From Lentilactobacillus kefiri (GTDB lineage Bacteria; Bacillota; Bacilli; Lactobacillales; Lactobacillaceae): a stretch of DNA of 40,852 nucleotides. The position numbers and the translations under genes were made by a program. Location: assembly GCF_007989105.1 (NCBI RefSeq), contig NZ_BJVK01000016.1:1-40852 (forward strand), in the 5' to 3' direction. Each line of letters begins with the position of its first letter. Position 1 is the first letter of the stretch. The notes beneath the pieces were generated by a model. The model was given only the letters and a program-made list of their open reading frames with translations. It did not search any database and had not been told where the DNA came from. Shown piece after piece: positions 1-40,852 of this stretch.

Positions 1-64
1 GTACATAAAAATCCGCCATTTTGCGTATCTAGTTTATATCATGCAAAAAATGGAGGATTTTATT

Positions 65-2131
65 TTGAAAAAAGCAATTTTATTATCAGTTTCGTTGGGT
101 GTATTGGGCGCTGCAAGTCCGGTGGTGGTTCAGCAGGATGTGCGGGCAAATGCAGACACTGTGAACCAAGCCCCAGGAACCGTGAATGTAACAATCCATA
201 AGGTATATCATTCAAGGGGCATTTTTGGGACACACCAAGACAATCAAGGTTTTGATCAGTCCGTCACTCTCGATCCAAGAAAGTCTAATGAAATATACTT
301 AGACGACGAACCGGATTATAGTCCTTCCCATAAATCTATTAAGGTTGACCCCATGTCAACAAGAGAAGTAGTTGTTGACTATTACGCGACGCCAGCAAAA
401 GTACAAGTAAAGTTTGTAGATGTTACTGGCAAAATAATTCGAGATCCAAAAAATTATGACAAATGTACCTTGCACGGGTAGTATATTTTAAAATCTGAAA
501 TTACAAATATTGATGGTTACAAGCTTTTAAATCCTCACACCACAGAAGGGAAAATATCTTCCACGGAGCAGACGATTAAGCTAGTTTACACAAGGAGTGA
601 TACACCTCAAGAATCCCACGAACTAAAAAACATCGTTACCGTTGAATCGGCGGTTACAAATAATCCAGCACCAGAGAAAAAGGTTGAACACACCGAAGAA
701 TCTCCTGCAACGCAGGCAGTGTCAACTCCTGAAAGTCAAACTCAAGTTGAGTTGCCAAAAGCCAGTCCACTGAAGAACAACTCGACGTTAGAACCGCACA
801 ATGATGTGAAGCTGTTACCAGTACCACCTGTGGAAGCTGTTGAGACTGAAAAGAAGGATCAACCCCAGTCGGTTAAACCAGTGAAGACTGAAAATCAGAA
901 TCAGGATGTTTCAAAGAAACAAAGGACGCAAGACACCCAAAACATGCAAAACGCATCCAGCTCAGCGACTAAGTCCGTTGATGACGGCAAATCGTCCACT
1001 GAACAGGCAAAACAGGCTCCTAAATCAGTTCCAGCCGTTTCTCCAAAGACAGACGGAAAGACCGAATCAAAGACGACTGCAAATGAAGCCAAGCACACTG
1101 AAGCTGCAAAAGAATCCAGTGTCGAAGCAAAAGCAGATCCCAAAGGTCTTTCAAGTGAAACCAAAGATGGCGGAGACAAGCCAACCACAACTAAAGAAGA
1201 CACTGATCAGACAGCGCCTGCAGAGAAAACTGAGACCCCAAAAGAGGTCCCAAACAATGAAGGTGTCGCTCCAGCTGAGAAAGATTTACCTGCAGCTGCT
1301 CAAGACGATGCACAAATGACAACGAATGAAGCCAAACAGCCGACTAAAGCGGGCCTTGTGAAAATTCCTCAAGTGGACAAAAAGGCTGTTGATGAGGATC
1401 CATTTCTTAAATCAATTTCAGATAAAGGGTCAGTCAGCGAGGAAAAGGTGGCCGTTGATAAATCCAAGAAACGATCAATTCGAAAAGAGATTTCTTCAAC
1501 TGAACAATACCGTCTTCGTGGCATTGATGCACATAGCAAGGAACTTTTTAACAAAACGGTGGATTTGACTAAGGAAGATGCAGCCGATTTTCCAGCTAAG
1601 AACGTGGAATTCTATGGCTATGATTTAGTCGATTCTGAATATAATAAAGAAGCCAAAACGTTCATATTGCATTATCAAGCTAAAAAAGTGACGTTCCATA
1701 TTATCAATACTGACGAAGAGGGGAAAACATTGTCTAAAGAAACTCTCCAGATGGAATTTGGCGATCAGAAATCCTACACACCGAAAATTATTTCAGGTTA
1801 CCAGGTAAACGATTCCTCAAAAGTCTTGAAAGCTGACAATCTGTTACCGGATGACGTTACCTTCATATATTCCAAATTATCAGATAAGCGGCAAACAAAT
1901 GAAACGCATGCCAAGACTCGTGATAAAGCTCGTAGCAAAGCGTCTGAAGATGATCATCAACATACGCTGGCCGAGAAAGGGGATGTCTCTGATGAGCATT
2001 CCAGTGATTCTGACGAGTCGAATGAAAAGCTACCCCAAACCGGCGAATCTCATTCATTTCTTGGTTCCTTAAGCGGTTTGGCTCTTCTATTTGGTCTAAT
2101 CGGTAAAAAACTTTTTAAACGAGACATTTGA
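65..2131 (+). pseudogene. LPXTG-anchored MucBP-like surface adhesin interrupted by an in-frame TAG
   Basis: This is one continuous reading frame of about 689 codons broken by a single TAG at 479-481. The frame stays open from 482 to 2131. The likely start is the TTG at 65, because GGAGG (52-56) lies 8 bases ahead of it, whereas the ATG at 41 has no ribosome site. Lys-Lys and a hydrophobic stretch ending in ANA-D form a signal peptide. A MucBP-like beta module spans the stop: VQVKFVDVTG lies before it and IDGYKLL and IKLVYTR after it. A Lys/Glu/Ser/Thr/Pro-rich stalk follows (about 715-1440), then a second beta region, the sortase motif LPQTG, a hydrophobic helix and a basic tail. As read, the product would be secreted but unanchored, at about 138 residues. 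The lesion may be a real nonsense mutation or a base error; the family call is confident. Confidence 0.8.
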
Positions 2132-2174
2132 TTATGATATGATGGATATCAGAAATAATTAGAGGATGATCGAA

Positions 2175-3704
2175 TTGCAGGTACGAGGAAGTTACAGGCT
2201 GTCTCAAATTAAAACAATTGTAAATGGTATTATCATTGGTGTTCTTGCAGGTTCTGCGGTATCAATGTTTCGTTGGTCAATTGGCCACATGACGAATATT
2301 ATGCAGTATCTTTACGTTAATTCTATTCACCATTTACATTTTTTATTTATGGCAATTGTGATCAACGTTATTATTGGCTTGATCGTCGGCTGGTTTTTAA
2401 AACAGCAGCCGGATATTAAAGGATCCGGTATTCCACAAGTTGAAGGTCAACTGTTGGATGAGGTGAACTATGGCTGGTGGCCGGTTCTTTGGCGAAAGTT
2501 TATCGGTGGCATTCTGGCAATCGGTAGTGGCCTTTATCTTGGCCGGGAAGGGCCCTCTATTCAATTGGGATCTACCTTGGGTCAGGGAGTTGCCCATTTT
2601 ACCAAGCAGGTTGGATTTGACCGTCAGGTATTGATTTCCAGTGGTGCGGCTGCCGGCTTGAGCGCTGCATTTAACGCGCCAATCGCCAGTACACTGTTTG
2701 TACTTGAAGAAATTTATCACAATTTTTCAACAAACATCTGGATCGTTTCATTAACTTCAGCCGTCACTTCGGATATGGTTGCAGCATATGTATTTGGTTT
2801 AAAGCCGGTTCTCTATATGAGAAGCGAGCCGTTACCACTTAAGTATTTCATTTGGGTAATTGTACTTGGAATTGCCTTGGGTGTCTTGGGTCGACTTTAT
2901 CAAATGGTCATCCTGCGCATGGGTAAATGGTATTCCCACACCAAGATTCCATGGTACTTTAACGGGATTATTCCATTACTGCTTGTGATTCCTCTTGGGG
3001 CATTTTTCCCACAGCTGTTGGGTGGGGGCAGTAAAATCATTCTTCAGTTGAGTTCCGCAAATTATCCAACCCTGATTCTCTGTTTGTACTTTATTATTCG
3101 ATTTGTTTTTTCAATGATTTCATACGGTAGCGGGTTGCCCGGTGGGATTTTCCTGCCAATTCTTTGTTTAGGCGGTCTGATTGGCGCAATTGTCGGTAGC
3201 ATTGCCGTTAATCTCGGCTTGATGAGTCCATTTTATTTCTCAAGCTTTATCATTATGGGGATGGCCGGTTATTTTGCCGCAATTAGTAAGGCACCCTTTA
3301 CGGCGATTCTGCTTATCACAGAGATGGTTGGAACACTCTCGCATCTCCTTGGTCTGGCAGTTGTCTCATTAATCGCATACGGCGTCTTAGACATGTTAAA
3401 CGGCAAGCCGGTGTACTACTCCATGCTTCAGCAGTTGTTAAAGGTCCAAACCAAGATGAATATGGGTCGAACCGCCGAAATTATGGAGACGGTTTATGCC
3501 GGATCCGATATGGACGGCAAAAAAGTTAGCCAAATTCATTGGCCAAACCGTGCGCTGCTGACAAAAATTCAGCGGAACGGCGTTGAAATTGTTCCAGCCG
3601 GGAATACTTTGATTCGCTGGGGAGACACGCTTTTTATTAACGTCTCAACTAAAAACCAGCGTCAAATTACCCAACAAATTATTTCCTTAACAACAGAAAC
3701 TTAA
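2175..3704 (+). CDS. ClC-family chloride channel/antiporter with C-terminal RCK_C domain
   Basis: This is a multi-pass membrane protein that moves chloride, probably in exchange for protons. The ClC signatures are present in order: GSGIP (about residues 83-87), GREGP (about 123-127) holding the gating glutamate, a Glu-Glu pair (about 178-179) where exchangers carry the internal proton glutamate, GGIFLP (about 335), and a Tyr-Tyr after GKPV in the last helix. These residues favour an exchanger over a passive channel. Residues from about 430 resemble an RCK_C (TrkA-C) ligand-binding domain rather than the CBS pair common in ClC proteins. The TTG at 2175 is the preferred start: AGAGG (2161-2165) lies 9 bases ahead, while the ATG at 2166 abuts it. 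A small inverted repeat lies at 2135-2151, and no clear terminator separates the gene from the adhesin. Confidence 0.9.
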   Translation: MQVRGSYRLSQIKTIVNGIIIGVLAGSAVSMFRWSIGHMTNIMQYLYVNSIHHLHFLFMAIVINVIIGLIVGWFLKQQPDIKGSGIPQVEGQLLDEVNYGWWPVLWRKFIGGILAIGSGLYLGREGPSIQLGSTLGQGVAHFTKQVGFDRQVLISSGAAAGLSAAFNAPIASTLFVLEEIYHNFSTNIWIVSLTSAVTSDMVAAYVFGLKPVLYMRSEPLPLKYFIWVIVLGIALGVLGRLYQMVILRMGKWYSHTKIPWYFNGIIPLLLVIPLGAFFPQLLGGGSKIILQLSSANYPTLILCLYFIIRFVFSMISYGSGLPGGIFLPILCLGGLIGAIVGSIAVNLGLMSPFYFSSFIIMGMAGYFAAISKAPFTAILLITEMVGTLSHLLGLAVVSLIAYGVLDMLNGKPVYYSMLQQLLKVQTKMNMGRTAEIMETVYAGSDMDGKKVSQIHWPNRALLTKIQRNGVEIVPAGNTLIRWGDTLFINVSTKNQRQITQQIISLTTET

Positions 3705-3733
3705 TTCCAAAAGGTAGCGTATTTTGGTATAAT
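3705..3733 (+). promoter_or_regulatory. Probable promoter of secG
   Basis: A perfect -10, TATAAT (3728-3733), lies 17 bases after a poor -35, TTCCAA (3705-3710). The spacer contains an inverted repeat CCAAAA/TTTTGG (3707-3712 and 3722-3727), which could be a short operator or a weak hairpin ending the upstream gene. Confidence 0.6.
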
Positions 3734-3788
3734 GTGTTAGTTTAGTAAGAGTAGTATTAAGCCGATTCAACGGTAGGAGGCTATCAAC

Positions 3789-4025
3789 GTGTACAACTTT
3801 TTGTTAACATTATTACTGATCGACTGTGTATTAATCACAATTGCAGTATTAATGCAACCATCAAAGACTAATGACGCCATGTCTGCCTTAACTGGTGGGG
3901 CCGATGACTTGTTTGCAAAGCAGAAGCCACGTGGCTTTGAAGCATTCATGCAAAAAACTACACTTGTTTTAGGGATTATTTTCTTTCTCTTAGCACTTGC
4001 ATTAGTTTGGATATCATCTCATTAG
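3789..4025 (+). CDS. secG: Preprotein translocase subunit SecG
   Basis: This 78-residue protein has two transmembrane helices, one at the N-terminus and one near the C-terminus. They are joined by a cytoplasmic loop containing LTGGADDLFAKQKPRGFEA, which fits the conserved SecG loop. SecG joins SecY and SecE and helps SecA drive exported proteins across the membrane. The start is GTG at 3789, with AGGAGG (3775-3780) 8 bases ahead. It has its own promoter and is followed by a terminator. The order secG, esterase, rnr, smpB is usual in lactobacilli. The length is normal for the family. Confidence 0.93.
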   Translation: MYNFLLTLLLIDCVLITIAVLMQPSKTNDAMSALTGGADDLFAKQKPRGFEAFMQKTTLVLGIIFFLLALALVWISSH

Positions 4026-4030
4026 TATTC

Positions 4031-4064
4031 AATCCTCCTGTTTAAATGCAGGAGGATTTTTATT
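4031..4064 (+). terminator. Rho-independent terminator after secG
   Basis: The stem AATCCTCCTG (4031-4040) pairs perfectly with CAGGAGGATT (4049-4058) around an 8-base loop, and a T-rich tract follows. It lies before the esterase start, so part of the transcription probably stops between secG and the next genes. Confidence 0.85.
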
Positions 4065-4099
4065 ATAATTGAACATGTGGATGCGAAAGGATGGGTGCT

Positions 4100-4846
4100 A
4101 TGCAAACACCAGTCAAATCTTTTTATTTCGAACACGGGCCAAAGGCAGTCATATTATTGCACGCTTTTGCCAGTGGTCCCGTTGACGTCCGAATGTTGGC
4201 AAGATATTTGGAACGTCAGAACTACACAGTTTATGCACCGATGTTTATGGGGCATGGAACTTCGGATTTCAGCGACATTTTAATCCAGGGGACACCCGAA
4301 CGTTGGTGGAATGATGCTCAAAGGGCGGTTCAATTTCTGAAGGACAAGGGCTATACTCAAACAAGTATCTTTGGGATTTCACTTGGTGGAATTTTCGCTG
4401 CCAAAACGTTGGAGAATGATCCTTCGCTGGTTGGTGGCGGATCATTCGGATCACCAATTGTCCGAAAAAGGCAATTTAGTGTTCACAACACCTTCATGCA
4501 GATGGCCAAAGCCAATTTCGTCCAGTATCAAACAAATGAAGCCATTATGAATTCAAAACTCAAATGGCTTGATGAAAACATTGATACGCTTCTGGGCAAA
4601 ATTGCCGACTTCACTGTTGGAGTTGCGCAAGATCTGCCAAAGATTTACCAGCCATATTTTATTGGCCAGGGATTAAATGACGAAATTGTTAATCCGGAAA
4701 GTGCCAAGTCATTACGTGACGGCCTGGTTAACAGCCAAGTCAGTTACCATGAATACCCAAATGCCAGTCATATGATTACTGTTAACACTGCTCATAAGCA
4801 ATTAGAGGCTGACTTAAACCAATTTCTAACACAACTTTATGAATAA
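4100..4846 (+). CDS. Alpha/beta-hydrolase carboxylesterase (EstA-like)
   Basis: This is a cytoplasmic serine esterase of about 248 residues with no signal peptide. The nucleophile sits in GISLGG (GxSxG, Ser about 94). The acid is probably the Asp in GLNDEIVNP, and the base His lies in NASHMI near the C-terminus. The oxyanion-hole region resembles LLHAFASGP, and the order matches the monoacylglycerol-lipase/carboxylesterase family. An ATG at 4100 with AAGG (4087-4090) 9 bases ahead is preferred; an in-frame ATG at 4091 directly abuts that site. It lies between secG and rnr, 15 bases before rnr, as in other lactobacilli. The natural substrate is not known; short-chain acyl esters are typical. 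Confidence 0.85.
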   Translation: MQTPVKSFYFEHGPKAVILLHAFASGPVDVRMLARYLERQNYTVYAPMFMGHGTSDFSDILIQGTPERWWNDAQRAVQFLKDKGYTQTSIFGISLGGIFAAKTLENDPSLVGGGSFGSPIVRKRQFSVHNTFMQMAKANFVQYQTNEAIMNSKLKWLDENIDTLLGKIADFTVGVAQDLPKIYQPYFIGQGLNDEIVNPESAKSLRDGLVNSQVSYHEYPNASHMITVNTAHKQLEADLNQFLTQLYE

Positions 4847-4861
4847 TAAGAGGAATATAGA

Positions 4862-7204
4862 TTGCAAGATAATGATTTGAAAAATCAAATAGAAAACGTT
4901 CTCCGAACATATCCGGACAACGTATTTACTGTCGAAAAAATTGCTGACGTTTTACGCTCACACGGTTCTGCCGCTTTTAAGCTGATTGTTCAAGAATTAG
5001 CTTCTTTGGAACGCGATAAAGTCGCTGTTGTTACGCAGGATGGTAAGTTTCAGTTGAATCCTGACAAGCAAAAGCTCTCAGGCATTTTCCACGCCAATGA
5101 TAAGGGCTTTGGATTCGTTGCATACGATGAAACTGCCCCTGATGCGTACATTGCTCCGGACAATACGATGAATGCCTTGAACGGTGATACGGTTGAAATG
5201 GAAATTGTTCGACCCGCTCAACCAGGTTCTGATCGTGGTCCAGAAGGTAAAGTAACCGCCATTGCCGAGCACAAGTATACTCGGGTTGTTGGCCCATTTG
5301 AAAAGAGCGATGACGATAAGGGCTACATTGGCCAATTGACTTTAAACGATAAAAAAATTGCCAAATACAAGTTTTATATTAATGATGTTGGTTTAAAACC
5401 AACTCCTGGAGAAGTCATCACTGCTCAAATTACTGAGTATCCAGATTCCAAGCATCCTGATTATATGGTTGGAATTGCCGATGAGGTCATTGGATCAGTT
5501 GATGATCCCGGCATTGATATTTTGCAGATTGTGTATGCTCATGATATTCCAGCCGAATTTCCTGAGGATGTTATTCAAGCTGCCGATGCCATTCCCGACC
5601 ATGTAACCGAAGCCGAAAAAGTTGGTCGTGAAGATATCACGGATCAAGACTTGGTTACGATTGATGGTGAATCATCAAAGGATTTGGACGATGCTGTTAC
5701 TGCATGGAAACTGCCTAATGGCAACTATCATTTAGGGGTTCATATTGCCGATGTCAGCCATTACGTTCAACCGGGAAGTGCCATTGATAAAGAAGCATTC
5801 CGCCGTGGAACTTCAGTTTATTTGACTGACCGGGTTATTCCAATGCTGCCAAGGAGACTTTCCAACGGAATCTGTTCATTAAACGAAGGCCAACTCCGTC
5901 TTTGCATGAGCTGTGAAATGGAAATTGACCAGTCTGGTAATATTATCAAGCATCGAATCCATCCAAGTTTGATGAGATCAACTGCTCGGATGACTTATAC
6001 AGCTGTTAATAATATTTTGGAGTCCCATGATGAAAAGACAATGGAACGATACAAAAAACTCGTTCCAATGTTTGAAACGATGGGTGAACTTCATAAAATT
6101 TTGTACAAACATCGTAAAGCACGTGGTGCCATTGACTTTGATGATAATGAAGCAGAAATTATCGTTGATGAAAAGGGCCACCCAATTGACATTAAGCTTC
6201 GTGTCCGTGGAACTGCTGAACGAATGATTGAATCATTCATGTTGGCTGCCAATGAAACGGTTGCCAAGCATTATTATGAAAAACACGTGCCATTTATTTA
6301 CCGTGTCCATGAAACTCCTGATGCCGACCGGATTCGAACATTCTTCGAAACGTTGACGGCATTTGGCATTAATGTCAAAGGTGATCCTGAGCACATTACG
6401 CCTAAGACTTTACAAAATGTTTTAAAGAAGGTTGTTGGTAAACCAGAAGAAATGATGGTTTCTGTGATGTTGCTGCGTAGTTTGAAGCAGGCCCGCTATG
6501 CTGACCAGGAATTAGGTCACTTTGGTTTGGCTGCACCATACTACACCCACTTCACATCACCAATTCGTCGTTATCCGGATACGATGGTTCACCGTTTGAT
6601 TCATTACTATAAAGATAATGGCATCAATGACGAAACCAAGAAACGTTATGCAAATGTCCTTGATGAAATTGCAACCACAACTTCACAATATGAACGACGG
6701 GCTGTCGATGCTGAACGGGATACTGATTCAATGAAGAAAGCCGAATACATGAACGACCACTTGGGTGAAGAATTCGATGGGGTTGTCAGTTCTGTTATGA
6801 AGTTTGGCTTGTTTATCGAATTACCTAATACGGTTGAGGGCTTGGTTCACATTAGTCGAATGAACGACGACTACTATCAGTATGTTGAACAATTTATGGC
6901 CTTGGTTGGGCGGAACACTCGACGGACGTATAAAATGGGACAGGCAATCAGAGTTAAGGTTGTCAACGTTGACGTTAAGCAGAGTGCTGTTGACTTTGAC
7001 ATTGTTGATCCTGAAAAGACACCTGTCAGCAACATGCTTCCAAAACGGACTTACCACAATAATTATCATGGCAATAATGATCGACATGGTAATTCCAACG
7101 GTAATTCTCATTCCAATCACTCGAATCATTCCAATAACCGTAATCGGAACAATAATTCCCACGGTAATGGTAATAATGGACATCGCAACCATAATAAGCA
7201 TTAA
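4862..7204 (+). CDS. rnr: Ribonuclease R
   Basis: This is a 3'-5' processive exoribonuclease that degrades structured RNA and works with SmpB-tmRNA. Domains in order are an N-terminal winged helix (1-60), two cold-shock domains (about 65-225), the RNB catalytic domain (about 240-580) with the metal-binding motif DGESSKDLDDAV near residue 270, and an S1 domain (about 635-715). The start is TTG at 4862 with AAGAGG (4848-4853) 8 bases ahead. The C-terminal tail of about 53 residues is unusual. It is made almost wholly of Asn, His, Ser, Gly and a few Arg, where this family commonly ends in a Lys/Arg-rich tail. smpB begins 20 bases downstream, consistent with cotranscription. Confidence 0.95.
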   Translation: MQDNDLKNQIENVLRTYPDNVFTVEKIADVLRSHGSAAFKLIVQELASLERDKVAVVTQDGKFQLNPDKQKLSGIFHANDKGFGFVAYDETAPDAYIAPDNTMNALNGDTVEMEIVRPAQPGSDRGPEGKVTAIAEHKYTRVVGPFEKSDDDKGYIGQLTLNDKKIAKYKFYINDVGLKPTPGEVITAQITEYPDSKHPDYMVGIADEVIGSVDDPGIDILQIVYAHDIPAEFPEDVIQAADAIPDHVTEAEKVGREDITDQDLVTIDGESSKDLDDAVTAWKLPNGNYHLGVHIADVSHYVQPGSAIDKEAFRRGTSVYLTDRVIPMLPRRLSNGICSLNEGQLRLCMSCEMEIDQSGNIIKHRIHPSLMRSTARMTYTAVNNILESHDEKTMERYKKLVPMFETMGELHKILYKHRKARGAIDFDDNEAEIIVDEKGHPIDIKLRVRGTAERMIESFMLAANETVAKHYYEKHVPFIYRVHETPDADRIRTFFETLTAFGINVKGDPEHITPKTLQNVLKKVVGKPEEMMVSVMLLRSLKQARYADQELGHFGLAAPYYTHFTSPIRRYPDTMVHRLIHYYKDNGINDETKKRYANVLDEIATTTSQYERRAVDAERDTDSMKKAEYMNDHLGEEFDGVVSSVMKFGLFIELPNTVEGLVHISRMNDDYYQYVEQFMALVGRNTRRTYKMGQAIRVKVVNVDVKQSAVDFDIVDPEKTPVSNMLPKRTYHNNYHGNNDRHGNSNGNSHSNHSNHSNNRNRNNNSHGNGNNGHRNHNKH

Positions 7205-7224
7205 AATGTAAGTGAGGTGATTTG

Positions 7225-7698
7225 ATGGCCAAAAGGAAAAATCGGCATAATAATGATAATTTGATGGCGCAAAATAAAAAAGCCCGTCATGATTATTCGA
7301 TTTCTGATACTTACGAAGCCGGCATTGTTTTGACCGGAACTGAGATTAAATCAATTCGTGCCCGTCGAATCAACCTAAAAGATGGATTTGTCCAGATACG
7401 AAATGATGAAGCTTATATGATGAATGTGCATATCAGTGAATATGCGCAGGGAAATCAGTTTAATCATGATCCGCTGCGTAATCGGAAATTGCTGCTTCAT
7501 AAAAAGCAGATTCGTAAGTTGGCTCAAATTACTCAGGATAAAGGAGTCACAATTGTTCCTTTGAAAGTTTATCTCAAAAATGGCTTTGCCAAAGTTTTGA
7601 TTGGGGTAGCAACTGGTAAACATGAGTACGATAAGCGAGAAACCATCAAGCGGCGTGACCAGAAGCGTCAAATCGAACGAGTTATGAAACATTATTAA
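7225..7698 (+). CDS. smpB: SsrA-binding protein SmpB
   Basis: This small basic RNA-binding protein of about 157 residues carries tmRNA into stalled ribosomes for trans-translation. The family hallmarks are [23 protein letters not shown], the central DGFVQI and [12 protein letters not shown], and a basic C-terminal helix ([19 protein letters not shown]) that enters the mRNA channel. The ATG at 7225 has GAGGTGA just upstream; a TTG one codon earlier is less likely. The N-terminus is slightly extended by an Asn/His-rich stretch. Placement after rnr links the two ribosome-rescue functions. Confidence 0.95.
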
Positions 7699-7712
7699 AG
7701 CAAGTAAACTAA

Positions 7713-7757
7713 AAGCGATGAAGCGATTGGCATGATGCCAATTCGTTTCATCGCTTA
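7713..7757. terminator. Bidirectional terminator between smpB and the LURP-one-like gene
   Basis: This is a long hairpin with arms starting AAGCGATGAA (7713) and ending TTTCATCGCTT (7755), with near-complete pairing of about 20 bases and a 3-base loop. Runs of A and T flank both sides, so it can end transcription from both convergent genes. Confidence 0.85.
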
Positions 7758-7760
7758 TTT

Positions 7761-8321
7761 TCATTTATTGTGGACAGTTTGAATATTTTCTCCTTCAAGT
7801 TTGGCCTTAACTGGCGCTTTTTCCAAAACACCGAGTTTTAGTCGGGATGCGTGGGCTAATGAAGGGTGGTTCAAGATGGCGGCAATCGCCAAGACCAAAG
7901 GTTCGTGGTTGGTACTGTCAACATCCATGATCCGAATGACCTGATCGGATTGGCTGTAAGATTTGATCGTTGCAATCCGGTTTCGGCCGTGCATAATCCG
8001 GTAGGTCTGTTTTTCCTGATTTCCGGTTACCAGCCAATTAATGCCATTTATGAAGATGGTGGTGTAATGTAACGTGAAGTGGACAACCGAACTTCCCACA
8101 AATTGATCCAAATAGTAAAGGTCAAATTTGGGGGTCATTCCAAGCGACTGTTGCCGAACAGTGGCCACGACTTCCCCGGAAATGGCGTAAATTGAAAAAG
8201 TGTCGGAAATTAGGCCCCATTTCCCAACAATTAAATACTTTGTGTCTCGATATTGATCGGTTACTTTACTCGAACGGGTATGATCCAATTCGGATAAGTT
8301 CAACTGTAATTTTCGACTCAT
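7761..8321 (-). CDS. LURP-one-related (tubby C-terminal-like) protein
   Basis: This 186-residue soluble protein has no signal peptide or membrane helix. The strand-rich pattern suggests the LURP-one/YxjI family, which has a tubby-like beta-barrel fold: YLIVGKWGLISDTFSIYAISGEVVATVRQ, then FDLYY, then the IMHGRNRIATIKSY hairpin, then a C-terminal helix. In bacteria the function of this family is unknown; phospholipid binding has been proposed for the fold. The ATG at 8321 is preceded by AAAGGA about 9 bases upstream. It is transcribed divergently from ung and converges on smpB. I recognise the family only from its overall pattern. Confidence 0.65.
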   Translation of the reverse strand: MSRKLQLNLSELDHTRSSKVTDQYRDTKYLIVGKWGLISDTFSIYAISGEVVATVRQQSLGMTPKFDLYYLDQFVGSSVVHFTLHYTTIFINGINWLVTGNQEKQTYRIMHGRNRIATIKSYSQSDQVIRIMDVDSTNHEPLVLAIAAILNHPSLAHASRLKLGVLEKAPVKAKLEGENIQTVHNK

Positions 8322-8430
8322 AAACGCATTTCCTTTACTTGTATTGATTACATTTTAACACGTTCCCAAATTATTTACTCTGGTGTTATTTTAAAAATGA
8401 TATGGTAGAATAAAACGTGAGGTGTTAGGA

Positions 8431-9123
8431 ATGAAACCGTTTATAAAAAATGACTGGTGGGATGTTTTAAAACCCGAATTTGAAAAAACTTACTATCAGC
8501 AGCTGCGTCAATTTTTAATATCAGAATATAAAACTCAATACATTCATCCTGATATGAATCATATTTTTGAAGCGTTTCAGCTGACGCCTTTCAGCAAGGT
8601 GAAAGTTGTGATTTTGGGTCAGGATCCATATCACGAACCTCACCAAGCTCAGGGGTTAAGCTTTTCAGTGATGCCGGGCGTTCAGATTCCACCGTCACTA
8701 CAGAACATTTATAAGGAGCTTCAGTCTGACCTCGGTATTAAGCCGGTTGCTCACGGTGACTTGGAAAGCTGGGCAAAGCAGGGCGTCCTGCTTTTGAATT
8801 CAGTGCTGACCGTTAGAAATGGTCAGGCTTTCTCCCACAAGGGAAAAGGCTGGGAACAGTTAACGGATGCCGCAATTCAAAAACTTTCTGCTCGTGAAAA
8901 ACCGGTCGTCTTTATTCTGTGGGGAAGAGCTGCCAGAAATAAGATTTCATTAATCGATACCAAAACCAATGTGGTGATTCAGTCCGCACATCCAAGCCCA
9001 TTGTCTGCGCATCGTGGATTCTTTGGCTCAAAGCCATTTTCCAAGACTAACGAAGCGTTGGCAGCAATGGGTGAAGAACCGATTAATTGGCAGTTACCAG
9101 AAAAGGTATCGCAAACATCTTAG
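8431..9123 (+). CDS. ung: Uracil-DNA glycosylase
   Basis: This family-1 UDG of about 230 residues removes uracil from DNA to start base-excision repair. The water-activating motif GQDPYH is present, followed by the QAQGLSFSV uracil-pocket region and the leucine-loop motif [11 protein letters not shown]. The preferred start is ATG at 8431 with GAGGTG (8419-8424) 6 bases upstream. A TAGAAT at 8406-8411 is a possible -10, though no good -35 is visible. pta follows 29 bases later, so the two may share a transcript, an order common in lactobacilli. Confidence 0.95.
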
Positions 9124-9152
9124 GATGATTTTGTAGAATTGGAGGATTTATC

Positions 9153-10127
9153 ATGGAATTATTTGAAAGTCTGAAGCAAAAGATCAAGGGTAAGAATATC
9201 AGTATCGTTTTCCCAGAAGGTGATGACGTCCGAATCCTTGGCGCAGCAAGTCGTTTGGCCAAGGATGGCCTGGTTAACCCAATTATTTTGGGTGCCAAGG
9301 AAACTGTTGAAAAAGTTGCTAAAGATGCTGACATTGATTTGAGTAATCTTGAAATTATTGATTATCTCAACCAACCAGCCGATCAAATTGATGAAATGGT
9401 GTCTGCAATTGTTGAACGCCGTAAGGGTAAAACCGACGAAGCCAAGGCCCGTCAGTGGTTAAAGGATCCTAACTACTTTGGAACCACGCTGGTATACATG
9501 AATAAAATCAACGGAATGGTTTCCGGAGCCAATCATCCAACCGGCGATACGGTTCGACCTGCTTTACAAATTATTAAAACAAAGCCCGGTGTTAAATTAA
9601 TCAGTGGTGCATTCATTATGCAAAAGGGTGATGAGCGTTACTTATTTGCAGACTGTGCAATTAACCTTGACCCAGATGCAAATGCCCTTGCCGAAATTGC
9701 TGTTGAAAGTGGTAAGGTTGCCAAGACCTTTGATATCGATCCTAAAGTTGCTTTACTAAGCTTCTCAACCAAAGGCTCTGCAAAGGGTGACATGGTCACC
9801 AAAGTTCAAGAAGCAACCAAGTTAGCTCAAGAACAAGCCCCAGACATGGCAATTGATGGTGAGATGCAGTTTGATGCAGCCTTTGTGCCAACCGTTGCTG
9901 AGAAAAAGGCACCAGGTTCAAAAGTTGCCGGTAAAGCAACTGTCTTCGTATTCCCAGAATTACAATCAGGAAACATTGGCTATAAGATTGCCCAAAGATT
10001 CGGTGGCTTTGAAGCCATTGGACCTATTTTACAAGGGTTAAACAAACCAGTTTCAGATCTGTCACGAGGCAGTAACGATGAAGACGTTTATAAAGTGGCT
10101 ATCATCACAGCTGCTCAAGCATTATAA
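9153..10127 (+). CDS. pta: Phosphate acetyltransferase
   Basis: This enzyme interconverts acetyl-CoA and acetyl phosphate in the cytoplasm, linking the phosphoketolase and pyruvate routes to ATP or acetyl-CoA supply. The 324-residue length is that of the short single-domain Pta. Conserved stretches include VFPEGDDVRILGAA, NYFGTTLVYM, SGANHPTGDTVRPALQI and the C-terminal FPELQSGNIGYKIAQRFGG and PVSDLSRG motifs. The ATG at 9153 has GGAGG 8 bases upstream. A terminator follows before tsaE. I see no cre site in the short gap between ung and pta. Confidence 0.95.
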   Translation: MELFESLKQKIKGKNISIVFPEGDDVRILGAASRLAKDGLVNPIILGAKETVEKVAKDADIDLSNLEIIDYLNQPADQIDEMVSAIVERRKGKTDEAKARQWLKDPNYFGTTLVYMNKINGMVSGANHPTGDTVRPALQIIKTKPGVKLISGAFIMQKGDERYLFADCAINLDPDANALAEIAVESGKVAKTFDIDPKVALLSFSTKGSAKGDMVTKVQEATKLAQEQAPDMAIDGEMQFDAAFVPTVAEKKAPGSKVAGKATVFVFPELQSGNIGYKIAQRFGGFEAIGPILQGLNKPVSDLSRGSNDEDVYKVAIITAAQAL

Positions 10128-10147
10128 TAGTGATAAATAAACAGGAT

Positions 10148-10190
10148 AGGATTGTGACGGAGACTCTTTCTGGTCACAATCCTTCCTTTT
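10148..10190 (+). terminator. Rho-independent terminator after pta
   Basis: AGGATTGTGAC (10148-10158) pairs perfectly with GTCACAATCCT (10173-10183) around a 14-base loop, and a T-rich tract follows. It separates ung-pta from tsaE. Confidence 0.85.
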
Positions 10191-10209
10191 TGAATGAGGT
10201 GATTTAAGC

Positions 10210-10680
10210 GTGTCAAATACAATAAAGGTTGAATCAGCAGAACAAACCATGGCAATCGGTGAGAAGTTGGCGCCATATTTACAGCCACAAGATTTGATCT
10301 TACTCGACGGTGATCTGGGTGCCGGTAAAACCACGTTTACTAAAGGATTAGCAAAGGGATTGGGCATTACCAAGCCTATCAAGAGCCCAACCTTTACAAT
10401 TATTCGTGAATACCAAGACGGTCGAATCCCGTTGTATCACATGGATGTTTACCGTTTGGAAGAAGGCGGCGGAGATGACTTGGGCCTTGAAGAATATTTC
10501 AATGGTGACGGCGTCAATGTCGTTGAATGGTCAAAGTTTGTCGCCGATGAGCTGCCCGATAAATATTTGAGAATCATTTTTCGACGGGACGATTCCCAGG
10601 GAGATAACGTCAGAACCCTGACCTTTGAAGCAAAGGGCGATCGATTCGAAAAAATGATCACTGACATTCTTGGTAAATAA
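10210..10680 (+). CDS. tsaE: tRNA threonylcarbamoyladenosine biosynthesis ATPase TsaE
   Basis: TsaE is the small P-loop ATPase that helps the TsaB-TsaD complex make t6A at position 37 of ANN-decoding tRNAs. The Walker A motif GDLGAGKTTFTKG lies near residues 36-48, and KSPTFTIIREY and HMDVYRL follow as in the family. The start is GTG at 10210 with GAGGTGA (10196-10202) upstream. The 156-residue length is normal. tsaB and tsaD are not in this window. A GNAT acetyltransferase follows 21 bases on, where many bacteria carry rimI near tsa genes. Confidence 0.93.
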   Translation: MSNTIKVESAEQTMAIGEKLAPYLQPQDLILLDGDLGAGKTTFTKGLAKGLGITKPIKSPTFTIIREYQDGRIPLYHMDVYRLEEGGGDDLGLEEYFNGDGVNVVEWSKFVADELPDKYLRIIFRRDDSQGDNVRTLTFEAKGDRFEKMITDILGK

Positions 10681-10701
10681 AGATAGGAAGCGAGTCCCGA
10701 T

Positions 10702-11205
10702 TTGGCAGAAGAAATCAACTTTCGATTAGCTGAGCCCAAAGATGGCCAGGCAATTCTCGACCTTCTTAAAGTGCTGCAAAACGAGTCTGATACATTCCTC
10801 GTGGATTCTGATCTTGATGAGATCACTGGAAAAGACGAAGCCCAGCAAATTAATTTCATTAATCACTCGCTGACGAATTTAATCGCCGTTGCGGAATATA
10901 AGACAGAGTTGATCGGCATTGTGACGGTCGACAATCTCAAGGCAGACGTTGGCGAAGTTGGGGTCGCCGTTCTTGCCGGCTATCAAGGTTATTCAATTGG
11001 AACCACCTTGATGGAACTGGCAATTGATTGGGGAACCGATTTTAGTTCCTTGGATAAGCTGGTATTGACCGTTTTTACCGAAAACAAGCCGGCAATTCAT
11101 ATCTATCACAAAGTGGGTTTTCATGATACGGGTAAATTGCTGCAGGATGGCCGTGAAGTGATCACGATGGAAAAGTTAATCTCAAATAAATCGAAAAAAG
11201 ATTGA
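10702..11205 (+). CDS. GNAT-family N-acetyltransferase
   Basis: This is a 167-residue cytoplasmic acetyltransferase. The GNAT core is visible: a hydrophobic strand LIAVAEYKTELIGIVTVD, then the acetyl-CoA site AVLAGYQGYSIGTTLMELAIDW in the place of the usual R/QxxGxG/A loop, then LVLTVFTENKPAIHIYHKVGFHDTG typical of motif B. The start is TTG at 10702; AGGAAG (10685-10690) is 11 bases upstream, slightly far. It probably shares a transcript with tsaE. It could acetylate a protein N-terminus or a small molecule; the substrate cannot be read from the sequence. Confidence 0.82.
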   Translation: MAEEINFRLAEPKDGQAILDLLKVLQNESDTFLVDSDLDEITGKDEAQQINFINHSLTNLIAVAEYKTELIGIVTVDNLKADVGEVGVAVLAGYQGYSIGTTLMELAIDWGTDFSSLDKLVLTVFTENKPAIHIYHKVGFHDTGKLLQDGREVITMEKLISNKSKKD

Positions 11206-11237
11206 AAATTGGGGAATTCCCAGTTTTCAATCTTTTT
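11194..11237. terminator. Bidirectional terminator overlapping two convergent stop codons
   Basis: AAAAAAGATTGAAAA (from 11194) pairs with TTTTCAATCTTTTTT (to 11237), extended inward by TTGGG/CCCAG around a GAATTC centre. The stem contains the stop codon of the acetyltransferase gene and touches that of the opposing exonuclease gene. Confidence 0.88.
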
Positions 11238-11770
11238 TAAATGGCTTTTACAAAACTTGTCAGCATGTCACTGCCAAACTGTTGTTGTTCGGTTAATAAT
11301 ATATTGGCACAGGCAACACTATCATCTAATGCGTTATGGTGATGTTCCAAAACAATATTTAATTTATCACAAAGGGTATTCAATTTATGATTTTCCAAAT
11401 TGGGATAAAATTGCTTCGAAGTTCTTAATGTATCCAACGTTAAATAATGTGGTGGCGTGACTTGATAACGTTCCAAAGTGCGTTTTAAAACACTGTTATC
11501 AAAAGAAGCATTGTGGGCAATCACCAGTTTATTGGCAGTAAAAAGAGGGGCAATATGCTGCCAAACCTCTGGAAATGTTGGGGAATCTGCGACGTCACGT
11601 TCATGTATCCCATGGACGTTGATATTTCGCCAGCTGAACGGCATTTCCGGATTGATTAATGAATAAAATTCATGTGTAATTTGATTATCTCGAACAATGG
11701 CCAACGCAATTGAACAGGCACTGGCTCTCTTTGCATTTGCGGTTTCAAAATCCATCGCAACAAAATTCAT
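11237..11770 (-). CDS. DEDDh-type 3'-5' exonuclease (DnaQ-like)
   Basis: This is a free-standing proofreading-type exonuclease of about 177 residues. The metal-binding residues are all present: DFET in motif I, HNASFDNSVL in motif II, and HNALDDS in motif III. The sequence resembles the exonuclease segment of PolC and small stand-alone exonucleases of Firmicutes. The ATG at 11770 has GAGGTG about 6 bases upstream; a GTG three codons earlier overlaps that site. It converges on the GNAT gene and diverges from murB. The role is probably DNA or RNA end trimming in repair; the substrate is not determined here. Confidence 0.85.
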   Translation of the reverse strand: MNFVAMDFETANAKRASACSIALAIVRDNQITHEFYSLINPEMPFSWRNINVHGIHERDVADSPTFPEVWQHIAPLFTANKLVIAHNASFDNSVLKRTLERYQVTPPHYLTLDTLRTSKQFYPNLENHKLNTLCDKLNIVLEHHHNALDDSVACANILLTEQQQFGSDMLTSFVKAI

Positions 11771-11908
11771 AATTTTCACCTCAAGTTAATCACATTGTAC
11801 AAAGAACCTTCAAAAAACGCAACCAGACTGCATTCGGTTCTCATCATACATTCATGGGGATTTTCGTGTTAAACTTATAATATATGTTTTGAAATAGAGG
11901 AATTGAAA

Positions 11909-12823
11909 ATGATGCAATCAAAAACCATTGTAAATTTGTACCCTGAAATCGATATTTTATTGGATGAACCATTGTCCAAATACACCCATACTTTAACTGG
12001 CGGACCAGCCGACATATTGGCGTTTCCCAAGTCAATTAAAGAATGTCAGGACTTGTTGGATTACGCAAACGACCATTCATTACCTGTCACGGTTGTTGGG
12101 AACGCCAGTAATTTAATCGTCAAAGATGGCGGTATTCGCGGCTTAACCATGATCTTAACCAAGATGAACAAGATTACGTCCCATGAGAACCTGGTCGTTG
12201 CCGATGCCGGTGCCGCTTTGATTGATGTCACCAAAGCTGCCCAGGCAAATTCACTGACCGGAGTCGAATTTGCTGCCGGAATTCCTGGAAGTGTTGGGGG
12301 AGCCGTTTATATGAACGCCGGTGCTTATGGTGGTGAAATTGAAAATGTTGTTGTCGGCGCCGAAGTTTTAACACCGGACAATCACATTATTCATTTGGAT
12401 CATGAGCAGTTGGACTTTGGCTATCGTCACTGCAGTGTTCAGGAAAATCATCAAATTGTGATTTCGGCTACTTTTTCACTGGAAACCGGAATTGCTGAAA
12501 AAATTCAAAAACAAATGGATCATTTAAATGCGTTACGGGCATCGAAACAGCCACTTGATCTGCCATCTTGCGGAAGCGTCTTTAAGCGTCCAAAAGGCTA
12601 TTTTGCCGGAAAGTTGATTCATGATTCCGGATTACAGGGATTTCAGATTGGCGGTGCTCAAGTATCGTTAAAACATGCCGGGTTTATCGTCAATGTTGAT
12701 GGTGCAACGGCAACTGATTATTTAAAAGTCATTGCTCACGTCCAACAGACTGTTTTCAATAAATTTGGCGTTCATTTGGAGACCGAAGTCAGAATCATTG
12801 GTGAAGACCCCAAATCAAATTAG
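11909..12823 (+). CDS. murB: UDP-N-acetylenolpyruvoylglucosamine reductase
   Basis: MurB is the FAD- and NADPH-dependent enzyme that makes UDP-MurNAc, the second committed step of peptidoglycan precursor synthesis. FAD-site motifs are [15 protein letters not shown] and [20 protein letters not shown]. The C-terminal CGSVFKRP holds the catalytic serine and fits the shorter type found in Firmicutes. The ATG at 11909 has AGAGG (11896-11900) 8 bases upstream; TTG 11903 and ATG 11912 are poorer. A TATAAT at 11876-11881 is a likely -10. The antiporter gene starts 13 bases after the stop. Confidence 0.95.
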
Positions 12824-12836
12824 GAGTTGGTAATGC

Positions 12837-14978
12837 GTGCACATCCTTGAAGCTGTCATTTTACTGATGACATTGGTTGTTTTTTCCAATGTTGTCGATC
12901 ACTTTGTTCCATCTGTTCCAGTCAGTTTGATTCAAGTCGTCTTGGGGCTTGGAGCTGCTTTGATTATGAACGTTACCATCCCCTTGGAAACCGACTGGTT
13001 CTTACTGTTATTTATCGCGCCATTGCTTTTTAACGATGGGCGCAGGTTCCCGAAAAAGGAGCTTTGGAAGCTTCGGGGTCCCATTTTGGCCAATGCAATT
13101 GTATTGGTCTTTTTGACGACGATCCTTGGTGGACTGCTTTTTCACTTATTGATTCCAACAATGCCGTTTTCTGTCAGCTTTGCGTTGGCAGCCATCCTGT
13201 CGCCAACCGATCCGGTTGCCGTTCAATCAATTTCTAAAAGAGCCAAGCTTCCCGAAGGAATTTTGCACATTGTCAGTGGTGAAAGCTTAATTAACGATGC
13301 CAGTGGCCTGATTGCCTTTAAATATGCAATTGCGGCTACTGTCACCGGTGTTTTTTCAATCAAGACGGCGGCAATTGATTTCGTTTATATCAGTATTATG
13401 GGATTCATTTCCGGTTTAATTGTCATGGGGCTCATTTTACTGATGGAAAATTGGCTGTACCGTCAGGGGATTAACGATGTGATCTTTAGTACGGTATTGC
13501 AGGTGACAACCCCATTTGTTGTTTACCTTGTGACCGAGGAATTTCTACATGCTTCCGGCGTTATTGCCGTTGTGACAGCCGGAATTATTTTTCACTTTTA
13601 CGGAACTGCGCCAGATCGCAGTCAACCCGAGTTAAAACTGGTCAGTGAGAAAACTTGGGATATCATTATTTATACCCTTAACGGAATTGTGTTTCTGATT
13701 CTTGGAATCGAACTTCCGTTGGCCACCACCAATGTCATTCAAAATAACCGGATTAATACTTTCAGTGCCCTTGGGATTTCATTTGTGGCCTGGTTTATTC
13801 TGCTGGCGATCCGTGTCATTTGGATTTATGGGTACCAAGCTTTTACGAGTATTCGGTCCCAGAAAATCGAGTCACTCAAAACCAAAGAAATGCCGACCTT
13901 TAAGGCGGCACTTCTCGCTGGTCTCTCTGGTGTTCGAGGGGCGGTAACCATGGCCGGAGTGCTTTCAATTCCAATGGCCGTTGAAAATGGTCTGCCATTT
14001 CCGTCCAGATCACTGGCATTGTTCGTGGCCGCGGGGGTTATCATTATTTCCCTGGTGGTTGCCACGGTGATGCTGCCGTTGATTTCTGAAGATAAAGCAC
14101 CTTTGTTAACCCGTGCCAATTCGACGGATGGACCTGATGAACTGGATGCCGACGGCCTTGACGATGAGGATGAAGAAGACGATGAAGAGACAAAATATAT
14201 TTCAGAGGATGAAGCCCGAGTGTACATTATGAAGCTGGCCGTTCAGCGAATTGAAGAGGAACGTCGGCCAAATAATCAAAAAGAAGCTTTTGATCTGATT
14301 TTGGATTATCAATTTTTAATCCGTCGGCTTGAACTTAAGCTTCAGGACAAAAAAGAAATGGATTCAATTATCTCTGATGAGCTGGCGCTTCGAAGAGTGG
14401 CTTTACGTGGTGAACGGGCTGCCGTTCAAAAATTATACGACGATCAGAAGATTTCCAAACAGGCATATTTGATTGCCACAGCCAAGCTGCAGCGTTTGGA
14501 GAATCGGATGATTCATTCAATCGGTCATAAAATTAAGCTTGGCCATGGGACTGCCCGCAATTTTGTAAAGCTGCGAAATCGAATTTCATTGTGGCTCATT
14601 CGTCATAACACTGATGAAGATATATCGGATGAACTGGCGTTGATTCAACGTGAGCAGGCCAAAGCTGCAATCTCAGCGTTGTCGGATTACTTTGCCCGGG
14701 ATGATATTGACAATCAGCGATTTGACAGCCAGTCTGTCTACCATTTGATTGTCCATTACCGTAACCAGATCGAGTTAGCTAAGGTTCATTCCAAAAAGCA
14801 AACTAAAAATCAGGCGATGAACTATCAAAGCTTGAGAATCAAAGCTTTGGCGGCTGAACGTGAAGGCGTGCAGGTTTTACTGGAGCAGGGTAACATTGAT
14901 TGGTCAATGGCAGCCCATCTCCGACAATATATTAACTATTCTGAAACAGTTTTGATTATGGATTACCAAAACCAGTAG
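12837..14978 (+). CDS. CPA1-type Na+/H+ antiporter (NhaP/NhaK-like) with long cytoplasmic tail
   Basis: This 713-residue membrane protein has about 12 helices in residues 1-425. The ion-binding core SPTDPVAV and the following SGESLINDASGL are the CPA1 signatures for Na+(K+)/H+ exchange. A very acidic linker (about 437-455, mostly Asp and Glu) leads to a helical cytoplasmic domain of about 255 residues, much longer than the tail of minimal antiporters. The start is GTG at 12837 with AGGAG upstream; an out-of-frame ATG at 12833 is a distractor. It lies between murB and a tyrosine phosphatase, with gaps of 13 and 11 bases, suggesting one operon. Likely roles are pH and sodium tolerance. The tail has no RCK_C domain that I can see. 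Confidence 0.88.
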   Translation: MHILEAVILLMTLVVFSNVVDHFVPSVPVSLIQVVLGLGAALIMNVTIPLETDWFLLLFIAPLLFNDGRRFPKKELWKLRGPILANAIVLVFLTTILGGLLFHLLIPTMPFSVSFALAAILSPTDPVAVQSISKRAKLPEGILHIVSGESLINDASGLIAFKYAIAATVTGVFSIKTAAIDFVYISIMGFISGLIVMGLILLMENWLYRQGINDVIFSTVLQVTTPFVVYLVTEEFLHASGVIAVVTAGIIFHFYGTAPDRSQPELKLVSEKTWDIIIYTLNGIVFLILGIELPLATTNVIQNNRINTFSALGISFVAWFILLAIRVIWIYGYQAFTSIRSQKIESLKTKEMPTFKAALLAGLSGVRGAVTMAGVLSIPMAVENGLPFPSRSLALFVAAGVIIISLVVATVMLPLISEDKAPLLTRANSTDGPDELDADGLDDEDEEDDEETKYISEDEARVYIMKLAVQRIEEERRPNNQKEAFDLILDYQFLIRRLELKLQDKKEMDSIISDELALRRVALRGERAAVQKLYDDQKISKQAYLIATAKLQRLENRMIHSIGHKIKLGHGTARNFVKLRNRISLWLIRHNTDEDISDELALIQREQAKAAISALSDYFARDDIDNQRFDSQSVYHLIVHYRNQIELAKVHSKKQTKNQAMNYQSLRIKALAAEREGVQVLLEQGNIDWSMAAHLRQYINYSETVLIMDYQNQ

Positions 14979-14989
14979 GGGGAATATTG

Positions 14990-15742
14990 ATGAATGACAA
15001 AGGACTTATCAATTTTAGAGATATTGGTGGACTGAAGGTTCCAACCGGGGTGTTGCGTCCGGACTACTTTTATCGAAGCGGCCAGATTTCCGGCATTACG
15101 CCAGAGCAATCGGAATTTTTGCAAAATGACTGTCGGATAAGGGACGTTTACGACTTTCGAAGTACCGACGAAGTCGAACAGGCGCCGGATACTGATCTTG
15201 TACATGCCAAATATTATCATATCGATATCTTGTCTGATAAAACATCCAATGGTGCCAGTTTGGGCGCAATGATCACCGATGGCAGTCAGGTTCGCCAGAA
15301 TATGCTTAAAACCTATGAATCGATTGTTTTGAGTGAATCTGCCCGAAAAGGTTACCATGACTTTATGATGGGGTTACTAAGTGATAATGCCCCAATTTTA
15401 TTTCATTGTTTTGCGGGTAAAGATCGCACCGGGTTTGCGGCTGCGGTCATTCTCAGAGGTGCCGGTGCCGATGATCAGCAAATTATGGATGATTATATGC
15501 TCACTAATAAGCTGCGTGTTCAGGCCAATAAGGACATCCTGAATCGATTCAAGAGTGAAATGAATCAGCAACAGCTTGATAATCTGCACACTGCTTTAAT
15601 GGTGGATAGCGATTATTTGAAGCACGCTCAAGATGTTTTACTGGATCACTTTGGGACGTTTGATCATTATCTGCAGAATGGCCTGGATCTGCCAAGCGAC
15701 TATATTGCGCAATTTAGAAATAAATTTGTGGTCAAATCATAA
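14990..15742 (+). CDS. Tyrosine-protein phosphatase (Y_phosphatase3 family)
   Basis: This 250-residue soluble phosphatase carries the CX5R P-loop CFAGKDRTG (Cys about 140, Arg about 146). It also has the N-terminal NFRDIGG and YRSGQISGITPEQ segments typical of the family that includes Listeria LipA-type enzymes. No signal peptide is visible, so it acts in the cytoplasm, on phosphotyrosine proteins or phosphoinositides; the natural substrate cannot be told. The ATG at 14990 is preceded by GGGGGA (14978-14983), which overlaps the stop of the antiporter gene, so translation may be coupled. Confidence 0.87.
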   Translation: MNDKGLINFRDIGGLKVPTGVLRPDYFYRSGQISGITPEQSEFLQNDCRIRDVYDFRSTDEVEQAPDTDLVHAKYYHIDILSDKTSNGASLGAMITDGSQVRQNMLKTYESIVLSESARKGYHDFMMGLLSDNAPILFHCFAGKDRTGFAAAVILRGAGADDQQIMDDYMLTNKLRVQANKDILNRFKSEMNQQQLDNLHTALMVDSDYLKHAQDVLLDHFGTFDHYLQNGLDLPSDYIAQFRNKFVVKS

Positions 15743-15754
15743 ATTTGGCAAACG

Positions 15755-15798
15755 AAAAGGGATGCAACCTGTCAGTAGTGACGGTTCACATCCCTTTT
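15755..15798. terminator. Bidirectional terminator between phosphatase and DUF1361 gene
   Basis: AAAAGGGATG (15755-15764) pairs with CATCCCTTTT (15789-15798). Inner pairs AACC/GGTT and GTCA/TGAC extend the stem. A and T runs flank both ends, suiting the two convergent genes. Confidence 0.85.
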
Positions 15799-15799
15799 A

Positions 15800-16450
15800 T
15801 TACTTTCTTGGATTCTGAATTAATTTAAGTGTGTAGTAAAATACTAACTGGACGATTGTTAACAGCACAATGAACACAACTGCCGGACGACTCCACATAT
15901 TCATTAACGGCCGAATAAACAACTCCGGCGTTAGGAATAGGTAAACGGTGTGAATTCGTAAAAAGCGGCCAATAAAGATTCCAATTGACGTCAAGATTGT
16001 CAGGCCAACGACGACGGTGTGCTTGATCAAAATGTGTTTGGCATGAATTCTCGCGGTGATTGCGTTGGCAACTGTATCCAATCCCCATAATCCCAGTAGC
16101 GTCGAAAACAGTGTTGAAATTAACAGTAACGCGAATTTGAACCACATGACATCATCTAATCTAAGCAATCCATTGATGCCATAAGGATTTAACAACGATA
16201 AGTGGAACAAATCCGTTAACAAATAGGGTGTGTTTGGATAAAACAACAGCCAGATGATGATTATCACCCAGAAAAGCAGGCCGTTTTTCGGCTTGCCCAC
16301 ATCAATGTGGAAGCTGAGCTCAATTGGGATATACGCCAAAAATGTATTGAGCACTAAAAAGTTAAACGGGGGCGTTTTTAAATATAAATACAATCCTGCC
16401 ATCCAGATAAGAAATAATCCCCGGACAAGCCATTTATTTTTCGTATTCAC
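15800..16450 (-). CDS. DUF1361 integral membrane protein
   Basis: This 216-residue protein has six or seven predicted membrane helices. The segments NTFLAYIPIELS and WLLFYPNTPYLLTDLFHL match the recognisable core of the DUF1361 family, whose function is unknown. The start is GTG at 16450. An AGGGGG site about 7 bases upstream supports it better than the GAGG that touches the codon. It runs opposite to its neighbours, between the murB operon and the c-di-AMP operon. Confidence 0.8.
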   Translation of the reverse strand: MNTKNKWLVRGLFLIWMAGLYLYLKTPPFNFLVLNTFLAYIPIELSFHIDVGKPKNGLLFWVIIIIWLLFYPNTPYLLTDLFHLSLLNPYGINGLLRLDDVMWFKFALLLISTLFSTLLGLWGLDTVANAITARIHAKHILIKHTVVVGLTILTSIGIFIGRFLRIHTVYLFLTPELFIRPLMNMWSRPAVVFIVLLTIVQLVFYYTLKLIQNPRK

Positions 16451-16567
16451 CTCAAAACCCCCTCACACTTTAATTAAACTATTTTTTGACGGTAAATACC
16501 ATTAATAATTTAGAGTTCAAGACATTTTTAATGATTTATTTAAACATCACCGGAATTTTCAATCGAT

Positions 16568-16597
16568 TATCAGTTTCATACGGTAGAATGATATAAT
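16568..16597 (+). promoter_or_regulatory. Promoter of the cdaA-cdaR-glmM operon
   Basis: TATAAT at 16592-16597 is preceded by TGA, giving an extended -10 (TGnTATAAT). A TTATCA at 16568-16573 may act as a weak -35 with an 18-base spacer. Confidence 0.7.
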
Positions 16598-16627
16598 ATT
16601 TTTGAAAACTAATTAAGGGAGAGCGCA

Positions 16628-17470
16628 ATGAATTGGTCTAATATTTTTACGTTACATAATTTTACGAGCCTGATTGATATTTTTGCAGTCTGGTTCCTAA
16701 TATATAATTTGCTTTTAATTGTTCGTGATACCAAAGCCGTCCAGCTTTTGCGCGGAATTGTTCTGATTTTAATTGTTAAAATTATCAGTGCATACACTGG
16801 GCTCTCGACCTTGTCGTGGATAATGGACCAGGTGATCAATTGGGGAGTTATCGGTCTGATTGTTATTTTTCAGCCTGAAATTCGTCGAGGCTTGGAACAC
16901 CTTGGCCGCGGATCCCTTTTTGTGAAGGGCCGAAAGGAAAACGAAAACGCCCAAAAAATGATTACCGCGTTGGACAGAGCCATTCAGTACATGTCCAAGC
17001 GGCGAATTGGGGCGTTGATTACCATGCAGATGAATACCGGTTTGGAAGAATATATTGAAACCGGTATTGATTTGGACGCTGATGTCAGTGGGGAACTGCT
17101 CATCAACATTTTTATTCCAAACACACCACTGCATGATGGTGCCGTCATTATTAAAAATAATCGGATCGCCGCAGCGGCTGCCTATTTACCGCTGTCACAG
17201 AGTAACCTGATTCCAAAGGAACTTGGGACCCGACACCGGGCCGCCGTCGGAATTTCCGAATTGACCGATGCCATGACCGTTGTCATTTCAGAAGAAACCG
17301 GGGAAGTTTCAATTACTCAAAATAATGAGTTGCTCCGTGGGATGACCCGTGATGACTACTTGAAGTATTTCAAGAATCAGTTGATTACGCCTGAGGATGA
17401 ACAAACTCACAAAACGCTTCTTAATACAGTCTCCAGCTTTATTGACAAGCATTTTAAAGGAGGCCGGTAA
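16628..17470 (+). CDS. cdaA: Diadenylate cyclase CdaA
   Basis: CdaA makes cyclic di-AMP from two ATP at the membrane. Three N-terminal membrane helices (about 1-75) lead to the DAC domain. The catalytic DGA motif lies in LHDGAVII (about residues 167-169), with the partner RHR in GTRHRAAVG (about 202-204). The 280-residue length is normal. The ATG at 16628 has GGGAGAG upstream. It heads the conserved operon cdaA-cdaR-glmM; the gap to cdaR is 2 bases and the cdaR ribosome site lies inside the cdaA coding end. c-di-AMP controls potassium, osmolyte and wall balance in Firmicutes. Confidence 0.96.
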   Translation: MNWSNIFTLHNFTSLIDIFAVWFLIYNLLLIVRDTKAVQLLRGIVLILIVKIISAYTGLSTLSWIMDQVINWGVIGLIVIFQPEIRRGLEHLGRGSLFVKGRKENENAQKMITALDRAIQYMSKRRIGALITMQMNTGLEEYIETGIDLDADVSGELLINIFIPNTPLHDGAVIIKNNRIAAAAAYLPLSQSNLIPKELGTRHRAAVGISELTDAMTVVISEETGEVSITQNNELLRGMTRDDYLKYFKNQLITPEDEQTHKTLLNTVSSFIDKHFKGGR

Positions 17471-17472
17471 TT

Positions 17473-18438
17473 ATGAAACAATGGCTCTTTAAAAATTGGG
17501 CGTACCGGCTGCTGTCATTATTCTTCGCTATTTTACTGTTTATGTATGTCGGCAGTACGCGAACCAGCACTACTAACAGTCAGTCCGGAAGCAATAATTC
17601 GACTTCATTAACATCCAATCGCTCGCAAACATTTTCTGTTCCGCTTTCCTTAACGGTCAACAGCAATAAATACTTTGTTACCGGGTACCCGCAAAAAGTC
17701 AAAGTTCATTTGGCTGGCCCGTCAGCTTTGGTTACCACGACTGCCAATACCCAGAATTTTAAAGCTTATGCGGACCTTTCCAAGTTGGGAGTCGGACGGC
17801 ATACCGTTCGGATTCAACAAGAAGGGTTAAATAATGATTTGAGATATCGCTTCGAACCGGCTACAATAAAAGTTGATATTCAGCCACGAGAAACCGTGAC
17901 CTATCCATTGAAAGTCAAATACTCACAAAGAAACATTGCCTCGGGATACCAGGCAGGCGATGCGAATGCGGACGTGAAGAACGTCAAGATTACCGGTGCT
18001 TCGGATCAGATTAATCGAATTAAGTCTGTCGTTGCCCAGTTAAATGTTCCTCAAAATGCCAAATCGTCAATTTCAAGTCAGGCAATCATTGAGGCTCTTG
18101 ATGCCAAGCAGAATACGGTTAATGTTGTAATCACACCAGCCACCGCTGATGTGACGCTCCCAATCACGCCGGGAAACAGCAAAGAGTTGCCTATTAAGCT
18201 GGAACCTAAGGGAATTACCGATGATAACGAAAGCTTCACTTTAACATCGGATACCAAGCGGGTTAGAGTATTTGGAACCAAATCGGAATTGGATAAGCTG
18301 AGTTCGGTTAAGGTTGAAGTTGACACCAGTGATGTCACTAAAACCAAGACTAAGAGCGTCATGCTCGATTCCAAGTTGAATAGTGTTAAAGGTTTTGATC
18401 CAGAAAAAATTGTGGTTAAAATCACCAGAAATAATTAG
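17473..18438 (+). CDS. cdaR: CdaA regulatory protein CdaR (YbbR-domain protein)
   Basis: This 321-residue extracytoplasmic regulator is tethered by one N-terminal helix (about residues 11-27). A Ser/Thr/Asn-rich linker precedes three YbbR repeats, recognisable by repeated VKVHLAGPSALV, VKNVKITGASDQI and VRVFGTKSELD elements. CdaR binds CdaA and tunes c-di-AMP output. The ATG at 17473 has AAAGGAGG upstream. Firmicute CdaR proteins often have four YbbR domains; the fourth is not evident here. Confidence 0.92.
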   Translation: MKQWLFKNWAYRLLSLFFAILLFMYVGSTRTSTTNSQSGSNNSTSLTSNRSQTFSVPLSLTVNSNKYFVTGYPQKVKVHLAGPSALVTTTANTQNFKAYADLSKLGVGRHTVRIQQEGLNNDLRYRFEPATIKVDIQPRETVTYPLKVKYSQRNIASGYQAGDANADVKNVKITGASDQINRIKSVVAQLNVPQNAKSSISSQAIIEALDAKQNTVNVVITPATADVTLPITPGNSKELPIKLEPKGITDDNESFTLTSDTKRVRVFGTKSELDKLSSVKVEVDTSDVTKTKTKSVMLDSKLNSVKGFDPEKIVVKITRNN

Positions 18439-18488
18439 TAAATGGCTAGTAAAAAATAATATGGAAACTGAAATGAGGAATTTTTAAA

Positions 18489-19838
18489 ATGAAGTATTTT
18501 GGTACTGATGGCGTCCGTGGAATTGCGAATAAGGAGCTTACCCCTGAATTAGCATTTAAGTGTGGTCGAGCAGGCGGATACGTTCTGACTCATCACTCTG
18601 AGAGAAAGCAGCCGCAGGTCTTAGTTGCTCGAGATACCCGAATTTCTGGTCAAATGCTTGAAGAAGCTTTGATCGCCGGATTATTGTCAGTTGGAATTGA
18701 AGTTTTGAACTTGGGTGTTGTGACGACTCCAGGAGTTGCCTACTTGGTCCGAAACCAGGATGCCGACGCCGGAGTTATGATTACTGCTTCTCACAACCCA
18801 GTTGAATATAATGGTATCAAATTCTTTGGTGCTGACGGTTATAAATTATCCGACGAGTTGGAAGAAGAAATTGAAGGAATTCTTGAAAGATCCGAAGATA
18901 TTCTTCCTCGTCCTGCAGCTGAAGGATTGGGTGTTGCCGGCGACTATCTTGAAGGTAGCCAAAAGTACATTCACTTCCTTGAACAAACCATTTCCGAAGA
19001 TCTTTCCGGAATGAAGGTTTGCGTTGATGCCGCTAATGGCTCAACCAGCAAATTAGTCACAAGTTTGTACGCTGATTTGGGAATTGAATTTGAAACCTTG
19101 GCAACCAATCCGGATGGCCTTAATATCAACGACCATGTTGGATCAACCCATCCTGAACAACTTCAAAAATTTGTGTTGGATAAGGGCGTTCAGGCCGGAA
19201 TTGCGTTTGATGGTGATGGTGACCGTTGTATCGCAGTTGACGAAAACGGTAAATTAGTTGATGGTGATGCCATCATGTACATCTGTGGGAAATACATGGC
19301 TGAACGTGGCCGTTTAAAGAAAAACACCATTGTGACGACTGTTATGAGTAACATGGGGATGTACAAAGCCATGGAAAGTGCCGGTATGACCAGTGTTAAA
19401 ACCCAGGTTGGTGATCGTTACGTTGTTGAAAAGATGAACCAGGATGGTTACAACCTTGGTGGTGAGCAGTCCGGTCACATTATTTTCCTTGATTTCAATA
19501 CTACCGGTGATGGGATGCTGACGAGTTTGCAGCTGTTATCAGTTATGAAATCCACTGGTAAGAAGCTGTCTGAATTGGCTGGCGAAATTACCAAGTACCC
19601 ACAACGGCTTATCAACGTCAAAGTTGCCGATAAAAAGCACGCTTTGGAAAATGACAAAGTTCAAGACGCCATTCACCAGGTTGAAGAAGAAATGCACGGT
19701 GATGGTCGAGTATTGGTTCGCCCTAGTGGAACTGAACCTTTACTGCGGGTTATGACTGAAGCACCAACTCAAGATTTGGTCGACGAATACACTAAACGGA
19801 TTGCCGACGTGGTTCAAGAGCAGCTTGGGATTGACTAA
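18489..19838 (+). CDS. glmM: Phosphoglucosamine mutase
   Basis: GlmM converts glucosamine-6-phosphate to glucosamine-1-phosphate for UDP-GlcNAc synthesis. The active serine is Ser101 in [11 protein letters not shown], the metal loop is DGDGDR, the sugar loop GGEQSGH, and the phosphate loop [11 protein letters not shown] near the C-terminus. At 449 residues it is full length. The ATG at 18489 has GAGGA about 9 bases upstream. It is third in the cdaA operon; known GlmM proteins can bind and inhibit CdaA, so the arrangement couples wall precursor flow to c-di-AMP. Confidence 0.96.
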
Positions 19839-19874
19839 ACTTTGATTGAATGACGGATTAAAATAGAAGATTGT

Positions 19875-19922
19875 TTTTTAAAAGAGTTGTAAGCAAAACG
19901 AAAGTTTTACGGCAACTTTTTT
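19875..19922 (+). terminator. Probable terminator after glmM
   Basis: AGTTG (about 19883-19887) pairs with CAACT, and AAAAC pairs with GTTTT around a GAAA tetraloop. An internal loop separates the two helices and a run of seven T follows. Pairing is imperfect but the loop and T-run are convincing. Confidence 0.65.
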
Positions 19923-19923
19923 T

Positions 19924-19946
19924 ATTTACCACAAATGGCGGTAAAT
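19924..19946. repeat. Inverted repeat upstream of glmS
   Basis: ATTTACC (19924-19930) and GGTAAAT (19940-19946) flank a 9-base spacer, about 50 bases before the glmS promoter. It may be a protein-binding operator or a minor hairpin; no family signature is recognised. Confidence 0.4.
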
Positions 19947-19996
19947 AATTTAATATATTAATTTTTAAAGTTTGCTATACCATTTAATATCTTTTG

Positions 19997-20025
19997 TTGA
20001 CATTTATGCCGAAGTTAGGTAGATT
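19997..20025 (+). promoter_or_regulatory. Promoter of glmS
   Basis: A consensus -35 TTGACA (19997-20002) lies 17 bases before TAGATT (20020-20025). The expected leader of about 60 bases is too short for, and shows no likeness to, a glmS ribozyme. Confidence 0.75.
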
Positions 20026-20090
20026 ATACGTGTTATATAAAGTTGATTTTTTGTATATACCAATTTTAAAAACTTGAGGAGAATACTAAA

Positions 20091-21908
20091 ATGTGTGGAA
20101 TAGTTGGAGTGACTGGAAACGATAATGCTGTTTCAATTCTATTGGAAGGGCTTGAAAAACTTGAATACCGTGGCTACGATTCAGCTGGTATTTATGTTAA
20201 CGATTTAAATGGCATTGATTATTTGGTTAAACGCAAGGGCCGCATTTCTGAACTTGAAGCTGCCGTTGGTCCAGAAGTTCACGGTTCTGTCGGAATTGGT
20301 CACACCCGCTGGGCAACCCACGGTGTTGTCAGTGTTGACAATGCCCATCCTCAATATTCAGAGGATCACCGTTTCTATCTTGTTCATAACGGTGTGATTG
20401 AAAACTATAAAGAATTAAAAGCTAAATATTTAAGCAACACAACTTTCACCAGCCAAACCGATACTGAAGTCGTCGTTCAATTGGTTGACCGGTTTGTTCA
20501 GACTGAAGGATTAACAACCAAGGAAGCCTTCTTGAAGACTTTGAGTTTGCTTGAAGGATCATCTTACGCCTTCCTGTTAATTGACAGTACGGACCCTGAA
20601 ACTTTGTACGTTGCCAAAAACAAGAGCCCATTATTAATCGGTGTCGGTGACGGCTGCAACGTTGTCTGCTCAGATGCTTTGGCAATGTTGAACGTTACCC
20701 ATGATTTTCTTGAATTGCACGATGGGGAAGTTGTGACTATCAAGCCAGATTCTGTTAATATCCAGGATCGTGACGGCAACAAAGTTGAACGTGATACTTT
20801 CCACGTTGACATGGATGCTCAAGAAACTGACAAGGGCCCTTATCCTTACTACATGCTCAAAGAAATTGACGAGCAGCCTAATGTTATGCGCAAGTTGGCT
20901 TCACTTTACACTGAAGAATCAGGCAAGCCAAATGTTGATGCTGAATTAATCAACGCAATGAAGCAGGCTGACCGTTTGTACATTGTTGGTGCCGGAACCA
21001 GCTACCATGCCGGCTTGGTTGGGAAGAAGTTGTTTGAAAAGTTGGCTCATGTCCCAACCGAAGTTCACATTGCTTCTGAATTTGCTTATGAAAATCCATT
21101 GCTGTCCAAGAAGCCATTCTTTATTTTCTTATCACAGAGTGGTGAGACTGCAGACAGCCGTGAGGTTTTGGTTAACGTGAATGCTCATAATTACGAAAGC
21201 TTAACGATTACAAACGTTGAGAATTCAACATTGTTCCGTGAAGCAACCTACACGATGCTCCTTCATGCGGGTCCTGAAATTTCCGTTGCTTCTACAAAAG
21301 CCTACACTGCCCAAATTGGTGTCGAAGCCATTTTAGCCAAGGCTTTGGGTGAAGCCAAGGAACAAACCATTGCCGAAGAATTTGATATTCGTCAACAATT
21401 GGGATTGGTTGCAACCGGTATGCAAGCCATCATTGATGAAAAAGATACGATTGATGATTTGGCCAAGAAGTACTTCGTTCCAGCTAACCGGGCATTTTAT
21501 ATTGGCCGTGGCATTGATCAAACTGTCTCACTGGAATCTGCCTTGAAGCTTAAAGAGATTTCTTATGTTCAAGCAGAAGGATTTGCATCAGGAGAATTGA
21601 AGCACGGAACCATTGCTTTGATCGAAGAGGGAACTCCGGTGATTGGCATTATCACGCAAAAGCGGACTGCCAACTTGACCCGAAGCAACCTTCAGGAAAC
21701 CGAATCTCGTGGTGCGGCGACCTTCACGATTGTTCGTAAGGGCTTGGCTGAAAAGGATGATACCTTGGTCATTCCAGATGTTAACGAACTGATCACACCA
21801 TTATTAAGTGTTGTTCCAGCTCAGTTGATTGCTTACTTTACCAGCTTGAACAAGGGCCTTGATGTTGATCGCCCTCGAAACTTGGCAAAGAGTGTCACTG
21901 TTGAATAA
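20091..21908 (+). CDS. glmS: Glutamine--fructose-6-phosphate aminotransferase (isomerizing)
   Basis: GlmS makes glucosamine-6-phosphate from fructose-6-phosphate and glutamine, the entry to amino-sugar synthesis. After Met removal Cys2 is the glutaminase nucleophile (MCGIVG). HTRWATHG and the glutaminase domain fill residues 1-220. Two SIS domains follow, with GAGTSYHAG, SQSGETADS and ASTKAYTAQ motifs. The end DVDRPRNLAKSVTVE is the canonical C-terminus. At 605 residues it is full length. The ATG at 20091 has GAGGAG upstream. It has its own promoter and terminator, next to glmM but separate from that operon. Confidence 0.97.
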   Translation: MCGIVGVTGNDNAVSILLEGLEKLEYRGYDSAGIYVNDLNGIDYLVKRKGRISELEAAVGPEVHGSVGIGHTRWATHGVVSVDNAHPQYSEDHRFYLVHNGVIENYKELKAKYLSNTTFTSQTDTEVVVQLVDRFVQTEGLTTKEAFLKTLSLLEGSSYAFLLIDSTDPETLYVAKNKSPLLIGVGDGCNVVCSDALAMLNVTHDFLELHDGEVVTIKPDSVNIQDRDGNKVERDTFHVDMDAQETDKGPYPYYMLKEIDEQPNVMRKLASLYTEESGKPNVDAELINAMKQADRLYIVGAGTSYHAGLVGKKLFEKLAHVPTEVHIASEFAYENPLLSKKPFFIFLSQSGETADSREVLVNVNAHNYESLTITNVENSTLFREATYTMLLHAGPEISVASTKAYTAQIGVEAILAKALGEAKEQTIAEEFDIRQQLGLVATGMQAIIDEKDTIDDLAKKYFVPANRAFYIGRGIDQTVSLESALKLKEISYVQAEGFASGELKHGTIALIEEGTPVIGIITQKRTANLTRSNLQETESRGAATFTIVRKGLAEKDDTLVIPDVNELITPLLSVVPAQLIAYFTSLNKGLDVDRPRNLAKSVTVE

Positions 21909-21937
21909 TGTTCAAAACTAATTGAAATTGAATCTTT

Positions 21938-21970
21938 AAGGAGATAAGCAGAAATGCTTATCTCCTTTTA
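21938..21970 (+). terminator. Rho-independent terminator after glmS
   Basis: AAGGAGATAAGCA (21938-21950) pairs perfectly with TGCTTATCTCCTT (21955-21967) around a GAAA tetraloop, followed by TTTTA. Confidence 0.9.
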
Positions 21971-21991
21971 TATTGAAATACCTGATTGTTC

Positions 21992-22027
21992 AAGAAACTA
22001 TTTTTGGATTGTAGTTTCTTTTTTTGT
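21992..22027 (+). terminator. Second terminator-like hairpin downstream of glmS
   Basis: AAGAAACTA (21992-22000) pairs with TAGTTTCTT (22012-22020) around an 11-base loop, followed by a long T-run. It lies only about 22 bases past the first terminator, so it is either a backup or the end of an unseen short transcript. The rest of the gap, to about 22160, is AT-rich with no feature I can name. Confidence 0.7.
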
Positions 22028-22175
22028 TTTCAATCAAAAAATGATATATTATAAGAGTTGGTAAAGATATTAAGAAAGTTTAAAGGTTTTTGAACGAATA
22101 TTTGGATGTTAGGGCTTCATTTTTAGTCAATTATCTAATATGATAGTGATGTGGCCTAAACGGAGGTGTGAATCA

Positions 22176-23654
22176 TTGAATAAAATATTTAAGCATGGAT
22201 TAACTGCTTTGCTTGTCACGGGGATGGGGGTTTTATTCACAACATTTTCTGCCCAAAGTACATACCAACAAGCTTATGCTTCCACAGCAAGCAGCTTTAT
22301 AACGAAGTACAAGAGTGATGTTTCCAAAGCTTCAACCAAACACAATTTGTATGGGTCGGTTATGATGGCTCAAGCCGGATTGGAAAGTGGCTGGGGTCAA
22401 AGTGAGTTGACTACCGAAGCTAATAACTTCTTTGGTATTAAGGGTGCCTACAATGGTGCTTCTGTTTCGATGGCAACGACTGAATATAATAGTAATGGTC
22501 AAATGATCCATACGACTGCCAACTTTAAAAAGTATCCGACAGCTTATGCATCATTTGCGGATAACGGTTCAACGCTTAGAAACGGGACTAGTTGGAACCC
22601 AAAGTATTACTCCGGCTCATGGAAAGAAAATGCGGCAACTTATGAAGATGCTGCCAATGCTTTGACCGGCAAATACGCAACGGCTCCTAACTACGGTCAG
22701 TCATTGATCACGGTTATTCAAACATATAATTTGGATCAGGTATTTGGTGAAACCGGCAGCTCATCGTCCAGTTCATCATCTGCCCAGAGTTCGTCTTCAA
22801 GCGCATCGAGTGCTTCTAGTGCATCCAGCGCAACGACCGCAACTGCGACAGCAGCGCCAAAATTAGCAAAGGTTAAGTATTATAAAGCAAGTGGAAAAGA
22901 TTTGGTTCCACTTTCAAGCAAGTACAAGAAATATTACGTATATAATCATGTGAAGGGTTCGACAACCTCACAAAAGCGTTATACTTGGTCTCAACTTGGT
23001 GTTAGAAACCGAGTTCAAGTATACTTGGACATGCGTGGGGTTAAATCCAACAGTTCAACGACTTGGTATCGGTTAAGGTTCTACAGTAGTTCCAAGGCTA
23101 AAAAGTTCTGGGTAAGTGCACCTGCATTGCAGTTTGCGACAACTTATTCCGGAACAGCCAGCGGTGCTTTAACCCCAAGCAAGAAGTCATCCGGCTATAT
23201 TTATAATCATATTGTCGGTTCCAAGACGCTCTCAAAGCCGGTAAAGAAAGTTAAGACGCTTGCAGCTGCCAATAAAGGCTTTAATGTCAACAAAACCGCT
23301 TTGCAAAAGACATCCAAGGGGATCGTTCTTTGGTGCCGAATTGCTGACGGCAAGACAAAAGGTTGGATTAAAGGCTCAGATGTAGTATCATATCCTGGGT
23401 CGGTTGCAATTGTTAACCACAAAGAAACCAAGTCAATCTCGAAGAATGCCGGTTCAACTTATTTGTATGATCACGCCAATGCAACCGGCAATCTGCAAAA
23501 GCACTACAAGTTGAATCAACTTAATTTACGAGTCGGCACTAAGGTAACAGTTGATAAGATTGGTTATAAGATTAATGACCACTCACTCTGGTATCGAATC
23601 ACCAAGCCAAATTCTTCGACCAAGTACTGGGTTTCAGGAACATTTCTATCTTAA
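22176..23654 (+). CDS. Secreted glucosaminidase (GH73) with GW/SH3-like wall-binding modules
   Basis: This autolysin is predicted to cleave the glycan strand of peptidoglycan. The start is TTG at 22176 with GGAGGTG (22162-22168) 7 bases upstream; an ATG at 22140 in the same frame lacks a site. A signal peptide (basic N-end, hydrophobic core, AYA-S) is followed by a GH73 domain (about 40-185) with the catalytic Glu in GLESGWGQSEL and the NNFFGIKG motif. A linker of about 35 residues, nearly all Ser and Ala, follows. Then come about three repeats of 80-90 residues with YNH, TWYRL and KKFWV motifs, resembling GW/SH3_8 modules that bind teichoic acid. It is paralogous to the next gene, and its modules match those of the amidase at 26557. 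Confidence 0.9.
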   Translation: MNKIFKHGLTALLVTGMGVLFTTFSAQSTYQQAYASTASSFITKYKSDVSKASTKHNLYGSVMMAQAGLESGWGQSELTTEANNFFGIKGAYNGASVSMATTEYNSNGQMIHTTANFKKYPTAYASFADNGSTLRNGTSWNPKYYSGSWKENAATYEDAANALTGKYATAPNYGQSLITVIQTYNLDQVFGETGSSSSSSSSAQSSSSSASSASSASSATTATATAAPKLAKVKYYKASGKDLVPLSSKYKKYYVYNHVKGSTTSQKRYTWSQLGVRNRVQVYLDMRGVKSNSSTTWYRLRFYSSSKAKKFWVSAPALQFATTYSGTASGALTPSKKSSGYIYNHIVGSKTLSKPVKKVKTLAAANKGFNVNKTALQKTSKGIVLWCRIADGKTKGWIKGSDVVSYPGSVAIVNHKETKSISKNAGSTYLYDHANATGNLQKHYKLNQLNLRVGTKVTVDKIGYKINDHSLWYRITKPNSSTKYWVSGTFLS

Positions 23655-23719
23655 TTGAATATGAAACATCTAATATCATTATCTGAGGGATTTGATGTTA
23701 GTAATTGGAGGTTTTTGGA

Positions 23720-24520
23720 ATTTTTAAGCAAATTAAAAACGGCCTGACGAAAGCCATAATCGCAGTTGCTGCGATTACCGGCTTTTGTTTTGTAACCGCA
23801 CATGTATCCAGTGCCAGTGTCGAAACTGATTTTATTAATCAGCTCAAGGAACCGGTTGTCAAGGTTAGTCGTGCAAATCATCTCTATCCATCGGTTATGA
23901 TGGCCCAGGCAATCGTTGAGAGCGACTTTGGCCAGTCCGAGCTATCGTTGGACGCAAACAACTACTTTGGCGTTAAAGGGGCTTATAATGGCCAATCCGT
24001 GACCATGAGTACTGGAGAATATACAACTAAAGGAAAGCACTACATGACGGCAGCCGCCTTCAAAAAGTATCCAACGGTTGTGGCGTCGATTAAAGACAAC
24101 GCCTATTTGTTGAGACACGGAACGTTAACGGATCCGGATTACTATGCAGGAACCTGGACGACCAACGCTACCAGCTCCGCTGACGCGGCGATGGCACTGT
24201 CTTTGACGTATGCAACCGATATGAATTATGGCAATAAGCTCAATGCGATTATTACCAAATATGATTTAAACAAGTTGGATGGATCTGCCAGTTCAGGAGA
24301 CATTCATTCAAAAATTGATGCTTCATTAAACAAACAATTGGCCGGGAAAAAAGATAATTCTGCTGTAGAAGCTGAAAGCTCCCAGTCAAAAATCAATAGC
24401 ATTCCAAAACGAATTATTCCCAACTTCGTTTTTAACGACAAAGGTGCAACTAAGATTAATCAGGGTGATTCGGTCATTCAGTTTAATAGCCTGCCGTTAG
24501 AGCGAATTATTCGCAAATAG
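23720..24520 (+). CDS. Secreted glucosaminidase (GH73), paralogue of the preceding gene, with unusual start
   Basis: The mature part is a GH73 domain (about residues 35-195) closely matching the upstream gene: PSVMMAQAIVESDFGQSEL with the catalytic Glu, NNYFGVKGAYNG and FKKYPTVVASI. There are no wall-binding repeats, only a charged C-terminal tail of about 70 residues. The start is odd. The only good ribosome site, GGAGG at 23707-23711, points 8 bases on to ATT at 23720, and translation from there gives a signal peptide very like the paralogue's. The alternative TTG at 23705 overlaps that site and directly follows a TAA. No terminator separates it from the first glucosaminidase, so cotranscription is likely. 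The family call is firm; the start is uncertain. Confidence 0.85.
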   Translation: MFKQIKNGLTKAIIAVAAITGFCFVTAHVSSASVETDFINQLKEPVVKVSRANHLYPSVMMAQAIVESDFGQSELSLDANNYFGVKGAYNGQSVTMSTGEYTTKGKHYMTAAAFKKYPTVVASIKDNAYLLRHGTLTDPDYYAGTWTTNATSSADAAMALSLTYATDMNYGNKLNAIITKYDLNKLDGSASSGDIHSKIDASLNKQLAGKKDNSAVEAESSQSKINSIPKRIIPNFVFNDKGATKINQGDSVIQFNSLPLERIIRK

Positions 24521-24526
24521 ATGTTT

Positions 24527-24562
24527 AAGGGTTCGCAAAGTTTATTTGGGAATCCTTTTTTC
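24527..24562 (+). terminator. Terminator after second glucosaminidase
   Basis: AAGGGTTC (24527-24534) pairs with GAATCCTT (24550-24557), with one G-T pair, and an inner CAAA/TTTG helix. A run of T follows. Confidence 0.8.
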
Positions 24563-24574
24563 TGTTACAAACTT

Positions 24575-24583
24575 TGTTATAAT
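24575..24583 (+). promoter_or_regulatory. Extended -10 promoter of tagH
   Basis: TGT directly precedes TATAAT (24578-24583), forming a TGnTATAAT extended -10. No consensus -35 is visible because the terminator T-run occupies that position. Confidence 0.65.
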
Positions 24584-24625
24584 ATGACTCGTGAATTCAG
24601 AGTCTCTTAAATTAGGAGCGAAACA

Positions 24626-25699
24626 ATGGAAAATGATTATAAAGTAAAAGTTGAAAATGTGACCAAGGAATACGAATTGTTCAAAACACAATCAGAAAAG
24701 CTGAGATCATTCTTTTCGATTACCAAAAAACATGTGCCGCATTTTTGGTCATTGATGGGGGTTTCACTTACAATCAAGCCTGGTGAAACGCTTGGACTGA
24801 TCGGGGTTAACGGATCCGGAAAATCAACTATTTCGAATATTATTTCAGGAATTATCCCACAAACGACTGGATATGTTGATGTTCGGGGTGAAACTTCGAT
24901 TGTTGCTATCCATGCCGGATTGAGAAGCAGTTTAACCGGACGTGAAAATATTCGGCTTAAATCTTTGATGCAGGGATTAACCAATGAGGAAATTGATGAA
25001 TTGATGCCTGATATCATTTCATTTGCCGATATTGGTGATTTCGTTGATCAACCTGTCAAAAGTTATTCCAGTGGTATGAGATCACGTTTGGGATTTGCAA
25101 TTGCCGTTCACATTAATCCTGACATTCTGATCATCGATGAAGCACTGTCTGTTGGTGATGATACTTTCTATCAAAAGTGTGTGGACAAGATTACCGAGTT
25201 CAAGGCTGAAGGAAAGACGATCATCTTTGTCAGTCATTCACTGAAACAGATTGAAATGTTGTGTGATAAAGTTGCTTGGATTAACTATGGTGAACTGAAA
25301 ATGGTTGGTGAGACCAAGGAAGTTACCAAGCAATATCGTGAATTTACCCGGTGGTTCAAAAAGCTCAGTAAAAAAGAGAAGCATAAGTTTGAGACAGAGC
25401 GAAAGAGTGTTCAAAAGAACTTCAGCATTAAAAATTATCAAAAACAGATTACAGAGCAGGAACAGGCAGCGCATCCAGATGAAAAGGATGTTCCGGCAAA
25501 AGTTCATAAACGGTTCTACGGATCGGTCATCAGTGAAAAGATGTCGGTTTGGAATCAGCTCTTAACCTGGGCTGTCTTAATTCTGGTTATCTTCTTCTGC
25601 TTAGTGAACGTTTCAGGACATTCACTTCAGCATGTGATCGATAACCCAACGTCAATTGTGCGTCCATCGCACACATTGCATTTACCAGGTAAGGAATAA
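24626..25699 (+). CDS. tagH: Teichoic acid export ABC transporter, ATP-binding subunit TagH
   Basis: This 357-residue ATPase powers export of wall teichoic acid or a similar polymer. The ABC signatures are present: Walker A GVNGSGKST (about 60-68), signature YSSGMRSRLGF, Walker B LIIDEALSVGD, and the switch His in FVSHSLKQ. The N-terminus (VTKEYELFKTQSEKLRSFF) is typical of polysaccharide-export ATPases. After a charged linker a single membrane helix (about residues 311-331) is followed by a short outer tail, as in TagH but shorter than the Bacillus protein. No TagG permease is next to it, which is unusual. The ATG at 24626 has AGGAGC upstream. Confidence 0.9.
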   Translation: MENDYKVKVENVTKEYELFKTQSEKLRSFFSITKKHVPHFWSLMGVSLTIKPGETLGLIGVNGSGKSTISNIISGIIPQTTGYVDVRGETSIVAIHAGLRSSLTGRENIRLKSLMQGLTNEEIDELMPDIISFADIGDFVDQPVKSYSSGMRSRLGFAIAVHINPDILIIDEALSVGDDTFYQKCVDKITEFKAEGKTIIFVSHSLKQIEMLCDKVAWINYGELKMVGETKEVTKQYREFTRWFKKLSKKEKHKFETERKSVQKNFSIKNYQKQITEQEQAAHPDEKDVPAKVHKRFYGSVISEKMSVWNQLLTWAVLILVIFFCLVNVSGHSLQHVIDNPTSIVRPSHTLHLPGKE

Positions 25700-25717
25700 T
25701 CAAATTACTCCGTTTTT

Positions 25718-25752
25718 AGACAGCCAACTTTGAAGGTTGGCTGCCTTTTTTG
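25718..25752 (+). terminator. Terminator after tagH
   Basis: CAGCCAAC (25721-25728) pairs perfectly with GTTGGCTG (25736-25743) around a 7-base loop, followed by six T residues. It lies 10 bases before the next promoter. Confidence 0.9.
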
Positions 25753-25761
25753 TGATTATAG

Positions 25762-25790
25762 TTGACAGCGCTTACAATATTGAGTATATT
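25762..25790 (+). promoter_or_regulatory. Strong promoter overlapped by a cre (CcpA) site
   Basis: TTGACA (25762-25767), a 17-base spacer and TATATT (25785-25790) make one of the best promoters in the window. The 14 bases at 25763-25776, TGACAGCGCTTACA, match the cre consensus TGWNANCGNTNWCA at every defined position and overlap the -35. CcpA binding here would block the promoter, so repression by preferred sugars is the expected effect. Confidence 0.8.
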
Positions 25791-25796
25791 ATGTTC

Positions 25797-25875
25797 GGGT
25801 ACTAAATAAATACCTTCTAATCAATTCTCTTTCTCTCTTAAAAAACTGGCGTCTTTATAACGTCAGTTTTTTTAT
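25797..25875 (+). ncRNA. Candidate small regulatory RNA or attenuated leader, about 79 nt
   Basis: From the predicted start near 25797 the RNA would have a small 5' hairpin (GGGTA/TACCT), then an unpaired pyrimidine-rich stretch around TTCTCTTTCTCTCTT (25825-25839). It ends with a terminator at 25843-25875. No reading frame of useful size lies inside it. The CU-rich stretch is complementary in kind to purine-rich ribosome sites. The reading as a trans-acting RNA is inference; the alternative is a leader controlling readthrough into the gene at 25922. Confidence 0.5.
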
Positions 25876-25876
25876 G
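25843..25876 (+). terminator. Terminator ending the short cre-controlled transcript
   Basis: AAACTGGCGT (25843-25852) pairs with ACGTCAGTTT (25860-25869), one base pair imperfect, around a 7-base loop, followed by a T-run. It lies upstream of the ribosome site of the next gene. Confidence 0.85.
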
Positions 25877-25921
25877 TATAATTGTTTTTGTGAGCTAAGA
25901 AAACCAAGAGGAGGATTTCTT

Positions 25922-26230
25922 TTGAAGAGTCATGAAGTTCTAACGTTAATTGAAGAGATTACCAGAAATGATGGCAGCAAGTATATTGAGATCAGTAACA
26001 TGGTTCAAAACGGTCGTGCAGAATTAGCCGCTGACAGGGGCTTCATCAAGCAGGTAAGGATATTACAGCTAAACATTCCACATTCACCTCACGTTGCTAA
26101 ATATGAGCATTATATCAACGAGAATTACACGATGCCGACAGAAGATATGGATCACTTCGAAGAATGGAAGAAAACCCCTGAGATGCAAAAAGAAGTTGAC
26201 ATTATTCTTAAAGAAAATCACATTAGTTAG
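25922..26230 (+). CDS. Hypothetical protein, 102 residues
   Basis: I do not recognise this small soluble protein. It is rich in Glu, Lys, His and Ile, has no signal peptide or membrane helix, and looks helical at both ends (HEVLTLIEEITR and EMQKEVDIILKEN) with a central part containing HSPHVAKYEHYINENY. The TTG at 25922 is preferred, because AGAGGAGG (25907-25914) lies 7 bases ahead; an in-frame ATG at 25874 sits on the upstream terminator T-run. A TATAAT at 25877-25882 could give it its own promoter. Otherwise it depends on readthrough from the cre-controlled promoter. Confidence 0.7.
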   Translation: MKSHEVLTLIEEITRNDGSKYIEISNMVQNGRAELAADRGFIKQVRILQLNIPHSPHVAKYEHYINENYTMPTEDMDHFEEWKKTPEMQKEVDIILKENHIS

Positions 26231-26261
26231 TGAACAAATGAAATTTAAATGATAAATTGGT

Positions 26262-26290
26262 TTGCATATTTTCCGTGGATATGATATAAA
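26262..26290 (+). promoter_or_regulatory. Promoter of tRNA-Asn
   Basis: TTGCAT (26262-26267), 17 bases, then TATAAA (26285-26290). The tRNA begins 31 bases after the -10. Confidence 0.7.
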
Positions 26291-26320
26291 TATATATGTC
26301 GTTTTTAAAGAAAATATTTT

Positions 26321-26392
26321 TGCTCCGTAGTTCAGTGGTAGAATAATTGACTGTTAATCAAGAGGTCGCTGGTTCGAACCCAGCCGGAGCAG
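26321..26392 (+). tRNA. tRNA-Asn (anticodon GTT)
   Basis: The cloverleaf folds over 72 bases. The acceptor arm is TGCTCCG/CGGAGCA with discriminator G. The D arm is GTTC/GAAT with a short 7-base loop. The anticodon loop CTGTTAA carries GTT, and the T arm is GCTGG/CCAGC around TTCGAAC. CCA is not encoded. The closing pair of the anticodon stem (27-43) is A and G, leaving four good pairs. It stands alone, not in a tRNA cluster, and is followed by a terminator. Confidence 0.9.
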
Positions 26393-26397
26393 TCGCT

Positions 26398-26424
26398 AAA
26401 AAGCAGGTGTTGAACCTGCTTTTT
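26398..26424 (+). terminator. Terminator after tRNA-Asn
   Basis: AAAAAGCAGGT (26398-26408) pairs perfectly with ACCTGCTTTTT (26414-26424) around a 5-base loop, followed by ATTTTG. Confidence 0.88.
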
Positions 26425-26556
26425 ATTTTGTCCATTTTTATCAAAAAGTGGCGGTTCTTATCGGTCTTTTCACATCGCTGTGGAATATGATAGGATTAAT
26501 ATAAATAAAGCGTTGATCAATTATTATTTCGAATTCCATCTTGGGGGAGATAGACG

Positions 26557-27831
26557 GTGAAAAATCACGGATTATTTCAAAGCCTTGTGCAGGGCATGTT
26601 GGGGATAACGGTATTTATCGGGTTTTCGACAATCGGGGGATTGTTGAATGCCCATGCTGATTCTGCTGTTAATCATTATATTTATTCAAATCATTTGCAG
26701 CCGGCAAAGGTTACCAAATCCATCTGGAGCGGATTTCCAACCAATAAATATTCAAGCGGTAACCCCAACGGGGTGGTTGTCCATGAAACGGGGAATCCCA
26801 ATTCAACCATTTACGGCGAGATTGCCTATATGAAGAAAAATTACCAGAATGCTTTTGTGCATTCTTATGTGGATGCTTCTCGGGTTATTAACATTGCCAA
26901 TACCAATTATTTAGCCTGGGGATGTGGTTTCCCTGGAAATGGCAGGTTTATTCAATTTGAGCAGGTTGAGGTGCACAGTAAAGCGGCCTTTGCCAAAGAA
27001 GTCAATAATGCTGCCAACTATACTGCAGAATTGCTGCATCAATACAATTTACCTTTAAACAATGCCGTGAACGATGGCAAAGGAACGGTTTGGTCGCATA
27101 AAGCGGTTGCCCATTACCTTGGCGGTTCTGATCATGTCGATCCTGATGGCTATTATGCCAAGAGCGGGCAGAAATATTTTGGCCAGGCTTACACAATGAA
27201 CGATTTTTATGCCCTGGTAAGGCACTATTATGCTGCTGATAGTACCAGTTCAAACGATGGTAATTCATCCGAGACCGGCAACCCACAGTTAACCAAAAAT
27301 ACCGTTACCAAGCCGGCGACAGTCAAATACCATCGTGGCCAGGGGAATGAAACGGCTGTTTTGAGTCAAAGCTTTTCCAGGTACCTGCTTTATAATCACA
27401 TTAAAAACGCCGGTTATAGCGCATTCAGCTACAGCTGGGCAAATGTACCGGTATATCCCGGACATAAGGTATACGTGGACGCTCGTGGCGTTAAACGTCC
27501 GGCAAACACGACCTGGTATCGAATTCGATTCAGCAAAGAGACAAATGCTCAGAGATACTGGGTTTACAGTCGGGCATTAAACTTTAACCCAGTGACCTTT
27601 GCCGATTCAAATCAGTCAATCACGATCAAGCAACCACAGTATGCTTTACGTAACCATGTCTATAACACCGCATCCTTATCACTGGTCACAGGTCATTCCA
27701 AAGATGTCTTAAATCAAAAGGTCAAAACAAATAAAAAAGCCGTTAAGTATCACACTAACGGCAGGACTATTTGGTACCGGTTTACATTGAACGGTCAAAA
27801 TCAATGGGTTTGTGCGCAAGCAATTAAATAA
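26557..27831 (+). CDS. Secreted N-acetylmuramoyl-L-alanine amidase with GW/SH3-like modules
   Basis: This 424-residue wall hydrolase is predicted to cut the bond between MurNAc and L-Ala. A signal peptide (about 1-31, HADS) precedes an Amidase_2 (PGRP-like) domain of about residues 60-225. Its Zn ligands fit VVHETGN, then VWSHKAVAHYLGGSDHVDPDGYY. A Ser/Asn-rich linker leads to two C-terminal repeats with YNH, TWYRI and QRYWV motifs, closely like those of the glucosaminidase at 22176. The start is GTG at 26557 with GGGGGAG (26543-26549) upstream. A shared wall-binding module suggests the enzymes are targeted to the same polymer, possibly teichoic acid. Confidence 0.87.
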   Translation: MKNHGLFQSLVQGMLGITVFIGFSTIGGLLNAHADSAVNHYIYSNHLQPAKVTKSIWSGFPTNKYSSGNPNGVVVHETGNPNSTIYGEIAYMKKNYQNAFVHSYVDASRVINIANTNYLAWGCGFPGNGRFIQFEQVEVHSKAAFAKEVNNAANYTAELLHQYNLPLNNAVNDGKGTVWSHKAVAHYLGGSDHVDPDGYYAKSGQKYFGQAYTMNDFYALVRHYYAADSTSSNDGNSSETGNPQLTKNTVTKPATVKYHRGQGNETAVLSQSFSRYLLYNHIKNAGYSAFSYSWANVPVYPGHKVYVDARGVKRPANTTWYRIRFSKETNAQRYWVYSRALNFNPVTFADSNQSITIKQPQYALRNHVYNTASLSLVTGHSKDVLNQKVKTNKKAVKYHTNGRTIWYRFTLNGQNQWVCAQAIK

Positions 27832-27840
27832 CGGATCAAA

Positions 27841-27886
27841 AAGGAGGCTGGGACAAAAGTTTATACTTTTGCCTCAGCCCCCTTTT
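27841..27886 (+). terminator. Terminator after amidase, part of a repeat-like block
   Basis: GGCTGGGACAAAAG (27846-27859) pairs with CTTTTGCCTCAGCC (27866-27879), with a few mismatches, and AAGG/CCTT extends it. CCTTTT follows. The GGCTGGGACAAAA core is a motif I associate with recurrent intergenic hairpins in lactobacilli. Confidence 0.75.
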
Positions 27887-27930
27887 CTGGTAATGTCATA
27901 TTATTTTGCTAAAACGTGCAACAATCGGCT

Positions 27931-28008
27931 GATCCCGGCCATTTAAGAGCATAAATCAATCATTCCAAACCCAGGAATAATCGATTTATGCTCTTAAATT
28001 CTGGGATC
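27931..28008. repeat. Long near-perfect palindrome, possible dispersed intergenic repeat
   Basis: The 17 bases at 27941-27957 (from ATTTAAG to AAATC) are exactly complementary to 27983-27999. GATCCCGG (27931-27938) pairs with CTGGGATC (28001-28008) outside a 2-base mismatch. ATTCC/GGAAT (27962-27966, 27974-27978) forms an inner hairpin. No T-run follows on either strand, so it is not an ordinary terminator. Outer ends of the block (GAGGCTGGGACAAAAG at 27845 and CTTTTGTTCCACTCTC at 28017) are imperfect inverted repeats of each other, as in a small non-coding element. Confidence 0.6.
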
Positions 28009-28041
28009 AAAACGCCTTTTGTTCCACTCTCTTTTCGTTTA

Positions 28042-28350
28042 TTAAAGATTAATTTCTGATGGGGTTGCGATTATTTGGCGATCACCGCTGTCATAGACAA
28101 CCAATGATTTTGGATAGCCATTATCGTATGGATAAGGGGAGTCAAAGGTGGCAACAAGCTCGTTACCTTGAATAAAATCATAGGAAAGCTTGCCATCATT
28201 ATTAACTAAATTGAATGTGATTAAATTAGATAATTGGAAGACTCCCTGCAAATCGTTGTCAATGATGTACCAAACATTGTCGATGGCTTCATCTGGCAAT
28301 GATGAGACGATTGAGTAACTGGCAAATCGGGATTCATTTGGATTAAACAT
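28042..28350 (-). CDS. Hypothetical protein, 102 residues (possibly DUF960-like)
   Basis: This is a small acidic soluble protein with pattern RFASYSIVSSLPDEAIDNVWYIIDNDLQGVF, then a beta-rich half ending DRQIIATPSEI. Length and layout recall DUF960-type proteins of Firmicutes, but I cannot confirm that family. There is no signal or membrane segment. The ATG at 28350 has AAGGTG about 7 bases upstream. It lies downstream of licD on the same strand, with a 74-base gap, and no neighbour suggests a function. Confidence 0.6.
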   Translation of the reverse strand: MFNPNESRFASYSIVSSLPDEAIDNVWYIIDNDLQGVFQLSNLITFNLVNNDGKLSYDFIQGNELVATFDSPYPYDNGYPKSLVVYDSGDRQIIATPSEINL

Positions 28351-28424
28351 TCATAGCACCTTCATTTCTACATTGCTTAACGTATGTAACCTACCAAAAA
28401 AATTAGGCTAATGCAAGTAATTAG

Positions 28425-29249
28425 TTATAGTTCAAACTCTTGGTTATCGGTAATCAGACGGACAATATGCTTCTCTGTTCTGGCATTTTCCGGTGGTAAT
28501 TCCATATAGTGACCATAGATTCTTGTTAAAATTGTATCATAATCTGCCGGTACAGGAATATGGGTATCTTCAAATGGTAAGTCAATCATGTCGTTTAATT
28601 GATCAAGATTTAAAATCTCTTTTTCATATGAATACTGTGACGCAAGATTTTTAACATTCATCAAAGCCGGTTTATCATTGTACATCCTCATGATTTCTTC
28701 CCGATCTTTTTTATAGTCATCGGCTGTTTCCACTTGAGCTTCAGAGAGGGGATTTTGAAATTTCCTAATTGGATTATCAATAATATTATACCGTAATTTC
28801 AGGTATATTCGGCTATCCAGTCTTCGAATATCCAGAATTTGGCGACGTTGTCTGGCCGTAGAGTCGGGAATCTTGTCCAAAGGGAAGATATCCAGGAACA
28901 CGCCTTTTCGAGCATTGTTAACATTGTTCTTTTCTTCGATAAACGTGTTTCGATCCAGCAGTTTCGCATAACTCAGGGCATAATTGTCATCTGTCCACGG
29001 GGTCTGCAGAAAATAATGGGTGGGCTCCAATTCCTTTTTGGCGACTTTCAAGAAATGGTCATAGTCGCTTCTTACCATCCCGACATCCATGTCATCATCC
29101 CATGGAATAAAGCCTTGGTGACGAACGGCACCGAGCATTGTGCCACCCATTGCAAAGTAATTAATATGATGTCGATTGGCGATGTGGGCAAATTCTTTAA
29201 AAATATTGAGTTCAATGTGGTGAATTAACGTAACAACTTCATCGGCCAT
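28425..29249 (-). CDS. LicD family phosphotransferase-like protein
   Basis: This 274-residue cytoplasmic protein has the LicD signature GGTMLGAVRHQGFIPWDDDMDVGM at about residues 35-58, a nucleotidyltransferase-like fold with paired acidic residues. LicD proteins add phosphorylcholine or related groups to teichoic acids or other glycans. No choline uptake or activation genes (licA-C) are here, so the transferred group is not known. The ATG at 29249 has AAAAGGA about 9 bases upstream; an earlier TTG overlaps that site. It sits in a region of wall-related genes (tagH, amidase) and is divergent from a MarR regulator. Confidence 0.85.
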   Translation of the reverse strand: MADEVVTLIHHIELNIFKEFAHIANRHHINYFAMGGTMLGAVRHQGFIPWDDDMDVGMVRSDYDHFLKVAKKELEPTHYFLQTPWTDDNYALSYAKLLDRNTFIEEKNNVNNARKGVFLDIFPLDKIPDSTARQRRQILDIRRLDSRIYLKLRYNIIDNPIRKFQNPLSEAQVETADDYKKDREEIMRMYNDKPALMNVKNLASQYSYEKEILNLDQLNDMIDLPFEDTHIPVPADYDTILTRIYGHYMELPPENARTEKHIVRLITDNQEFEL

Positions 29250-29323
29250 AAGTATCAATCCTTTTCTATTATGTAATAATTATAAAGCATAAACCCGCTA
29301 TACGATAAAGTTAATCCATTTAG

Positions 29324-29352
29324 TTGCGACACTGCTCACTAAAATATATAAT
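29324..29352 (+). promoter_or_regulatory. Promoter of the MarR gene
   Basis: TTGCGA (29324-29329), 17 bases, then TATAAT (29347-29352). It lies in the divergent gap with licD, so the MarR protein could bind here to control itself. Confidence 0.75.
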
Positions 29353-29397
29353 TAAGGTGATATAAGTTTCAATAATTAAAGGGGAATGGTGACAGAT

Positions 29398-29856
29398 ATG
29401 AGCAAAACAAATCAGGAATTATTAAAAGAGGCAATTGATGTTTATTTGTCGTCGCTTAAATACTTAGATAATTTTGTTTCCGAGCCGGCAACGAAGTATG
29501 GGCTTTCTTTTGAACAATACTTAATTTTGCATACGATTGCCGAAAAAGAAAATGTTTCATTGATGGATATTGCCAGTGAACGACGGGTTACACGTAGCGC
29601 AATTTCACGACAAATCAAAGTTTTATTACAGCACGATTATATTTTTCAAAAGCCTGCTGAAAGTGATCGTCGCAGATTATATTTACACCTCACACCAGCT
29701 GGTGAGAAGACGGAAAAGCACGTTGATGATCTGATTACTAAACGATTTGACAGCTGGATCAGTCGTTATGGGGATGACAAAGTTCGAGCAATTCTTCAGT
29801 TTATCAAAGAATTTGCGGCTGAAGAAATGAACAGTAAAGATTACCAACAAAAATAA
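29398..29856 (+). CDS. MarR-family transcriptional regulator
   Basis: This 152-residue winged-helix DNA-binding protein has helices at both ends for dimerisation. The recognition region is VSLMDIASERRVTRSAISRQIKVLLQHDYI, followed by the wing SDRRRLYLHLTPAGEK, which is strongly MarR-like. The start could be ATG 29398, GTG 29389 or ATG 29386; AAAGGGG (29378-29384) and GGTGA (29388-29392) both lie near. I chose 29398. The gene is followed by a terminator-like hairpin and then a YdcF-like membrane protein. Its ligand and targets cannot be read here; the divergent licD and itself are the natural candidates. Confidence 0.88.
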   Translation: MSKTNQELLKEAIDVYLSSLKYLDNFVSEPATKYGLSFEQYLILHTIAEKENVSLMDIASERRVTRSAISRQIKVLLQHDYIFQKPAESDRRRLYLHLTPAGEKTEKHVDDLITKRFDSWISRYGDDKVRAILQFIKEFAAEEMNSKDYQQK

Positions 29857-29879
29857 TCAACTGGGTATAAGGATTCGGA

Positions 29880-29920
29880 CCGGGGCAAAACTGTGCGTTT
29901 TGCTGCCGGCTTTTATTTTG
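29880..29920 (+). terminator. Hairpin after the MarR gene
   Basis: GCAAAAC (29885-29891) pairs with GTTTTGC (29897-29903) around TGTGC, flanked by CCGG/CCGG, with CTTTTATTTTG after it. It probably reduces readthrough into the next gene. Confidence 0.7.
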
Positions 29921-29955
29921 CCGATTTATATTCAATCATAAAGGGGGCTTCAGAA

Positions 29956-31011
29956 ATGTGGATGTTGTCAGTGACTGGGATTGTCTTTGCAATTTTGACA
30001 ATCTTTTTAGGTACATATTTGATCAAAAATCGGAATTCGACGGTCATTGGCTGGTTGACGAATTTGGATTTACTGGCGTTGCTCGTCTTATTGACCCAGT
30101 CATTTGAGTTGATTGGTCAAAAGTATTACGCGTTGGTACTGGCAGTGGCTTTAATTGTCGTTGGGCTGGCCGTTATTTTAGGACTAATTTTGAGCTTTGT
30201 CTTTTTGTTTGTTAACGCGATCGTTGTTTGGCGAAAGGAAGGATACAGCCTAAGTGGTTCATTGACCTTAATTGCCGGAGTTGGCGTGGTACTGGTTGAT
30301 ATTTTGATCTTTTTCAATCCAATTAACGCGCCGGCGCCCATTCAGACTTTCATCATGACTTTTTTGACGATGTTGATCCTGTATATCTTGCTGACGGTTT
30401 GGAATACGATATCATCGATGCTCCTGTATCAGCTCTATTTTCCCCGCAACAATAAGGATTATATTATCATTTTAGGCGCCGGATTAATTGATGGGCATAA
30501 AGTTGGCCGATTACTTGGCGGCAGAATTAATAAAGGCATTGAATTTTATAATCACCAAATTCATAAAGCCAATAAACATGCCAAAATCATCTTATCCGGC
30601 GGTCAGGGTGGCGACGAGAAGGTCCCTGAGAGTGTCGCAATGAGGGATTATGCCTTGGAGCACGGTGCCAGACGGGCTGACATGATGGTGGAAACCAAGT
30701 CCATCAATACGTATCAAAACATGCAATTTTCCAAGAAAATCATTGAAGGAGACGCTAATTCCTCGCAGGTACGGGTCATTTTCGTGACCAGCAACTATCA
30801 TACGTTACGGGCTGGAATCCTGGCCCGTAAGGTTGGCATGAACGCTTTCGGAATTGGCTCAAAAACCCCGTTTTACTATTTACCCAATGCCGTGATTAGA
30901 GAGTATCTGGCATTTGTTGTGATGCATAAAAAGTTCCATCTGATGATGGTTGGTTTGATGTTAATTGCTGCGCTGGTGTCGGGAATCGGCGTTTGGCTTG
31001 GAATTATGTAA
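29956..31011 (+). CDS. YdcF-like (DUF218) membrane protein
   Basis: About 351 residues, with roughly five membrane helices in the first half and one or two at the C-terminus. Between them is a DUF218/YdcF domain: DYIIILGAGLIDGHKVGRLLGGRINKGIEFY, then KIILSGGQGGDEKVPESVAMRDYALEHG, then VIFVTSNYHTLRAGILARK. Family members include SanA and ElyC, linked to envelope integrity, but the biochemical role is unknown. The ATG at 29956 has AGGGGG (29942-29947) 8 bases upstream, better than an in-frame ATG at 29893 inside the hairpin. Confidence 0.85.
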   Translation: MWMLSVTGIVFAILTIFLGTYLIKNRNSTVIGWLTNLDLLALLVLLTQSFELIGQKYYALVLAVALIVVGLAVILGLILSFVFLFVNAIVVWRKEGYSLSGSLTLIAGVGVVLVDILIFFNPINAPAPIQTFIMTFLTMLILYILLTVWNTISSMLLYQLYFPRNNKDYIIILGAGLIDGHKVGRLLGGRINKGIEFYNHQIHKANKHAKIILSGGQGGDEKVPESVAMRDYALEHGARRADMMVETKSINTYQNMQFSKKIIEGDANSSQVRVIFVTSNYHTLRAGILARKVGMNAFGIGSKTPFYYLPNAVIREYLAFVVMHKKFHLMMVGLMLIAALVSGIGVWLGIM

Positions 31012-31025
31012 TTTTAGATGATCTG

Positions 31026-31054
31026 GAGTCGACTGATTAGTCGGCTCTTTTTTT
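31026..31054 (+). terminator. Terminator after the YdcF-like gene
   Basis: GAGTCGACT (31026-31034) pairs with AGTCGGCTC (31039-31047), one mismatch, around GATT, followed by seven T. Confidence 0.85.
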
Positions 31055-31189
31055 ATATATGGGGTCAGATGCCTGTTTTATGGCTGAATTCCGTGTTTTT
31101 CAGATTGCCCGGCGAATCTTCATATTCTTTTCTATCTTTCTTCACATCTTATTCACACAATAAGTTATCGGTTATTGTAGAATATAAAT

Positions 31190-31205
31190 ATAGCAAAAAA
31201 GCTAT
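31190..31205. repeat. Small inverted repeat in the leader of the stress operon
   Basis: ATAGC and GCTAT flank six bases of mostly A, between a possible -10 (TAGAAT 31178-31183) and the ribosome site of the first gene. It may be an operator; no known regulator is recognised. No well-spaced -35 was found. Confidence 0.35.
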
Positions 31206-31242
31206 TAATCCGAAAATACTATTTACAGAAAGGATGATTATC

Positions 31243-31494
31243 ATGTTTAGTTTACTCTGGACTCTTATCATTGGCGGACTGATTGGTGCCCTTGCAGGAG
31301 CGATTGTTAGCCGTGACATGCCCATGGGATGGATTGGTAACATAGTTGGTGGCCTGATAGGTGCGTGGCTTGGAGAGGCAATATTTGGTTCCTGGGGGCC
31401 ACAACTGGCAGGGATGGCAATCTTACCGGCAATTGTTGGTGCAGTTATCCTGGTCCTGGTCGTTTCGATGGTCACTCGAGGGCTTGCGAGTTAA
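31243..31494 (+). CDS. GlsB/YeaQ/YmgE family stress-response membrane protein
   Basis: This 83-residue very hydrophobic protein has three membrane segments. It carries the Gly-rich patterns IIGGLIGALAGAI and WIGNIVGGLIGAWLGEAIFG typical of the transglycosylase-associated (GlsB) family. The start is ATG 31243 with AAAGGATG (31229-31236) upstream; the longer open frame before it has no site and contains the terminator region. It heads an operon with amaP, DUF2273 and two asp23 genes. Its exact function is unknown; such clusters respond to alkaline and envelope stress. Confidence 0.88.
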   Translation: MFSLLWTLIIGGLIGALAGAIVSRDMPMGWIGNIVGGLIGAWLGEAIFGSWGPQLAGMAILPAIVGAVILVLVVSMVTRGLAS

Positions 31495-31524
31495 GTTACC
31501 TCTTTGCTGAAAGGAGGTCGCAAA

Positions 31525-32091
31525 GTGAATAAGTTTACAAAACTTCTTATATGGATTGTCGGCCTGGTTGGAATTGCCCAATCAATTTGGCTGGTTGGCC
31601 TGGTTGTCCCGATTGACCATTTATCATCAACGGTCAATAAGACGGTACAAACGGGAACACCTTGGATCTTGGTAACTGCAGTTACCATTGCGGCGATTGT
31701 GATTCTGGTTAGTATCATTATGATTTTAACCGCAATCTTTTCACCCCAAAAAGCAGACCAGTTGAGGTTTAAATCTCCCAATGGCCGTTTGAGTATTTCC
31801 AAAGCCGCTGTCGAAAAGATTTTACAAACCAGCATTATGGAAAAGGGCAATGTCAACGATGTCAAAGTGAAGATGCAACTGCACACAAAAAACCGGGTTG
31901 CCCGTGTCAATGTCACTGCGGTTGATAAAATGAATCAGGATTTAGTTAAAGTGGGTGAAGACATCCAAACAATTGTCGCAGAAAAAGTGCAACAGTTGAT
32001 GGATGTTGAGGTTAAAAAGGTTCGGGTTAAAGTGACCCCTTTTGACGCTTCGTCAAATCGGCAGAAAGCCGGCCGCCCACGAGTAGTCTAG
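31525..32091 (+). CDS. amaP: Alkaline shock response membrane anchor protein AmaP
   Basis: This 188-residue protein has two N-terminal membrane helices (about 5-30 and 52-78) and a cytoplasmic Asp23-like domain. AmaP ties Asp23 to the membrane in Staphylococcus, and the two Asp23-type genes downstream fit that role. The start is GTG 31525 with AAAGGAGG (31510-31517) 7 bases upstream. Its stop codon overlaps the ribosome site of the next gene, suggesting translational coupling. Confidence 0.88.
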   Translation: MNKFTKLLIWIVGLVGIAQSIWLVGLVVPIDHLSSTVNKTVQTGTPWILVTAVTIAAIVILVSIIMILTAIFSPQKADQLRFKSPNGRLSISKAAVEKILQTSIMEKGNVNDVKVKMQLHTKNRVARVNVTAVDKMNQDLVKVGEDIQTIVAEKVQQLMDVEVKKVRVKVTPFDASSNRQKAGRPRVV

Positions 32092-32104
32092 GAGGTGGAT
32101 GTCT

Positions 32105-32287
32105 ATGAACACGATAATGTATGGTGCCATCTTCGGTATGATCTGTGGTGTGGTCTGGGTCTTTGGTGGCCTTAGCGGCATGTTGATCGTGCTGACATTA
32201 ACCTTGGTTGGTGCATTAATTGGCGCTGTCATCTGGAAATTTGGCGGAATCAAAAGTCTCATCAGCCAATTAGTGAGTGATGATTAA
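32105..32287 (+). CDS. DUF2273 small membrane protein
   Basis: This 60-residue protein has two membrane helices with Gly-rich patterns (YGAIFGMICGVVWVFGGLSGM and VGALIGAVIWKFGG). DUF2273 proteins regularly sit between amaP and asp23, as here. The ATG at 32105 is preferred, because GGAGGTGG starts at 32091; ATG 32099 is too close. The function is unknown, probably in membrane placement of Asp23. Confidence 0.85.
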   Translation: MNTIMYGAIFGMICGVVWVFGGLSGMLIVLTLTLVGALIGAVIWKFGGIKSLISQLVSDD

Positions 32288-32310
32288 GCAAATCAATTAC
32301 AGGAAGCGAG

Positions 32311-32751
32311 ATGACTGCAATGGATGCAACAGTTAACAAACCAGAATTAAACAAAACCCTGACTTTTGAAAATTCAGTGATTGAAAAGATTGCCGGACTG
32401 GTATCGAGAAACGTGGAAGGTGTTTTATCACTGGACGGTGGCATGATGAGTGAACTGGCGGATCGATTCTCCAAAACGACAGATCCAACCAAAGGCATTG
32501 ATGCCGAAGTTGGTGAAAAACAGGTTGCATTGGACATGGAAGCCACCATTGAATATGGTGCGGATGCCCGCCAAATCTTTGAAGAAATCTGCAGCCGAAC
32601 GCAAAAAGCGATTAAGAATTACACTGGTTTGGACGTCGTTGAAATTAATTTAAATATTAATGATGTCCTGACAAAAAAAGAGTGGGAACAGCAGAGCGCA
32701 CGTAAAAAAGATGACATCGCAAACACTGTCAACGACGACAGAGTTAAGTAG
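32311..32751 (+). CDS. Asp23/Gls24 family envelope stress protein (first copy)
   Basis: This is a cytoplasmic, membrane-associated protein of 146 residues. The family core is clear: LTFENSVIEKIAGLVSRNVEGVLSLDGG, then VALDMEATIEYGADARQIFEEICSRTQKAI, then GLDVVEINLNINDVLTKKEW. The start is ATG 32311 with AGGAAG upstream; ATG 32320 is possible. It is followed 18 bases later by a second copy. Loss of Asp23 in Staphylococcus causes cell-wall stress responses. Confidence 0.9.
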   Translation: MTAMDATVNKPELNKTLTFENSVIEKIAGLVSRNVEGVLSLDGGMMSELADRFSKTTDPTKGIDAEVGEKQVALDMEATIEYGADARQIFEEICSRTQKAIKNYTGLDVVEINLNINDVLTKKEWEQQSARKKDDIANTVNDDRVK

Positions 32752-32769
32752 CCAATGGAGGAAAAAACG

Positions 32770-33180
32770 ATGACACAAGAAAACAACAACAGCGTAGAAA
32801 CTGTATTGACTTATGAAGATGATGTATTAACAAAGATTGTCGGCAACACTGTTCGTGACGTGGATGGGGTATTATCACTTGAAGGTGGCTTGATTGATTC
32901 TGTCACTGATAAATTTAGTGATGAAACCGACCCATCCATGGGGGTGAAGGTAGATTTAGACAACGATGACAAAGAGGTCAAAATTTCCATGGATGCAATC
33001 CTGGAATATGGCAAGTCAATCCCACTGGTATTCAAAAAGATTATTTCTAAATTAAGCCAAACAATTTCTGATATGACTGATTTGAAACCAACCGAAATAA
33101 AGATCAACGTGAAGGATTTGCAAACCCGTGAAGAATTCATGAAGAAGAACAGTAAGGGGGACAAGAAGAAAGACAAATAG
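32770..33180 (+). CDS. Asp23/Gls24 family envelope stress protein (second copy)
   Basis: This 136-residue paralogue of the preceding gene shares the same core (TYEDDVLTKIVGNTVRDVDGVLSLEGG, SMDAILEYGKSIPLVFKKIISKLSQTI and PTEIKINVKDLQTREEF) but has diverged strongly. It ends in a Lys-rich tail that could touch membrane lipids or nucleic acid. The ATG 32770 is preferred, because GGAGG (32757-32761) lies 8 bases ahead; ATG 32755 overlaps the site. It is last in the operon, before a strong terminator. Confidence 0.9.
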   Translation: MTQENNNSVETVLTYEDDVLTKIVGNTVRDVDGVLSLEGGLIDSVTDKFSDETDPSMGVKVDLDNDDKEVKISMDAILEYGKSIPLVFKKIISKLSQTISDMTDLKPTEIKINVKDLQTREEFMKKNSKGDKKKDK

Positions 33181-33199
33181 TGAATTTGAAGCCCATAAC

Positions 33200-33246
33200 G
33201 AAAAGCACCCTTGGTAACCATATTTGGTTATCAGGGGTGTTTTCAT
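33200..33246 (+). terminator. Strong terminator after the Asp23 operon
   Basis: GAAAAGCACCC (33200-33210) pairs with GGGGTGTTTTC (33234-33244), and TTGGTAACCA with TTGGTTATCA extends it, giving about 20 base pairs around a 3-base loop. Confidence 0.85.
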
Positions 33247-33281
33247 GTGGGCATTTTCGTGAAAGGTAGATTGATTCAAAA

Positions 33282-33309
33282 TAAAAGGACTGACCTTTGT
33301 CAGTCCTTT
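33282..33309 (-). terminator. Terminator of the small minus-strand operon
   Basis: AAAGGACTGAC (33284-33294) pairs with GTCAGTCCTTT (33299-33309). On the minus strand TTTTATTTTG follows. The stem contains the stop codon of the small membrane protein gene. Confidence 0.8.
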
Positions 33310-33485
33310 AGATGATGCTGATTGCGTGATTGATTGCGATCAAGAATCTTTTTGATGGTCAACATAATCGTTGCCAAAATCGCTATGACCGCCAGGGTAA
33401 TGGCAAATGGACGATTATTGGTTAAAATCATTAAGATCAGACCAATTGCAATTGTCACGACCATTGATGCGTCAAAATGTGACAT
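33300..33485 (-). CDS. Small hypothetical membrane protein, 61 residues
   Basis: Two membrane helices (MVVTIAIGLILMIL and FAITLAVIAILATIMLTI) are joined by a short NNRPF turn, and a basic Asn/Arg/His-rich tail follows. I recognise no family. The ATG at 33485 has GAGG about 8 bases upstream. It follows the unknown gene at 33503 by 17 bases, so the two are probably cotranscribed and share the terminator. Confidence 0.7.
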   Translation of the reverse strand: MSHFDASMVVTIAIGLILMILTNNRPFAITLAVIAILATIMLTIKKILDRNQSRNQHHLKD

Positions 33486-33502
33486 TTTCCACACCTCGCA
33501 AA

Positions 33503-33865
33503 TTAAGCCATTGCTTCGTCTTCCTCAAGTTCCAGCCAGAGTGCCAGAGCAGTTGGGTTGAAATCGGGCCAACTCGAAATATGCTCGTATCCACGTGCCA
33601 ATAAAGAGCTTTCTTTACGCTTCTTCAAGTCGTCGAAAACACTCAATGCAAACACGTTATCTTCAAGGTCGGTAATCACAGTGCCGATCTTGTGCTGCCA
33701 TTCAGCAACCAAGTCTTGGTAGATCAATAGTTTCCGAGCATTCTTAATTGTAAAGTCCACCCCTTGATCACGCAGGGTTTGCTTGTAATCTTCATATTCC
33801 TGTAAGACTGATTCTTTTGCGGTTTCCCACTGGTCGTTATTGTATCTGGATACTTTATTAGCCAT
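33503..33865 (-). CDS. Hypothetical soluble protein, 120 residues
   Basis: This charged, largely helical protein (WETAKESVLQEYEDYKQTLRDQG, ARKLLIYQDLVAEWQHKIGTVI) has an acidic C-terminus (LELEEDEAMA). There is no signal, membrane helix or recognised motif. The ATG at 33865 has CAGGAGG 8 bases upstream, an excellent site, so it is very likely a real gene. It pairs with the small membrane protein downstream. Confidence 0.7.
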   Translation of the reverse strand: MANKVSRYNNDQWETAKESVLQEYEDYKQTLRDQGVDFTIKNARKLLIYQDLVAEWQHKIGTVITDLEDNVFALSVFDDLKKRKESSLLARGYEHISSWPDFNPTALALWLELEEDEAMA

Positions 33866-33905
33866 TGTCGTTCCTCCTGAGTCCAAAATATTTTTGAAAC
33901 GTCAA

Positions 33906-33941
33906 GAAGATGGTCATAAAATTATTATTTATGCCATCTTC
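33906..33941. repeat. Strong stem-loop between two minus-strand genes
   Basis: GAAGATGG (33906-33913) pairs with CCATCTTC (33934-33941), and CATAAA/TTTATG continues the stem after one bulged T, around a 7-base AT loop. No T-run follows on either strand, so it is a poor terminator. It could be an mRNA processing site or an operator for the gene starting at 33865. Confidence 0.5.
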
Positions 33942-34013
33942 ACACAAAAATATATTTTGTCTACTGAAGAACATTAAACACTAAAATTGGATATTTTGCA
34001 AAATCAAATTTGG

Positions 34014-34571
34014 TTAGTCTTCCACAGTTGCGCCCAAGACATGCTCAAAGTGGCTGAGAGCCCAGTCATTTCCGGCTTGAGTAAGCCCGGCAACACCACT
34101 TTTATGAACAACGATGTTGTAGCAGAGATTGTAGGCATCAACCGCCGTATGGAGCACACAGATGTCCGTGCAGACACCAACTAGATGAACTGTGTCGATA
34201 TGGCGTTCACGTAATCGAATATCCAAGTCGGTACCGGCAAATGCACTATATCGAGTCTTGTCGTACATATAAACTTTGTCGTCGTTTTGATGGGATTTAT
34301 ACCAATCGGAGAGGCCACCGTAGAATTCCCGGCCCCAGGTGCCACGAACATTGTGGGGTGGGAACAACTTGGTTTCTGGATGGTAGGGATCGTTGGGTTT
34401 ATGAACATCGGTTGGTAAAATGACCCAGTCGCCATTTGAAACAAATTTGTCTGCCAAGCCGATAATACTTGGTTCCAGTTTTTGACCGGGTTTGCCACAG
34501 GTTAAAGCACCTTTATCTGCCACAAAATCATTTGTATAATCAATAATTAGCAATGCAGTATGTGATTCCAT
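34014..34571 (-). CDS. pncA: Nicotinamidase (PncA-like cysteine hydrolase)
   Basis: This 185-residue cytoplasmic amidase converts nicotinamide to nicotinic acid for NAD salvage. The catalytic triad is Asp11 (IIDYTNDF), Lys105 (YDKTRYSAF) and Cys134 (GVCTDICV). Metal ligands fit Asp55 and His57 (PTDVH) and His73 (PPHNVRGT), which favour true nicotinamidase over other isochorismatase-fold enzymes. The ATG at 34571 has GGGAGG about 8 bases upstream. It is divergent from the T-box transcription unit. Confidence 0.88.
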   Translation of the reverse strand: MESHTALLIIDYTNDFVADKGALTCGKPGQKLEPSIIGLADKFVSNGDWVILPTDVHKPNDPYHPETKLFPPHNVRGTWGREFYGGLSDWYKSHQNDDKVYMYDKTRYSAFAGTDLDIRLRERHIDTVHLVGVCTDICVLHTAVDAYNLCYNIVVHKSGVAGLTQAGNDWALSHFEHVLGATVED

Positions 34572-34660
34572 CGAAATACCTCCCAAAATGATGATTAAAA
34601 GTCCAATCAACTTTTATTGGCTCAAAGATACTCGCTATTCAGTTAAAAATCAACTATTTT

Positions 34661-34680
34661 GCCGAATAATGCCGAATATG
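34661..34680. repeat. Tandem decamer in the pncA/T-box divergent gap
   Basis: GCCGAATAAT (34661-34670) is followed directly by GCCGAATATG (34671-34680), eight of ten bases identical, in phase with one helical turn. A regulator could bind both on one face of the DNA. No known operator matches. Confidence 0.4.
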
Positions 34681-34701
34681 TATTTGATTCGTGAACAAGT
34701 G

Positions 34702-34743
34702 TTGACGATTTGGGGTTGACAATTAAAATATGAACCGTATACT
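34702..34743 (+). promoter_or_regulatory. Overlapping promoters of the T-box/permease unit
   Basis: TTGACA (34716-34721), 16 bases, then TATACT (34738-34743) is the better promoter, giving RNA from about 34750. A second, TTGACG (34702-34707), 16 bases, TAAAAT (34724-34729), would start near 34736 and include the whole left arm of the T-box basal helix. Confidence 0.7.
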
Positions 34744-34745
34744 AG

Positions 34746-34881
34746 TAAATATTCAAAGAGAGCTGACATTTGCTGAAAGTCAGCAACTAATATGGCAATA
34801 CTTAATGGTGGCAGCCTTATCTGCAATTAGAGGCAATACATATTGTATTGTGGAACTTGGGTGGAACCGCGTTTACTGAAC
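34746..34881 (+). promoter_or_regulatory. T-box riboswitch, read as glycine-specific (GGC)
   Basis: The T-box core AACTTGGGTGGAACCGCG (34854-34871) is unmistakable. The tRNA-end-binding bulge reads TGGA, which pairs with a tRNA of discriminator U, as in tRNA-Gly. Stem I is compact: TAAATAT (34746-34752) with ATACTTA (34798-34804), one mismatch, then a specifier loop, then GCTGAC/GTCAGC with an 11-base loop. In the loop GGC (34794-34796) followed by A sits directly at the helix, the position of the specifier in the Bacillus glyQS leader. AATACA/TGTATT forms stem III before the T-box. The CycA-like permease downstream agrees with glycine. Confidence 0.75.
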
Positions 34882-34919
34882 GCCCCTGGTACTGTAAAAG
34901 GTACTGGGGGCTTTTTTCG
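34882..34919 (+). terminator. T-box-controlled terminator
   Basis: GCCCCTGGTAC (34882-34892) pairs with GTACTGGGGGC (34901-34911), followed by six T. It competes with the antiterminator formed by the T-box sequence. Confidence 0.88.
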
Positions 34920-34942
34920 TTCACATTTTTAAGGAGGATATT

Positions 34943-36304
34943 ATGGAAACCAAGAATCAGGCAAATTCGTTATCTCGTTCGTTAAAGAGTCGGCATATTC
35001 AGATGATCGCAATTGGTGGGGCCATTGGAACCGGTTTGTTTTTGGGATCGGGTTCGGCTATTCATACATCAGGTCCTTCGATTATTCTTTCGTATCTGAT
35101 TGTTGGAATCTTTTGTTTCTTGCTGATGCGTGGCATTGGTGAGCTGTTGTTATCAGATACATCCAAGCATTCATTCTTAGATTTTGTCAAAATGTATCTG
35201 GGTGATCGTTGGGAGTTTGTAACCGGCTGGACTTACTGGTTTTGCTGGATCAGCTTGGCAATGGCCGATTTGACCGCGACTGGAATTTATATTAAGTACT
35301 GGTTTCCAACGGTTCCACAATGGATTCCGCCACTGGTTATTCTCCTGTGCCTGTTTGGCGCCAATATGGTAAACGTTGGCTTATTCGGAGAAATGGAATC
35401 ATGGTTTTCAATGATTAAGGTCGTTGCAATTATTTTACTGGTTGTCGTTGGTTTTGGCCTGGCAATTTTCCATGTCAACGTTGACGGTTCAACGGCTTCG
35501 TTTACTCAATTGGTTAGTCACGGTGGCTTTTTCCCCAAGGGTGCCCACGGATTTTTGATGTCATTTCAAATGGTGGTCTTTGCCTTCGTTGGAATTGAAA
35601 TGGTGGGGTTGACTGCCGGTGAAACGGATGATCCGGAAGCCAATCTGCCCAAAGCGATCAACAGTCTGCCCATTCGAATTGGATTATTCTATGTTGGTTC
35701 GATGATTGCCGTCATGAGCGTTTATCCATGGGACCAGATTACAACGACTGCCAGTCCGTTTGTCCAGGTCTTTTCTGGGATCGGAATTGTCGGGGCAGCC
35801 GGCATCTTGAACTTTGTTGTTTTGACGGCGGCCGTATCAGCTACCAACAGCTGTTTGTTCAGTACCAGTCGAACAATGTACGCGCTGAGTATGGGTGGTA
35901 ACGCCTCATCATTTTTGACCAAATTAGGTCGAAATGGGGTGCCAAATATTGCCCTGAACTTTTCAACGGCATTTTTGCTGATTATTGTTGTTTTGAATTA
36001 CTTCATTCCAGCTGGCGTCTTTAGCTTGGTATCCAGCGTTTCAACGATCAATTTCGTGGTCGTTTGGGTTGTCTTGCTCATCGTTCATATTAAGTATCGT
36101 CGGGTTCATCCTAAAGGAACCAAGATTTTCAAGATGCCCGGATATCCATTGACTGATTATGTAACGTTACTCTTCTTCGTCTTTATTTTGGGATTCCTAT
36201 TGGTCAACAAGTCAACTCGGGTTGCGATGATTATTTCCTTGATTTCAATTGGCTCCATGCTGGTCATTTATCAATTGTCTGTTCATCGAGGCAAGGCAAA
36301 GTAA
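34943..36304 (+). CDS. Amino acid permease, CycA-like (D-serine/D-alanine/glycine transporter family)
   Basis: This is a 453-residue 12-helix APC-superfamily permease. SRHIQMIAIGGAIGTGLFLGSG opens the protein, followed by FVTGWTYWFCWISLAMADLTATG, GEMESWFSMIKVVAI and FAFVGIEMVGLTAGETDDPEANLPKAINSLPIRI. These stretches resemble E. coli CycA more than other amino-acid permeases I know. Predicted substrates are glycine and D-alanine, which feed protein and wall synthesis. The ATG at 34943 has AAGGAGG upstream. Control by the upstream T-box would raise expression when tRNA-Gly is uncharged. The exact substrate remains inferred. Confidence 0.87.
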   Translation: METKNQANSLSRSLKSRHIQMIAIGGAIGTGLFLGSGSAIHTSGPSIILSYLIVGIFCFLLMRGIGELLLSDTSKHSFLDFVKMYLGDRWEFVTGWTYWFCWISLAMADLTATGIYIKYWFPTVPQWIPPLVILLCLFGANMVNVGLFGEMESWFSMIKVVAIILLVVVGFGLAIFHVNVDGSTASFTQLVSHGGFFPKGAHGFLMSFQMVVFAFVGIEMVGLTAGETDDPEANLPKAINSLPIRIGLFYVGSMIAVMSVYPWDQITTTASPFVQVFSGIGIVGAAGILNFVVLTAAVSATNSCLFSTSRTMYALSMGGNASSFLTKLGRNGVPNIALNFSTAFLLIIVVLNYFIPAGVFSLVSSVSTINFVVVWVVLLIVHIKYRRVHPKGTKIFKMPGYPLTDYVTLLFFVFILGFLLVNKSTRVAMIISLISIGSMLVIYQLSVHRGKAK

Positions 36305-36311
36305 CCGAATG

Positions 36312-36340
36312 TTGAAATTCCGCTTCGAAAAAATTAGACT
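36312..36340 (+). promoter_or_regulatory. Probable promoter of corA
   Basis: TTGAAA (36312-36317), 17 bases, then TAGACT (36335-36340), in the gap after the permease. Confidence 0.55.
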
Positions 36341-36378
36341 TTAGTTATCACTAAAATAAAGATTTACGAGGAACAATG

Positions 36379-37290
36379 ATGATTAAAATTCATAAATTTG
36401 ATACGTATACTTGGGTTGAGGCCATTTCGCCAACCGAAGATGAATTGGATAGTATGACGACCAAGTATCGCGCACCTGCGAAATTTAAAGGTTATATGTT
36501 GGATCGGCATGAACAGCCCCGGGCAACTTTTGACGGCTTATCAGGATTTAGTGCCTTGGTTGTCAGAGCAATTGCCGATCCCAGTCAAAGCCGGATGCTC
36601 ACATCGCCGATATTTTTAGGCTTTAGTGATTCGTTGCTGATCACGGTTTGTCACGCCTCTCAGCAGGTAGAACTCGTTCAGAAACGTTCAAATACTGAAT
36701 CTGGTTCGGTTGCTGAGCATATCCTAGCTATTTTGTTTGCATTGATTTCACCATACTTTGATCAGTTGGACCGAATTAGCCACAAAGCTGAAAAGCTGGA
36801 AGGAATGCGTAATCGCGCCATCAGTAACCGGAGTTTGGATGAACTGGGAGCCATGAAAACCGGTCTGGTGTATCTGCGATCAGCGACTGCCGGCAACTTG
36901 ATTGCTCTCCAAGAACTGCAGGGGACAATGAAAGGTAATTTAAAGATGTCACCCCAATTAACGACTGAGGTCACTGCAGAAATCGATGATTTATTCATTG
37001 AGTATAAACAGTGTCAGACAATGTTTGATGTTGTTGGTGACGTCGTTGGCGAAACCGAATCAGCTTTTGGAAATATCTTGAATAATAAATTGAATCAAAC
37101 AATGCAATTTTTAACCATTTGGTCACTTATTTTGGCCATTCCGCCAATTGTGTCAGGGTTTTATGGCATGAATGTGCAGCTCCCGTTTGCCGGGAAAGGC
37201 GCAGCTTGGCTTTATACCATTGCCATAACAGTTGTGATGGTCCTATTGATGATTGTTTATATCAAAAGGGATCGACGCTTCCGAAAATAA
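36379..37290 (+). CDS. corA: CorA-family magnesium/divalent cation transporter
   Basis: About 303 residues: a large N-terminal cytoplasmic domain rich in helices, then two C-terminal membrane helices (FLTIWSLILAIPPIVSGFYGMN and WLYTIAITVVMVLLMIVYI). The hallmark GMN sits at the end of the first helix (FYGMNVQLPF) and forms the selectivity filter; the tail KRDRRFRK is basic, as usual. The ATG 36379 is slightly better spaced from GAGGA (36368-36372) than ATG 36376. The substrate is Mg2+ by family. Confidence 0.9.
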   Translation: MIKIHKFDTYTWVEAISPTEDELDSMTTKYRAPAKFKGYMLDRHEQPRATFDGLSGFSALVVRAIADPSQSRMLTSPIFLGFSDSLLITVCHASQQVELVQKRSNTESGSVAEHILAILFALISPYFDQLDRISHKAEKLEGMRNRAISNRSLDELGAMKTGLVYLRSATAGNLIALQELQGTMKGNLKMSPQLTTEVTAEIDDLFIEYKQCQTMFDVVGDVVGETESAFGNILNNKLNQTMQFLTIWSLILAIPPIVSGFYGMNVQLPFAGKGAAWLYTIAITVVMVLLMIVYIKRDRRFRK

Positions 37291-37305
37291 ATGCTATTTG
37301 AATAC

Positions 37306-37355
37306 AAAAAAAGATGCTGACAAAAAACTTGCGTTTAATGTCAGCACCTTTTTTT
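37306..37355. terminator. Bidirectional terminator between corA and the EIIB-like gene
   Basis: TGCTGAC (37315-37321) pairs with GTCAGCA (37340-37346), flanked by seven A on the left and seven T on the right, around an 18-base loop. Confidence 0.85.
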
Positions 37356-37356
37356 A

Positions 37357-37710
37357 TTAAATTGCAGAAACATGTTTACCACTATCAAATCTTTTGAGTG
37401 CTTCTAATGCACCAGCTACGTTACCTCGTAAAATATCGTTATGGTCAATGTCGATTATCTTAAAGTTCATTAACAGTTCATCGGGTAGGTCGGCAATAAT
37501 TCGTCGATCCATTAAAATGATGTCGGTACATGGCTTAGTGGCATCAAAGAAATGATCTGGAATAATATCAATGAATAATTTTAATGAATTTAATTTTTCC
37601 TTGAGTCGATCACAAAAATGTTGAATGAGGACATCGTCAACAATGGGATTTCCGGTCAATGAAGGCTGAATCTTTCCTACTCGGATATCACCAACTACTT
37701 TAATGTTCAC
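37357..37710 (-). CDS. Hypothetical protein with EIIB-like layout
   Basis: I do not recognise a family with confidence. The pattern is a first strand and P-loop-like turn (IKVVGDIRVGKIQPS), a helix (VLIQHFCDRLKEKLN), a strand (LFIDIIP), then KPCTDIILMDRRIIADLPDELL, NFKIIDIDHNDILRGNVAGALEALKRF. This alternation resembles PTS EIIB domains of the galactitol/ascorbate type, but the phosphorylated Cys expected in the first loop is absent. The start is probably GTG 37710 with GGTGA upstream; GTG 37719 and TTG 37740 are alternatives. No PTS genes are nearby. Confidence 0.6.
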   Translation of the reverse strand: MNIKVVGDIRVGKIQPSLTGNPIVDDVLIQHFCDRLKEKLNSLKLFIDIIPDHFFDATKPCTDIILMDRRIIADLPDELLMNFKIIDIDHNDILRGNVAGALEALKRFDSGKHVSAI

Positions 37711-37837
37711 GCTTGTCACCGTCCTTGTCAGGTTTATCAATCAACGTCATACTACACGATTGATCGACCGCTGGTAACATTTATGCTGATTCTTTTCTGA
37801 AAATTAACCATATTAACAAAAATATAATAAATGAAAC

Positions 37838-38542
37838 TTAAAAACAGATCAGAAATGAAAAAAGCAGAAATGAAATGGCTGAAACGTTTGCGCGTTTTTC
37901 ATGGTTTCGAAAATTTACCCGAGATTCAAAATAAACGTAAAAGGCCAAGATAACGGTAATTAAAATGATTTTTAAAAATGAAATCGACAGCGTCAGGCAA
38001 AGCATCAAAATCAGGACACTGATAATAATCATTGAAAGTTGATTGTTTTTCTTCATGAATGCGTAGTACGAAAAAAAGATGTTGGCAAACACCATCAACG
38101 TGATATACATGAGTGAAACCAGTGAGAAGTAATGGTGATAAGACGTTGTGAACAGCAAGACCAAGCCGGTACCGCTGATAAAGCCAAAGATGATCCAGCG
38201 GCAGTGGGGTTCGTCAATAAAGTTGGATATTAGCAACAGATTTGCCAGAACAAAGTCCACCAGAATCAGCCAAACATTGACAGTTGGCATATCCAGGTAG
38301 AGGGATGCCAGCAAAATACCTAACACGACATCGGCACCCGCCACGATGATCAAATTTTTTTGTGGTCGTGAAATTTCATTCAGTAAGATGGCAAAAACCA
38401 AGCCAATCAAAGTTAAATGTAATAGTCGGGGATTGATAAAGAACATTTTTAAGGAAATGTTGGTAAACATCATCCAAATTAATAACATCCCGATGACTCG
38501 AAGACCGGATTGGATCAAAGTGGAACGATTATAGTTTAACAA
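37838..38542 (-). CDS. Hypothetical integral membrane protein, 234 residues
   Basis: About seven or eight hydrophobic helices fill the whole protein, with a charged stretch (YFESRVNFRNHEKRANVS) before the last. I recognise no family or motif. The TTG at 38542 has AAGGAG 8 bases upstream and is the natural start. It is divergent from metK. It ends about 100 bases before the EIIB-like gene, which has the same direction. Confidence 0.72.
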   Translation of the reverse strand: MLNYNRSTLIQSGLRVIGMLLIWMMFTNISLKMFFINPRLLHLTLIGLVFAILLNEISRPQKNLIIVAGADVVLGILLASLYLDMPTVNVWLILVDFVLANLLLISNFIDEPHCRWIIFGFISGTGLVLLFTTSYHHYFSLVSLMYITLMVFANIFFSYYAFMKKNNQLSMIIISVLILMLCLTLSISFLKIILITVILAFYVYFESRVNFRNHEKRANVSAISFLLFSFLICF

Positions 38543-38631
38543 GTCACTTTCTCCTTATCGTTTGGAATAAATAATTCTAAAAATAATCCTACTGGTTTTG
38601 ATGGCACTGGTCAACGGGTTGAAAAAATCAG

Positions 38632-38660
38632 TTACAAAATAAAATCATTTATGATAAGAT
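38632..38660 (+). promoter_or_regulatory. Promoter of metK
   Basis: TTACAA (38632-38637), 17 bases, then TAAGAT (38655-38660). The RNA would start near 38667, just before the riboswitch core. Confidence 0.7.
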
Positions 38661-38666
38661 TGTAGA

Positions 38667-38738
38667 GTTATGAGTTCCCGATAGGATTCGCGTTTTACGT
38701 GAAGAAGCCTTGTAACCTTAAAAAATAATAGGGGGAAA
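38667..38738 (+). promoter_or_regulatory. SMK box (SAM-III) riboswitch of metK
   Basis: The leader holds GTTCCCGATAGGAT (38674-38687), a CG-CGTTTTACG hairpin region, GAAGCCTTGTAACC (38704-38717), and the ribosome site GGGGG (38731-38735) 8 bases before the metK ATG. These are the conserved parts of the SMK box of Lactobacillales, where SAM binding pairs the ribosome site with an anti-SD and stops translation. The arrangement is standard, giving feedback by the enzyme's product. Confidence 0.88.
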
Positions 38739-38743
38739 ATGAA

Positions 38744-39934
38744 ATGCGCGAAAAACATTTATTTACTTCGGAATCAGTTTCAGAAGGCCATCCGGATAAG
38801 ATTGCTGATCAGATCAGTGATGCTATTTTGGATGCCTTGTTAGCAAAAGACCCGGATGCCCGGGTAGCATGTGAGACATCAGTTACGACCGGTTTAGTGT
38901 TCGTATTTGGTGAAATTTCAACCACAGCCTACGTTGATATCCAAAAGGTTGTTAGAAACACAATCAAGCGAATTGGCTATCGAGATGGCCGCTATGGATT
39001 TGATGGCGACTCTTGTGGTGTGATTGTTTCTTTGGATGGTCAATCACCTGACATTGCAATGGGTGTTGATGATGCATTGGAACAGCGTGAAGGCAATGGT
39101 GATCCACTGGATCAAATTGGTGCCGGTGATCAGGGCTTGATGTTTGGCTATGCCATCAACGAAACCCCTGAATTAATGCCGCTGCCAATTTCATTGGCGC
39201 ACAAATTAATGAGAAAACAGGCTGCATTGCGTAAAAGTGGCGAAATTGGCTATCTTGGACCCGATGCAAAGGCTGAAGTGACCGTTGAGTACGATGACAA
39301 TGGCAAGCCTGTCAGAGTTGATACTGTGGTTTTGAGTACCCAGCATGACGATGGTGTGCGTTTGGATCAGGTTCGCAATGATGTGATTAATCAGATTATC
39401 AAAAAGGTGATTCCTGCCAAGTACCTTGATGACAAGACCCGCTATCTGGTCAATCCAACCGGTCGATTTGTGATTGGTGGTCCTCAAGGGGATGCCGGTT
39501 TGACTGGTCGAAAGATCATTGTCGATACCTATGGTGGTTATGCCCATCATGGTGGTGGTGCCTTTTCAGGTAAGGACGCCACAAAGGTGGACCGTTCTGC
39601 CAGTTACGCAGCCCGTTACATTGCCAAGAATATTGTTGCTGCCGGTCTTGCAACCGAAGCAGAAATTCAGTTGGCCTATGCAATTGGGGTTGCCAAACCA
39701 GTTTCAATTAATATCAATACCTTTGGTACTGGTAAAGTATCTGAAGAGAAACTAATTGATGCCACCAGAGCATTATTTGATTTACGTCCTGCCGGCATTA
39801 TTAAAATGTTGGATCTTAAGCGGCCAATTTATGAACAAACTGCCGCATATGGACACTTCGGAAGAACAGATATTGATCTTCCTTGGGAACATACTGATAA
39901 GGTTGATGCGTTAAAAGATTATTTCAAGTTATAA
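38744..39934 (+). CDS. metK: S-adenosylmethionine synthase
   Basis: MetK makes SAM from methionine and ATP in the cytoplasm. At 396 residues it is full length. Conserved motifs are [19 protein letters not shown] at the N-terminus, the ATP motif [12 protein letters not shown], and the P-loop-like [17 protein letters not shown]. The ATG at 38744 follows GGGGG by 8 bases. An SMK box controls it. A perfect terminator follows. Confidence 0.97.
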
Positions 39935-39952
39935 ACAGCTGACAAGCAAAAC

Positions 39953-39980
39953 GCCCTTGAATATTCAAGGGCATTTTTTT
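39953..39980 (+). terminator. Terminator after metK
   Basis: GCCCTTGAAT (39953-39962) and ATTCAAGGGC (39963-39972) form a perfect 20-base palindrome, followed by seven T. Confidence 0.9.
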
Positions 39981-40010
39981 GTTTATTTTTAGAGGAAAAG
40001 AGGTCATTTC

Positions 40011-40852
40011 ATGACGAAAGCAACTACCAAAAGTAATGTCACACTGGTGACGATTGCCCTGTTTGTCGCAACGTTTATGGCGGCAATCGAAGGAACAATT
40101 GTCTCAACGGCGATGCCGACAATTGTGGGTGATCTTCGCGGTGTTTCTTTGATGAACTGGGTGTTCTCGATATTTTTACTCACTAACGCGATTGCCACAC
40201 CGATATACGGCAAGCTGGCGGATAGTGTCGGTCGAAAACCAATGTTCATTGGTGGAATTTTAATATTTATCTTCGGTTCGGTTATGTCCGGATTATCTCA
40301 TTCAATGATTGTGTTAATTTTTTGGCGGGCAATCCAGGGTGTGGGTGCCGGTTCAATCATGCCAATTTCCAATACCATCATTGCTGATATTTACCCGTTG
40401 GAGAAACGGGCTCAGGTTCTGGGCCTCAACTCGTCGGCATGGGGGATTGCATCTGTCATTGCCCCGTTATTGGGTGGTTTCATTGTTGACCATTTAAGTT
40501 GGCATTGGATATTCTTTATCAATTTGCCCATCGGGTTGGTGGTCATGCTCATGGTTCAGCTATTTTTGCATGAAGATACACACCATTCCACCAGTAAGAT
40601 GGATGTTAAAGGAACCACATGGCTGACAATTATGTTATTGGTGGTTATGTATGCCTTTCAGTTGGTTGGCCAAGATCCAATCAAATGGCAGATTGTTGCG
40701 GTCTGTTTCCTGATCGCGTTAATTGCCACGGTGATGTTTATCCGGACGGAACGGATGGCTGAGGATCCTTTGATTCCAATGGAATTATTTGATAATCGGA
40801 CATTTGTGGTTCAAAACATTGTTGTCTTTTTAGTGAGTGGTTTTCTAAGAAA
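40011..40852 (+). CDS. MFS drug:H+ antiporter, DHA2 (14-helix) type, cut by window end
   Basis: The reading frame is open from ATG 40011 to the window edge (280 codons). An N-terminal helix with FVATFMAAIEGTIVSTAMPTI carries the DHA2-typical Asp/Glu in helix 1. Motif A is GKLADSVGRKP, and motif C fits GIASVIAPLLGG. FINLPIGLVVML fits helix 6. The layout resembles EmrB/QacA exporters. The start has AAAGAGG (39998-40004) upstream. The substrate cannot be told. It is independent of metK, being separated by a terminator. Confidence 0.88.
   Translation, partial: MTKATTKSNVTLVTIALFVATFMAAIEGTIVSTAMPTIVGDLRGVSLMNWVFSIFLLTNAIATPIYGKLADSVGRKPMFIGGILIFIFGSVMSGLSHSMIVLIFWRAIQGVGAGSIMPISNTIIADIYPLEKRAQVLGLNSSAWGIASVIAPLLGGFIVDHLSWHWIFFINLPIGLVVMLMVQLFLHEDTHHSTSKMDVKGTTWLTIMLLVVMYAFQLVGQDPIKWQIVAVCFLIALIATVMFIRTERMAEDPLIPMELFDNRTFVVQNIVVFLVSGFLR

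Follow-up and report, generated by a model that had tools for sequence, protein, structure and literature searches.

The window (the whole stretch of 40,852 nucleotides of Lentilactobacillus kefiri DNA analyzed here) contains a compact block between a tagH-like gene and a gene coding for a 102-residue protein, comprising a promoter, a cre, a 5′ hairpin, a CU-rich stretch and a terminator, and the question raised by this locus is whether the block is a free-standing small RNA gene or the leader of the gene to its right. The earlier note had proposed either an undescribed carbon-responsive small RNA or a leader that attenuates the gene at 25922. From comparison of sequences we consider it probable that the block encodes a conserved, CcpA-controlled, trans-acting small RNA (sRNA) of about 79 nt, the core of which would pair with target mRNAs, including glcU in many genera. 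The features of the locus, and one further feature of the window, are as follows.

24626–25699: tagH-like gene, the upstream neighbour, which has its own terminator
25721–25743, + strand: terminator of the tagH-like gene, separating that gene from the sRNA
25762–25790, + strand: sigma-70 type promoter, with TTGACA at 25762–25767, a 17-nt spacer, and TATATT at 25785–25790
25763–25776, + strand: cre (CcpA operator) TGACAGCGCTTACA, overlapping the −35
25797–25815, + strand: 5′ hairpin GGGUA...UACCU; from the −10, the start of transcription is expected near 25797
25819–25838, + strand: conserved core AATCAATTCTCTTTCTCTCT, unpaired and proposed as the seed for base pairing
25840–25876, + strand: intrinsic terminator, with a 13-bp stem at 25840–25872 and a T run; the RNA end is expected near 25875
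25875–25882, + strand: TGTATAAT, a probable separate −10 of the downstream gene
25922–26230, + strand: 102-residue protein gene (TTG start), the usual neighbour and not a predicted target
26321–26392 of the window: tRNA gene, then a terminator-like hairpin, just past the 102-residue protein gene
38663–38746 of the window: SAM-III (SMK box) riboswitch, 72 bits

The promoter agrees with the consensus at 11 of 12 positions and is the top site of a 2-kb scan; relatives have a comparable promoter layout, and 99 of 130 loci score 10 or 11 out of 12 at their best promoter. The common forms of the cre consensus include TGWNANCGNTNWCA and WTGNAANCGNWNNCW, and the site satisfies all defined positions of the former and has one mismatch to the latter, such that the claim of a match at every defined position holds for the first form and fails for the second, while the overlap with the −35 stands. 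The RNA from 25797 to 25876 is predicted to fold at −15.9 kcal/mol (z −5.6, with none of 200 shuffles as low) into the 5′ hairpin, an unpaired stretch containing the CU core, and the terminator hairpin with its T run. The mean unpaired probability of the core is 0.93 over 130 loci, and is at least 0.8 in 116 of these. Reading through the predicted RNA gives no ATG before 25874, with room for at most 26 codons. The near-consensus promoter, the unpaired stretch of U and C, the T-run terminator and the lack of a useful reading frame described in the earlier note are thus all borne out. At gathering scores Rfam gives no match at the block, a lax setting returns only four unrelated families (E 4.2 to 9), and the Rfam 6S covariance model has no match at 25762–25876.

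Conservation of the block in relatives had been named beforehand as a test, and it is found both in the genus and across the family. First, a DNA search gave matches in 28 of 60 genomes, including all 23 Lentilactobacillus relatives; the block itself is present in 22 of the 23, because the match in G020 covers the downstream gene only, and neither the core search nor the RNA model gave a match in that genome. Secondly, the 20-nt core, allowing two mismatches, is present in 145 of 301 Lactobacillaceae genomes, usually as one copy per genome, with a reversed-pattern control giving four matches in the same search. These matches span 17 of 40 genera, of which 16 is the better figure because the sole g12 match (G269, locus L037) has no promoter or terminator around the core, and at least this one of the 145 is a chance match. 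The carrier genera among the matches listed include Lentilactobacillus, Levilactobacillus, Lactiplantibacillus, Limosilactobacillus, Ligilactobacillus, Liquorilactobacillus, Loigolactobacillus, Paucilactobacillus, Secundilactobacillus, Furfurilactobacillus, Latilactobacillus, Pediococcus, Periweissella and Dellaglioa, and the food and gut species L. plantarum, L. brevis, L. reuteri, L. salivarius and pediococci are among the carriers; six unrelated organisms among the matches listed have the core without the surrounding block. Thirdly, of 148 genomes from the order the RNA model, under stricter filters, matches five, each of them from the Lactobacillaceae, and when applied to 32 chosen genomes, mostly core-less, it identified one further true relative, G156, whose core carries a 1-nt insertion. 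The block is therefore confirmed to be real and beyond chance.

Among 130 distinct loci, 120 share an identical core and the other ten vary only within its first three bases, a figure that is partly built in because most of the loci were gathered by the core search; the named loci came from a scan with an exact 19-mer, which gave at least 120 stretches, and the others mostly from the core search. Fairer measures of conservation are the two-mismatch search, in which 133 of the 145 carrier genomes have an exact copy, and the DNA search of the genus. Outside Lentilactobacillus the core is about 25 nt long, the bases TATGC coming next in 105 of 107 loci (Lentilactobacillus and g35 left out).

Covariation in related genomes is evident in the terminator helix, where both sides have changed in 10 of 11 pairs among 48 aligned sequences. 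For both helices together there are 91 cells with two-sided changes compared to 35.5 in shuffled alignments (0 of 500), and 87% of helix cells pair, compared to 29–57% with the partner slid. The 5′ hairpin, in which 94% of cells are paired, is mostly invariant or G-U, and so provides little information from covariation. These patterns bear on the proposal that the promoter and cre alone are functional, the conserved DNA being not an RNA seed but, for example, an untranscribed protein site. Such a proposal draws on the fact that the transcript is predicted from sequence only, but covariation in the terminator stem, conservation of the 5′ hairpin and the unpaired state of the core all fit an RNA, and we regard it as very improbable.

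A strict cre lies upstream of the core in 111 of 130 distinct loci (from 136 loci, those with less than 100 nt upstream being excluded), compared to 1 of 2600 shuffles. It overlaps the −35 in most genera; a position about 10 nt downstream, on the −10, is seen in many loci of Limosilactobacillus and in some of both Pediococcus and Liquorilactobacillus. At L155, L159 and L203 (Limosilactobacillus and Pediococcus) the cre has shifted within the promoter, from the −35 element to the −10 element, an instance of operator turnover in which regulation is apparently kept. Retention of cre control through the shift in site argues for repression by CcpA, and this regulator probably represses the sRNA promoter.

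The gene to the right of the block codes for a highly conserved protein with a confident structure model (pLDDT 94.6), which belongs to no Pfam or NCBIfam family and has no Foldseek match among solved folds (best E 0.19); because there is no matching solved fold, no RNA-binding role can be argued for it. Its start region pairs with the core at background (−8.8), and it was rejected as a target. In 106 of 117 loci (of the 130, loci with less than 600 nt downstream being excluded) the gene follows the block within 400 nt in the same orientation, and no TATAAT intervenes in 59 of the 117, as could be expected if the short RNA were a prematurely terminated 5′ leader of this gene, with some signal permitting read-through. 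However, the remaining 11 of the 117 loci keep the core without the adjacent gene, which is further off in seven (four of the seven Lactiplantibacillus loci, and one each from Loigolactobacillus, Liquorilactobacillus and g11) and was not found in four (all three g35 loci and one Loigolactobacillus), and the RNA is thus more than a leader for its neighbour. A TATAAT is present within 110 nt past the core end in 58 of the 117 loci. Among Lentilactobacillus loci 13 of 16 have it past the terminator, as do 17 of 20 from Levilactobacillus, and none of the seven Lactiplantibacillus or five Pediococcus loci has it; in the window, the downstream gene has its own TGTATAAT box. The sequence of the terminator stem drifts freely, the mostly unpaired core does not compete with it, none of 64 folds examined has an antiterminator pairing, and a leader would leave the conservation of the core unexplained. 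An attenuating leader is therefore disfavored, and we consider it quite unlikely. The interpretation given in the earlier note is supported in part, its leader being disfavored and its undescribed carbon-responsive sRNA being well supported by the deeply conserved core, the covarying terminator, the conserved cre, the lack of an Rfam match and a conserved predicted target that is likewise one of RsaI (see below).

The upstream neighbours of the block vary by genus and include tagH, glmS, glmM and nagB; these were named from their N-termini, and the TagH of the window was also compared with protein families. At L100, L106, L114, L117, L126, L149, L150 and L217 the sRNA is beside glmM-, glmS- or nagB-like genes, which are involved in amino-sugar metabolism, and such a neighbourhood may be the ancestral location of the sRNA.

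In the regulatory circuit that we propose for a trans-acting sRNA, CcpA bound at the promoter cre would hold the sRNA gene off while a preferred sugar is present, and the sRNA would be produced when that sugar is exhausted. Its unpaired core, AAUCAAUUCUCUUUCUCUCU, would then pair with target mRNAs where these are purine-rich, at the ribosome-binding site or immediately 5′ of it, and stop their translation. In many genera one target would be glcU, encoding a glucose-uptake permease (PF06800), and if the sRNA blocks glcU, CcpA would indirectly keep the permease on in glucose and off afterwards. The block has its own promoter and intrinsic terminator without an open reading frame, a conserved cre in that promoter, and, in 12 genera, conserved complementarity to an mRNA encoded elsewhere; from these we infer its expression, its repression by CcpA and the block of translation.

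Candidate targets were sought in two genomes, G002 (Lentilactobacillus) and G316 (Ligilactobacillus), by screening the start regions in an 800-kb sample of each, about half the genome, with a simple gene caller. Among 163 orthologue pairs a PF06800 sugar-transport gene ranks first, with a summed value of −33.1 compared to −27.8 for the next, −27.7 for the best with the reversed core, and −25.1 to −32.9 for eight shuffles, and the called start of its G002 member is uncertain. Orthologues of glcU were then collected at E below 1e-60 and pairing was computed on the 65 nt before the start. Four loci were dropped before counting, L411 (contig edge), L421 and L432 (broken or partial frames) and L454 (contig start), as were the second glcU copies L434 and L435 (−7.3 and −8.1) and matches without a locus. 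Core–glcU pairing averages −15.8 in 42 carrier loci compared to −8.6 in 15 non-carrier loci, with G156, first grouped as RNA-less, moved to the carriers; the difference between carriers and non-carriers is equalled by 1 of 500 shuffled cores (with G156 still counted as RNA-less). The per-genus mean over 12 genera is −16.24 kcal/mol, compared to −9.8 (sd 1.5) for shuffled cores, none of 500 being as low, and G316 genes in general pair at −8.0 (sd 2.9), none of 100,000 random sets of 12 being as low. Paralogues of glcU in carrier genomes (20 loci) average −9.0, ranging from −3.7 to −14.9, and none has a GAGAGA; this motif lies upstream in 25 of 55 compared to 0 of 28. The RNA-less genera g12 and g13 fall within a carrier clade of the GlcU tree (support 90/94) and pair weakly, and the proteins of Limosilactobacillus, one Ligilactobacillus and Periweissella are on other branches with the site still present, some of the joins being uncertain. 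With complementarity conserved in 12 genera, glcU is the best-supported predicted target. A strict cre is within 200 nt of glcU in only 3 of the 42 carrier loci, and half-site-like matches are near it in 12, mostly from Levilactobacillus and Secundilactobacillus, so that in many genera the sRNA would be the sole visible link between glcU and CcpA.

There are several departures from this pattern. The reversed core pairs with glcU at −13.8, and part of the signal is therefore purine richness, since any CU-rich RNA favors purine-rich start regions; the true core is the better of the two in 10 of 12 genera (in Ligilactobacillus by 0.1 only), the exceptions being Secundilactobacillus and Periweissella. 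Two genomes of the RNA-less g12 still pair at −14.3 and −12.2, and there are carriers that lack a glcU site, among them G288 (−6.7), G210 (−9.5), one Limosilactobacillus (G283, −7.7) and G156, whose best glcU is without a site. Predicted accessibility is 0.55 at the glcU site and 0.53 over the whole region, so that the site has no advantage.

The genus of the window itself differs. In the genome of the window the sole glcU homologue is 34% identical and contains stops, and complementarity to glcU is not found there; glcU proper was not found in nine Lentilactobacillus genomes, which have distant homologues of at most 44% identity or, in two, none. Pairing with six of these distant homologues is −14.8 for G006 and −7.1 to −12.0 for the others. 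That this genus keeps the core in spite of having no glcU proper could be taken to suggest that the core of a CcpA-controlled sRNA mainly binds a protein or another RNA, as a decoy or sponge, with glcU complementarity being secondary, and a core of 20 nt, or about 25 nt outside Lentilactobacillus, does exceed the need of one seed. A decoy would not, however, require that glcU sites follow the presence of the RNA and be weak in paralogues, as they are, and we think this explanation unlikely.

If the sRNA instead acts by pairing in Lentilactobacillus as well, its target set would be shifted there, perhaps to a lineage-specific protein of about 114 residues whose gene carries a cre. This family, which matches no Pfam family, is present in 18 of 37 genomes searched, all Lentilactobacillus, with up to eight matches per genome (L549–L578). 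Of 29 loci examined (the partial match L566 being left out), 13 are the closest copies; each of these has a loose cre within 350 nt, and 12 pair at −14 or below (the exception being G015, −7.6). Among the other 16, one pairs at −14 or below (G012, −17.3) and six have a loose cre. The reversed core pairs equally well with these genes in the buchneri subgroup, and the copy in the window genome has an internal stop. The family is a weak candidate for the Lentilactobacillus target, because it was chosen post hoc among the matches listed. Enolase (−11.5) and gatC (−15.5) likewise recurred as candidates in this genus.

Other candidates were rejected. Used as a target rule, the full-length complement RGRGRGRRRGRGRRTTGRTT, allowing two mismatches, gave 44 non-self matches in 24 genomes of the genus compared to 32 for the reversed control. 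Two candidates were compared across 14 genera, in 30 genomes: the start region of manL (from L. senioris) is not conserved as a target and gives isolated low values (e.g. L289, −17.5, and L269, −15.6), and a rhodanese gene following glcK pairs strongly in G022, G006 and G000, moderately in G003 and G018, and not in the other four Lentilactobacillus tested, with an isolated −17.1 outside the genus in G087.

Several known RNAs invite comparison. SR1 of Bacillus subtilis is a small RNA under carbon control that acts by base pairing; it is longer than 79 nt and also encodes a peptide, whereas the RNA described here, without an ATG, cannot. The 6S RNA of lactic acid bacteria has a cre overlapping its −35, taken as likely inhibitory in the published account (PMC8414754); it shares this arrangement with the lactobacillus RNA, but is a promoter mimic of about 200 nt. 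LLMGnc_147 of Lactococcus lactis is reported to be a 102-nt sRNA tied to carbon source (cellobiose and galactose) that raises expression of a sugar-uptake cluster and is conserved in lactococci (PMC6085457), whereas our RNA model found nothing outside Lactobacillaceae in the sample of the order. The closest parallel is with RsaI of Staphylococcus aureus, which is reported to be a 111-nt RNA that is repressed by CcpA and derepressed in glucose starvation, blocks translation of glcU_2 by pairing with its Shine-Dalgarno sequence, and has fn3K, icaR and rsaG as further targets (PMC9266662). The same regulator, target family and logic are predicted for the lactobacillus RNA, and the computed features in common are an unpaired CU-rich seed and pairing with the mRNA of a GlcU-type permease in its ribosome-binding region; the lactobacillus RNA is the shorter of the two, with one short hairpin before its core. 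On the question of common ancestry with RsaI, we note the lack of an Rfam match and the restriction of the RNA model matches in the order to Lactobacillaceae. We tentatively suggest, as a possibility that we hold with less than even confidence, that a circuit of the RsaI type, linking CcpA, an sRNA and glcU, arose independently across the family around a near-frozen 20-nt seed, and that its targets have changed. In this view the glcU site recurs on three separate branches of the GlcU tree and fades along with the RNA in g12 and g13, and the seed was re-used in Lentilactobacillus for the lineage-specific protein family.

No description of this RNA was found among the papers listed in the literature searched, which lay mostly outside subscription journals, and to our knowledge post-transcriptional control in lactobacilli has been little charted. 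If correct, the proposed circuit would connect CcpA to glucose uptake in a conserved manner across species common in food and the gut, and would provide a clean case of an RsaI-like circuit, with the same regulator and target, in another bacterial order.
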